In this document: piece after piece, positions 1 through 64,000 of the stretch
How the letters are laid out: the number at the start of each line of letters is the position of its first letter
How positions within the stretch are numbered: the stretch's first letter is position 1
Assembly (NCBI RefSeq): GCF_000001735.4
Contig: NC_003071.7
Location: forward strand, 6,317,151-6,381,150
Length of the DNA stretch: 64,000 bases
Direction: 5' to 3'
Origin: Arabidopsis thaliana
Lineage: Eukaryota; Streptophyta; Magnoliopsida; Brassicales; Brassicaceae
Notes under the pieces: generated by a model
Databases searched by the model: none
Told to the model about the DNA's origin: nothing
What the model saw: the letters and a program-made list of their open reading frames with translations, nothing else
Position numbers and translations under genes: made by a program

Positions 1-640
1 TTTCATCTCGGAAGACTACATCAAGAAGTGGTATAAACCGCAGTGGATGCGACCGAAGTTTAGCAGCTTCAGGATAAGCCCAATAAACCAAAAACAAAAG
101 CCAATCAAAATAAGAATATAAAATAAGAAATTAACATATACATATGTGATAACATACCTTAATTTTATCTTTCCACCAATGATCAGGGGCATCAAGACTT
201 CCTGTCCTTTGATTAGTTCCGAGACCAGTTGACCCAAAAAATGATTTTACGATAGATTTCGTATTGCTTCTTTAAAGTATCAAGTCTGTTCTTAACTTTG
301 TTCCAATTTAAGGTTATTGGAAATCGTTTTTTAAATTTCACAAGAACATTTTCTTTTCCTTTCTCAATCAAACTTTTGCCTCTATAATTTCCAGCTTGTT
401 TCTCTAGGGTTATCAGTTCTAACAAGAAACGGGTCATCTCGTCTGACCAAATGATTTTCTAATTGAGAAAACAAATCGAAACATGTATTCAATTAAAAAA
501 CTAAAAAAAAATACAAAATAAAAAAAACAACGATGCCATGAAATACTCAGAGAATTACACTAGCTAATGAATGGATAGATCATACTTACGTTTGATTCTT
601 GATTTTGATTTTAATTTTCCTCTGTTTGGGTGGATGCCAT
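1..640 (-). pseudogene. Myb/SANT-like DNA-binding domain gene, broken, cut by window edge
   Basis: Reading the minus strand, exon 1 runs 640-590 (start codon at 640), exon 2 458-158, and a third exon runs off the left edge. Exon 2 encodes the helical Myb/SANT-like domain typical of plant Harbinger-related and L10-interacting-MYB-like proteins: WSDEM at the start, a K/R-rich middle with NWNKVKNRLDTLKKQY, then DAPDHWW followed by KDKIK. Exon 3 continues with KLRSHPLRF, as expected for the family. Two lesions are visible. Codon 10 is TAA (611-613), probably from CAA. A one-base shift near 240-243 separates the KKQYEIYRK frame from the SFFGSTGLG frame. Proteins of this type bind DNA, either as host factors or as partners of PIF/Harbinger transposases. 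The rest of the gene lies outside the window. Confidence 0.7.
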
Positions 641-744
641 AATTGAGAGAATAGGGTTACAATATATTGATTAGGGTTTTCTAATAAGAATAAGATATAT
701 AGGGTTTGGGTGAAAGACATGATTATTTTAATTAATTAAAAAAT

Positions 745-945
745 AATAAAAAAATTTAACCTAACCGCTACCGCCCGCAACCGCAAACGCTTGCGGGAAT
801 GAGCTTTTGAAATCTGGCGATTTCGAGCGGTCCAAAGCGGTATCGAGCGGTTTCTATGATTGGTGCCAATCGCTAACAACCGCTACCACCCGCAAACGCT
901 GCGTTTGCGGGTGGCAGAGGGAGAACTAATCAAGCCCTAACTATA
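745..945. repeat. GC-rich repeat block with a perfect hairpin, hAT-like terminus
   Basis: This island is rich in CCGCAAACGC and GAGCGGT words inside very AT-rich DNA. It contains a perfect 14-bp inverted repeat at 886-899 / 901-914 separated by one base, and ends in GGGCTTGATTAGTTC read on the minus strand. Such blocks resemble the terminal regions of non-autonomous hAT-like Arabidopsis elements, but I could not pair it with a second end or a target-site duplication. Confidence 0.4.
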
Positions 946-1717
946 TGTTAGATTAACTTGTCGGAAACATGTTGGAAAATACGTGTAATTACTTAAATAT
1001 CCACAAAAATCTTTCTCTCTGCTATTTTCTTAATTTATATATTTTATTTGGCTATTCAATAATATTACCTATCTATTAAATCAAAAATAAAACTAAATTA
1101 TAATTTATATAGTAAATGTTTCCAAATTGTTTTTTATAATTACTTTAGAGCATATATTATTGAGGTAAGCATTTGGAAACTCTATTCTTTCACCAAAAGT
1201 GTGGATTAGTATGGATTGGTCACCAAAATATTAATACAAAAATGATAGAATCTTTATTTTGTAGTGAACCACTTGCTTTAGGATCGGACTTCAGATACCA
1301 GAAAGTTTCTTGATCCAAACCAAACATAGGAGAACGTAACTTTATATTTTTAAAAAGCCAGTAAGATAGTGATATTTCTTCCATTGATATAAGTCGAATT
1401 ACTCATTCAGTTTTGATAAGATATTCATGGTGCACAAATTATCTAATAATTTAGGACAAGATAACTAAGATTTTTTTTTGCCATTAATCTTATCCAAGTG
1501 AATGAATCTTAAGTATCCTAACCCTAAAATCATCAATCCAAACTAACAAATCTACCCTAAGTCCCAAGTTGGAAAACTACACACTTGCTTAATATTGGAA
1601 GGAGAAGCTAGTAGAATGGAAGAAGACATCATAAATCACATAATGAAAGATGAGATAAGAAATGTTTCTAGATTGGCAGAGGGATATGATCACCATCTTG
1701 TTCATGTTTTTACAAAT
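946..1717. other. Intergenic, no gene seen
   Basis: AT-rich DNA with stops in all frames and no conserved motif that I recognise. It separates the hAT-like block from the Helitron end at 1718. Confidence 0.5.
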
Positions 1718-2959
1718 ACTAGGGCGAAACCCGCGCCAAGCCGCGGGCTTTTTTCTTTAATATAATTTATTAAATGTTATTTGTCATGATTCATAATATA
1801 TGTAGAACAAAAAGATTCATTACAAAAAGTGATTGGGAACACAATGCATTTGTTAATTTTTTTTAGTAAGATCTATATAGTCTTTATAAGTTTTGGAAGC
1901 TAATATTTTGCTTTACGAACATCTATTTAGAACAGTCATTAAAAAACAAAAAAATGAAAAGAGTTAAAAATTATAATATGCTAATTCTGGTGAGGTTAAA
2001 GTCATTTTAGATTCTTAAGAATATGTTATATGGAGTTATCATCTTTGATTTTAATGTTCCACATGCATATTTGATTCATATGATGAAGAGACATAAAAAG
2101 CTAAAAGTTACGTTTGTTTGCTTTTCAAAATTTCAAAATTGATTTTTTTTTTTATTAGGAGTATAGAACGTACTCACATGATTATTAGTTATTGATTAAA
2201 ATACACAATGACACTTAGTAAATCTGATAAGATCCTTGAATATTTTGAGGAAGAAACTCAAAAATCTTTAATGTCTCTTCTTTAAGATTCTTTTTCCATT
2301 GACCTTCTTCCTCGATGTTATCTTATGCTAAGATTTTATTCAGTTAGAAAATAAGCTCTTGAACCAAAAACATAGATAATAGATTCACTTTCAAAAGAAA
2401 AATAGGGACATGGATCGAATTGATCATTGGAGATTTGAGAGTAATCATACCTCAGAGATAAATTTAATTAGACCTTAAAGAACAAAAATGACATCTTAGT
2501 TGTAATAATTTTTTGCTTGTTTACATATTACATCAACAATGTCATCTTTTCAGTGTAAGCTTCTCCCAAAAACTTAAATATATGATGGTGATTTTTATTC
2601 TTAAAATGTTATTTATTTTCTCTATCAAAATCATAGTATGAAACCAAACAGAAGAATGACAAGATACTAACTAAGTATTGTAATAATATTATTAATCCGG
2701 AACACCCAAAAATTGAAATTTTTTTTTTTTTAATTTGTCATAACCATTAATTTTGTAATTTGCATATTACTTGATGATGTTTTTTTTTTATGAAGCAAAT
2801 GCATATTTGAGTATAAAATTTAATTAGTTTGAATAAATAGGAAGAATTTTATTTTATTATTAGTTATATTTAAGATTTTCATTTATCATAATAATATAAT
2901 ATTTTTGGTATTTTATATTTTAATTATAATTTTTTTGTTCTTTTTAGTTTAACCATAAT

Positions 2960-3325
2960 AGCACCTCCTGGTTAACCAATCATAAAACTCTTGCAAACGC
3001 TTTAATTTTTAACCATTAAATCAGTGGTTCAAAATATTTCATGACACTTGAAACTACAACCGTCCGCTTTCACAAACTCCCGTATTCATAACCGTAAACG
3101 CTGTAAAACGTAAATCCATAATTTTCCCACCAAAAACGTAAATCCGTAATTTTTCTGACAAATACAGAAACCCGAATATTCCTACCCTAAACGTAAATCC
3201 ATTAACCAGTCATAAAGCTCCCGAAAACGCACCAATTTTTAACTACTAAACCAGTCGTTCAAAATGTTTTATAACGCTTGAAACTGCAACCGTCCGATTC
3301 CGTAAACTCCTACAGTCGCAACCGA
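2960..3325 (+). repeat. Two-copy ~225 bp repeat with hAT-like words
   Basis: A segment at about 2972-3083 recurs at about 3199-3312. Both read AACCA(A/G)TCATAAA, then a run containing TTTTTAAC, then GTTCAAAAT, then GAAACT(A/G)CAACCGTCCG. Between and after the copies are short AACGTAAATCC repeats. No ORF is present. The block is probably a subterminal region of a non-autonomous DNA transposon. Confidence 0.45.
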
Positions 3326-3379
3326 ATTGCTGCGTTTCAACCAGTCAGGCCTTTAGATAAGGTTTCTTAGTCATGGGCA

Positions 3380-3840
3380 TTCGGTTATCCATTCAATTTT
3401 GATTCGTATCCATACGGTTATCGGTTCTTTCGGTTATAAAGTTTATTATCCATTCAATTATTTTTAAATTTTGGTTCGGTTTTGGTTCCGTTCCGGTTCT
3501 TTTGGTTTTAAAATTTAAAATTCATTCATTTATTTTTCTTTGAATATTTTCGCATATTTTGGTTATTTTTGATATTTTTATATGTTTTCGGTATTTCGAG
3601 TATTTCTACTGTTAAATAACTTTTAATTATTTAGTTTATAAATAATTAATATTTTTGAAAATATAATTATATTATATTTCGGATATTTTCGGTTATCCAA
3701 AATATTTTGATTTGTAACTATTCGGTTTTGGTTCTTTCGGTTATAGAATTTAATATCCGTTTGGTTATTTTCAAATTTTTGGTTTGGTTTAGTTTTTTTT
3801 GCATCGGTTTCGGTTTGGTACATTCGGTTCAGTTTATTTG
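3380..3840 (+). repeat. CGGTT/TTGGTT low-complexity tract
   Basis: This stretch is a degenerate repeat of CGGTTTTGGTT and TTCGGTTAT words. The only ORF (minus, 3623-3823) is a lysine/asparagine-rich by-product of the repeat. I see no gene. Confidence 0.55.
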
Positions 3841-4144
3841 CCTAGGCTTAAGTTTTCTTGATAAGAAATTTTAGGCCCATGTTTTTATATAGATTTTAGT
3901 TTTGAAAGTAGTTTGGTTGGGTTAGACCCATATCTAATTTTAATTTTGTTAAGTAGATGAGATGACATAGAAAAATGGTAAGCTTTTATTGGTCAACGTA
4001 AATAAGGTGTATTAATCGAAATGTTCTGATTGGTTGTTGATTTTAATGAGGTGTCATGCTGAGAACACTTAAAAAAGCTGATGTGTCAGCGCATGAGAGA
4101 CTTTTAGAGTTTTTATGTTGTTGATAAGTTTTAATTTCAAAAGA

Positions 4145-4689
4145 TATTTTACTAATCAATCTTAGGGTTTGGGAACTCATTCATCTTATATACCAAGTTC
4201 TGAAACAATGTCAAATCATTGACCAACCTGTCGGCTCTTCCTGCCTTCAACTTTTGACCTTGTCACGTCTTTGAACGCAAGATCAAATTAGATATAACAA
4301 AATTCGATTTTTGAACGCAATATCAGAAATATAATTAAAGTCCCAAATTGTATCCTATGAGTATAAAATTCTCAAGCATACAATCCAAAGATATTGAACG
4401 CTTAGTATTAATTTAAATTCTGATTACATCATTTACGTGTATGACGTAAACGAATCAAATAATTCAAACAAAAAAAAGAGATAAAATAAACGAATCCATT
4501 ATCAAAACGATGATCGTACACCAATATATATCTCAAGAATCAAAAAAATTGTTGGACATAACTCGACATACAAATATAAAATAATATTTAGAGTATAAAA
4601 CGTCAAAATGTGACTCTTCATATCTCTAGTATTAAATTATATATATATATATAAATAAATAGAATTAAAATCCGAAGGTGTCTCTTGAA
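4145..4689. other. 3' flank of bHLH84, no gene seen
   Basis: AT-rich spacer with a short TA microsatellite at 4637-4651, carrying the presumed 3' UTR and polyadenylation region of the minus-strand bHLH gene. Confidence 0.4.
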
Positions 4690-6162
4690 TCATCTGGTCA
4701 GTGCATTGAGTTTTAGGTCAAGGCCAATGTCCATTCCGTTGTAAGCAATAGGCGCATACATCCATAGATCATCAGAGCTCAATAACTGTATAACATAACA
4801 TTATTCATTATAACCAATATTTAATTCTCTATCTTTAATTGATACAATATTTTCTATGGTTTAATTTATATTATAAGCATTGAGAACCTAACGTACCTTA
4901 ATTTGGAGCTGTAGAAATTTGACGTATTGTACTGCTTCTTCCAACATCGTGCTAATATCAACCTGATACATACATATTTAACACATTTAATTTACTTAGT
5001 AATCATGAAACGAAATGAGTAAAAAGTGATGTGGTTACGTAGTAATAAATAAGTTTGCATGGAAAAAAAAAGGTTTGCATGAATGAAAGACATATGTACC
5101 TTTGTTCCATTAGGGACGAGATGTTGCAAAATCCTTAGCCTCTCGTTTATCCTCTCTCTTCTTTTCTGCACCATCATACAATGGACTTTGTTTAATTGTT
5201 TCAGCTATCATAATAAATTTTGTTATGTTTGTACAATGCATATACATAAGACTCATCATCACATTTGTGTACATGTTTGAATAACATCGAAGCCTTAATT
5301 TTTAAAGTTTATGTGTAAATTACCCTTGCGTAAAGGCTTTGAGGATCTGTGGCCGCGCCGCGGCTGGCCCTAGTCTTGCCGTTGAGGTTGAGAGCCTTAG
5401 AGTCCTCGCCATCTTCTTTGGACAAGAAAGTGTCTCCACCGTTTGATTCGTCATCCGAACAACAAGTCTTTTGCGGCTTAAGTGGTTTGGTCTTTCTCTT
5501 CCCCGCAGCCTTCTCCGTATATTCTTCTTCGCCGCTATTTTCATTTTCGCCACTCATCTCTACGCATTTCTGGCTCCTTCGTGCCTTGTTGGCTCTCTTG
5601 TTCTTCTGATTTGGTTTCAAGAACATTAAAATATTTAGAATTATGGTTTCGGCTGAAAAAAAAAAAAAACGTTTGTACAACTTACATCAGTTGTTGTGGC
5701 ACGCGTCCTCTTCTTTGAACTCTCACATTGGTTGAACATTTTCTCATCAGTGGTCGTGGTCAAGGAGTTCTCAGGCTGTAGCATACTATGGTCGTGGTTT
5801 TCTGCGACAGTCTCCAAAGGCAAGAGGCTTTTACCGGAGTATTCCGTCGCATCACATTCACTTGTCTCTTCACCAACAAGGTACAAGTTCGTGTTGATTG
5901 TCGCGTCCTCCATCCCATTGTTATCTTCTTCTTGCCGTGGCATCGCCGCGCAGTAACCACTATAACTACTGCTCTCCTGAGAGAAGCAAAAGCCACCATT
6001 CCATTGAGAACCCTGGTGGTGGTAGGCCGTGAGTGTGGCGGTTGTCTCTGAAGATGAACCGCCACAAGGTTGCTCATAGGAGGCAAGGAGCTGATTCATA
6101 AAGTCAGCTTCCTCTGTATATATTCCGCCTAGGCCGGTGCTCCATTCTCCCATGGCTTCCAT
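4690..6162 (-). CDS. BHLH84: bHLH transcription factor bHLH84 / RSL3 (root-hair RSL class)
   Basis: There are five exons: 6162-5686, 5605-5324, 5165-5100, 4962-4897 and 4785-4690. All have GT-AG borders and preserved phase, giving 328 aa. The N-terminus (MEAMGEW...[13 protein letters not shown]) and a Ser/Thr/acidic middle are typical of RSL class II. The bHLH follows a conserved lead-in ([20 protein letters not shown]). The basic region is KRRERINER, with helix 1 [14 protein letters not shown] and helix 2 [21 protein letters not shown]. The tail [19 protein letters not shown] is an RSL signature. The family activates root-hair elongation genes, as dimers binding E-box-like elements. The length and sequence match my memory of A. 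thaliana bHLH84 (At2g14760). The paralogue RSL2 (bHLH85) is the main alternative. No lesion is visible. Confidence 0.9.
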
Positions 6163-6267
6163 TTTTGATCACTAAGCGACTTTAACAATAGACTAATTAA
6201 TCTTAATTAAAATCCGATAAGTAATGTGAGAGTATTGAAGGAATGATTGAGAGGAGTTTGATGTGTG

Positions 6268-6279
6268 TATTATATATAG
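6268..6279 (-). promoter_or_regulatory. TATA box for bHLH84
   Basis: On the minus strand CTATATATAATA lies about 107 bp upstream of the bHLH84 start codon at 6162. It is the only strong TATA match in a suitable position. The transcription start is inferred to be about 30 bp downstream. Confidence 0.5.
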
Positions 6280-6577
6280 GATCATGAGAAGTAATGGATA
6301 TAATTAAATGTCAACCAATAAAACATTATAACCATCTTTAGAATAAAGTATTTTTTTGGGTAACCAGGTCTTGATACCCATAGATATGAACAGCTAATTA
6401 TAGAGCTTAAAGAAAGCTTTGTCTTTCTCTATATCTGTTAAGCATGAGTTAAAATCTGTATTTAGTCATTGGTAATTCAATACAAAAAGAAGAGGATCAG
6501 ACCTATACAAATCCTTGGAGGGGAGATAAATCCAGGTTCAACTGTATCTATTATGTTAATAATATAGAGTTGTGAAG

Positions 6578-7365
6578 AAAATAATGAATGTAAGGAAAAG
6601 GTACAACTAGGAAAAAATATAATTGTGATGTATCAATCCCAAAACCAGGGACTTATACATATGTTTAATTTATAATTGATGTATAGAAGACCTTTGCATT
6701 TGAGGATTTGTTTGAGCAAGTCTAAAATATGAAAAACAATCTCTTTCTAGTTACAGTCGCTATGATTGGTTCAAGTTCTTAAAAAAACGGTTAACAATTT
6801 GTTTTAGTGGTTGGAGGAAACGGTTAGAGAATACCAAGTTGAAAAATAAAACATAATATCAAAAACAAACATGACAAAGAAGACTCAAATAACAAAAATA
6901 ATCTTATACCAAAATATGTTTACACTTTTAGTGGTACAAAAATTTGTTGGGTTTCAAAGTAACAAAATATCATAGATTTGTCAAGTTGTGACGTGAGTAT
7001 ATATTGTTATGAATGTAAGAAAAAAAATAACTAGGAGAATTATCATTGTGATGTATCGATCCCAAAAGCATGGACTTATACGGATGTTTAATTCATAATT
7101 GGTGTATATATAGAATACCTTTGCATTTAAGGATTTGTTTGAGCAAGTCTACAAGAAGAAAACAATTCTCTTACTAGTTACGGTCGTTGTGGTGAAAGCA
7201 GTTAGAAAATTAAGTTGACAAAAAACAATCCGATAACATAAAAAAAAAAAAAAAAAACAATAAGACAATCTTATATTGTTGGCTTTACACTTTTGCTAGT
7301 CTTAAATTTTGTTCGGACTTAAAATTACAGAATATCGTTGATCTATCAAGTGCGAAGTGACTATA
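6578..7365. repeat. Two-copy ~420 bp tandem duplication upstream of bHLH84
   Basis: Copy 1 (about 6578-7000) and copy 2 (about 7005-7365) share ordered blocks. These include GATGTATC(A/G)ATCCCAAAA, GGACTTATAC, CTTTGCATTT, GGATTTGTTTGAGCAAGTCTA and, further on, ACACTTTT. They then share AAAATAT(C)..TAGATTTGTCAAG versus GAATATCGTTGATCTATCAAG. The copies have diverged by substitutions and indels. No ORF spans them. A 67-codon ORF at 7357-7560 begins at the edge of copy 2 and looks accidental. Confidence 0.6.
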
Positions 7366-7595
7366 TTGGTATGCAAGAGCCGGATCATGGCCGAGGAAAA
7401 TATATATCCCTTCATTATACCAACTTTGAAAGATGGAATGTTGATGCATGCAAATATCTTGAGAAGCTATAATCCAATAGACATGTTAACCAAGGTCATC
7501 ATGTATGATAAGATAAGGAAATGTGCAATTTTATTCGGATTTTTAGCTAATGTAAGGTAATGTGCTTGTCTATAGACTAAGGATCGAAGTCATTA

Positions 7596-7755
7596 GTCTA
7601 TAGACTTGCAAATTTTGCAAACTTCTTGTTGGTGAGCATTGGAAAATTTATGGAGCCTCTATCTTTATTTTCTTTATGTTATCTTAGTTTTAATTTGTAT
7701 GAACTTCTCTCGTTTAAAGTTTAATAGTGAATGAAAGTTGTTTGACAAAAAAAAA
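7596..7755 (+). mobile_element. 5'-truncated LINE insertion with poly(A) and 15-bp target-site duplication
   Basis: A 160-bp insert ends in GAATGAAAGTTGTTTGAC plus a nine-A tail. It is flanked by identical 15-bp direct repeats GGATCGAAGTCATTA at 7581-7595 and 7756-7770. Poly(A), a variable-length duplication and extreme 5' truncation are the marks of LINE target-primed reverse transcription. The 3' end resembles that of Arabidopsis ATLINE elements. It carries no coding capacity. Confidence 0.75.
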
Positions 7756-7770
7756 GGATCGAAGTCATTA

Positions 7771-9960
7771 ATCCTCCAATTAGAGAAAAATGATTACTAT
7801 TTTGTTCATGTAAATACTTAATATATAGTCTACCACTTTGAATAAGTTCCATCCATAAATTTGAGTGAGTTCGAACAAGAGTTTTTAAATAAGTCTAATG
7901 TTTTCAGGGGAACGAAAATGAGAGGTGTGAAGGGGAGAAATGAGAATGAGAGACTCGGTTGTTGAACGTGACAGTTATTGTTGATATTAGTAATTATTTT
8001 ATGCATTAATCAAATGTAAATTAAATAACTAATGACTCATTATAAGCTGACAAAAAAAACCAATCAAATTTGATTAAGTTTAAGTCAATGAACGGACGGC
8101 TGATCGTGCGCGTGGAAATGCTATAACCCATTCTTATCAAATATACACTTTATTTCAAAGTAATTAAATATGGATAATGAAAATGGTTACCATATTTTGT
8201 AAAAATGATGCGACAGATTTGAATGGTAAACAACTAAACAAATACGGTTTAGTGAGTAGTCAAAATTTTCATCTTGTACAAGATTTGATCTGACATAAAA
8301 CATGTATTTTTTGATCAAAAAAACGGGTAGTAATATGCAAGTAAACCTTCTTCTTCTTATACCAAAATAAAAAAAAAGTAAACCTTCTTCTTTTTTAAGT
8401 AGTTATAAAAAAATTAACATTCGAAAAATATACAAATTTTCAATTTAACAAGTAGCTAATTTTCAGTGAAATTTCTAAACCACATATATATATTTATTCT
8501 TAGAAATTATAAATACATAACAAATATTAAAATAATTTGCGTGTTAATTGTAAACCTAACAATATGACCTAGATGAGTAAAATGCACTTGGTAGCTTTCG
8601 TTAACTCCAAATTCGTCTTTATATATTATCAATAACCTTGTTTATGAAGTGTTCCAACCAATTTTCTACTTCGATGAATATCGCTGCCATCAAATTCATC
8701 TAGTATGGAGTGTACCTCTTTCAAACAAAGCCTTCATGTAGGGAGAGAGTCCGACATTAGCTAGTGTGTATGCAAGAACCACACACATCATGCCCTCTCT
8801 TTGACATGTTGGAAGTGTGATCTTAGCTCATGGGCAGCTGGATTGGATGGTTTCTCTGTGACAGATCCACAGATATACCTCCCACCTTTCCATGGTCATC
8901 TGATTTATATACTCGCCGATGATGGGTAAGGTTTAACTATTTGTGCAGCCATATTTCAAGCTTCAGATGCTCTTCTTAGGCCACCAAAACAAAGATTCAT
9001 AGAGTTTTATTGGTCATCATCTCATGACTTCATTCCTTTTTAATCTTTTTTTGTTTTTATTCCACTAGTCTCTAATGGACTAGGTTATGGACATGTCAAC
9101 CAGACTTTATTTATGTATACATCTAACAATCTGTAATCAATCAAGAAATTTGTTTACACATAGCAAAACAAACAATAGTCATGATTCTTGTGTAAAAGTT
9201 TTACAACATACCTCAATGGAATTTAACATGTTTTTGAGATATGTTGTAAAATATACTAAACAACAAAAAAAAAAAAAAAAATTATCCTCAATGCTTTCTC
9301 TTATATTTTATTTCAAATGCCTCTTAAATTCAAATGAGATATATTATTAAAGTTGGATTACTCTGCATTTTTAAAATATGGAATGTAAAGTTACAAAAAT
9401 TTGTTACTTCGACAAAACCCAAATAAAGTATTACAATGTATCTCATGGGAATGTAAGAGACTAAGAGATATTCGCAGCAAAATAGTTTTATTTGTATTGT
9501 CATGGGCTCGTAGGAAATTAGTGCGTTGGTGGTTCGAGATTCATGAGCATTGACATGGAATTGTCATTAAATAAGTGAAGCCTATGAACTCAGGGGTTAA
9601 AATGAGAATGTAGAGTTTGACCTAGGTAGAATCTCACGTTACACAAATTTGACCAAGAAAGCGTCGAGGGAATTAGGCTTAACTAATCTTGTCTGCTCAA
9701 TATATTGTATGTATTGTTATTTCATTTTTTTTTTTAAATGTTGCTTGGGAATATCAGACACACATGGCACCTTAATCTCCTACCAAGTACTCACTATGAA
9801 TAATTTACAAAACAGATAGAGAAAAAAACCTATAAATAAAAATCATATTTTAAAATGAGATGATTAAATTATAAATACAAAATAGAGGTCTTCTGGCTAT
9901 CTTAAAGCGTAAGGGGGCATCAAAATTGACAGCTATGTAACCCAATACATATATTGTACT
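7771..9960. other. Intergenic AT-rich DNA, no gene seen
   Basis: ORFs here are short and without recognisable domains. The segment 8700-8940 has more balanced composition and looks like decayed coding sequence, but I could not assign it in any frame. A poly(A) run occurs near 9262-9279. Confidence 0.4.
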
Positions 9961-9969
9961 AGTAATTAT

Positions 9970-9970
9970 C

Positions 9971-10000
<30 letters not shown>
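9970..10000. repeat. TA microsatellite
   Basis: An uninterrupted (TA)n run with a few T-rich interruptions at the right side. A second, shorter TA tract lies at about 10618-10653. Confidence 0.8.
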
Positions 10001-10004
<4 letters not shown>

Positions 10005-10045
10005 AATATATCCATATTAATTCCTATTTTATTTGTAATCATATT

Positions 10046-10354
10046 TTGTCGTGCGTGCAAGGATCGTCTCTAGTACAAGAATTATCTCGAAAAGTTTGCA
10101 ATCAGGAGTATAAAGACAATATCATATTTGGCAACCCCAATTCTCCTCTTATGATCAACAAAAAAGTTTCTCTAAAGATGTCTAAATTTAAACAATTACT
10201 ATGCTTTAAGGAAAATAGGAAGAGACTAATATTAACTTTCCGTGGCAAAGTAGAAAAATATATAATAGAGAACCTAAAGGAAATTTTTGAAGAAGTCACA
10301 TGTAATACAAATATAACAATTTGGCTCTACTGTATGATGGAAAGAGATGGTTGA
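10046..10354 (+). other. Unassigned 102-codon ORF
   Basis: An open frame starting MSCVQGSS and ending YCMMERDG is lysine- and isoleucine-rich. I recognise no domain. It lies between a TA microsatellite and a Helitron terminus and has no convincing neighbours. It may be a decayed transposon or host exon, or chance; I do not call it a gene. Confidence 0.15.
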
Positions 10355-10515
10355 CATATAATTTTTTATTTTATTTTATTAACAATTATTGAAAGGTGAA
10401 TGTTTTAAAGGCTCAAAATTTTAAACTTGAATTTTGTTTTAATAGCAAAAAAAAAATATGAAAACTGAATCATTTTATTCTGTATAAAAAAATATTATTC
10501 TTTTTTACATAGATT

Positions 10516-12481
10516 ACTAGATTCTGACCCGCACGTTCGTGCGAGATTTCATATTTTAAGAAATGTGTTGTATAAAATTTATATTCAATATAGTTTTTTT
10601 TGTTTTTGTCATATATATTGTAGTATATATATTATAATATATATATATATATAAACAAAATTATCGATTGTTATTTATGTTTGTTTATGACATAATAGCT
10701 AATATTGTGAACTATAAGTCAAATTCTGGAGTTTAAACTGAAAAGTAGATTAGAAATATCTTAGATGGAAAATTATGCTAGGTTATAATGATGTCAAGTA
10801 TTTTTATATAAAAAATTATGGTTAGAGAATTGCAATAGAAATTTGTGTTATCGATGGTGAAACACAAGTTAATTTTGATAATGTTGATTTTTCAAAATTT
10901 TAATGGTATGTGTGAACTAAGAATTTGTGTTAGCATGTTAAAATATTTAAATACCGATGCATTTTTTGTATATGTGTTTTGGGCTATATTTAATTGGCTG
11001 CTTGTAAATCCGTGTTTTGCCAAAGTAACTTAAACAAATAATGGCAAAGAGAAAACTCTAATATCAGTAAACATATTATCTATAGTTGGTCCATGTAGAA
11101 TTTGTAAATTGTTTTGTAAGTATGGATTCGAGTGCAAAGCTGAGCTAAGTCCTGTTTTCTATCATTGTATGTTGAATTTGTTTTATGCATATGTATAGTT
11201 AGAATTCTCTGATTTAAATGATTCTTGTTATGTCAATTAACAAATCCGCATAATATGCTTCATTTTGAAGGATAGCAATCTTTAAATTTTAATTAAAATA
11301 GAAATATTTGAATTAATGCTAGAATTATTTTCTAGATATTTAAAAATCTAAAATCCAAAAAGTATTTGTTGAATATGCTATATTTTAAATTTAAATGATG
11401 GTAGTTTAGATTATATATGATAAATATAATAAATGTTTTTTCATATTTGGAAAATCAAGAAATCGTTTTTTCAATGTGTACCAATCAAAATTAATCAGTT
11501 TAGTTTTATTATGGAAATTTTTAAAAATCTAAACTAAATGTTATTTGTTATTAAATTGTATTGTTGTTTTCAAAAATATCTAATAAATTATTACCAAAAT
11601 AAATAAGTTTACGTATATACGATTTCGAATTAAGTAGTTTGATTTGTTATGGAAACTTTATTAAACGATTTACAAAAAGTATTGGGTAGTTTTTTTTTTT
11701 TGTCGATATTGGGTAGTTATTCATTTATTGATTTAATTTCGGATTTGTTTTTTTTTTTTTTAATTCCAAGATCCGCTTGTTTATCCGAATCACTACATTT
11801 GGTATTTTATTCCCATATATTTATAGAAATGTATTGGAATAAATTCATATTTTTTCCTTTAAATATAATTTTGGATTTGTGTTTTTTTTACTAATAATTT
11901 AACGTTTATATAATATATTAAAGGAAAAAACAAATAAGATCGTGTATCTCTAAACATATTACGATTTGATCAAAAACAAAATATTGGATAGAATGTATGT
12001 CTTTTGGTTATGTACTTAATTTGATATAGTTGGTAAATAAGAAAATATCAGAATATTCTAATATATTTATAACATTAATATTATTGTTAAAATATATTTA
12101 ACATTATTCTAATATATTTATAGATTTTATTGTTAAAATATTTGGTATTTTTCAATTAATGGTATTTGATTTATGTTGAATTTTTTTGTTTAATCTCTAA
12201 CAAATTGAAAAATACAAAATATTTCGATTTATATTCAAAATAAATATATTGATCCTGAATATTCAGTTATCATTTAATATTTAATGTTATTTCCTTTTTT
12301 TATTTTTGTAGACAAATCATACCAAAAATATTGACGAAACAAATCTGAGAATATATTAGATTATTTAATCTCGTTATTTGTTTTTTCAAAAAAAAATAAA
12401 AGAAGGATCCGAATCAAAGATATTCATTTAATTGATATATTTGTTAATTTATTAAATTATCCATGCAAAAAATCATTTAGT
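10516..12481 (-). mobile_element. Helitron 3' terminus (minus strand) and AT-rich interior
   Basis: On the minus strand the element ends CTAGT at 10520-10516, just after a perfect hairpin GCACG-AA-CGTGC (10531-10542) and GGGTCAGAAT, the classical Helitron 3' structure. The DNA rightwards to the VANDAL insertion at 12482 is AT-rich with no gene. I could not locate the 5' TC end, so the right boundary given is only the start of the next element. Confidence 0.5.
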
Positions 12482-12490
12482 TAGTATTAA
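12482..12490 (+). repeat. 9-bp target-site duplication, left copy
   Basis: TAGTATTAA occurs here and again at 27802-27810. The two copies immediately flank the large Mutator-like element. A 9-bp duplication is the size produced by MULEs. Confidence 0.75.
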
Positions 12491-12619
12491 AAGAAATTTT
12501 CACAAAAGTGGACGAAAAAAGATTTGTACTCACCGTTTGTCAAAGTGAGAACTGGTTTTTACGTTTTGTCTTTTCATTCAATTTCGGACAAAATTACCCT
12601 GGAAAAACTTAATAATGGC

Positions 12620-12955
12620 ACAAACCAAACCGTGCAGCAGTTCGTATCGGTTAAGTTGACGGCGTAAACCAAACCCTACAGCAGTTTGTTTCGGTTTAGT
12701 TGATGCGGTTCAGTTTTGAAAAAGACAAAAAAAAAAAACTGAAACGAAGAAACCGAGAAAACGAAAAAGAGAATAACGGAGAGATTTGAGAGAGAATCAA
12801 AAAGCGAAACGAAATTCAGTATCCATTGCTTCAAAATTCGACATAACTTCGAATTGTTGGGTAGTTGAATTGAGCCACTGAACTCCCACATCCGGTGAAG
12901 TGAAAGTTACTGTTTTTCCCGGCGAAGCCAAGAGAAAGTTACTGTTTTTTCCGGC
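12620..12955 (+). repeat. Subterminal direct repeats in the ULP-gene leader
   Basis: Two direct-repeat pairs lie here. ACCAAACC(G/C)T(G/A)CAGCAGTT followed by TCGGTT occurs at about 12622-12655 and 12666-12700. GAAAGTTACTGTTTTT followed by CCGGCGAA occurs at about 12902-12928 and 12932-12959. A related word set (GTTTAG, CGGTTCAG) occurs near the other end of the element on the minus strand, so these are probably terminal recognition or promoter sequences. Confidence 0.5.
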
Positions 12956-12991
12956 GAAATTTGAACCTCCGGCGAGATAGCATCTTTAGCT

Positions 12992-15900
12992 ATGGCTGGG
13001 AATAAAGCTAACGACGAAGTCCCGAGGAAGCAGCATGGTCCAGGGAAGGAGAAGCGGGTATTAAGAGTTTTCCCGCGGAGAAAACGCTCTGCGACAAAGG
13101 CAACGGAGGAACTGGGTTAGAATCTCTAATTTACCGTTTGTTGTCTTTGGGTGTATCAGAATTGTAAAGCTTGTTTGATTAAAGGGTTAGAATTTGTCGG
13201 AATTTAGCATATCTTTAGGATGAAAAATTGAGAAGTAGAATTGGAAATCTCTGTTTCCGCCAAAAATATGATTTTGAGTTATAATCTGGAAAATGTCTGT
13301 GTACGTACACTACTTCTGTTTGCTCAACAGTATATGACTTTTAATTGCAGGTAGTCCAAGTGTTGCTCCGACTGAAGATCTTACAGTTGAAGATTTACCA
13401 CCAAGACTCTTTGCTCTAGACCGGTACCCTTCCGAGACGAAGATGAACGCGTACTCTAAACCGGAGTACATTTCTGACATAGCAAAAGTACTAAAGGGGA
13501 AACCAGAGATGCAGTTTCTTCTCGATTCTTCATTTGGGAAACTTTTTAAAATACCCAAAAACAAGGCATCTTTCAATGCTAAGCTTGTCCTTGGACTAAT
13601 ATGCCGTCAGTTTGTGACAAAGAAGGTGAATGAGATGTGGATTGTATTCGGCGGTCATCCAATCAGATTTGGATTAAGAGAATTTAGTATCTTAACTAGG
13701 CTGGAATGTGGGAAGTATCCCAAGAAGAAAGACGTTGATGATGTTATCAGTGTGAAACCTGAGTGTCAGAGTGTTTGGAAGACTCTGTTTGATGAGAGGT
13801 TTGGGGAGACGGTTCCAACAATTGCTGATTTGGTGAGCTGGCTGCAGGAGGAGGAAAGCATGGAGGGGTGGAAGCAACTGGCACTATCTCTTATTATTTT
13901 GGTTGACGGTGTGGTAGCGGCTCACAGTAACCCCAACAGGCCTACTTCGAAGACTGTCGAGATGACTAAGAACCTGGAGTTTTTCTGCAAATACCCATGG
14001 GGAAGGGTGTCCTTTACCCGTACTTTGGGGAGGATAGCAAATTTCCAAACTCCTTACGATGCTCACAAACTAATAAGGGGTATACTTGTAGGGTCTTATG
14101 CACTCCATGGCTTCCCATTAGCTCTCCAGCTTTTAGCTTTCGAAACAATCCCATCAATTGCTAAGCTAGGACCTGATGATGTACCTAACAGGACATTTAC
14201 TGAGAGGTCTATCCATCGTCTTGCCTCTCTGCGAGCAATCCGGACATCTCGCATTTTGGAGTGTGAGGCTGCTGATGAGGTGTGTTAAATTGTGTATGTA
14301 CGTACATAATAAGTAAATGTACATTATCTATGGTTAACATACTTATTTGTGTAGGTTGAGGTCAACTATATTGTGAAACCAGCTGATAATGTTTGTCCTC
14401 CATCTCTTTCATGGGATGATGAAGTTGATGATCCAAGGGTTGATTACATTGAGGCACTGTTGATAGATGGGCACCAGTGGCAGGAGGATGAATGGGTTGG
14501 AGGCTATGCTAGAGTACCAAAGCAGTCGCGCCCACCACAACTAGAAGAGACACGTAAGTATAAGTATAAATGTTTTTACAAATTTTTTTGGTATTGCACC
14601 CAGAAGAAAACCAATTAATAGCAGCAACTGGTCTATTGTAGATCTTAAGAGGAAACGAAATGCACCGGGCCCGAGCCCTAAAGAACCTGCTATGAAAAAA
14701 CAGAAATCTGAAATGGACTGTGATAAAGAAGGGACTGCTGAGGATTGTTTTGGAGAGCCTGTGCCTGAGAGGTTTATTGTTGAAATGAGGAGGTCTTTCA
14801 AGGAGCTGGAAGACCAAATGTATCAAATGCATGAAGATATGAAAGACTTTGTCCGTGACCAGATACGTGCTGCCCTTGATCCAAAAGGCAAAAGGCCAGA
14901 ACAAACCATACCTTCCCATGATTCGCGGGAACCACCTACTTCTATGGATAAGGCACCGGTTACTGCGAAGAAGCCATCGAGAAGGATGTCTACAAAAGGA
15001 AGCACTGGAACGAGAAAGTCTTCAAGGCTGACTCGTGTTTCTCATGATGTGGACACTCCTGCACTTTTTGTTGGCTGTAATTCCAAAGAGGAAGATTTGG
15101 ATGTCCCTGGAGTACATACCACTGCTTTCGGCGGAAGAAGAAAACCTTCAAAGCTGAAGAAAAATGTTTCTTTTGCTGTTGACACTACTGAGGAACCTGA
15201 TTCCAATAAGGAAGATATGCAAGGATTCATTGATGAACAGGTAAGTCATGTACGTACATTGCTAAATATTTTATAATCCATATGTATAACTGTACTGTCT
15301 GCTTCGGTACAGGATGGCGCTAATAATGAAAGTGATTTTACTGCAAATGATGGATTGAATTCTTCTGCCGCTGAAGAAGAGATATTAGACACTGGATTTT
15401 TAATAGTTCCTTATGCTGGATCCACACAATCCCATCTGGTATGTCGTCTACTAATACTCTTAACAATCTGTTTAAATGGTGTACGTACATATTCGCTTAA
15501 GAAGTTAGTTAAACTATGTTTCAGGATAGAGGAAATGTTGTTGTTGGTAAGACTGTCTTCTTAGGTTCAATGTCTGGGACTGTCTTTGTAACACAGGAAG
15601 AGAGGCCTGTGGAAGAAGCTACTGTTGACACCCAGATGGAAGAAGTTCCATCTAATGTGTCTGCAAGAGTTTCAGAGGTAGATCTTCTGGTAATCGTTAT
15701 ATACAGATTTCCATGACTATATGCATATATATTACATTAATTTCTTCACTTATCTAACGCTTAACTCTATGGTAGCCTATTTTTCAGGATAATGGACCAA
15801 AGGATGTTGCTGAACCTGGCTTAGTTGGTACCCATACAGGGGCCGATGAAATAGCTGATGCTGACATAGAGATGGTAGACAATCCATCAGGTTTACCTTA

Positions 15901-17883
15901 AACATCTGCACAGGTATGTGTTAGTCACTTCTTCTTTTTTCCATATGTGTACGCCCATAAGACTTTGCAAATTATTTTTGTTTCATGAAGAAGCAAGAGA
16001 TGCCAGTGCATCGACTGAAGCTAATGGCAGCGAGTCAGAAGAAACTTATGAGCCTTCTGATGGAGACACAGCTCACGTACCTGACACAAGTGTACGTACA
16101 TTTTTGTCACTATGTTCTGTGTACATATATATTGTTTCATACATTACTAAAAAGTTTCTTTCCGATGCTAAATTCTACAGGTTGAGGCGGCAGGAGAATC
16201 GAAATTAGTGACAGTGATGGAAGTTGAAATACCTGAGAAGACCCACAGTGATGTCACCATTTCAAGTAGTTAACAATGTAAGCTAACTCTTGCAACAAAT
16301 AAAATGTACTATTTACTGTTCAAATGTATAAAATTTATATTATGCAGGTCATACGGGAGTTGGATACCAAAGCCGTTGGTGATTTGGCTGCAGCCACTGA
16401 TTTGGAGGTAACAATTTGTGTGTTTCAATTCCTATTTTCGGAATAGCATACATAGGATTATATGTGTACATTATATATACTTGTGTACGTTAACTTGCAC
16501 AGGTAGTCATGGAAGAGCCGTGTATTGTCGAGGGGTCTGTAGAAACTGAGGATCCTAACCCAGGGTCAGATGAAGCAGACAAGACCGATATTCCTAAAAA
16601 TAATGTATGTACCTATTTTAAACATATAAAAACGTATGAAACTGTTGTTGACAATCATATTTGTTAACAGGATGAATCAGACAATGCTGCTGCTGTCGAA
16701 GCAGAAGAAGAAAAAAAATCGTCACCAAAGGTCCCAAAGAAAGTGAAGAAGCAACTTGTCTATGAACAGGATGATGCCCATCCTCATGGTTTTAAGGCAA
16801 AAACAGTATTGGTGCCCGATGTACCAGCTCAACAGATAGAGGTTGTTATCAGGGCTGGAAATGTCTCATACAACCCCCTGGACATGCTTGACCCTTCAAA
16901 AGTAGAGGAATTCAGCAATATCATTAAAGGACCCTCTGTGTAAGTACATTATAGTAAAATGGATTATTTAATATCTCAATCATCATTTTTCCAAGTCTTA
17001 AGGTTGTTATCAAATATTTTTCTGGATTTTACAGGATTCACACTCTTTTCGGATTTCGAAAAGTGCCCAACGACTTTTTTGCGAACCTTCTAACACCTGG
17101 TGAATGGGTCGAAAGTACGGTACGCTGCATTTATATACGTACATTCCTTGTTATAAATTGTACATAGATGATTAAATTTTTCGTGGAAGTGTACGTACAC
17201 TGATATATTTTTTGAACATTTCAGCATTTAGAAATGATGGCAATGTTGATGTGGCACAAGAACGGGGAACAGATGATAGCAAACAGATATATTGTATTGG
17301 ACATGATGCTGACGCATCTTCTTACCAAGCGGGTGGGCGACTTCAAGAAGTGTATTAATAAGAACGGGTTCAAATGGGGTAAATTATTGTCCGACATTGC
17401 TAATGGAGTTCACATAAACCGTGAACCCAATATGAAGTGGATGAAGGATGTCGATGTTGTGTATGCTCCGATGAACTGGAAGAGTGAACATTGGGTTGCT
17501 TTGGGAATCAACCTTAATGAACGGCTAATAACTGTGTATGACGCTTTAATATCGCACACGCGGGAGTCGGCTGTGAAGGCGAGAATGACTCCTATTTGCG
17601 AAATGATGCCGTACTTAGACAGAGCGATGTGCCAGGATGTATTGATTTCTCCGTACTCAGTTGAACCTTTTGAGTATGTGCGTTGTCCTACCGTTGCTCA
17701 AAACCCAACTATAAGAGATTGCGGGCCATACACGATGAAGTTCCTGGAGTTGCTTGCCTTTGGACACCCTTTTCGGATCTGACAACCATTCGAGAAGCAG
17801 ATATGGTCTTCTACCGTCAGAAATACTCCGTTGACATCTACGAGCACGGCAAGCGGGAGGCCGATACTGTGCACTTGGTTTAA
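12992..17883 (+). pseudogene. DUF1985 - ULP1-type cysteine protease gene of the VANDAL element
   Basis: The exons I can join are 12992-13115, 13351-14279, 14355-14553, 14642-15240, 15313-15438, 15525-15677, 15788-15890, 15991-16091, 16181-~16270, 16348-16407, 16503-16604, 16671-16939, 17035-17119 and 17225-end. The N-terminal half is the DUF1985 domain (FGGHPIRFGLREFSILTRL). The middle is acidic, Ser/Thr-rich and basic in patches. The C-terminus is a C48 (Ulp1/SENP-like) protease with His in EHWV (17489), Asp in VYDAL (17540) and Cys in DCGPY (17720), so the triad is present. Such proteins are presumed deSUMOylating or deubiquitinating enzymes. There are two defects. Exon 9 runs into TAA at 16271 with no in-frame donor to exon 10 (unless exon 9 is skipped). 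A 1-nt loss at ~17767 ends the frame at 17782, 33 codons early. Matches the KI-ULP transposon class. Confidence 0.8.
13300..13311. promoter_or_regulatory. First copy of the GTACGTAC element-specific motif (intron 1)
   Basis: TGTACGTACACT is the first of a long series. Further clear copies in ULP-gene introns lie at 14298, 15250, 15481, 16092 (fused to a splice donor), 16484, 17137 and 17192. They also occur in spacers at 18044, 20799, 21016, 21215, 22246, 22360, 22388, 24002 and 24066. The core GTACGTAC is self-complementary. See the finding on the motif. Confidence 0.7.
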
Positions 17884-18241
17884 TCGTCCAAGAACAATAT
17901 TCTGGTTCTTTGCAACCAATTATTATGAACAAACCTGTCTTATATATCAACTACATTTAATTTGGAGATTGTCAGAAGTTAATTTATTGTCCTCTATCAT
18001 ATTGTCGTACACATCGTTCACTTATAATTACATAATGTAAATGTGTACGTACATATCTATATGTCTCGTACACTGCATATTAACTTTATAACATAACTCA
18101 AGTGATAAATTGATTTGACAGCCAACGCTTACCAACACAAGTATGACATTCATTTCAACCGTAATTGCCCCAACCAAATTCACAGTAGTGGTTATTAAAG
18201 TGAAGAAATTACTGACGATCTCTGACTATCTCATTTCAAAC

Positions 18242-18925
18242 ATGGTTAACCCGACTCTTCCCAACGATTTACTCTCAAAGATAGCTAAGAACCTGGCTGA
18301 CCAATGCTGGTCCACTGGTACGATCCGGCACTCGTGGAAGAGACATTGTCTACCGTCCGGATGTCCTCAAAGATGCCAATATTCTCACCTTGTGTGACTC
18401 GCCCGATGACTTCCAAGCTGGAGGGGGCCACAATCCCTCCGGATCCGCTGATGAAGGCCGACATCGAACATTTTCTTACGGTGTTTTGTAGCTAATAATC
18501 CCACGGCCGTGTATTACGAAGGTATTCGTGTTCTAACGCATGAACGAAACATCAATGGAGCCATCAGGCTCTTACAGCGTCATGCTCCAGTACGAGCAAA
18601 TGCAACACTTGCATGCGCCATTGTATTCATATGTGCTGGGTATGATTATATGGGCGGCTTGTTTCTACAGCTCTTCACCCGCAACCATTATCCATTGGAC
18701 TCGGTTGCCACTCGAGTTTTGGGTGATGAGTTCATCGAGGAAATAAAGAAGTTTGACCCTCCATACAGCAATACATATGGTCCTACGTTCTCTTATCCTA
18801 CCAGCCATGGAATTAGTATGCCTCCTTGCGCCTTATATTGTTACATGGTATCAGGAGCTTTCCAAAACGTTTGCAACCGCTGTTACCTCTGGTCGTGTGC
18901 CAGGCGTGTTAGTCAAATGCTATAG
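18242..18925 (+). pseudogene. F-box-associated (At1g67623-like) gene copy 1, frameshifted
   Basis: This is a degenerate paralogue of the gene at 19916-20608. It starts MVNPTLPNDLLSKIAKNLADQCW and resumes with DIVYRPDVLKDANIL. It then continues NPTAVYYEGIRVLTHE...NGAIRLLQ and ends in the cysteine-rich tail YCYMVSGAFQNVCNRCYLW. Relative to the intact copy it has an 11-base net deletion near 18320 and a 1-base deletion near 18477, each shifting the frame, so no full protein can be made. It lies 360 bp after the ULP gene in the same orientation. Confidence 0.75.
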
Positions 18926-19254
18926 TTATTCCATTCTACTTTATATGTTTGTTTATGTTATCCGCTATGTCATGTTTCAAATTATGATAAGGCTTCTACT
19001 ATGTTGTTTATGTTTATGTTGAAATTATATTATTGCTTAAGAAATTTGCAAGGTGTGTTATGTTTCTCAAGTTGAATATTTTTCAGCCAAATTCGCATAT
19101 GATATTTAGACACTGCAGTAAATGTAAATTTGGATATTAAAATCTAAGCGTCCACAACTCCGTACACGTGCATCTACCAAATAATACTTAGAGGTTTTTT
19201 CTTTGTCTCGGAAAACTAGATATGGACGTTCACTAGCATGAGATATCAACTCTA

Positions 19255-19328
19255 ACGTACACTAAAAAATAACACATGCAAACATATGAGGTCTTTGGTT
19301 TGTCTCATAAATGGTGATATTTATGAAT
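19255..19328. promoter_or_regulatory. Spacer with isolated CGTACAC motifs
   Basis: Single CGTACAC/CGTACACG words (19163, 19255) precede the tandem array and mark the start of the motif-rich spacer between F-box-like copies 1 and 2. Confidence 0.5.
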
Positions 19329-19704
19329 GGACGTACACTAATAGTACACTACAGCGTACACTGTTTGTTGGGCAAATGTAGAAATGTAAATGTGGACGTA
19401 CACTAAAACGTACACTACAACGTACACTGTTTGTTGGGCAAATGTAGAAATGTAAATGTGGACGTACACTGAAACGTACACTACAACGTACACTGTTTGT
19501 TGAGTAAATGTAGAAATGTAAATGTGGACGTACACTGAAACCGTCAGTAAAACGTACACTACAACGTACACTGTTTGTTGGGCAAATGTAGAAATGTAAA
19601 TGTGGACGTACACTGAAACGTACACTACAACGTACACTGTTTGTTGAGTAAATGTAGAAATGTAAATGTGGACGTACACTGAAACCGTCAGTAAAACGTA
19701 CACG
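19329..19704 (+). repeat. Tandem array of 65-78 bp units packed with CGTACAC
   Basis: Units begin (GGACGTACACT) at 19329, 19394, 19460, 19526, 19604 and 19670. Each carries up to three CGTACACT words followed by GTTTGTTG, AAATGTAGAAATGTAAAT. From 19460 the units alternate: one form has GAGTAAATG and the next starts with an extra ACCGTCAGTAAA, giving a 144-bp dimer period. The long minus-strand ORF (19338-19790) is a translation artefact of the repeat. The array sits about 200 bp upstream of the intact F-box-like gene. Confidence 0.9.
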
Positions 19705-19915
19705 TCTAGTTTTAAGCTGTTATTAAAAAGAGGTTGCTCATAACAACAATAACAAATTATATATGGAATACTATTACTTTGATTTGACAATATGAATACA
19801 CATCATCACTTAATACCTTTGCAATAAATACAACCATAACTTACCCAACCATATCTTCAATGATGCTTATTTAAGTGTTCGAATTTTATTTTGTCGAAAC
19901 ACCTTACTCCTAAAT

Positions 19916-20608
19916 ATGACAAACCCAAATATTCCTGACGATTTGCTTGCGAAGATAGCCAAGAAAATGGCTGAGAAATGTTGGTGGTACCTCGGACCTA
20001 TGTTGAAATCCGGTCCTCGTGGACGAGACATTGTCTACCGTCCGGATGTCCTCAAAGATGCAAACATTTTCAGCATGTGCGACGATCCCGATGACTTCTA
20101 CGCGGCAGGCCACGATCCAAATGACATCAACTCCGAAGGTCGCTATAGACCCTTCTTCAAACGGTGCTTACAAGCTGGTAACCCCACGGCTATTTACCAT
20201 GAAGGACTGCGTCTCGTTACACATGAGTCTGACATCCAGGGAGCTATCCTACACTTAGAGCGAATCGCCCCAAGGAACGCCGCTGCAACCCTTGCATGCG
20301 CAATTCTTTACATATGTGCTGGTAATGCTCACATGGGTGGTGTCTACCTTCGGCTCTTCGGAAGCAACCATTATGCTTTGGAATCGGAGGAGGCACGTGA
20401 CATTTGTGAGGAGGTGCTAGAAGATATAAAGAAATATGGTAATACTTTAAAATACACATACGCTAACAGTTTTTCGTACCCGGAATGTGGTGACGTAAGC
20501 ACTCCTGAATGCGCGGATGTGTGTTACATTAGATCGAGACTCTTCAATAATCTTTGCAACCAATGTTACATCTGGTTGTGTGCTAAACGAATTAGCCAGA
20601 TCCTGTAG
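19916..20608 (+). CDS. F-box-associated family protein (At1g67623/At2g35280-like), intact copy
   Basis: A single-exon ORF of 230 aa. The N-terminus IPDDLLAKIAKKMAEKCWW is a short, divergent F-box-like segment. The centre carries the family signature FFKRCLQAGNPTAIYHEGLR and a repeat-like helix region (GAILHLERIAPRNAAATLACAILYICAG). The C-terminus is cysteine-rich: CADVCYIRSRLFNNLCNQCY. This pattern (F-box start, GNP.A.Y..G segment, C-x3-C...C-x2-C tail) is that of the expanded Arabidopsis At1g67623-like F-box family, presumed substrate receptors of SCF E3 ligases. Here the F-box is degenerate, so SKP1 binding is uncertain. Two related but broken genes lie on either side within the same transposon. 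The start ATG has AAAT before it; no intron is needed. Confidence 0.75.
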   Translation: MTNPNIPDDLLAKIAKKMAEKCWWYLGPMLKSGPRGRDIVYRPDVLKDANIFSMCDDPDDFYAAGHDPNDINSEGRYRPFFKRCLQAGNPTAIYHEGLRLVTHESDIQGAILHLERIAPRNAAATLACAILYICAGNAHMGGVYLRLFGSNHYALESEEARDICEEVLEDIKKYGNTLKYTYANSFSYPECGDVSTPECADVCYIRSRLFNNLCNQCYIWLCAKRISQIL

Positions 20609-21364
20609 AGCTCACATTCGCCACGATCCTGTCATATTTATAAGTTTTCCATGCAACAATATGTGAGCTTTTTACGTTGATTATCAGTAATGGAAGTTTG
20701 TTTTTAATAAAATTACCACTTTGTAATTGATTCAAACATACTAGCTCAAAGTACTCTAATATGAGACATCATTAAAATAATAAAATAATAAATATCTACG
20801 TACACGATAAATGATAATGTACACGTGGCATAGTTTAATTCCAACTATAAAGATTACATAGTGAACGACGATATAGTTTGTAAATGAAGACGAAAGGAAA
20901 TTTGATTTGACGTCGTATAACCCATATATAGAAGATTTCGCTCCATATTAATTACTTGCTGTCAAATACACTCTAGAAGTGACCTCCATCACACTCTCAT
21001 TAATATCTCTATTAGACGTACACGGTTACCGAGCAATGTACTCAATTGATTTGGCAGATAAAATAAGTAAGTTAATGTTTATTTGAAAAGATTGTTAGTA
21101 AATGCGTTGACCCCTAATATAGCACTATACATGAAGCCATATTGTTCCCCTTATATGCCATACAAACAGACGTCAACTCAACCTTCTGCCAGAAAATGTA
21201 ATGAGTATTTTGTAGACGTACACGGCGCGATTATGAGAGGTACACAGTAATTTGTTTAAATTAAAAGTTACTAATATGATGCACTAAATATACATCCACG
21301 TCACCCACCCACTTACATTGATGGTTATTCTTCTCTTTAAAACTCATGACAAACACACTTAGTT

Positions 21365-22039
21365 GAATACACTAATCCGTCTAAACCTCCTCGTTTGAAA
21401 AACAATGCCTTTCCTACCTCCGCTAACCCTCCAACCGAGTTGTACCTAGGAATCCAATTGCCAAACCCCATAAGCATACTTGTCAACTACCTCCCCGTCA
21501 GCCAGACTCCCATAGAGACGCTAAGGAACTTAGTCTACAGTTGTGACATCAACACCCTTGCAATCGATGAATTCATGACGTGGCCGTCGTTACTCCAACC
21601 TGGGTCTCCCTTCCGGCCATACTTCGAGCTGCTTGTAGAACGTGGATCCATCCCGGCGGTTTACCTTGAAGGTGTTCGCCAAGCGAGCAACTTCGTGACA
21701 GTAGCTCAGGGCCTTTCAGTCATGACAACGGTCGCTTTATCTGATCCCTTTGCTTGCTTCGCAACCGGTTTGTTCCTTACGTGTACCGGTAATCACTTGG
21801 ATTTCCTCCCTATCAGCGAAAAGTTCTGGGAAATGACACCCACCCTTGAAGCTGGCCACGCGGTTGCAGAGATGGTGATGTATCACATCAACCAGCTTCA
21901 CACTGAAAATGCTCGCCGCTGGAAAAGGTCTTGGAGGTTTGTCCACCCGCCGAGTTGCGTAGGGCAATGCACGTTCCATCATGGCTGCAGGGTTTGTTTT
22001 TTCTACTGGTACGCCAGGGAGATTGCTATATTCTACTAG
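21365..22039 (+). pseudogene. F-box-associated family gene copy 3, divergent, start unclear
   Basis: The frame is open from 21365 to the stop at 22037-22039, but its upstream part has no ATG. The first in-frame ATG is 21575, which would leave 154 aa. Recognisable pieces are FRPYFELLVERGSIPAVYLE-GVRQ (matching the GNP.AIYHEG segment of the intact copy) and a cysteine/histidine tail PPSCVGQCTFHHGCRVCF. A normal gene would begin with an F-box-like segment about where LPNPISILVNYLPV lies. Either the start codon was lost or translation uses a short form. Two CGTACACGG motifs (21016, 21215) lie in its upstream region. Confidence 0.55.
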
Positions 22040-22598
22040 GCTCTACTCTCGAGTCTTTTGGTATGACGGATGCACACATATTTTGCAACACATGTGTATG
22101 CTTCGTTTAAAAAAATATGTTTTTTGAATCGTTCCAGTTTATTTATCTTATCTTATGAATTTCCCTTTATATAAACTGCCTGTACTTTTTTATGTTTCTG
22201 ACTTTTGAATGAATTACCACTTTAAGTATTACTAGATGTCTTTGTGTACGTACACTATATAGTACATTAAACTTGGTTTATCGTACATTGGGAAATTGTG
22301 TACACAACATAAGTATAAATCTAACAGTTTTTGATGTTGAAGGCACCAAAACTAATATACGTACACGATAGCGTACACCAGAAACTATACGTACATTGCG
22401 AGAGGATTTGAACAATAAAACAAGGCACATACATAAAACAACAAATTAGATTAAAATTAAAACGGAAACAAGAAACAACAACGACTGAAATGTAGTTTGG
22501 TTCTTATGGAAACAACAACAACAACTGGGAAAGAAAACATAATTGAAATGTAGTCTTATATTATATTAAAACGGGGAATAATGGTTCATTCCCTCTAG

Positions 22599-23547
22599 CT
22601 AAAAAACCACCATCGAGATATCCGCAACTTCTGCTCTGTCCGGATTGGCAACCACCTTTGAAATAGCACCATGGCTCTCAAGCTTCGGGTTAGACAGTTC
22701 GGCTAGACGCCAAAAGCTGAGTGCGACAACAAAATTTCCCTTACCCAAACTCTGAAAGTAACCATCCAAGTACTCCGCCTGTTGATTGCGGGCTTCGCAC
22801 TCCAAGACTTCATTGCTACGTTAGAAATAAGGACAGTTAGCGTTTAGAGTGACATTGTAAATAAAACAAATGAAAAGAACACTTACTATCTATCTTTTAA
22901 CTTGAAACTCAGTTTGAGACCGTAATAGTCTGTAGTCAATGCGCCAACATCAACCAACGCTCCAATGACATCTAGATGATGGAGAAACATAGATAATAAA
23001 CAAACATTTTCAAAAATGTAATAAATGAAGCATCGGAGTTATTCCTCCTCACCGACTAAAACGTTCTTGTAAGCAGATTTATCCAAAATGTAGTCGAAGG
23101 GAGTGAAATCGAAATCTGGAACTGGTGGTGATCTCGGTGGGGCATGAACGACGATGGTCCGATCCATAAACAGTATGCCGTATTTATGCTTTGTTGCTCT
23201 GACTAAGTCAGTTGACTTACGGACCAAGAAAGAGGTGATCGTCTTCCACTCATTTTCAACGAATCGGTCTTCGTAAAACGGAGCAAGGCGACGATCAACG
23301 GTGGCCTCAATACGGTTATTCTTTACATACAGAACATGATAGTAGAGAGTTTAATATATAAGTTAAGCGAATGAACGAGAAAAACACATAATGATTTAAC
23401 GGAAATTACCTCGTAATCTGCCAGGATAAGGCCGAGTTCGAAGACGTTGGGCGATATAACCTTCTTGAAGACTCTCACGACAAAGACATAAATTCGCCAC
23501 CCAGTTATCAGAGGACACAATTCTGAGACCGTATGAAACACCTCCAT
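22599..23547 (-). CDS. RPA70-like OB-fold (DUF223) protein, intact, inside the VANDAL element
   Basis: There are four exons: 23547-23410, 23320-23053, 22971-22887 and 22815-22599. All have GT/AG borders and matched phases, giving 235 aa with no lesion. The N-terminal ~110 residues follow the plant DUF223/RPA1-N OB-fold pattern: MEVFHTVSELCPLITGWRIYV, then ELGLILADYE, NRIEATV, APFYEDRFVENEWKTI and the FDYIL region. A second, weaker OB-like part (VIGALVDVGALT...LKLSFKLKD, then FVVALSFWRL) follows. Plant DUF223 proteins bind single-stranded nucleic acid, and many belong to replication protein A large-subunit families or Helitron cargo. In a Mutator-like element this gene is unexpected. Its role is unknown; binding of element DNA is possible but not shown. 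Confidence 0.75.
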
Positions 23548-24110
23548 CTCACGGATAGCAAGAACAAGCAAATCGAAAGACTAAATTTCTTCTTGTGAAT
23601 GAAATAACTGCCGGCACAAGAAATGGGTTTAGAATGAGGATTGTGGATAAAATTAAGGAAGGGAGGAGACTTAAATAGAGGAAATCTGGAACGGCTACAG
23701 TTATTAATGCGGTTACAACTACACTTGATTCAAATTTTTTGGTAATAGTCTGGTAACCGTCATATAGGGTAATCATTACGTTGATTTGACAATAAACAGC
23801 AACAGTTACGTCCTTTCCATTAAATACCAACACAACCACAATATACCCAACCATGTCTCCAACTCCATTCATTTAAGAGGGGGAATAAGTTAGAATTTCA
23901 AAAAACTTATTTCAAATTACTCAAAATATTGAGCAACCCCCTCTGTGTACCCTTATTACATGAACTTTACCACGTACACAGACAAAAACGTTCATAGTTA
24001 TACGAACGTAGAGTTTAAACGTACGTACACAACGTACATAGTTACAGGTGGATTATATATAAACTTACGTACACCGAGAAAACACAGAAGCGTACACTAT
24101 ATTGGCCGGC

Positions 24111-27069
24111 TCAGAAACTTGTCACCGGAACTAGATTGGATTTTTTGCACGTCTTCTTGTTATGACCTGCTTGTCGACAGCGTGAGCACTGATTTGGTAA
24201 AAGTCTTTTCTGTCTCTTTTTCTGAAGTGACAAAGACAGGAAGTTACAAATCTCCGCATGGTAATACTTCAAAATACAAGTATATGAATGAACGATGTTA
24301 GTACATACCCGGTTTTCACCTCTAGATGGGATCCTTTTGGACAGTGGTCTTCCTGGTGGTCGTCTACTGTATGGAGGAATGAGTATCAAATCCACTATAT
24401 GTTGTGGGATGACAACATCTTTCGGATCCGGGATAGGTAGAATTGGTTCTTGGAAAGAATCAGAAAACGTTTGAAGGCCATACCACCATCCGACACAAGA
24501 CTTCGGATCAATTCCATGCTCGATTGCAGCTGCTAGAGCGTGTTCACATGGGATTCTTAGCTTGGTGTACCTAAGACACGTACACGTACAATGGTCCAGA
24601 ACGACATGAAAATGCTCCCCGGATTTACTTGTCACTTGATAGCTCCACGGTCCAGACATCTTCACAGCGTATTTACCTGACGCAGGCAACTCTTGTAGAA
24701 ATCTCTCATCAACCTCAGGTGTCACAGAAGATTTGCACCTAGCAACTTTCTTCCTCCTCGATGCGAACCATCGCATTAGGACATCCCGAATGAACTCGAT
24801 CATGTAAACAATCGGATAAGTTTTTGCTTTTGTTAACACATGATTCATGGACTCAGAGTTGTTGCTAGACATGATATTGTAGCGTTCTCCTCTACAGTGA
24901 GCTCTTGTCCAATGCTCAAATCCTATGTCCTCTAGGTATTTTGCGCATTTACCACTCTTTTCCCTTAACAGTTCAAAATATTTCTCGAAATCCCTGACCC
25001 TATAAGCTTTGGCAGCGCTGAAAAATAAAGCAGACACACCAAACTTACCATAGTAGGTGGAGAGGTTTCGCTCAAGGTGAACAGCACATGCTCCATGATG
25101 CGCTCTCGGGTAAACAACACTTAGGCCTTTGTATAAAGATGAATGTCTGTCCGAGACAATCATTAAATCGTCACTGTCTGGAACAATCTCAGCTAACTTT
25201 TCAAAAAACCATGCCCAAGAAGCATCGGTCTCACCATCAACAACACCAAAAGCTATTGGGAATATTTGGAAGTTCCCATCTTGGGCACATGCAATAAGAA
25301 GACATCCTTTGTAAGGTCCGACTAGCTGCGTTCCATCTACCACAACTACCTTCCTCATATATATCAGACCTTTGATAGAAGCGCCAAGAGAGACAAAGAC
25401 ATACTTGAAGCGCTGCTTACCATCATCTTCTGTATAGTGTAGGTGTGTTATTGTACCCGGATTAGCTAATTGGAGAAGATACAGATAGGTCGGCAAAAAC
25501 CTGTAATTTGCTATCTCATCCCCCCCGTACATTTTCCACTGCAACCTCTTTTGCTCTCCAAGCGGTAGAATATGAAATACGCACATTCAGATCATTTAGG
25601 AGCAGCTGTGGTAAGTCGACAGCTCGCGGCCCACCCTGCGTAGAACTGTATCTGCTCCTCACAACTTCTCCGAGGAGCTTATAATTAGCATGTTTATTGT
25701 AGTTCTTCCGAGAGTCGATGTTACACGTATGTGTCGTAGCATACGAAGTGATTTTGAAACTTTCTGAATCCTTCACGACGCGAGCAGTCAATTGCCATGG
25801 ACAAGTCTCATCAACGCACACCATCTTCAATGTTTTAGGACATGACTTAGGTTGCTTGAAGCAAAAGCATTGCTTTATCGCTTGAAGAGACATTGTTTGT
25901 TGCAGGACTTTTCTATTCTTAAAAACACTTCCAACAAACAAAGTTTCGCCTGTGGTGCTGATTTCAACCTGTGTCTCATCAGCTCAAAAATTGAGTAAGT
26001 CATCGAACACAGGAGCAGCATCGTTACCGAGATTCGCCAACTCGCCACCATGTAACTTAGAAAATTCATTATACACTTGGTAAGCCTCAGCTGCGGTAAC
26101 TACCCAATTATCATTTTGTGTCCCCGTTGAGGAAGCTCCAATACCGTCGATCACTTCATCCCCGGTGACTTCGTCTATACAAATAAGATTGGAATCCCTT
26201 TGCCCTTTGCAGCGTGTACCGTAACCCAATGGAGAAATTGTTTCTTCGCCAGGTACACTAAGACCAGTGTACGTACACGTTTCCAAGAGACGACTGAATT
26301 CCCCTGTATCTCCGCCAGGTACACTAACACCCGTGTACGTACACGTTTCCAATAAACGACTGAATTCCCCTGGATGTTGAGCAGTCTGTTGAGTGAGACT
26401 GACGTCTTCCTCAAGATTTCCTTGTACATATTCTTCTACTATTACATCGTTCCACTTGTTCTAACCGTATTCTTCGCCAATACCTTCACTACCGTCTGTA
26501 GTAGGATACAGGGTACTTCCCCCAATAGATCCATCCACACCAAGATAATCATCACACCCATCATCATCTTCGTTGCCCTCCTCCAATTCATCCTCTTCTG
26601 TTGTATCGTCTTCAACATCGGCTTGCTCCTCTGCATCCTCATTATTTTCATCAACATTTGTAGCACTATCAAACACACGGTCACTTTCAGAAACTTCACC
26701 ATGAGACCTAGAGACAGTATTCCCGAACGCATTCACTGTATTATTGAAAGAGACGAACAAGTTGAGAGAAAGATACCCACCACAAACCAAAAAAAACGTC
26801 TCGAGACCCATCTGACTGTCAATGTATACAGGAGGGCGTTTAGTATCTATCAGCACTGACATTTCTCCCGGCATCCAGTAGCTAATTATGGGATTGATCT
26901 CGGTGGACTTCAAACTGAAAGCCTCTCGGAGTGTACGGACAAAGTCTGTGTACGTCATGGTTTCCTGAACGCGTACACAACAACCAAAGATGCCTTCCTC
27001 AGGTTCAAATTTCCATTCTCCTTCTTTGCATTTCCACTCACCGACCATAGTAAATACGGGAATATCCAT
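24111..27069 (-). pseudogene. VANDAL MuDR-type transposase (vanA-like), broken
   Basis: Start codon at 27069. In order: an N-terminal region of ~110 aa (YTDFVRTLREAF), an acidic linker, then the Mutator DNA-binding zinc domain around 25940-25700 (FKNRKVLQQTM, CVDETCPWQLTA, THTC). The MULE DDE catalytic domain follows: D in VVVDGTQL (~25334), D in IVSDRHSS (~25150) and E in NNSESMN. Next come a SWIM finger (CTCTCLRYTK...CEHAL, ~24590) and, after an 87-nt intron (24308-24222), a CCHC knuckle CSRCRQAGHNKKTC. Lesions: TAG at 26461-26463, TGA at 25984-25986, and a G7 run at 25520-25526 that shifts the frame by one relative to the DDE half. All catalytic residues survive, so decay looks recent. The enzyme would cut and paste the element in the nucleus. 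Confidence 0.85.
26263..26379 (-). repeat. In-frame tandem repeat in the transposase linker containing the GTACGTAC motif
   Basis: Two near-identical ~63-bp units encode GEFSRLLETCTYTG(V/L)SVPG. Each contains TGTACGTACAC, the element's spacer motif, here as codons for Cys-Thr-Tyr-Thr. The unit boundaries are about 26379-26317 and 26316-26254. Confidence 0.75.
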
Positions 27070-27801
27070 AACCCACCTGCATCATAAATTCAGGAGACAC
27101 ACATTAAATGCAACTGAAAAATACTATACATATAAAAAACGAATGGAATGTCGATACTACACATTTATAAACCTAAATACCAATTATCATTTGACTATTT
27201 TAAACAAACAAATATAGATTTTGCAAATATTCTGATAAAAAAATGGAGTTCGAACACAATCAAGATCCTAATATGACATAACAAAAAACTTCTTAAAAGA
27301 ACTTCATTACTTACACGAGCAATGCTCCAAACTTGGTACAAAAACAAGATCAACACTTCTTCAGCAGCAATGTACGTTCTCAATAATTCTTTGTTCATGG
27401 GTTCATCTTCTTTATCTCAACAAATTTTTTATTAATTATTATCAATAATTTTTTTTATATTATTTGATGTAATGATGATTTTGCATTAATTGTGACAATA
27501 GTCACATCTAAACTTTTTGGGGGCATTAAATGTTGATGTCACTTCGGAATAATGAAAATAATCTCACTTGTAACGGAACCGAATCGCGTCAACGTGAAAC
27601 AAAAAATCTTCAACTGAACCGGAACAGTGTACGTAACTAAACCTGCTAAACTAAACCGTACATTTCAACAGTTACTAAGAGAGAAGCGCAAGGGCAGAAG
27701 CGTCATTTTGCAGGCGAAAAGGCAAATGGTGAAAACCACATTTGACTTTGACAATCCATGAAAATAAAACATGGTCAACGGGTGTGGCCTGTAATTTACC
27801 C
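27070..27801 (-). other. Transposase leader and right terminal region of the VANDAL element
   Basis: A likely 5'-UTR intron ends with CAG just before the transposase ATG. A 67-codon ORF (27398-27195) lies upstream but does not join in frame. Motif copies GTGTACGTAA (27631) and CCGTACAT (27656) are the last before the right border. The final ~100 bp pair with the left end in inverted orientation. Confidence 0.5.
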
Positions 27802-27810
27802 TAGTATTAA
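27802..27810 (+). repeat. 9-bp target-site duplication, right copy
   Basis: TAGTATTAA, identical to 12482-12490. It is directly preceded by the element end GTAATTTACCC. Confidence 0.75.
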
Positions 27811-30800
27811 ACTACCCTCACAATATTGTAGTTCACAAAATGCTTCCCAAATAATAGTATAGATCAAAAGAAAATACAAATGAGTTATCCAAACCATATT
27901 ATGTTAAAACGTAAAAATCCCTTATATATTAGTTGAAAGTTTTTTTGTCTCTCTTTGTTGTAAGTGAATTTGCTATTATTGCCTATAAAAACACAACACA
28001 TAGACGTAGACAAAAGGCTGCTTTAGTTAGTTGTACCATGCATGCTCAATCACCCCGGAGATAGTTTCCAAGACGTAGAAAAATTAAACCAACAGATTGA
28101 CCCGACTCGAAAACAAACGCAAGACACGTATTCTATAAAGACATCCACTGATCCACCATACGAAGCGAAAGGTCGGTTTGGTGGGTCAAAGATCTTCCAT
28201 TCAAATAATCCACAATCCAACACAAAAAAAAAAAAACTCCAATTTCGACAAGCAAAAAGAAGGAATCACCACAAGATCCACTGTGGGAAGCGTTTATCTT
28301 AATGAACCCGCATATGGGTTTAAATGAGAGACCAAATCTTTCATATTTGTAACGCCCTAAGTCCCTAACTGGTTACAACAACCTCTTAGAGAATGCCAGT
28401 CTCATGTTTAGCGGGAAATATTTTTTACCTTTACTTGGATCCCTCATGGTCCACACATGCCGATGCAGATGGAGAGCTCTTACTTCCCCACCATCAAAAT
28501 AATTCTTCTCTTCATAACCCTTCTACATAAGAGGCCACATAAAGCCCAAAATATAAAGAGTAGAGAAGCCCATCTAAGCTCATGTCATTAGGTTTTGTAG
28601 TTAGAGTTTCTCATATATATATGTGGTGTATGACATTGATGAATGTAGCCTAGAGAGTTGCCATTGAGCAACTCTTCTTTTCTTCATTGTATGAAATCAA
28701 ATCTAAATCTATTTTGATCTTCAAGACAATCTAAAGCTTCCTTTCTCTCCTTTACATTTCATTAAAGCTCATTAGAGCTATTGCATTTCAATCTTTATAT
28801 ATCTCTTTCAATAAGCTCAATCAGCATCAATCTATTCATGTATTAGAAAAGTCTTCACTACAAAGTATCTGATTAAATTGTAGACCGCTTAATGTACCAT
28901 CGTATCACTAAGTAGACTTTTTGGCTAGTCACTGATAAGAGGATCTTCAAAACGTAGCAACAATGACAAGAAAAAAGTGTTGTGATGTAAAGCTACTTGG
29001 ATCCAATTACGGCAAGTTTGGTATTTGTAAAATAAAGCGTGGAAAGGTGCACCAAAGCTTTATGGACCAAGAGGCCCAATACCTTTGTTTATTCCTCCAC
29101 AAAATGAGGCCCAATAACTATGTTTCATAGAAATTTTTCATGGGTTAGGCCTGGAAAGAGGTTGTTGATAGTTTAGATGATCTCCACCTTCACATATTTA
29201 GTGTTGATATTTGTACAAATGAAAGAAAATGTGACTTCGGCTTCAAGTGGATCCGCTGGTAAGATCCAAAGGATGACTTCGAGGTGGGTTTTCATGGATA
29301 TGAGCTCTTTGATGGGTCAAGCGGGTTGATTGATTTACTACTGGGCTGAGCTGTATGTTAACGGGCTGAACATCTCCAAAGTGGCCAATCATTTTTCAAG
29401 CATAAGAATAAAACACAATAGTTTTCTTTAAATACAAGATAATTACATCACAACCAAGAGCAGTACAAATAGAAAGCATAATTTACTACATACAAACATT
29501 AAAACACATATGTTATAGATGATACGTAGCCATTGTAAAAGCAGTTAATATACTTCATAACATATAAACCACAACATATTTTTACAGATTTCTACTCAAT
29601 CAATATGTCTTATACGAATCAGATCTAAAATAAAGAAGAGAAAGAAGCAATGAAGATAATTAAAAAACATAAGTATTTGATTTTTTTTTCTTTTATACGA
29701 TAATGTAAATATTTGATTACCAAAAAGATAGATGATTGAAATATGATATACTATATCATTAATTTGAAATTATAGTAGTTTTTTTTTATTTTAGTTTTAT
29801 TTGTAATCTTTTCTTTCTCTTCATTGAGAAAAGACTAACATAGTTTAGGTCATGATTATTCTGAGTTTGTAAAACTAATTTGTGGTTTTTTTTTTTTTTA
29901 ACTCATATTTGTTCAATCAATTTTTTTTTGTCAACGTAGAGTCCTTAAAAATTGAAAAACCAAACTAGTTTTTGGAGGTTTTATTTTTAATTTTATTTTC
30001 TGGTTACAGATTGATGGTGATAATAACGAAATTATTGATTGTCTCCTAAAATGAACATAAGTAGAGAAGAAGAATCAACAACACATACACCACAAATACA
30101 AATTTAATCTAATAAAACTTAGCTAGCTGAGTTTTGAGCTGCATCACTACAAGCCTACACCTAAATTTGTAGAAGTAAGAAAAATGATTGAACAGATGAT
30201 GATCATATAAATTAGAACAATTCTTAAGCTAAAAAATCAATGAAGAACAGCTTAGATAATTTTTCAATAATGCACAAACTACGCAAACGTTAACAATAAA
30301 TGATGTGATTCAAAAATTACTAAAGAGTATAAGATTTTAAGCAAACACATTCAAATAAGTTCTAATTTAATTTAGAAATGATGGAACACAATACCCCAAA
30401 TTCCACCAAAAAATGAAGATATAAAAAGGATTCGAACGGATCATGAATGATGAAAATGAAAAGAGCTCAACCAAGAGATCGATGATGCAATAAATCATAT
30501 TTGTTTTTGTACTTTTAACTAACAATTACCTTTTTTATGGTGCAGAGGGTGTATCGTGGACACCCATCATTTTTTTTAGATCCAACGGTTGACGTATGGT
30601 TTTGATCTGTCGACATACGATATTGATCAGTATCAAGAGACAATTGCGGTTATTAAAAACAGTTATGGAGTTGAAAAGGACTTAACGAATATGTCAAAGT
30701 TTTTTTGGATGTGACGTTGATCGTGTTGATCCCATAATGGTTCAAGCTTATGTGAACAAAGCTGGAAAGAATGATTTGGGAAAGCCATATCATTCAAATA

Positions 30801-31480
30801 GCGAAGTAGATTGTTTAGGAAATTTTGTTATGGAAACTTCCGGAGTGAATATCATACATACTTTTGTATTCTTGTTGCTAAATACCTAACAATCAGAAGT
30901 TCCATTATATTTTTTTAATATCCTTTTTGCGAAAGAAATTGGTGAACGACATAAGGAGGGTGAAATCACGGTATACTTGGCATACTTGATTCATGAAGCG
31001 ATATATTATAAAACATCTGGCCATGTCTACCAGGTAAAGATTAATCTGATTGGATACCCCAAAATTTGATTACAGGTTTAAATTTTACACAAAATATTTT
31101 AAGTATATGAAAGTATACCTTATATTTTCAAAAAAAAACAATTTTGTCCTTAGCTAAAAAATTTCAGAAAACTAAAATAAATGATTGGACTGTTTAAATA
31201 TATTTAACTTTATCAATAATGAATTACTAGTATTTGATAGTTATTCTACTTCAGTTCAATGATAGTAATAATGTGTGTAATTTTTTGTTGCAGAATTATA
31301 GTGGTAATAGCAAAATTATTGGGAATTCAATAGACAGAGCACTAATAACTAATAACTATTGTACTTGAGTTTTTCATTTTTCAAGCGAGAAGATGTTTTA
31401 TTTTTCATTTATATATTGCAAAATACAAAAAAAAAAACAATAAATATTTTCTAAAAACTATTGAAAGTCTCTCGAAAATT
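27811..31480. other. Intergenic and transposon debris, no gene assigned
   Basis: The 86-codon ORF at 28042-28302 has no recognisable domain. From about 28349 the sequence (TGTAACGCCC, then a TATA-like ATATATATGTGG near 28616 and long untranslated-looking DNA to 28860) resembles an LTR or a decayed promoter/leader, but I could not find the paired LTR. Two short related segments (GATTGATGGTGATAATAACGAAATTATTG at ~30009, abbreviated here by position 30009-30037, and 31293-31321) hint at a duplicated decayed exon. The rest is AT-rich. Confidence 0.35.
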
Positions 31481-31499
31481 CATGAACTTCATCTGCTGT

Positions 31500-32440
31500 A
31501 AAAGCTTTTTGATATGACCGAAGCCTATCAAGAGAGTAATAGCACGACGAAGAAGAGAAAAGAAATAAAAAGAAGATAGAAGAAGAAGTTAGATCGAGAT
31601 CGGAGAAATAAGAGAGAGGCAAGGAAATAGGAAACATTACTTAATTTCTTAGTTAGATCAACCCTAAAATAGAGTTCACCTTATATAGTTGTTCCATTGA
31701 AAACTACAAGCTCTCTCATAACACAAAGCTCAAATGACACAAAGTTGATATAAAAACTACAAACATTCTTATTACTTTGATAATAATATCAAAGACTCTA
31801 TATGCTACAGAGTATTACTCCACCTTCCTCATAAGTTTGCTTCAGCCACTTGAATCATAAATCTTCTTGGGAATTCTCTTTCTTGAAACTTTGATCGCCT
31901 TATCTGAATATTCTTTCTGCAACCTTATCTTATCAATACTCCCCCGTAACGAAGCCACCTTGTCCTCAAGGTAAGACTCGGGAAATTGTCTAGTAGTTTG
32001 AGCCATCAGTTCCCATGTGCCCACATCAACCAATGTGCCCACATCTTGGGTTTCCCATTCACAAAACACCTCAAATAAGTCTCCAAACATCAATTTAAAA
32101 CCTCTGTCTCACCGTCGGTTTGAGGATGGTAAGCGGTGCTCTTATTCAACAATGTTCCTGGAGCCTTAAAAAGTTCATACAAGAAGTGACTTACAAAGAT
32201 CTTATCTCTGTTTGACACTATACTTTCGGGAACCCCGTGCAACCTAACAATTTCTTTGTTGAATGCTTAAGCTAATATCTTGGCTGTAAAAAAATGTTTA
32301 AGTGGTACAAAATGTCCATATTTGCTCAATCTATCCACCACTACTAGGATCACATCATATCACTTAGAAATAGGCAATCCTTCTATAAAATCTAGGCTGA
32401 CATTAGACTAGATCTTGGAAGGAATGGATAGTGGAATTGT
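31500..32440 (-). pseudogene. Ty3/gypsy polyprotein fragment (integrase C-terminus) plus probable LTR
   Basis: Read on the minus strand from ~32400: [22 protein letters not shown], then [15 protein letters not shown](N)[17 protein letters not shown] and [10 protein letters not shown]. This is the integrase catalytic core of Ty3/gypsy elements. It is followed by WELM...FPESYLEDKV (chromodomain-like or post-integrase region, ORF 32093-31842). Stops and frameshifts interrupt it (for example after ILA and LN). Integrase inserts retrotransposon cDNA, but this copy is dead. The DNA at 31500-31830 downstream on minus, with TATATAAGG at about 31689-31681, may be the 3' LTR. Gag, protease and reverse transcriptase are absent nearby. 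Confidence 0.7.
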
Positions 32441-32529
32441 TGCAATTTTGATTTTTGGTTGTACAAAATGCACACGGACAACGTCAAGCATAAGGCTCCT
32501 CATCAAAACTCGATCATAATTTTTTTTTG

Positions 32530-33020
32530 TGGCAAAAAATATCATAAGTTAGATAATAGAAAGGTAAATAAAATATATTCTCAAAGAAGTATTATATCTT
32601 TAATTTAAAATTGATGATTACGATATTATTTTTTATGTATTCACATATTTAATTTTGAGCAGGTACGCAATACATATAATTAGTGACAGACAAAAAAATA
32701 TTTTTACCTGGATCAAAATTATATTATAAACATAATGGATCTTATATTGGTTTATACAATATACCACATTTGAACAAAATTTCCAAATAACAGTTTTAAA
32801 TTGGTTTTGAGACAATTTTAAATATTATTTTAAAATATATTGGTTTCATTTATAGACATAATTAAATGAAATGGGCATAAAGAAATAATAAAAAGAAAAA
32901 ACGAATAGATGAAAATAGAAAAATATAAATTATGTGGGATATATCTAAAAAAACGGTAATAGAAACAATTAATAAGAGCATCTTTATGCATCAAACGCAT
33001 ATTAGGGGGGGTCAATTTTA
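32530..33020. other. AT-rich spacer
   Basis: Short non-coding ORFs only; no feature seen. Confidence 0.4.
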
Positions 33021-33730
33021 GGCTATCAACAATGGTTTTTCTATTCAACACCTTCCACATAAGCTTCTCTCTCTTCCACATCATTTTCTCTTTCTTCTAC
33101 ATAATAATTCAATACCCACTCAAATTTTATACTTTACAATGATTTGTTTAATAAAATTCAACACCCTACCCCACAAATTCTATTTCATTATTTTTCTTTT
33201 CTTTTATGTTTTAAATGGATAATTAATGGAATTTTGGGGGTTAAATGAGTTATTATTGGGATCTATTTCACTAGAAAAAAACAGAAAAATATATAGATAC
33301 GAGTTTAGCGGCTAATGAAATTTTTTTAGTGAAAATAGATGTATTTTTTTATGTGTCCAAATCAAATGAAACAAATCTCTATTTATAGAGTTTAAAAAAT
33401 GATGAATTTTAATGTAAAAATAATTTAAAACAAATAAATATTTTATAAGATAATTGACCTCCAATAATTCGGAGGAAAAGAAAATATAAGAAATTTCAGT
33501 AGCAAATAAAAGAACAACACATGTCCTATCTTTATTTAACTCTCCCCCACAATTTCTGTCTCCAATTATTTAATGACAAGTGACAATGAGGGGTCCATTT
33601 TTAAAGATTCAACATTGTTGAATCTATTCAACACCATTTAATCCACATAGGATTCATTTCTTTATTCAATATCCCATTGTAAGCATTCAACTATTGAATA
33701 ATTTTTTTCAATAAGCCATTGTAGATAGTC
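33021..33730. mobile_element. MITE-like element with short terminal inverted repeats
   Basis: The left end GGCTATCAACAATGG (33021-33035) pairs with CCATTGTAGATAGTC (33716-33730) in inverted orientation, 13 of 15 matching. Both are followed inward by TTATTCAA / TATTCAA words. The 710-bp interior is non-coding and rich in ATTCAACA. No clear target-site duplication, so the superfamily is unassigned. Confidence 0.5.
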
Positions 33731-34020
33731 ATAGAGACCTCAACCAAATGAGCCACTTGCTCAAAACAAATATTTCACAAACACTTTAATATATTATTTT
33801 TAAAGGGTGTGAGATGCTCCCTATTTCTTCCATGTGGGTCTACCATTGCATATAATATTGGTGAAATCTTTGTCTGAACATTTATTGAATCTTTATAATG
33901 TTCTTTTTTAGGAGAATGTGGCTAATGAATTAACTTAACAGACATGAATATGCAATCTTTGTATGTAGTTGATTGGTCTTATCTACCTTTTTTGTCTAAA
34001 AGCTTGGTTCTCATTAGTTG

Positions 34021-36105
34021 GTAACTGGTACAATAAGAATTGAATGTAGAGCAGATTTTGCAAGATCATCTGCTTTACGATTAAAGTCTTTTAACAAAAG
34101 AAAACCTAATTTCATCAAAGGAGAGAGATGAGTAGAGGATGTCGTGGAGAATCCCATGGAGCTCCACCGAAGGAGACTCCCCACTGAGTGCTTTGATCAA
34201 CTGCTGTGAATCTAAAGCAATTGATAGTTTTGTGATGCTAAGATCTAAGGCTTTTTGCATGGCAAGGAAGAAGGCAATTGCTTCCGCCATAAGTGGAGAG
34301 CTGACATTATACTCTGTAGATCTAAACGAGATTTTGGTATGTGATGAGTGGTCAATGAAGAGCCATCCCAGACCTCATCTTGAGAGTCCTCTCGCCATTA
34401 TGTTGCATCCGTGAAGCATCTAGATGTATCCGGTCCAATAACAGAAATTGGATAGATCTACGATACTTAAAGGGAAGTTCTGATCTGGATATGTGTTGCG
34501 CTCCATTCTTTTGCATGAATGATGGCTTTAAAGAGAACATCCTGGCTTGAAAGGTGTTTCTGCTCAAAAGTCTTTTTTGTTATGGTGAGTCTAGATCATC
34601 AACAAAATCCAAAGAAAGAGGGGGCATTGCCCAATTCTTAATGGTAGGAGGCAGGTAAGAAGCTTGGATACTTCGATTCCCAATTTCAGGCTGGTTATAA
34701 GGTCCAGACAAATTGAGGATTTAAACGGGGTTTGCTCCCATATCTGTTTGCCGAAGGAGCAATGGAAGAATGAATGGAGACACGTTTCCTCTTCACCACA
34801 GTGAGGGCACTTAGCTTCAGGGTTAATTCCTCATGATTTCAGATTCGATCCAACGGGTAAGGCATTCTTCATGGCTTTCCAAAGGAGAAATTTGAATTTT
34901 TGTGAGCAATTATTGAGCCAAATTTATTTATTCAAATTAATTGAAACCATTCGCAAATGCATTTCCGTGTTGATTCCCTTGTTGTTCCTTCAACTTTTTT
35001 GCAGTTTGATAGCTTGTTTTAGCGCTTAGTCACTTGTCTTAGTGAGTAACCAGACATACCGATCTTTGGCTTCCAGAGTACCAGGTCAAAGTGCGAGGAT
35101 TTCTGATTCATGTTGAGGAGGCGATGCAGAATATTTGCCCTGTCCCAAGACTTGGAAATTGGGCGTATAAAGTTATCAATAGTCATACTTTGGTTATACT
35201 CTGTTGGTGGACCTATAAGGAATAATGGCGCCGACAAGGAAAGCCAAGGTTGTGACCATACCTTTGTCAAAGTACTTGATTCGATTGATTTACCCAACTG
35301 GGATTTGATCAGGTCTCTACCTATACAAATTCCTCTACATCCATGTGAGGTTGTGGTCGTGACTGAGCAATCAAGGAAAGGGGTTGTTTTGCAAAATTTT
35401 CCTAACATTATTTTTGCAAGGAGGCAAGAAGATTTTGAAAGGATTAGTCGGCTCACTTTTGCAAGTAAGATCATCATTAAACACATTAATATCCTTAAAC
35501 CCCAATCCTCCACATCTCTTTGATTTTGTCATCTTTACCATGCGATCCAACACATTTTTATTTTTTGTCCCACCAGAAACGTGTTAGAACCGACTGAACT
35601 CTTTTACAAAAAGATCCTAGGAGTTTGAAGCATGACATGGTGTAAGATGACATGGTTGCCAACACTGATTTTAGCATGGTAGTCTTTCGCGCCGCAGATA
35701 AGAATTTAGAAGTCCAGCTGAGGGATCTCTGTCTTATACGGTCAATGATTTGGTTGAAAAGATCCTTTTTCTTGTGTCCACACATTTCATGTAATCCAAG
35801 GTATTTTCCCAGTTCTGTAGTCCTTTGTATACCAAAGATTTTTTGAGCATTTGTCTTGGTAAGCTCAGAGGTTTTGGCTTAAAATGTGATGGCTGATTTG
35901 GTTTTATTTATCATTTGTCTAGAAACAGAATCATACTGACGAAGAATACTCATGAGAACTGAGAATGCTTTGGAGTCTGACCTGCAGAAAAACATTGTGT
36001 CATCTGTAAACAACAAATAGTTAATCATGGGGCTGTCATTTCCCACACTAATTCCATAGAATCTTCCTTCCTGCTGCGCTTTGCTAAATAACACTTCCAA
36101 TACTC
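34021..36105 (-). pseudogene. LINE (non-LTR retrotransposon) remnant: RT, zf-RVT and RNase H segments
   Basis: On the minus strand, 36100-35879 encodes the reverse transcriptase core: KAQQEGRFYGISV, LLFTDDTMFFC (the catalytic FADD box reads FTDD), then QYDSVSRQMINKTKS. 35785-35558 gives the thumb region (SWTSKFLSAARKTTMLKSVL..MSCFKL). 35513-35019 holds the degraded zf-RVT region. 34567-34081 holds the RNase H-like domain (AEAIAFFLAMQKAL, LDSQQLIKALSGESPS). Frames change repeatedly and the 5' part (endonuclease, N-terminal RT) is missing, as expected of a 5'-truncated copy. No poly(A) or duplication was found at the 3' side. Confidence 0.75.
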
Positions 36106-36109
36106 CATC

Positions 36110-36470
36110 ATAAAAATCAACTTTCTCTCTAGAATAAATGAGAAGTCTTACATTTTCGTTTTCTTTACACTTAGATTCCTACAATTCATCCCTCTTCCAT
36201 GAGATATTTTACTTAAAATCTTTGTACCAAACAACATATTCGGTTTTGGACCAGTAAGGCTAATACCTAAAACGTTAATCCCCTGTTTTTTTAATAGAAA
36301 TTTGCGTCTATGTCTGTTAGGTTAACACATAACCATTTTTGTTTTTCAAAAAATTGTTTTGATCATATTACTATGCATATCATCGTCTCAAAAATTGTTG
36401 GCAACAAAAGACAGTCAGAGTAGTATCGTGCTCAGGTTTATTAGGACTTAGAGGGAGGTCAAAATTGGTG
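36110..36470. other. Spacer, no gene seen
   Basis: AT-rich DNA between the LINE remnant and the tandem repeat. No ORF with a recognisable domain. Confidence 0.4.
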
Positions 36471-36671
36471 GCCTTTCCAATATATATTTTTTGTATACAA
36501 AATAAATACATGTAAAAATAATTTTGGAACGATAGAAGCCTTTCCAATATATATTTTTTGTATACAAAATAAATGCATGTAAAAATAATTTTGGAACGAT
36601 AGAAGCCTTTCCAATATATATTTTTTGTATACAAAATAAATGCATGTTAAAATAATTTTGGAACGTCGAAA
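36471..36671 (+). repeat. Three tandem copies of a 67-bp unit
   Basis: Units start with GCCTTTCCAATATATA at 36471, 36538 and 36605 and differ by only one or two bases each (for example AAATACATG versus AAATGCATG). The minus-strand ORFs (36380-36735) are artefacts that read through the repeat. Confidence 0.9.
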
Positions 36672-36949
36672 CTATTATAAACAAAACAATAATCGTTGAC
36701 ATTCTCATCCTTTTCTTTGTTAACATTTTCATCATTTATTCTCACAGAATCAGTAAAATTTTCAGATTTTTTAAGAAACATAAACATAGAACTTGATTGT
36801 GATTTCACAAACACATCATTTTTTGTCTTTTCTACGTCTTGAGCATAAAACGTGAGTTAACAAAGATTTAGAAACAATGAAGCAGGTTACAATTTGAAAA
36901 TGAACAAATTGAATATAAACAAAAGAAACAAAAATAACCAAGTTAGTCA

Positions 36950-37110
36950 TCTACTACTAATAAAAGAAGCTCATTGAGGCTTCTCAGACTAGCCACATCA
37001 GCTTTCTAATCTTCTCCACTAAGCTGCCACATCAGCCTAATTTTGCTCGAAATGTTTCTAAACCCAGCCACATCAGCCTAATTTATTACTAATAATTAAG
37101 GCTTTGGGCC
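36950..37110 (+). mobile_element. Helitron 5' terminus
   Basis: After a host A, the sequence TCTACTACTAATAAAAGAAG begins at 36950. It is followed by GAGGCTTCTCAGACTAGCC and three spaced GCCACATCAGC words, the standard beginning of Arabidopsis ATREP-type Helitrons. I found no hairpin plus CTAGT end downstream, so the element is truncated or its 3' end has been replaced by the retrotransposon that follows. Confidence 0.55.
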
Positions 37111-37499
37111 TCTTAATAATGTAATCAACGTTTTGGTTTCCCTATTAGATAATATACATCTGATACCTCTCTCAAAGGTTTTACGTTCCAATTCATCTCC
37201 CCAAATCGACTCTCTAATAGTCGCCTCTCCTTCAAAAATACGATCACCTTCCCGTTCATCGTTCACTTCATCCATGGCCTATGCGATAGCATCTCCTTGG
37301 AACGGTCTTTGGGTTTGAGCAAGGAAAAGGATACAGAGAAATTCCACTCCGTCCTAATATTTCTAAACTCTGCATTTAATAAGACTCACAAAGGTAAGAC
37401 AAATTGTTCTTTACGTCTTATTATTAAATCCAGATCTATAGATACCATGACTCATGTGATTTCTGTATAAGAAGGCCTTTTCTAACTTCTTCACTTAAG

Positions 37500-37800
37500 G
37501 TATATGTCTTCTTTTTGCCCCTCTAAATATTTCTGTGGTTCATGAGAAGTTGGCACGTGTGAGAACTGAAGTGAGAGATTGGAGTCACGTGTGAAGAAGC
37601 TTATAAATAGTAAGAGAGAGTAGAGAGAAAAGCATCCTGCGTGATCATTGATGTGTAAAGAGGATTAGAGCTTTATGTGCTCTGTTCTTGGGAGATAAGA
37701 TTGGAGAACTGTAACTCCAAGCTTATCGATTTAGGGTTTGTATCATTGTAATTGGATTCAAAGATAAGAAATACCAAGGATTACACTTTCATTCTTATCA
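37500..37800 (+). repeat. Probable LTR 3' part with promoter
   Basis: A TATA box TTATAAATAG at 37601-37610 is followed by a transcribed-looking leader. It ends in ...TCTTATCA at 37800 and then AATGGTGCGTTAGTG, in the position of a primer-binding site. The gag-like ORF starts 69 bp further on. The second LTR is not in the window, so the left limit is uncertain. Confidence 0.4.
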
Positions 37801-37868
37801 AATGGTGCGTTAGTGTGCTCGGATCGAATCGAACGCAAGAAGATTAGGGTTTCAAAAGTTGGGGATTT

Positions 37869-39829
37869 TTGTCAATCGCAATGTGTCTTGAGGGATTTCC
37901 CACCTTCATTGGTGTGACTCATGAATTGCGATCATGGATTTCATGGCTGGAGGATTTCTTTGTTTGGGAGAATTTCACGGACGACGAAGATGATTCTTTT
38001 TTGATCTTGGGAACATTTGAGGGATTGTTTGATGCTGAGATTTGGCGATAGAAAAGATCCGGAACTAATCAGATTGCTTGCCGAACAAGATCAATTTTTA
38101 AGGGAAAGGAGAGACGAGGCAAAGATCCGGAGGATGAAGACAACAACGATTAACCCACAAGAAGCAACTCCTTCAATGGCCACGACTCAAGAAACGATTC
38201 CAGTGGAGAAATTGCATAATTCTCTGGAGGTCACTGACGAATCTTCGAATCAAGTTGATAATGAAGTCTCAGGTGAGAACGGAACGAAGGATGATGCGAC
38301 ATTGCTAAGTCCACAGCTACTTGTTTCTGATTCTGAAAATTTGAGGAACAACGAACTTATGGCAATAACTTCAGTGGTGGAGAACTTAGAAACTGTGGTG
38401 ATGAAGGCAAAGATTCAGGAGAGCAGTAAAATGGATGTGGTTAACAGTTATGTTGTGAGGATTCAACAAGTGACAAGTATCACCTCAAACATGTCCGCAC
38501 ACCAGGTGTTCGATCAAATGTATCACCTTAAAGAACGGCTGGAAACGAAGAAGAAGCTTAAAGGGTTGAAATCGTGGATGTTCAAATACAATTTTGAGAA
38601 GAGAATACTTGAGAAACGACACAATCGTGGCTGGTTACATACTTGGAGCAGAAGAGTAACTTGTAGGAAAATCAAGAGTGCAAAACTAGAGGTTACTTCA
38701 GAACTAAAGGAAGCTAATTCATTGTGGGACAATCGAGAAGTTTTTGGTTTTGTGCAAGAGGAAATGCAGACTGCTTGTAAGCTTAGGAGAATCTACTGTA
38801 AGAGTGGTTACCATACACCAAATTTTTCAAGCTCCACTTGAGATGGCAATTCCTCCTACGAAGGGACATAAACAGGTACTAGAACAATTATGTGACACAC
38901 TTGGAGAGGTAGATAGGGTAGCGTTGCAATCTGATATTGGCGCTAATGTCTCTAAATCAAAAAAACATTGTGAGTCAGTCACATGGATTCAAGACCATAG
39001 AGTGGAAGAAATTAATAAGCAAGTTGTTGCTTACGGAGAAGCTGTCATGATATCTCTAAATGAGACGGATGTATTGCAGTCTTCTTGGGAACACCAAATG
39101 TTTTCTCACAGACCTACAAGACTACTAAGTAGAAGGAAACAGAGGAAGTGCTTTAAGTCTTGGAGATTTAAATTCAAACAGGTGAAAGAAGGAAATAAGC
39201 AACAACACAATCTCTTCCGACAAATGGGTACTATAACGATCTTGTGGTGGTGGCTTCAAAATGGAAGCAAGGTGCAGTGGCATATCTTGATTGTCAAGAG
39301 GGTGAGTGAGATTTTTGGGGAGTTAAAAAGGGTTCAGGCCAGCAATGCAATCATCTATGTTCTGTCCTATGGCAATCATCATTATAAGTTGTCATGGCAT
39401 TTCAAGCTCATCTATTGGCAGTTTCTGTATTCTTTTAAGACTGAATTATATGAAGAGGCTGTCACAGGAACTGAACACTTCCAACATCATGAGCAAGACA
39501 AGTTTTTAACGACTTGGTTGCTCAAGTTTGATAAGTCATGCGTTCAAGGGGAACTGATTGCTTATGAAGGGGAGATTGTCGGATTTTACACAACAATTGG
39601 GGACAGAGACATCTATTTTTCTGTGTGGCATTGTTGGAGAAAGAAGAAACTGCATATCATTAACCTACAACAATTGGCCACAGTTTTGCACAGCTATGAG
39701 AAACCAAAACTAGGAGACTTCAGTCAATCTTATCTACTAGTTATTAATAAAAACAAATTATTTTTGAAAATGAAAGAGAATCGAACTTGGCTTATTCACA
39801 AAAATACATCGACCTTAAAACCATTTTGA
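37869..39829 (+). pseudogene. Gypsy gag-like retrotransposon ORF without pol, frameshifted
   Basis: The first part (37869-38000) reads ELRSWISWLEDFFVWENF, like the start of a Ty3/gypsy Gag capsid domain. After a frameshift near 38000 it continues WEHLRDCLMLRFGDRKDPEL, then AEQDQFLRERRDEAKIRR (38017-38841), the rest of the Gag core. A further frame change near 38830 leads into 38860-39829. That part encodes a long, tryptophan-rich, lysine-rich tail (KSWRFKFKQVKEG, WHCWRKKKL) with no protease, RT or integrase motif. The gag part would form virus-like particles in an active element. The tail could be a spacer domain of a gag-only element or a decayed polyprotein. Confidence 0.5.
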
Positions 39830-39834
39830 TACAC

Positions 39835-41713
39835 CATATTTTCTGAATTAGTGGGTCTAAAACTTTTATATACTTTGGGAGCTTGAAATAAATGCATATT
39901 TCCTTACTTATACCACAAAATTTTAAAATATTTATAATATTTATTATAAACGATAACCAATAACATTATATTTATTAAAAAAAAAAAGAAAAATCATAAC
40001 AGAATAATATAGAATTTGGCAATCTAACATTAATCATTTCAATAGATAAGTTCTTTAAATTTTAGGAGAAATGCCACTCATGTAATCGATCCATGGGAAG
40101 CACATGACTTTCTTTGGTCAAAAGGTCTACTAACAAGTAACAACAGTGAATCAGGAGGAATTTCCTTTTGGCTTTTGGTATTGAACCGAACCAGCTTTCG
40201 GAAAATGTTGACTAAACTTAATTAGAGAAGACGTGAAAGATGTCATTTCACTGAATGAAATAGTTAAAGAGAACAAAATTCAAAAGAAGTAAAGAGAAAG
40301 AGACTCTCATAGTCTCATGTGTCAGTTTTTGCGTGCCTACTCTGAGAAAAAGTTATGATTATATCTTCACCAAATACTTTCTAAAACAAATTTTAATAAG
40401 AAACAAGTGAAGTTTGGTGTGTAACGTACGAAACTTCAACGTTGTGAATTTGTTTATGTTCTGTTTTAATCTGTTATGTCAAAGTCTCGAAGATTCAGAA
40501 ACAGCCTACATTTTTTTTTTGGAATTTTAAAATTGTGATAGCTTTGAGATTTGGGTTTCTCTGGTTTTTCTTTACACGGAGAGCTATTTTAGGGTACTGT
40601 CCTTTCGTTTTGCTGTTTCACAAAGTTGCTTCTAAACACATTTGATTTTGAAATCTTATTTACTTGATTTAAATTTTGAGATGAATTTAACCTGGTGTAG
40701 GTACCGCCTTTGGGAAATATCAGATATAGAGATTTTTGTGGGTTTTGTTAGTCATTGTTCTAGGGTTTCTTGCCCAAAGCATTAAACTTTAGTTTCTGTA
40801 ATGAATTTTTCTTGTAAATTTTCTCAGATTTAGAAGGGTCAACTTCAAAATTGATCATAGCACCTGCAATTTGCAGTCTTGCTTAATTATTCTTTAATTG
40901 CCAAGATAACAAATAAAAATTAAAGGTTAAAAAAAACAAAGAAAGATGCTTCTTGTCTACCGTTGTGGTGGTTATCTTCTACTGATACCAAGATGCTGTT
41001 TTATTTTTAATTTTGCAGGTTCCCAAACTTCTACGGTTCAATAAACTAATACCACAAACATGTGCTTCATAGTTGGAACTTGAAGACTTGAACAAACACA
41101 ACATAGTCACAATACATGTTAATCCATTTTTTTAATCTCATCTTAAGCTGCATTACATTAATTATACTTATTAGAATACACTTACAACAAGTGTGATTAA
41201 GTGTGGTGGATCTTGATTCGATTTTGTGCTCTTGAAGACATTTTTCGCTACGGTATTGTCCCCTTCGAATGCTGTGTATCGCCGTGGTTCACGGCATTTT
41301 GTTAGTCTATAAGGAAGCATTTTGCTTCTCTGATTGGCTTTTCCATTGAAAAGAGAACCTTTTATGATTTGATTATTCTACAAGTTAACAATTTAATAAA
41401 GAGGAAAGAAAAGTTGCTAATCTAATTGGTTTTAGAGTCAGTTTTCTCTGTATTTGAGGGTTTTGTTTTCTTTCTTTTGGTTCTTCTCTGTGTTTGTGCT
41501 TTTAGATCTCCAAGGGAGGAAGTTAAGTTAGTTGTATCAATTTGGTCCCCACCCTCAGTTCTTGGAACCTCTTCACTTTCTTTCTATTTAAGGGAATGGT
41601 TTTTGGTTATATGGTTAGACTAATTTGGAAGAAGTTGAGAGTTGTGATCCTTTGAGGCTTTTTTTCTTGGTCTTGCAAGTCATTGATCTAAGAGTTATCC
41701 TAGGGGGAAGAAG
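39835..41713 (+). other. Upstream region and 5' leader of NPY2
   Basis: AT-rich spacer to ~40250. After that come pyrimidine-rich, leader-like sequence and candidate 5'-UTR introns (for example TTTTGCAG near 41019 and a second region before 41700). No protein-coding gene is visible. The short ORF at 41426-41623 lies within the leader. Confidence 0.4.
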
Positions 41714-44150
41714 ATGAAGTTCATGAAAATTGGTTCGAAGCTAGATTCGTTTAAAACTGATGGGAACAATGTCAGGTAATAGCTGATCTTGATCATGTTT
41801 TTTCTTGTTCTGTTTTGTTGCATCTGTTGGTTTAATGCTTTTGTTTTCTGAGGTTCCTCTCTTCTTTTGAGAGATCTATGAAATTGAATCTTGATGCGAG
41901 AGACTATGATCTATGTTTCATTATGATTTCCTTTTACCTTCAAAGCTTGTCTTGAGTATACAAGTGCTTGCACTTTTGTGCCTAGAAACAGAATATTCTT
42001 ATTGATGTTGTTTTTATCTCATGCAGGTATGTAGAAAATGAACTGGCTAGTGACATTAGTGTCGATGTTGAGGGATCAAGATTTTGTCTGCATAAGGTAT
42101 GTACAATTTGTCTCCAAGTTCTTATGCACATCTGTTTACTTGGGATTCGATCACTCGTGGTGCATCTGGCAATCGTAGTGTCTAGTTACGCGGATATAAG
42201 ACTTTGCTTGGTCATACATCAGTTTTGCAAGCATCAAATTTAGATGTCTGAGTTTTGCTTGAGACATGATGATTCTTTGTTTTATCCTCTGCAGTTTCCT
42301 CTTCTTTCCAAGTGTGCATGCCTGCAAAAGTTGCTCTCAAGCACGGACAAGAATAATATCGATGATATCGATATCTCTGGTATTCCCGGTGGTCCAACTG
42401 CATTCGAGACATGTGCCAAATTCTGTTACGGTATGACAGTAACACTAAGTGCCTACAACGTTGTGGCTACCAGATGTGCAGCTGAGTATCTAGGAATGCA
42501 TGAGACTGTCGAAAAAGGTAATCTCATCTACAAGATTGATGTGTTCCTAAGCTCAAGTCTCTTCCGTAGCTGGAAAGACTCCATCATTGTTCTTCAGACC
42601 ACCAAACCGTTCTTACCGCTCTCTGAGGATCTCAAACTTGTTAGCCTTTGCATTGATGCTATAGCAACTAAGGCCTGTGTTGATGTTTCTCACGTCGAGT
42701 GGTCATATACTTACAACAAAAAGAAACTAGCTGAAGAAAACAACGGGGCGGATTCAATCAAGGCTCGAGATGTTCCACATGATTGGTGGGTGGAGGATTT
42801 GTGCGAACTAGAGATTGATTATTACAAAAGGGTTATAATGAACATCAAAACCAAATGTATACTTGGTGGAGAGGTCATTGGAGAAGCTTTGAAAGCTTAT
42901 GGCTATAGAAGATTATCAGGTTTTAACAAGGGAGTGATGGAGCAAGGAGATTTGGTGAAGCATAAGACAATCATTGAGACACTTGTTTGGTTACTACCAG
43001 CTGAGAAAAACAGCGTCTCGTGTGGTTTCTTGCTTAAACTGTTAAAAGCAGTGACTATGGTGAACTCTGGAGAGGTGGTTAAGGAACAACTTGTAAGAAG
43101 AATAGGACAGCAACTGGAGGAAGCTTCTATGGCTGAACTCTTGATAAAATCGCATCAAGGAAGCGAAACATTGTACGATGTGGACTTAGTGCAGAAGATA
43201 GTTATGGAGTTCATGAGAAGAGATAAAAACAGTGAGATAGAGGTTCAAGATGATGAAGATGGGTTCGAAGTTCAAGAGGTAAGGAAATTACCAGGGATTT
43301 TGTCTGAAGCTTCAAAGCTGATGGTGGCAAAAGTTATAGATAGTTACCTTACTGAAATTGCAAAAGATCCAAATCTTCCTGCATCTAAGTTCATTGATGT
43401 TGCTGAGAGTGTTACTAGCATCCCCAGACCAGCACATGATGCACTCTACCGCGCTATTGACATGTTTTTGAAGGTACTAAACATAACCGAAAACTCTGTT
43501 TTTCGCGTGTTCTTTGTAGTCGAGTTTTGTTTCTTGATAATGGATTATAAACACAGGAACATCCAGGAATCACAAAGGGAGAAAAGAAAAGAATGTGCAA
43601 ACTTATGGATTGTCGAAAACTCTCGGTAGAAGCGTGTATGCATGCTGTGCAAAACGACAGGCTTCCGTTAAGAGTAGTGGTCCAAGTACTCTTCTTTGAG
43701 CAAGTTAGAGCAGCTGCTTCATCTGGAAGCAGCACACCTGACTTGCCTAGAGGTATGGGAAGGGAGCTACGCAGCTGCGGTACCTATGGGAGCTCAAGAT
43801 CAGTGCCAACAGTTATGGAAGACGAATGGGAAGCGGTTGCAACGGAAGAGGAGATGAGAGCATTGAAGAGCGAGATAGCGGCGCTGAAGCTGCAGGAAGA
43901 AAGTGGGAGGAAGAGCATGGACAGAGCAGGAGTCACGGCGATAAGCAAAATAAGAAGCTTGATAATGTCAAAGAAGATATTTGGGAAGAAGGTACAGTTG
44001 CAGAGTAAAGGAGGAGGAGAGAAGAACAATGGAGGAGGAGGCGGTGGGTCGGATTCATCGGAAAGTCTTGGATCTATGAATGCGGCTGAAGAAACAGCGA
44101 AAACCGCTACGCCTTCGAGAAACTTGACTAGGAGGGTATCTGTTTCTTGA
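41714..44150 (+). CDS. NPY2: NPH3/BTB family protein NPY2 (MEL3), polar auxin transport
   Basis: Exons 41714-41775, 42027-42096, 42295-43473 and 43557-44150 join in phase to 634 aa. The N-terminal BTB/POZ domain ([23 protein letters not shown] to about residue 110) is followed by the NPH3 domain ([19 protein letters not shown] through [17 protein letters not shown], which contains the conserved Tyr). It continues with a [21 protein letters not shown] block and a coiled-coil/charged tail ending in a glycine run and [13 protein letters not shown] proteins act at the plasma membrane with PID-type AGC kinases and PIN carriers in organ formation and gravitropism, and may serve as CUL3 adaptors. 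The length and position fit A. thaliana NPY2 (At2g14820). No lesion. The 3' UTR follows to ~44340. Confidence 0.92.
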
Positions 44151-44339
44151 TGAACAATTTTCCTTTTTTTCCCAAACATGTTTTAAGTTAAAGGTTTTAC
44201 TTAGGTTATTTTTCAACTTTACGTCAGGTTATATGAATCAACTGTAATTTCTTTGACTTTGTTCTTTTGGTCTGTTTGATGATACACAGAACTTTATTAC
44301 AAGATATATTTAGTTATAGAGGAAAAATGAGCAAATGTA

Positions 44340-45373
44340 TCATTATCCTTCTTGGAAAAATGTAGTATTTCAACCTCAACATTTCGCATGGTACTTTTTT
44401 ACCTAGAGAAAGTGCTTTTCGATTTCAATTGATCAAAAATTCAAAGTTACTATTCAGACTCTATGTTTTGAGTCGAAACCAACATTAACTTCAACAATGT
44501 TAGTCAAATGGTAAAAATCGATGACTCAAACGACACGGTGGCGAGGTTATCGACGAGGTGAGAATCTTTTTAAACAAAACTACGTCGTTTATTGATTCTT
44601 AGTGTATCACAACTTCAATCTGCCAATTTTAGAACAAATTAGAAGATCAATTTCTATCTCATCTGATCTTTTTTCGAAAATTCATTGTAACATTATGCTA
44701 AAGTTGAATCACATATCATAATTGAGAATCATTGAGGCTGAAGATTATTGGCCCGCCTTCAATTAGTAGAATTTGATTCATGCCCTAAATTTTTGCTAGG
44801 GAATTTTTGAATCTTATCATGCTCTTCGATCGTTTTTCTCTAATTTCTTCGATTCGTCTTATTCTTCGTATTAATAATGTCCGTGTCGATAGCTTTGCAA
44901 AAAGAGTTCGAGCAAAAATAAGCATTTACATATTTAAGCTTTTAGGTTCCGGAGTAGCTGTCTCATGTTCGAACAAACTTAATAAAATATAGAGTCTTTG
45001 ATCTAAAAAAATGCAATGTTCAAAACGATGGTTTGGAAGACGGATATGTTTTTGTTGATATTCAAAAAGGAGTTTTATATCGAATAGGGATAATTTCTTT
45101 ACAAGTTTCACTTTTCAAAAAAAAAAACTTGAAATTTAGTTGGTTCCAAAAATTTTTATTTTGAAAATATGAATTTGTTAGGAATTTTTTCAAAAAAAAT
45201 GAATTCTTATATAGTAGTCTTAATTTAATAAACTTTTACCAATTTCGTAAAATCTCCACTACTTGTATAAAAATAATAATAGGTTAGTCAAAAAGTCAAA
45301 ACGCAACCAGAGATCATTCGGTTTCTAACTAAACGCTGCGTTTAGGAGTTTTCTCGGCGACGCTTCAATATCC
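44340..45373. other. Intergenic between NPY2 and the ZnF-UBP gene
   Basis: Non-coding, AT-rich. The ~100 bp before 45374 are more balanced and probably the promoter and 5' UTR of the next gene. No repeats of note. Confidence 0.4.
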
Positions 45374-46743
45374 ATGGCGGAAAAAGCACCGTCCTCCTCC
45401 TCCTCCTCTTCTCCGCCGGTAAATTCATAACCGTACTCTCTTTACCGATATCGTCTCCCGTCTCTGTCACTATTTTCTAAACCAAATCTCTGCCTCAGAA
45501 AGAAGTTGCAGATGAAACACAAGACTGGATACTCGGAGCCGGGTCGGGTTGGGTCGAAGCTCGTAAAACTTGCGATCACTTGAACACTTTATCTCCCGAT
45601 TTACTTCACTTACCAACTCCTGATACTCCTTGTTCTAGGTAATTGAGACTCTTGATTCGATGGTTTGGTTTGCAAGAATCACGTCTAGTAATTTTGATTT
45701 CTAGGTCTCAATTCGAGTTTCTTTAAGATCTCATGTTATTGGACTCTTGTAGCTTTGTGATTTTTGTTTAGTGATTATGAATTTTAAAGAACCAATCTCA
45801 AGTATTGGCACCAGAGCTTTGTTGATTTTGATATCATTGTTTTAGAATGATGCATTTGAATTGTAGCCTGAACAAGTATAGTGTGATACAGTGATATTGA
45901 ATTGCATATTACATGGAATCAAATCTATGAGCACTGAGTTAGGGTCATTGCACACAACTAAAATAAAGTTGTGTCTCTGTGTCTCTGCAGTTCTAGGCTG
46001 AAAATGTATGACCCTTTGTGATTTTTGTTGAATTTTAAGATACTTTGTGCCATTGAGAGTATCTTGATTTTGAAATCATTATTGTATTGACTCAGTTATT
46101 AACTGTTGAGACATAACTTAACTTTGAATCAGTTCCTCTTTTGTGAGTTTGTCTCTCTGAAGTCAAGGCTAAAATCTGTGGATTGACTCTTCCGTTTTGT
46201 GATTTTTGTTGAAGTTGAACATATGAATAGATATGGGCTTGTTTAATACATATGCTGAAAGGAGGGTTTAGTGATTCTGAATTCTAAGGAAACAATCTCA
46301 TGCACCATGCCACTGGCTATTGTGATTGTTTTGTTGACAGTGTATTGATTTAGAGATCATTGTTGTGTTAATGGAATTATCTTTCTTTCTAATGTGTATA
46401 ATAAGGTGCCAAAACCCGGTAGAGAACTGGTTATGCCTTTGTTGTAAAGAGGTTCTATGCAGCCGTTTCGTGAATAGGCATATGCTGATGCATCATCAAC
46501 AAACCGGTCACTGCCTTGCACTAAGCTATAGGTACATACATATTTCCCATTAGATATGCTCAGCTCTTTCTTTCTTATTAGTTAATGGTGACTGAGGTTG
46601 ATATATGTAACAGTGACTTGTCGGTATGGTGCTTCTGCTGTGAAGCGTATCTTGATGCTCAGATCATTTTGCAGCTGAGACCAATTCACCAAGCTGCTTA
46701 CATTCTTAAATTTGGCGAGGCTCCTCCTTTACCCCAACTTTGA
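45374..46743 (+). CDS. Small ZnF-UBP (BUZ) ubiquitin-binding protein
   Basis: Exons 45374-45418, 45499-45638, 46406-46531 and 46614-46743 give 146 aa, with all borders GT-AG and phases matched. After a Ser-rich start (MAEKAPSSSS) comes a single UBP-type zinc finger: CDHL, then CSRCQNPVENWLCLCC, VLCSRFVNRHMLMHH, TGHCLALS, DLSVWCFCCEAYLD. The Cys/His ligands and the W-C-F-C-C-x-A-Y motif that reads the free Gly-Gly tail of ubiquitin are present, as in HDAC6 and USP5. There is no protease or deacetylase domain, so it is a stand-alone reader of unanchored ubiquitin, presumably cytosolic. The first long intron (45639-46405) has no other gene in it. Confidence 0.85.
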
Positions 46744-47252
46744 TAACACCAAAGAGCTCTCTTTTTCTGTACCTATCTGTCTCTCTAGATGTGTTAGTGA
46801 AGAAAGTTTGGTACATTGAGTTCTTTGTTTTTGTTTTTTTTTAGGTTCCAATGAGATTTATTAAGTTTCTAAATCACTATATTACATATCATCTCACGAA
46901 CCAATATTATCAAGAGTTAAATTATAATTTCATTAAAGTTAAATGCCCAAAAAAATAAACTTAAAAGCAAAGTTTTAGATAAATTTACAAAATTATTTGA
47001 TAATAATTACTAAATCTTATAAACTTATTTTAATTGAAAAAACTAACTCGATGCAATTATTTAATATAATGTCATAAACATTTTTTATACTTTTGATAAA
47101 ATAAAAGATAATAATAACCGTCAAGTGCCCACTTCCCCACAATCATGATCAAACCCCACTTACTCCTACAAACTCTCAAATCCTCTGTTTTCACTCATTA
47201 TGAGCAAATTCATCTTTGAAGTTTCAGATACAAACGAACAGAACACGATACA
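46744..47252. other. 3' UTR and intergenic DNA
   Basis: The 3' UTR of the ZnF-UBP gene, then AT-rich spacer. The last ~60 bp before 47253 (CAAACTCTCAAATCC...) look like the 5' UTR of the IST1-like gene. Confidence 0.4.
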
Positions 47253-48668
47253 ATGTTTTGTTTTTTATTCGGATGGCGAAGAACCTCCAAGTGTAAGAGT
47301 GTGGTCAAACAGCTTCAGTGTCGTCTAAACCTACTCAAGAACAAGAAATACGCTATTTCTTCACATTTACGTAACGACATAGCTCAGTTACTACGTATTG
47401 GTGAACGAGACCGTGCTCTTCATCGTGCTCAACAACTCTTCCTTGATGAGAATCTAATGTCTCTCTACCACTTGTTGCTTCACTTCTCCGACATAATCCT
47501 TCTCAACCTCTCTTACATCCGGAGACGTAGAGACCTTCCTGATGGCATCAATGAAGCTGTTTCAACACTTGTCTTTGCCTCTGCGAGATGTGGAGACTTG
47601 CCTGAGCTACGAGCCTTAAGGGTACTTTTTGGCAAGCGTTATGGGAATCACTTTGTGGACACGGCTCTTAATCTTCTGCCTGGTAATTGTGTCAACCCTC
47701 AGGTTCGTCGATCAATCTCACATTTCACATCTCTATCTCTTTCATTTCTTGATTTTGTTTCATTTAGAGTTTTGTTTCTTATGATTCAAGTAACTTCAAA
47801 TCTTGTTTAGACTTGCTTAAGGTTCAAGAAAGAGTACATCTTTGACCTAACAGAGCATATATATACTCAAATATAGGTTATAGAGAAACTCTCCATAATC
47901 TCAGTATCGGATGATGCCAAGTCCAAACTATTAGGTGAAATAGTGGAAGAGTATAACCTTCGTCTAGAGGTGTTGGCAATCGAATACACTCCCGAATTTC
48001 ACAAACAGGTGACTCTTTGCATCATTATATAAGTAATCTTATTTGCTTCTTGAAGTTATGAAAGTATGTAAAATGCTACTTGTTGATGTGTGTAGGTACT
48101 AAAAAGCGAGAAGGCAGAAGAAGAGAAAGAAGTCATGAGTTCCAATTCTGCTCAGCCGTACTGTTCATCACAAAAGGCTGAGAGTGAAGCAGAAGTGTAT
48201 AAGTTTACTCTCACGGATGCGGATATAGAGGAAAACCAAGAACAAGAAAGAAAAGTATGTGATGAGGAAGATGATTGCATAGAGGAAGAAGTGGTGGAAG
48301 AAGATCAGAGTGTATTCAGATTTAGAGAGAGTACTGAAGATGAGAGAAAAGAGAGAAAGAGGTTAAGGAGGAAACCAAGATCAACTTCATCATCAAGCAG
48401 TCCTATCGCGAAAGACGTGGATTGTTGGAGGTACTATTACAAGGGAAAGAGAAGTCGTCAAAGGAAAGAGTGTGGTAAATGTTGTTACCATATAGTGTAC
48501 AACGTGTTTACAATGTTGCCGGATCAAAAGGAAAGCGAAGAAGGAGAAAGAAGTTTCAAAAAAGCTATGCATGTTCATCCTAAGCTTCCCGATTATGATC
48601 AGATTGTTGCTCACTTCACTGCTCTTAGGAAACAACAACAACAAAAACAAAAGCATATGCGTTCATGA
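47253..48668 (+). CDS. IST1-like protein (regulator of Vps4 activity in the MVB pathway)
   Basis: Exons 47253-47702, 47877-48008 and 48096-48668 give 384 aa. Residues ~15-190 form the IST1 helical domain: CKSVVKQLQCRLNLLKNKK, then HLRNDIAQLLRIGERDRAL, then LPDGINEAVSTLVFASARCG and DLPELRALRVLFGKRYG. They end with NPQVIEKLSIISVSDDAK and YNLRLEVLAIEY. IST1 proteins bind the ESCRT-III subunit CHMP1 and the AAA ATPase Vps4/SKD1 at endosomes and tune multivesicular-body sorting. The C-terminal 190 residues are acidic (DEEDDCIEEEVVEED) and end in a short basic/Gln run, without an obvious MIM motif. The position matches the IST1-like gene that follows NPY2 in A. thaliana (At2g14830). Confidence 0.88.
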
Positions 48669-48820
48669 TGATTTGTTTACTCTCATTCTTTCACATTAAC
48701 ATTTAAAGTATTTTTTATCGAGAAAAAAACATTTAAAGTAGGATCCATTGATTTCTTGTTATAATATGTGATTCAGTCCACATAAAAAAAAAAAAAAAAC
48801 AGTGATGCACACATTTTTTT

Positions 48821-49365
48821 CTGGAAAAAATATCATTAAAATCTTTAATTTATTTAAAACGTTGATTTAAATCTTCAAGACGAAATAAATATCAAATTTA
48901 TGTTGACTTTCCAAATAAATACTTAACTTATTGTGTTAAAAAACTCGTTAATTGAAAACGACAATGTTTCTCTAACAATTAAACGTCGTCGTTTTGTCAT
49001 ACTGGTTCAATTAAATCTCTTGTTTCAAATCATATGGAGATTTAGTGTTCTGAATTTTGCTCAATTTAGGGACTGAGATTGAATTTGGGAATTCAGTTCA
49101 GTCATTACAACAAAACGACATCACTCTGTTGTTGAAAATGATAATGTTTTGAATTAACGGATGTCTGTTAACAAAAAATTAACTTCGTTAACAAGATCTA
49201 TTAATCTACTTAACAATTTGTCTAATATAGCAAGGTTAACAAAAGTTGGATATATATTTGGAAAGTCAACATAAGTTTGATATTTCTTTCGTTTAGTCGA
49301 GAGCCGAGGATTTAAATCAATATTTACAATTAGTTGAAAATTTTAATGATATTTTTTATTTTTTC
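48821..49365. mobile_element. Foldback/MITE element with ~110-bp terminal inverted repeats
   Basis: The left arm (from 48823, AAAAAATATCATTAAAAT) and the right arm read on the minus strand (from 49363) share ordered blocks. These are AAAAAATATCATTAAAAT, then TTGATTTAAATC, then GAAATATCAAA / AATATCAAATTTATG, then TTATGTTGACTTTCCAAATA. The interior (~320 bp) has no ORF. The size and arms fit a non-autonomous DNA transposon. A clean target-site duplication could not be separated from flanking T-runs. Confidence 0.65.
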
Positions 49366-50087
49366 ATGTATTAAATGTTGTATACATAAAACTATTTAAC
49401 GTTTAATCAATAAATGATGTTGTTGTTTTGTGAAAAAAAAAACAAAAAACAAATAAATTTAAAGTTTGATGTAAAATCCTCAAAAATAAATTTGCCTACA
49501 AAATAAAAATAAAAACTGATATACATATTTTTCATATCGAATTCACCGTCATTATGCCAATAAATTACAGAGAAACATAATATAAACCTTATTCCTATTA
49601 TATTTCGCTAATTTCGATATTCACTTTTTATAAGAAAATTATACCATTCTTGTAACAATTTGATTCTTGTCTTAAAACAAAAAGAAAGTGAATGTAATAT
49701 CATATTCATATTTATAGGGCACTAAAAAAAAAGATTTGTACCCAAAAAAAGATTTGCATAAAGAAAAAAAAAAGCTTCAGGAACCAGCAAAGGGAAAAAT
49801 CGGTTCGCGGCTTCTTCTGCTTTGGTACGTTCTCTCTTTCGCATCGTCACTCTCTTTCGATTCCTTGATCTTCAAATCTGGGTTTCCAATTTTCGGATTC
49901 AATTGTTTGATTCGTCGATTTCTTCTTAGTCTCTGATCTGATCTATGAATATCCCAATGTCTCCAACGAGCTCAGTTTTTCCATAAATTTGATCTCAATT
50001 TCTTCTGTGTGATCCATAATCCAGCCGAGACCCTAAGCTTGATTCGATCTAACTCTGGCTTATCAATTCTGATCTTGTCGTTTCGCA
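49366..50087 (+). other. Promoter and 5' leader of the ZFPL1-like gene
   Basis: AT-rich until ~49780, then pyrimidine-rich leader with many TTTCG/TCTC words running into the start codon at 50088. Several short upstream ATGs are present (for example 49946 and 49957). No other gene. Confidence 0.4.
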
Positions 50088-53000
50088 ATGGTGGTCTGCA
50101 AATGCAAAAAGGTATGTTCATAATCTCTATTTATGTCACTCGTTTACCGATTTCAATTGTACCATTTGATGATCTGTTGGAGATTTTTCTTGTCAAATCA
50201 AAGTGTTCGTGATTTCTGATCTTGCAGCTGAGTTTTTCTTTCAATTGAAGTAATTTTCGATTTGTTTGCATGTATGTATCTTGTTTTCCCCTGATTTGAC
50301 GTATTTTGATCTGGATTAGGGGAGAATTATAACGATTTGGTTGTTTGCAAAGCTCGTCTTGTGAATGCTAATGTTGCCATTGCTCTTGTTTTTGCTAGGC
50401 TACCAGGCTGTATTGCTTTGTTCACAAGGCCCCTGTTTGCGGCGAATGCATTTGTTTCCCGGAGCATCAAACTTGTGTGGTATGTTTGATCAATTCATTT
50501 TCTTGTTGTTACCGCGAACTGATAGTTTTATCGAGGAATTAGTCTCTTGTTGTTTGGATTAGAAATTGAAAAGTTGTGTGGAAGATATCTAACTGTTGGA
50601 CAGATTGCTGCTTATGGGAACAGAAGCATTTGGTTTTGTTTAGTTATTGATTGTTATGTTTGTTCATTTGTAATGGATGATCTAGATTTACGGTCCCCAA
50701 GTGGTTAGATATAATTGACACTCTCAACAACTTAATACTTCGAAAAATATGATTTACTGATGTTTTCACAGTGCTCCATCATAACAGACGCGAGATAAAT
50801 ATTAGTGGCGGCAAGATCTATTTCATGGGGCATATACATTTTGTTCTATTTTATAATCTTTCTGCAGTTTTTTTCCTTCATTATAAGTTGAACAATGTTC
50901 AGAATTTCTCGTTTTCTTTTTGCTACTTTATATGGTAGACAAGGTGGGACAATGATAGAAATATGTTTTTATCATGTGGTAATCAATAGGTCCGGACGTA
51001 TTCAGAATGGGTGATAGATGGAGAGTATGATCAGCCAAAGTGTTGTCAATGCCAAGCAACATTTGATGAGGGGGCAGGTCATCAAGTCACTCGGTTAGGT
51101 TGCTTGCGTATGTTGTCTGACTCTTACCATTGTTGGATTGGATTTTTATTTCTGAATTTTGATAATTAAATTAATGGAACATTTTTTACCCTCTATTTGT
51201 ATCAGATGCTATACATACAAGCTGCCTGGTTTCGCTTATCAAGAGTTTTCCTCCTCATACTGCACCTGCTGGTTATGTGTGCCCAGCATGTAGCACACCT
51301 GTAAGCGTTATTGATTCATATATATTTATTAGTAAACTTCCTTTTGTGTTCTTCATGTTTCTATCGCATTGTTTTCCGTGTGTACTTGTATTGGCTGGAG
51401 CTCTTTTTTGGTGTCTAATATTGATACATAGATTTAGAAAAATATTTGAGTTGGTGTGATTTCCTGTGTTTCTCTATGATAATATTGAGCACTTCATCAG
51501 TGTTGTTCTTACTTTCTGGCCATAGAAACATGATAAAGACTATTTGCATGTGGAGACCGGGTGCTTTTTTATGAAGATTTGGGTGTTTTGTTTTGGACCT
51601 AACGTTTTAGGCAATTTTGTATGGTTTGATTGTTCGGCTGTAGTTGTACATGATTTTCTGGTTCAGTTAGCTTCTTCAAGTCAGTAGCAACCCGTGTTTG
51701 TAATGTAGCAGATGAAAGCCTAGCAATCAAAATTACACCTAGACAGATAAATCTTGGGGAAGTAACTAAAATTAGAGTATTTAATGATTGATGATTCATG
51801 TTCTATTGACTCTTTTCTATCAAATTTCGGATGATTTTTAGCTGTTTTGGTGTGTAATACTTCCCTCTGTGATGTAATATACTGGAGGTAGCTATCTAGA
51901 TTATTTTGGTTCACCAGGGTTTGAGCTAATAGCCATCCCGATTGTATTCCATTCCTCTTTGTCCTTATGTTTTACTTGAAAAACATTTTGTATAGCCTGG
52001 TTTTACTTTACTTTGAAGTGTTGTTTCGTGCTTGGAAGAGTGCCGCAATATAGTTCTCACTTCTCATATGATCATTAAATGCAGATATGGCCTCCTATGA
52101 TGGTAAAAGATGCAGGATCTCGGCTTCATGCTCTGTTAAGGGAAGTAATTACGCAGGTTAGTTTCATCTGTTAGTTCAATTGTTTGTAGATTATCCAAAT
52201 TTCTTTTTGAAGTTACAATCTTAAAAGTATTACATTTTCAATTGTTACCCCCACCTTAGACATCTCTCAGTGAGAGCATAGAAAATTTGCAGAGATTTGG
52301 CAGTATCCGATTGTTTGTATTGTCACACAGCCTGAAAGGATCACTGGTTTAGTTGGATTTTAATTCTCTGTTCTCTATATGGCAGACTGGTCTTGAGAAG
52401 AATTTACTTGGGAACCATCCAGTTTCTCGATCCACCGAATCTCGTAGCCCACCACCGGCATTTGCTTCGGATGCATTAATTAATATATCATCATCTTCTC
52501 ATACACAAGAAGGGAATAACCTTCCTGATGGTTATTCAGTAGCTGGAAATGGAGAATATTCCAAATCTGCGGTTTCAGAGATAGTTGAGATAGATGTTCC
52601 TGCTTCTGCTGGGAGTTACATGAAAAGCTCAAGCCCTGGAGTAAGATATTCTCTTAAAAACTTGGTGTTTTCACAAAAACTACGTACAGTTTCTGTTTTC
52701 CTTTATGAGTTGTCACAGTTTTATCTATTTGTTGCTGTCGTATATAGCTTGCTGCTGCTGCTGCACGGAAAGGAGTACCCGCTGTAGACAGGCAGAACTC
52801 CGAGACTCTATATTATGCAGACGATGAAGACGGCAATCGTAAAAAGTACTCAAGAAGAGGTGGGAGAAAAACCTTATCGTTCTTACCTCTCTTGTCTGTT
52901 TTTTGCTTTACTACAAGACTTACGCTAGAGTTGTGCTTCTCCTTTCCTCTTATTGTTTTTGTTTTCTGAGATGCATGTGTCTGCCTTCCATTAGACAAAC

Positions 53001-53460
53001 TCCACTTTTGTATGAATCTATAGCATTGTCGCGATGACTTTGACTGATTCTCATTTTTTTTTTCATGTAAGGTCCTCTTCGTCACAAGTTTCTACGAGCT
53101 TTACTACCTTTCTGGTCTAGTGCATTACCAACTCTACCCGTGACAGCACCACCTCGTAAGGATGCAGCAAAGGCAGATGATGGTTCTGAAGGTCGTGTAA
53201 GGCATCAACGATCATCAAAAATGGATATAAGGAAGATACTAATTTTCATAGCTCTCATGTAAGACCTTGTTTACAGTGTAACTCTTTCTTCTGCTGCTCG
53301 TTATATGTCAAATGTTTGGTGCAGAATCAATCAGTATTATCCATGGCCTAAATCTATGTGACCAATGTGCAGAGCGTGTATGGCAACAATGGGGATTTTA
53401 TACTACAGACTCGCACTACAGGCAATTGGTCAAGAACTACCCGATGAGGAGCAGCGATGA
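50088..53460 (+). CDS. ZFPL1: ZFPL1-like Golgi membrane RING/B-box protein
   Basis: Nine exons: 50088-50111, 50399-50479, 50990-51107, 51206-51300, 52085-52156, 52386-52640, 52748-52859, 53072-53258 and 53373-53460. Together they give 343 aa, all in phase. The N-terminus is MVVCKCKKATRLYCFVHKAP, then CGECICFPEHQTCVV (B-box-like), then CCQCQATF...RLGCLHAIHTSCL...GYVCPACSTPIWPP (the RING of ZFPL1 proteins). The middle is Ser-rich and likely disordered. A single C-terminal transmembrane helix (KILIFIALIACMATMGILYY) precedes a short acidic tail. In animals ZFPL1 is an integral cis-Golgi protein needed for normal ER-Golgi architecture. Here a single-pass membrane RING protein is clear, and E3 activity is unproven. 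The locus corresponds in my memory to At2g14835. Confidence 0.87.
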
Positions 53461-54750
53461 GGTAATATCGTATCAGACAGGGGAATAAAGCTGCCACAAC
53501 ATATATCATACATTCCTGCTTTATCCAAATCAATTTGCCCTGGTGGATACCCTTTTGGACGACTAGAAAATGTTATTTACGAGCTGATTTTGAGAATTGT
53601 GGGCTGCGGTTGATTTGTTAGAGCGTTACACATCGGTTCTTTGTGTCGGTTTCCTTGTTTTGTGACTGGTCTAAAGTTCTTTGTCTCTCTGCTTCTGGTT
53701 CAGTCGACATGTTTTAGTTGTAGCTATTGTTTTTGGTAGACGAAAACGCATTTTATGGATGCTTTGATGTTCAATGTTTTGTGGGCTGTTGAGTAGTGTC
53801 TCTCTTAATTTGAAGTCAAACCAGAATTAGAATCTGCGTCTCTGCAACCTTATTTTTATATACTAAACTCCCATTTTCCTCTGGAAATCGACTACCGGTA
53901 GCGTCGGAAAGTCCTTGTAAAGAAACAGAGTTTTTTGTTATTTTAGATACACACGTGACGGTCTTAATGATGCAAGGATTAAGATTTGCGTCAAAGAAAT
54001 CGAAGGCGATACACACGTGACGGTCTCATTTACCCAGAATGCAGCAAAGATCCGTGCTTGCATCATCTACTTAACATTTTTGAAGTACATTTTAAGGAAT
54101 CCAATCGGGTCGGGTTTTTTTAAAAGTTTTTGACCCGGAAATTAGTCCTTCGGATTCTAATAATTTGATACTTTCCAAAACAAATCTCTTTGATAAATCG
54201 CAAATCTTGAGTTCAAACTTTCTTTAATTTTCGTCAATCGTTATTAATATATCTTTTGGCAAGATTTCCCTACAAAAAAGGAACCACATTAACAATTGCG
54301 TATTGATTTTGTTTAAATTTGTAAACTAACAACATGCATATATTCTCAAGATATTTTGTTCAGATACCAAAATATCTTGAACATTCTAACGTAAATGTGT
54401 TAACAAAAATACTTTTATGGTTATATAATGATTCACAATCTTCCCCTTAAACATGTGAGTATTATTCTAATTTTTGATTCGTATCTATGATTTTTCTACT
54501 TGCTCTCCAAGATATTCTCAAACTGTCAAACCGATGCAAACCAAAACCTTAGACTCTGCTCTATAAATAACCATCTCATATCGAACAATTACCACAACAA
54601 CAATTTGCCTCAGACTAAATGATCTCTCAAAATTCTCATATAGCAAGGTATTTCTTATGCATACCTCTAGAGATGTTTTGCTATACAGAATATTTATCAG
54701 TGTTTGTGCGACGAATTTAATAGATTGAGTTTGTATTTTTTTTTTTTGTA
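53461..54750. other. 3' UTR and intergenic DNA
   Basis: The 3' UTR to ~53790. A 19-bp direct repeat GATACACACGTGACGGTCT occurs at 53946-53964 and 54008-54026, each with an ACGTG core. From 54100 the DNA is AT-rich. Sequence around 54560-54640 (CTCTATAAATAACC, then ACAACAACAA) resembles the promoter/leader of the PEPCK copy that follows, with a candidate TATA at 54562. Confidence 0.45.
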
Positions 54751-55872
54751 GAGCTTTATGAGCAAGCTATTAAGTATGAGAAAGGTTCGTTTATTACTTC
54801 TAATGGAGCTTTGGCGACGCTTTCGGGTGCTAAGACTGGTCATCTCCGACAGACAAGCGTATTGTTAAAGTTGCGGCTACTGTGTATGAGCTTTGGTGGG
54901 GAAAGTGAGTATTCTTAATTCTTATCTCGATTTTGATTGATGGAGTTTTTATCCTTTGTTTTGGTTTTTTGATTTTGATTGTAAGGGTTCGCCCATTATT
55001 GAAATGGATGAACATACTTTCATGGTGAACAGAGAAAGAGCTGTTGATTACTTGAATTTCTTGGAAAAGGTTTAAAATTTGAAAACTTTAATCAATGTTT
55101 TTGAGTGTAGAACGTTTGATATAAGTTTATGAAATTTCTGTTGTTGTTGGGGTTTTTAGGTCTTTGTCAATGATCAATACTTAAACTGAGATCCGGAGAA
55201 CATAATCAAAGTCAAGATTGTCTCACCTAGAGCCTACCATTCATTGTTTATGCACAACATGTAAGTCACAATGTCAAAAGTTCGGCTTAAACAGTAGCAA
55301 TGAGTGTTATGCATTACCTTAAAGCCTACCATTCTCTCCCTTCATTCTGGATGCAATATGGGAAAAGATGGAGATATTGCCCTCTTCTTTGGACTTTCAC
55401 GTATTGTAGTCTCATCACCAAAGATGGTGTTTGTTGATGATGGAAGGAAATAGAATTCAAATGATACATCACAAATACCACCTACTTGGCTTGACAACTG
55501 CTTGGTTCTTTGTTGAAATGAGTGTGTGAATTGAGATTCATGACTTTTTTCTTTCTTTCTTTATGAATGTTATAGGTACCGGGACTGATCACAACATGTA
55601 TCTTATTGGAGATGATGAGCATTGTTGGACTGAGACTGGTGTTTCGAACATTGAGGGTGGATGCTATGCAAAGTGTGTTGATCTTTCGAGGGAGAATATG
55701 GAACGCCATCAAGTTTGGAACAAGTAAAGACAATATGTTGGAATTGTTTTTGAGAAAGAAAAAACATTAAATGAGTGATATAACAATACGGTTCTCATCT
55801 CATTGCAGTTTTGGAAATGTTGTATTTGATGAGCACACCAGAGAAGTGGATTACACTGATAAATCAGTTACA
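54751..55872 (+). pseudogene. Phosphoenolpyruvate carboxykinase (ATP) pseudogene, intron-containing
   Basis: Successive exon remnants match plant PCK in order: [20 protein letters not shown], then [45 protein letters not shown] and RAYHSLFMHNM. After these come [50 protein letters not shown] and VVFDEHTREVDYTDKSVT. PCK converts oxaloacetate and ATP to PEP and CO2 in cytosolic gluconeogenesis. Lesions: TGA at 55187-55189 (for Trp), loss of ~95 codons between MHNM and VMHYL, loss of the KTTLS part of the kinase loop, frameshifts, and no sequence after DKSVT. Introns remain near 54906, 55072, 55260 and 55726, so it is a DNA-level duplicate, not a retrocopy. Possible source: PCK1 or PCK2. Confidence 0.85.
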
Positions 55873-57073
55873 TGTAAAAAGATTGTTTATTTCTTTCGTT
55901 TTACTTTCAGCCTCGATCACTCGCATGGTTGAGAACACAAAAATCAGGCTTCTGAAAATTAAAAAAGCTATACAGATAATTGTTATTAGTGTATCATTGA
56001 AAAATGGAATCAGCGAGTACATTAATTGCTACTGTTTAAGCCGACGCTAACGCCGAGAAAAGGAGAAACGCCGAGCAGAGGGAAGATTACTCTTGCGCAA
56101 CCATCGGCGGAGAGAAAGAGGAACAAAACCTTTTTTATTTCGATTTTTCCCTGGGAAAAAATAATAATGCTTCTATAAAGGATCTTTTCTTTTTAGAGGT
56201 TTTGGCACACAAAAAGTGAAGAGAAAACTATAATTTTGTAATTTCATTTTATTTTAGTTTATGATTAAAGGCAAATTGAAATAAAAAGGTCCTCTATATC
56301 CAAATCTCCCATATAACTTTTTATTACTAGATTCTCCCAAATAACTTTTTTTTTTGTTTTAGTTTATGATTTTATATAGTTTTCAAATTTCATTTTATTT
56401 TACACCACGGGTTAAATCATATACCACATTTTTTGTTTGCAGGCACTTTAAGTTATTTTACAATTTATATAAACTTAATTTTGAACTTTATGATAGTAAC
56501 TTAATAACATGAATCTTAGTCACATATTTATTTAGCTATATAAATGCCAAATAATACGATAATTTGACTATAAGAGCTACATCTTATTAAATATCATATA
56601 CTTTATAGTTTACAAAATCATAAATTTATAACTAATAAAATAAAAGGAAATGAATCAACCTACGGTGTACCGCTTAATAAGTTGGTATCTATAACACTTA
56701 GATTCTATAAAACATTTATAATATTAATAATATTTGAACTCTAGACAAAATAAATTTTTATATGATAAAAAACATTTGAAAGCAAAATTTTATATTGACT
56801 CAAATTATATGTAAAATAAAAATACTATTAAAAATAAAAATAACAAAATTATGTTTAAATTCATGGGACAAGGTTATATGGTGGGACGGGTTTGAGTCAG
56901 CATAAATACAAGGCGGTATACCACGGATAAAATCTTAAAATAAACAATCAAAATCCGATTATACAATTTTATACACTAAACAAAAAAAAATATTATCAAA
57001 GATACAACTTAAAGTTTTAAAATATTTATTTACAAAACATTAACATGCGGTGTACCGCGGGTCGTATCCTAGT
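55873..57073 (+). mobile_element. Helitron 3' end and AT-rich body
   Basis: At 57047-57058 a hairpin GCGGT-GT-ACCGC is followed by GGGTCGTATC and the terminal CTAGT (57069-57073), a standard Helitron 3' end on the + strand. Similar decayed words (GGTGTACCGC at 56665, CGGTATACCACGG at 56914, CACCACGGGTTAAATC at 56403) suggest several related or nested copies. The PEPCK homology stops at 55872, which may mark the 5' side, but no clear TC start was found. Confidence 0.5.
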
Positions 57074-57216
57074 AATTAATAAAGCTGTAACTACACAAGT
57101 GAGAGTTCCTACAACCAAAAATCAAAATATATGTTTTTGATAAACTACTGTTTTCATACTTTTAGTTTATTAACTTACATGTAAACTTATACTCATCTAA
57201 ATAAAAAATGAAGATA

Positions 57217-58693
57217 TCTTATTATATAAAGTATGGTTTTTAAAGTTAGTAACTCAAAGGCTCATGACACGTGGCAAATCTATCGATCTTAGATTTTGAA
57301 ATGTGTAAATCAGACATTTCCTTTTAAAAAAAGGAAGAAGATAATTGTAAGTAATTATAAATTTAAATAATTTAAACAATATAAAAGATAATTATAAGAA
57401 TAATTATAAATAATTAATATTTCTATAAACAATTCAAAAATGTTAAAAGATAATTATAAGGAAATTATATATTTTTTATAATTAAAATATATATTCAATT
57501 AAAAAAGAAAAAAATCAGGCATATTTTCTTAAAAAGGAAGCATATGTTATTATATAACTAATATTACATATTTTTGTTTCTCAAAATTAGTAATTAATAG
57601 TATCATGAACCTGTCAAAGATTTTATCATGTGTCATGATTTAATTTAAATTTTGATATTATTAATCTCAATTTCCTTTCCAATTATAAATATGTGATGAT
57701 TTAATTACGATAATTCTCATATTAATTACTTGAGTTTATTTTTTTAGAAATACGAGAAATTAATTTTTCTTTCCTTTTTGTAATATTTGTTTTACTTAAC
57801 TGTCTTTTTTGTTTCTCCTTGTTTATGATGGTAGTATTGTTAGATTGTTTATTTCAATTTTTCTTTTCATATTTAAATTATCAAAGGTTCCATGTTTATA
57901 ATTTTTTATTTTTAGTTAAACTGTTTTATCTTTAAATTATTTATTTTGGTTTCTACGTTCAGTTTAAATTATATAAAATTAATAATATATCATAGTTCTA
58001 ATGATTTTAGATAGCGATATGTGTCATGATTAAATTACAAATTTATATAATTTATATCAATTTTATTTTCTAATTAGAAATATGTGATGATTTTAAGTAA
58101 AATTTGTATTGTTTATTTGAAATTCATGAATATGTAATAACCACATATGCTTCTTCTTTGCTTGTGATATTTTGAATTTAATTATACTATTTCAAAATTG
58201 TTTATTTAAATTTCTATGTTTATATTTGAATTATATAAGATTCATATATCATCGTGTTTATAATTTTTGAATTTATCAGTTTTTTATTGATTGATCATAG
58301 TCATTGCAAACGAGTATATAGAAATCAAGCCCATAACGTTAGCTTGGAAGACTAAGGGATTTAGTCGATTTATCATGTTTATATATTTTTAACGTGTCTA
58401 ATTAAAAATCACTATTTTGGTTTCATTCGCCAACTTTATAATGAATATATTTAATTTTAGTTTTTCATATAAGTATACGATGAATTATTACTATGTGATA
58501 TATCTTTTATTCGAAATAATTTTGAATCAATAACTTTAGTGGTTAAAGAAACAATGCAACTGTGAAAAAGAAAATATTGTTTTTACTTTTGAAGAAAATT
58601 TCTACTTACAAATGTTGTTGATTAATTTTTTGTTATATTCGATTTTAATTTATAAAAAAGTAAACTCGTCCATGAGACGGGTCCTTATCTAGT
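57217..58693 (+). mobile_element. Non-autonomous Helitron, ~1.48 kb
   Basis: After a host A the 5' end TCTTATTATATAAAG (57217) is followed by GGCTCATGACACGTGGC, resembling ATREP heads. The 3' end has a CGTC-catga-GACG hairpin (58667-58679), GGGTCCTTAT and CTAGT (58689-58693). The interior is AT-rich and non-coding. A second, weaker head-like segment at 57555-57620 suggests a nested or duplicated copy. Confidence 0.55.
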
Positions 58694-58899
58694 ATTTAAT
58701 AATATCAAACACTTTATTTTTTGGCATATTATATAGATGTATGTATCCGTTTTGATTTGCAACCTCTTTTTGTAACATGAAGAGTCCTATGATTACGCAA
58801 AGAGAAGTTGCTAATAATACCCTTCCAAGACTATCCTTTTAATTATGCCATTTCATTTAGGTCATTTTCATTTATACCGTCTTTTAACTTTTAATGACT

Positions 58900-59640
58900 A
58901 TTTTACCCCTATTTTGAAAATGTTTTAGCTTAACAAAATGAAATATTGATTTTCCCCCCTAAATTATTTCGAAGATATTTCTCCTGCCAAAAGAATAATG
59001 AAAAAAAAATTCTGCCAAATCTTTTTTTCAAAAACATTTCTCTCACAAAAAAATGCTTTTGGCGGGAAATAAATTTACAAAGGTTTAATAAAGATTTTTT
59101 AAAGGGTTTATAAGGGTTTTTAACAGATTTTTAAAGGTTTATAAGGATTTTAAAGGATTTATAAAGATATTTAAAAAACTTTTAAAGGATTAAAAGGGTT
59201 TTACAACCCTTTAAAACCTCTTGTAAATATTTTGAAAACCTTATGTAAGGGTTCACAAGAGTTTTAAAATAGTTCAAAAAAAGTTTCAAATGTTTTAAAA
59301 TAATTACAATTTTTTTTTGTAGAGTGAAAAAATGATTTACTAATGTTTTTAAAGACTTTATAACCTTTGTAAATCTTTTAAAAACTCTTATAAATTTTTT
59401 AAAACCATTGTATTTAAAAAAACTTACAAGGATTTTAAAATACTTACAAAGGTTTTTAAAAGAGTTTTAAAGTATTTACATATGTATTTAAAGAGTTCAT
59501 AAGGATTTTAAAAGGTTTTAAGATAATTTACAAGGATTTCTAATATTTTTTGGCGGAGAAAACAAGTTTTGGCAATAAAAAATGTTTTGGCGGAAATATT
59601 TTTTTTTGCCGAGAAAAATAATTTTTGGCATAAAAATATA
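58900..59640. repeat. AT-rich micro-repeat of TTTAAAGG / TTATAAGG words with GGCGGA flanks
   Basis: From ~59080 to ~59545 the sequence is a loose repetition of TTTTAAAGG, TTTATAAGG and their complements. It is flanked on the left by ..CTGCCAAA / TTTTGGCGGGAAA (58986-59070) and on the right by TTTGGCGGAGAAA / TTTTGGCGGAAA (59549-59610). No coding potential. It looks like the interior of a non-autonomous element or a replication-slippage tract. Confidence 0.5.
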
Positions 59641-60040
59641 AGTTTTTAATTACATGTTCTCATTAGAAAATGAGTAATTTGGTCATTTTGTTCAAGAAAA
59701 TGGATATTTTTTTTAAATGGCCAAGAGAAAAATGTATTGTTGCAAAAGGTGTCTTGCATGGTAAGGTGGAAACTGAGAGTGATGAGTTCTGTTTCTGATG
59801 AAAACCATTTTTGGTAATCTTTTTTGCATTATTATTTGTGATTTTATTTGTTTGTCATTGTGCATTAGGATGGTTTTGTATTAAACAAGAGGATATAAGT
59901 CTAATATATACTTTAACAAGAGAGTGATTTTGTTTTGCTAAATTAAGCACACATGCATTAGTTTGACAAGTTGTGTGTGTGAGAGATACATCATAAAATG
60001 CATCATTAATGCGAGAGAGTCATCCGCGTCCCCAAATACT

Positions 60041-60050
60041 TCTATATAAA
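60041..60050 (+). promoter_or_regulatory. TATA box of the ubiquitin-like gene copy
   Basis: TCTATATAAA, followed by a pyrimidine-rich leader and a probable leader intron that ends TTCGTAG at 60223, just before the ATG at 60226. This arrangement (leader intron abutting the start codon) is typical of plant polyubiquitin genes. Confidence 0.55.
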
Positions 60051-60225
60051 CTTACATCTCTCTTTCTCTCTAACGCACAGCTCACAATACTTTCTAACTC
60101 ACTAATTTTTCCTAAATTCTTTTGAATCAGTAGAATAGAAATTATTTATATGCATATCATTATTTATGTATTTGTTTTCCTTTGCTTATATGATTTGATT
60201 ATGGTGTGTTTTTATGTTCGTAGCC

Positions 60226-60478
60226 ATGCAGATTTTTGTGAAACGGTTAGGAGGGAAAACTGTGACAATCCATACCCTAGGTGAGGGAAACACAGTCCAG
60301 GATTTGAAGGCTGTTTTAGAGGAGAAAGCAGGAGGATCTTGGTCTTGGCTGAGCAGCAGATGCTTCACTTCGCAAAGAAGATGATTGCGGACGATGCAGC
60401 AGTCCTGGGGACTATTTCATCAAAGATGGCTCCAGCCTCCAGCTCGTGGTGAGGCTTTTTGGGAGAGCTACCAATTAG
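60226..60478 (+). pseudogene. Divergent ubiquitin-like gene, frameshifted
   Basis: The start MQIFVKRLGGKTVTIHTL corresponds to the first beta-hairpin of ubiquitin, and VQDLKAVLEEKAG to helix 1. After a frameshift near 60334 the order continues ILVLAEQQM...HFAKKMIADDAAVL (for LIFAGKQLEDGRTL). After a second shift near 60408 it ends DYFIKDGSSLQLVVRLFG (for DYNIQKESTLHLVLRLRGG). Read without shifts the protein stops at 60384 (52 aa). The C-terminal Arg-Gly-Gly used for conjugation is replaced by LFGRATN, so even a repaired frame would not be a conjugatable ubiquitin. Confidence 0.7.
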
Positions 60479-60479
60479 G

Positions 60480-60935
60480 CCTTCATCTATCAATCTTATT
60501 TATCTATCCATGTTTTAATGAATGAATGTATGATATTCCTTTTAAGCTTTACATCTATCTATCCATGTTTTAATGAATGAATGTATGATCTTCCTTTTAA
60601 GCTTTAAGTTTTCCATTGTGTAGAACTATTGATCTTTCTTTATATGCAAGTGAATTCAATTTGGTGATTTTATAGTTTGCTCCAGATTATTTGTTAATCT
60701 TGTTTTCGTTGGGAATAATATGTGGGTAGATATGTTGATCTTAAAGCAAGTAATATTTTTTGTTAGTTTACCATTGTAATGGTTAGAGGAATTTTGCATG
60801 TCAATATATGTTTATACCGCAGAAATAATTGAAAATAATTTTGCATATCCTACAATCATACTATCATAATATTTTTTTTAGTTAATATTAATTTTGATTT
60901 TTTTATTGATCCACAAAGGTAAAACAACTTTAGTA
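60480..60935. other. 3' flank, with a short direct repeat
   Basis: An approximately 55-bp direct repeat (ATCTATCCATGTTTTAATGA...CCTTTTAAGCTTTA) lies at about 60503-60553 and 60557-60606. The rest is AT-rich up to the CACTA terminus. Confidence 0.6.
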
Positions 60936-61861
60936 CACTACAAAAAAATCATTTTAAATCACTTATTTTGAATATTTGTATTACTTATAATTGATGTAAA
61001 AGAATTTTATATCAGTTAAATAAATGATTCCTATCTTGTTGATGCAAATAATTTACATCGATTTATTAACAACTAATGCAAATTCACATAATATTTGCAT
61101 CGCTTGTTATAATTGATGTTTATTTTGAGTCGGTTATAAAAACTGATGTGATATTTACATCATTTCGTATAAGTGATGGTATTATTTACATCACTTTGCT
61201 TAAACGATGTTAGTATTTGTAACGGTTATAAAAACTGATGTGATATTTACATCATTTCTATAAACGATGGTATTATGTACATCACTTTGCCTAAGCGATG
61301 TTAGTATTTGTAATAGTTATACTAATTGATGTCAATATTTATATCACTTACAAATAAATGATACTAATGCTAGTGTTAATTTTCATAACTGATATTAATT
61401 GTTGTATCATGTCAGGTAAACGATTTTAGTACATGAATCATTTATAATAATTGATTTAAAACATGACATCACTTCTACGAAATTGATATTTTATTTATGT
61501 CAATTTTCAAAACTGATTTTAGTTGTAGAATCATTTTTAAAAATCGATGAAAAGATTATCTTTTTTAATTGATAAAAATATGTATTAAAATAATTTCACA
61601 TCATTTATAAAGTGAAGCTAGTGAAAATAATAACTAACGACTTTTAGTTTTTTATTTTTTTTAATCCAACAAATTTTAATTAATGAAAAACAAAAAGACA
61701 AATATAATTAATAATAATAAAAAAAAAACTGAAAACAAACTACATAATCAATCCCTTCTGTGCAAATGCATAAACATAAATAAATTAAAAGTAACTAAAA
61801 AATTTTGCTAAACAAACTTTAATCATAATAACTAGCATTGCTTCAATTCTAGCTTAAACGT

Positions 61862-62090
61862 TTATCCACTAGCTAGCTAGCACCACCATCCCTTTCTTGA
61901 GAAAAAATTATTCAATGTATAAGTTAATTATCTAAATATTTAGTATATATGAAATTAATATGTAAATACTCTTTACCTGAGGATTAGGCAGATTTGGAAT
62001 GTTTACAAATGCTAGATTTGGGATGTTTGCAAAAGCTGCTTGAAAATTTGCAGCCCATGCACTTGGCTGAATATTTTGTTTGAACATTAG
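61862..62090 (-). pseudogene. C-terminal exons of a CACTA transposase gene
   Basis: The minus-strand exon from about 62090 to 61978 (MFKQNIQPSAWAANFQAA, then FANIPNLAFVNIPNLP) ends CCTCAG at a GTAAAG donor. A final short exon after TTTCTCAAG gives ERDGGAS and a stop near 61878. The Gln/Asn/Ala-rich ending resembles the C-termini of plant Ptta/En/Spm (transposase_24) proteins. It follows the tnp2 remnant so closely that an internal deletion must have joined them. Confidence 0.4.
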
Positions 62091-62149
62091 TATTTGTCTC
62101 TCTATATATAAAATTATAATAATGTAATTGAACTTACAAATTACTATAT

Positions 62150-63570
62150 AACATTAGTTTGTCGAAGCTTCCCAGCATTGTTACTAGAAGTTGCGTGACA
62201 TTTCATATGGGTAGCAGTTTTTGATGACATGAATAAATGTTGAAGTCGGGACTTTAGAGGAAAATAACGCAAAACCTTTGCAAGAGCTCTACTCTTTATT
62301 TTCTCTGATCCAGTTTCAGTTCTTGTACTCTTTACTGAAGTTGTTTCTTTCCAGCGGGAAGCTTTACAAACTTTGCATATTTCTCTTCCCGCATCAGCCT
62401 CCCAAAATAACATGCAATCATTTGGACATGCATGAATTGACTCAGAAGTCAATCCTAATTTGCGAACAACTTTTTCATGTCATTAAATGAACCTGGCAAT
62501 CTCGCATGTGTAAAAGCTTCTTTCAGTAAATCAAGTACCATAGATATTCCCTTGTCGCTAATTCCACACATACATTCAGTGGCGGATCTAGAAACCAAAT
62601 TTATATGGGGCACATATTATATTTAAAAATATTATTTATATAATAATAAAATATTAAATAAATATGATATTTACCCTTAATGTGTTTAACTTTGAAATCT
62701 AAAGACACTAAATCAAAATGCATTTAAATATACTTAGGTACATATATTATTGGATATGTTTAATATATATAAATATGTATATTTATTTATTTATTTTTAA
62801 AAAATTTGTTAATTAGAAAAGTATTGTTACAACTCATGATAGAAAATGTAAACTATTAATAAAAATATACATTACAGTAGAAATTGATGATTTAAAATTT
62901 GTTAAAAGTTTAATTTAATTAGAAAGATAAATATAACTGAAAGAAAATAGTTTCATATAAGAAAAATAATAAAATAAATAAAAGAAATGCAGCTAATGAT
63001 AAAGGAGAATTAAAACATGTAATTATAGAAAGTTACCAAAAAAGTGAACACATTTTATTTATAAAAAATAAAATGTAAAAGAAGAAATAAAAGCAAAAAG
63101 AAAGTGTAAGGAGAGACGTCGAACTCGTTTACATAAGGCTTTGAATGAGGCACTAAGTGCCAAATGAACTAAAAGAATCCAAATGGTAAGCTTAAATGTT
63201 AAGTTTTTTATCGATTAGTGTGGGGCACATGCCCCACCTCCTGCCAAGGTATGTCCGCCTCTGCATACATTTGATATGGTACAACTTCAATATAAAGGAC
63301 ATCTTCGTGAACTTAGTGCATCCTGTATATAGCTCTAGATTAAAATCAGCAAGTAACTCATCAAAATCTTCTCCTTTTTCACAACTTCCACTTGCAGTTG
63401 ATGGTCTATCAGTGTCTATAGGGTTCTCAGATGATCCAGCTTCATATCCACCATCATTATTTGTACTAATATCAAGAAAAATATCATCCAAGAGAGTCCT
63501 AGTTGAATCTAATTCAACTGAAGCAATATCAGAAGGCGGTACTTTTGTATTACTCGTGACACATATATCC
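62150..63570 (-). pseudogene. TNP2-type CACTA transposase fragment, interrupted by a hAT element
   Basis: From ~63570 downwards on minus: DDIFLDISTNNDGGYEAGSS, then FDELLADFNLELYTGCTKFT, LYHIKCM [insertion 62569-63271], CGISDKGISMVLDLLKEAF, THARLPGSFNDMKK, and after a 1-nt loss near 62473 LTSESIHACPNDCMLFWE, CKVCKASRWK, KVLRYFPLKSRLQHLFMS. These are the conserved N-terminal blocks of transposase family tnp2 (PF02992), which cuts CACTA ends. The catalytic part beyond TATHMKCHA is missing. The copy is defective three ways: insertion, frameshift and deletion. Confidence 0.85.
62577..63263. mobile_element. hAT-type non-autonomous element nested in tnp2, 8-bp TSD
   Basis: Ends CAGTGGCGGATCTAG (62577) and, inverted, CAGAGGCGGACAT (63263 on minus) share CAG(T/A)GGCGGA. 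The element is flanked by perfect 8-bp direct repeats CATACATT at 62569-62576 and 63264-63271, the size made by hAT transposases. Removing it restores the KCMCGIS reading of tnp2. The interior (687 bp total) is AT-rich, with TATGGGGCACAT / GTGGGGCACATG words just inside both ends and no ORF. Confidence 0.85.
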
Positions 63571-63599
63571 TCTCCATGTATTACTCAATTTGTGTAAGA

Positions 63600-64000
63600 A
63601 TTTAAAAATCCATAACACATCAAATCACCATTAATATCTTCTCTTGAATTAGTTTTGAGGAGACAACAACGGTAACATGGATTAACCAAATGCAAAATCC
63701 AATAAAATTTTCACCCCCAATATGTAATCTTGAGATAAACATAGTTTGTTTATCCATGATCTATCCATCAAAATCTTAAAAGCAAAAAGATTTGTATTTG
63801 TAAGCTTTAGAATTTGACATATAAACACTAAAATTTCAAAACCTTAAGAATTTAAAAATAAATCTATCTACCATGATCATGATCTCCATCGTTTATTCTG
63901 CTTTTAGTTGAAATCTAATTAAAAGTAAATGTATGAACGTGTGATGTGAAGAAAAAACTTAATTGTGAATTGTGATTCTATGATTAAAGAATTCCAATAA
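63600..64000. other. Interior of the CACTA element, no exon assigned
   Basis: AT-rich DNA upstream (minus strand) of the tnp2 N-terminus, probably leader or intron. Nothing else is recognisable up to the window edge. Confidence 0.4.

Follow-up and report, generated by a model that had tools for sequence, protein, structure and literature searches.

A short word repeated through an Arabidopsis VANDAL lineage as a likely address of its VANC-type anti-silencing protein

The window analysed here, a stretch of 64,000 nt from Arabidopsis thaliana (NC_003071.7, forward strand, 6,317,151-6,381,150; coordinates below are window positions), contains a VANDAL-type MULE element (12491..27801) pervaded by the word CGTACA or its complement TGTACG. 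The element holds 64 of these words and the remaining 48.7 kb only three (4515, 43172 and 52683), in agreement with the near-absence outside the element claimed in a preliminary description of this DNA. Among the places listed, the word is a lineage trait, near-restricted to the family of the window element, a sister family and their deleted relatives. Judging from sequence comparisons, we consider it likely that the word is the DNA-binding address of the lineage's VANC-type anti-silencing protein, most probably the element's own DUF1985-Ulp1 protein. The principle of motif self-recognition by VANDALs is already published; what is offered here is a clear and checkable candidate for the word bound in a VANDAL lineage with a probable protease domain in its VANC gene.

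The element and its genes

The element is flanked by a duplication of 9-10 bp, TAGTATTAA(A), and the exact 9-bp repeats at 12482..12490 and 27802..27810 bear out the target-site duplications noted earlier. Each of the 10 fetched close relatives has an alignment extending exactly to 12491 or 27801. The two ends, compared as terminal inverted repeats, match best as one 53-bp imperfect alignment. The assignment to VANDAL-type MULEs is based on the duplicated flanks and the alignments of the relatives together with MULE transposase (PF10551, 1.8e-17), DUF1985 and Ulp1 domains.

The KIU/VANC candidate is a plus-strand gene with 14 exons drawn by eye (12992..17881), encoding DUF1985 (4e-33) and Peptidase_C48 (2.8e-60) domains. 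Its DUF1985 exon matches the solved structure of VANC21 (PDB 9lnj, E=2.7e-11). In both the window and the sister families DUF1985 precedes the Ulp1 domain on one strand, and the two are drawn as one candidate gene; by eye, the Ulp1 H-D-C residues, which we take to be the catalytic triad, appear to be kept in open frame. Downstream on the same strand lie three related small genes: one at 18143..18925, here in two open frames 53-55% identical to sister-family frames; one at 19916..20608 with a sub-threshold TPR_27 match (26.6 bits against a cut-off of 27); and one at 21395..22039 with no Pfam family over the cut-off. The minus strand carries a spliced DUF223 gene (22600..23571, limits by eye; DUF223 2.4e-14 at 23323-23571), which has sister-family relatives, and the coding region of the MULE transposase, VANA (24111..27069; PF10551), whose frame is interrupted in the window copy.

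Enrichment, placement and conservation of the word

The enrichment holds both against the flanks and against randomised sequence: 200 first-order Markov sequences modelled on the element contained on average 6.07 words and at most 14 (Poisson P ~3e-42 for the observed 64). CGTACA is the top-ranking enriched 6-mer of the element, whereas the reversed word ACATGC, used as a control, occurs six times in the element and 18 times in the flanks. The longer form GTACGTAC is found 11 times within the element and nowhere else in the window. The core of the word is best given as ACGTACA, often as the palindrome TGTACGTACA. CGTACAC, which forms part of the word as first described, makes up 49 of the 64 words of the window element, but it has a smaller share in the sister family (20/49).

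The preliminary description located the word in noncoding DNA, and this applies to 54 of the 64 copies, with a density of 8.6/kb over 6.25 kb scored noncoding versus 1.1/kb over 9.06 kb scored coding (exon limits partly by eye). The other 10 lie in the transposase coding region (24579, 24585, 25526, 26268, 26272, 26334, 26338, 26932, 26949 and 26972), where two 66-bp, or 22-codon, repeats on the minus strand (26239..26372) each contain GTGTACGTACAC. One more word, at 24091, falls beyond the frame end at 24111 and hence is not counted with these.

The word positions given previously are correct to within a few bases, but the outermost copies were wrongly placed just inside the duplications: the first, a palindrome TGTACGTACA in intron 1 of the DUF1985-Ulp1 gene (13300..13309), and the last (27657..27662, plus strand) are separated from the respective element ends by ~810 bp and ~140 bp. 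Most introns of the DUF1985-Ulp1 gene do contain the word (8 of 13, with introns drawn by eye and words counted by hand). One copy at 14297..14306 begins 18 bp beyond the end of the DUF1985 exon, an offset identical in the sister family, and another (16091..16100) overlaps the donor of exon 8, as had been noticed, with the splice site placed by eye. Apart from this single overlap, the analyses lent no support to the earlier suggestion that selection for the word may shape splicing. A tandem array of the word lies at 19328..19703, in which repeat analysis distinguishes periods of 66 and 144 bp and 12-bp subunits.

Conservation of the word among window-family copies is weak. In a majority-column test, 4 of 148 non-CpG word columns are variable versus 319 of 4627 in other noncoding DNA (P=0.045), but the word does not differ clearly from its 15-bp flanks (37/700 variable, P=0.21) or from other TACA/TGTA/GTAC bases (13/278, P=0.44). 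CpG columns likewise show no difference in retention (11/58 in the word and 34/223 in the control). When words present in any of the copies were scored, P was 2e-22; this test was rejected in favor of the fairer majority-column test, as words that have newly arisen in one copy alone inflate its control.

Distribution in the lineage and relation to known VANC systems

In the fetched stretches, which include some flank, 11 copies examined of the ~15 of the window family contain 26-65 words each, and two copies of the ~9 of the sister family 49 and 52; the transposases of these families are 81% identical. Conversely, the word is absent from a 6-kb part of a relative of 43% identity and from a 5-kb part of VANDAL21, the latter carrying 10 instances of its own published motif YAGTATTAY as a positive control. 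Over these 11 kb of other families, the word is not enriched. Consistent with this, among 142 genomic GTGTACGTACAC sites all but two of the first 50 listed fall in the window or sister families or their deleted relatives, and 50 of 55 close CGTACACT pairs, placed by hand, fall in 13 loci of the window family.

The two families also resemble each other in where the word occurs. Of the 11 intervals that separate coding blocks, the window element and one sister copy have it in the same 10, and in comparable numbers (Spearman 0.63, P=0.04); within coding regions, the sister copy has six words in the transposase span and one in a small gene. At the site of the tandem array, array length differs among window-family copies, and the sister copy has an array of the same word with a 114-bp unit in place of 66/144 bp. 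Alignments between the families by blastn cover mainly the coding blocks. The notion that their noncoding DNA is wholly unalignable was rejected, as two short introns align even with the word masked; shared word positions may therefore be inherited rather than selected.

A close parallel is VANC21 with VANDAL21 (Hiun), which shares with the window lineage a DUF1985 protein, a short noncoding motif repeated within its own family and turnover of arrays, which expand and shrink in VANC21 targets (Hosaka 2017). The word itself differs: the published VANC21 site, YAGTATTAY, is absent from the window element, from 7 of 10 other close copies and from both sister copies, and occurs once each in the copies A7, A8 and A3. 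For proteins of the VANC21 group the available text names DUF1985 and DUF287 and does not name Ulp1, whereas in the window element an Ulp1 domain follows downstream of DUF1985. VANC6 with VANDAL6-8 is a system of the same type with different motifs (AGTTGTCC/AGTTGTAC), although its AC-type motif and the present word have TGTAC in common; AGTTGTMC, of the VANC6 type, occurs 0-2 times per copy of the window and sister families. A genome search with the VANC6 motif pair returned 46 places, none in C4:5944406-5949806, presumably a VANDAL6 locus, which makes this search useless as a positive control.

A 2026 review that cites Sasaki 2022 states that VANC genes with Ulp1 recognise motifs in the noncoding parts of VANDALs that likewise carry Ulp1, and VANDAL1, 2, 22, 1N1 and 2N1 are listed as VANC1 targets. 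These KIU elements resemble the window lineage in having DUF1985 and Ulp1, in the latter as parts of one candidate gene, and in comprising two autonomous families and deleted relatives. From this architecture and interpolation of TE numbers, the window lineage is probably the VANC1/KIU lineage. We did not find CGTACA in print with VANDAL, CGTAC in two VANC papers or literature on the element's locus names.

Candidate functions of the word

The suggestion that the word is an address tag equivalent to the VANC21 motif gains support from its near restriction to the lineage, the presence in the VANDAL21 piece of that family's own motif and not of this word, the homology to VANC21, the variation of the arrays and the review. 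From the enrichment and these observations we infer that the DUF1985-Ulp1 protein would bind many word copies in introns and spacers and, once bound, remove DNA methylation and silencing from the element, the sister family and internally deleted relatives. Its action would reach little beyond the word-bearing lineage. With the word shared by two families and their deleted relatives, members of the lineage are predicted to activate one another but hardly any other element. A more specific version, in which the word would tether a working SUMO-type protease to the transposon, DUF1985 would read the word, Ulp1 would desumoylate the silencing proteins there and the transposase coding region would double as an address through its 22-codon repeat, which contains the word, is conceivable but rather doubtful.

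Other functions can be envisaged. The word might recruit a host SBP-box (SPL) or other GTAC/ACGT-binding plant transcription factor for expression of the element's genes, and ACGTACA does fit the SBP consensus NNGTACR, in which C is frequent at N and A at R (PMC3520712). However, the base preceding CGTACA is A at 52 of 64 window sites and 47 of 49 sister-copy sites, and C at only four and two of these, respectively; moreover, the words lie in introns and between genes rather than upstream alone, and pieces of two other relatives are without them, making this improbable. Recognition by the transposase, also suggested in the preliminary description and not supported by the analyses, would accord with the 81% identity of the transposases of the word-sharing families, but MULE transposases act at element ends, whereas even the outermost words lie ~810 and ~140 bp inside and most words are internal, which renders this function highly improbable.

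It might also be asked whether the words have no function in themselves and have simply accumulated through tandem and local duplication. The single array contributes 16 of the 64 words, its length varies among copies, and neighbouring bases are conserved to an extent not clearly below that of the word. Against this, 48 words persist with the array masked (P ~8e-27 versus an unchanged expectation taken from the whole element), the sister-family array repeats the same word in a different unit, and the interval counts are similar across families; we regard such an origin as very improbable. As a descriptive value, the phase of the words at 10.5 bp is 0.35 in the window element with the array and 0.06 when the array is left out. 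One sister copy gives 0.16, and four derivative loci with 13-34 distances each give 0.01, 0.10, 0.34 and 0.20.

The word in the window element

The VANDAL-type MULE at 12491-27801 holds 64 occurrences of CGTACA/TGTACG versus 3 in the rest of the window. First-order Markov sequences made from the element (200 runs) give a mean of 6.07 and a maximum of 14, and 48 words are left in the element after removal of the array at 19328-19703. No 6-mer of the element is more enriched than CGTACA, whether its flanks or the Markov model serve as reference, and in two copies of the sister family (transposase 81% identical) ACGTAC, part of the same word, ranks first and CGTACA second. An A lies directly 5' of CGTACA at 52 of the 64 window-element sites and at 47 of the 49 sites of a sister copy, the longer form of the word being the palindrome TGTACGTACA. 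These counts uphold the concentration of the word in this element reported in the preliminary description. Its further claim, that the word belongs to the noncoding DNA, stands as a strong bias (8.6 words per kb in DNA scored noncoding versus 1.1 in coding, the exon limits of the ULP gene being drawn by eye on the basis of reading frame and GT/AG), but not as a rule, because 10 words are coding, all of them in the transposase region and 4 in a 66-bp repeat at 26239-26372. This repeat contains two GTGTACGTACAC, and the transposase span of a sister copy one TGTACGTACA palindrome.

Distribution among relatives and across the genome

A transposase census, in which 99 of 446 candidates were scored and locus counts are hence lower bounds, recovered at least 15 loci with 92% identity or higher and at least 9 with 75-81%; below 75% it contains one locus at 65%, one at 49% and others that mainly fall within 35-48%, a few short fragments scoring higher. 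The comparison covered 10 of the 14 further close copies, 2 sister copies out of 9, and stretches of a 43% relative and of VANDAL21, the family of the solved VANC21. Counted over the retrieved sequence, in which some elements are incomplete and some flank is included, the close copies have 26, 27, 36, 39, 52, 52, 53, 61, 64 and 65 words and the sister copies 49 and 52, versus none in the 6 kb of the 43% relative and none in the 5 kb of VANDAL21. The latter piece, which matches the letters of PDB chain 9lnj in a comparison by eye, contains a DUF1985 frame and ten YAGTATTAY, and with its own published motif is a working positive control. The motif is real, strong and lineage-specific. The 43% relative (L040, C1:16951001-16957000) has AACCATC 11 times in 6 kb versus 1.0-1.4 expected, a candidate address word of its own family.

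Across the whole genome (119.66 Mb, seven contigs), of which the window is C2:6317151-6381150, GTGTACGTACAC has 142 sites versus 35 for the reversed pattern. Among the first 50 of the 142 in coordinate order, placed by hand, close copies account for 26, sister copies for 3 and relatives of either family that are internally deleted or rearranged for 19, with the other two (C1:13240852 and C2:4891001) lacking a placement in the lineage. One deleted relative is at C1:20.68 Mb, presumably near AT1TE68310, whose position is interpolated from its TE number. Hand assignment of the 55 close CGTACACT pairs puts 50 within 13 close-family loci and 5 elsewhere. In the derivative loci L003, L014 and C1:16842910-16842963, GTGTACGTACAC palindromes lie exactly 21 bp apart, about two helical turns.

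Turnover and shared positions

Word counts in the spacer that separates the first two small genes are 18, 15, 13, 10, 9 and 6 for the six copies (of 11) that allow its measurement; in a sister copy this spacer holds an array of another unit, of 114 bp with three words each. Across 11 intervals the window element has 2, 2, 0, 8, 3, 4, 18, 3, 6, 5 and 3 words and one sister copy, its stretch untrimmed at the ends, 2, 2, 0, 8, 3, 2, 16, 2, 1, 4 and 1 (Spearman 0.63, P=0.04). Another 11 words of the sister copy fall within gene spans: 6 in that of the transposase, 4 in that of DUF223 with its introns and 1 in a small gene. In window and sister copy alike, the intron that follows DUF1985 has the word 18 bp from the exon; this intron aligns between the families at 44/65 positions outside the word and 10/10 within it, and that before the Ulp1 exon at 62/90 and 13/16. 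As both introns align outside the word too, common descent accounts for part of the shared positions. Among copies of the close family, variable columns number 4/148 in the word versus 319/4627 in the control (P=0.045), the difference being non-significant against nearer controls; this column test is only suggestive of selection on the word, and we make no claim of selection from it.

Genes and relation to known VANC systems

The + strand of the element carries a predicted DUF1985-Ulp1 gene and, in tandem, three small genes related to one another (18143-22039, one with sub-threshold TPR_27 similarity); a DUF223 gene and a MULE/SWIM transposase lie on the - strand. The transposase frame is broken in the window copy and stop-free over 994 codons in four other copies. 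The sister family keeps the same gene order, down to the three small genes and DUF223, and these genes are therefore old parts common to the lineage. The DUF1985 exon matches the solved VANC21 (E=2.7e-11), and in protein alignment the window's DUF1985 is 59% identical to the sister protein and 28% to that of VANDAL21. Together with the lineage specificity of the word, this match favors the earlier proposal of a VANC-type address: the word is most likely that of the VANDALs with KIU, the Ulp1-carrying VANC gene, with binding predicted.

Hosaka 2017 shows that VANC21 binds YAGTATTAY in noncoding DNA and that tandem repeats spread the motifs, whereas VANC6 targets carry other words. According to a 2026 review, which cites Sasaki 2022, KIU genes recognise motifs in the noncoding DNA of other VANDALs that carry KIU. 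A 2023 paper gives VANDAL1, 2, 22, 1N1 and 2N1 as VANC1 targets, and AT1TE68310 is a VANDAL2N1. Our lineage of two autonomous families plus deleted relatives fits that VANC1 list. The kind of system is already published, and this very case probably is too; a literature search that did not extend to Sasaki 2022, the key paper, found no mention of the word with VANDAL, which is a weak negative.

The window element is flanked by copies of TAGTATTAA(A), and this target-site duplication (12482-12491 and 27802-27811) resembles the VANC21 motif YAGTATTAY save for the last base, a likeness that is probably due to chance.
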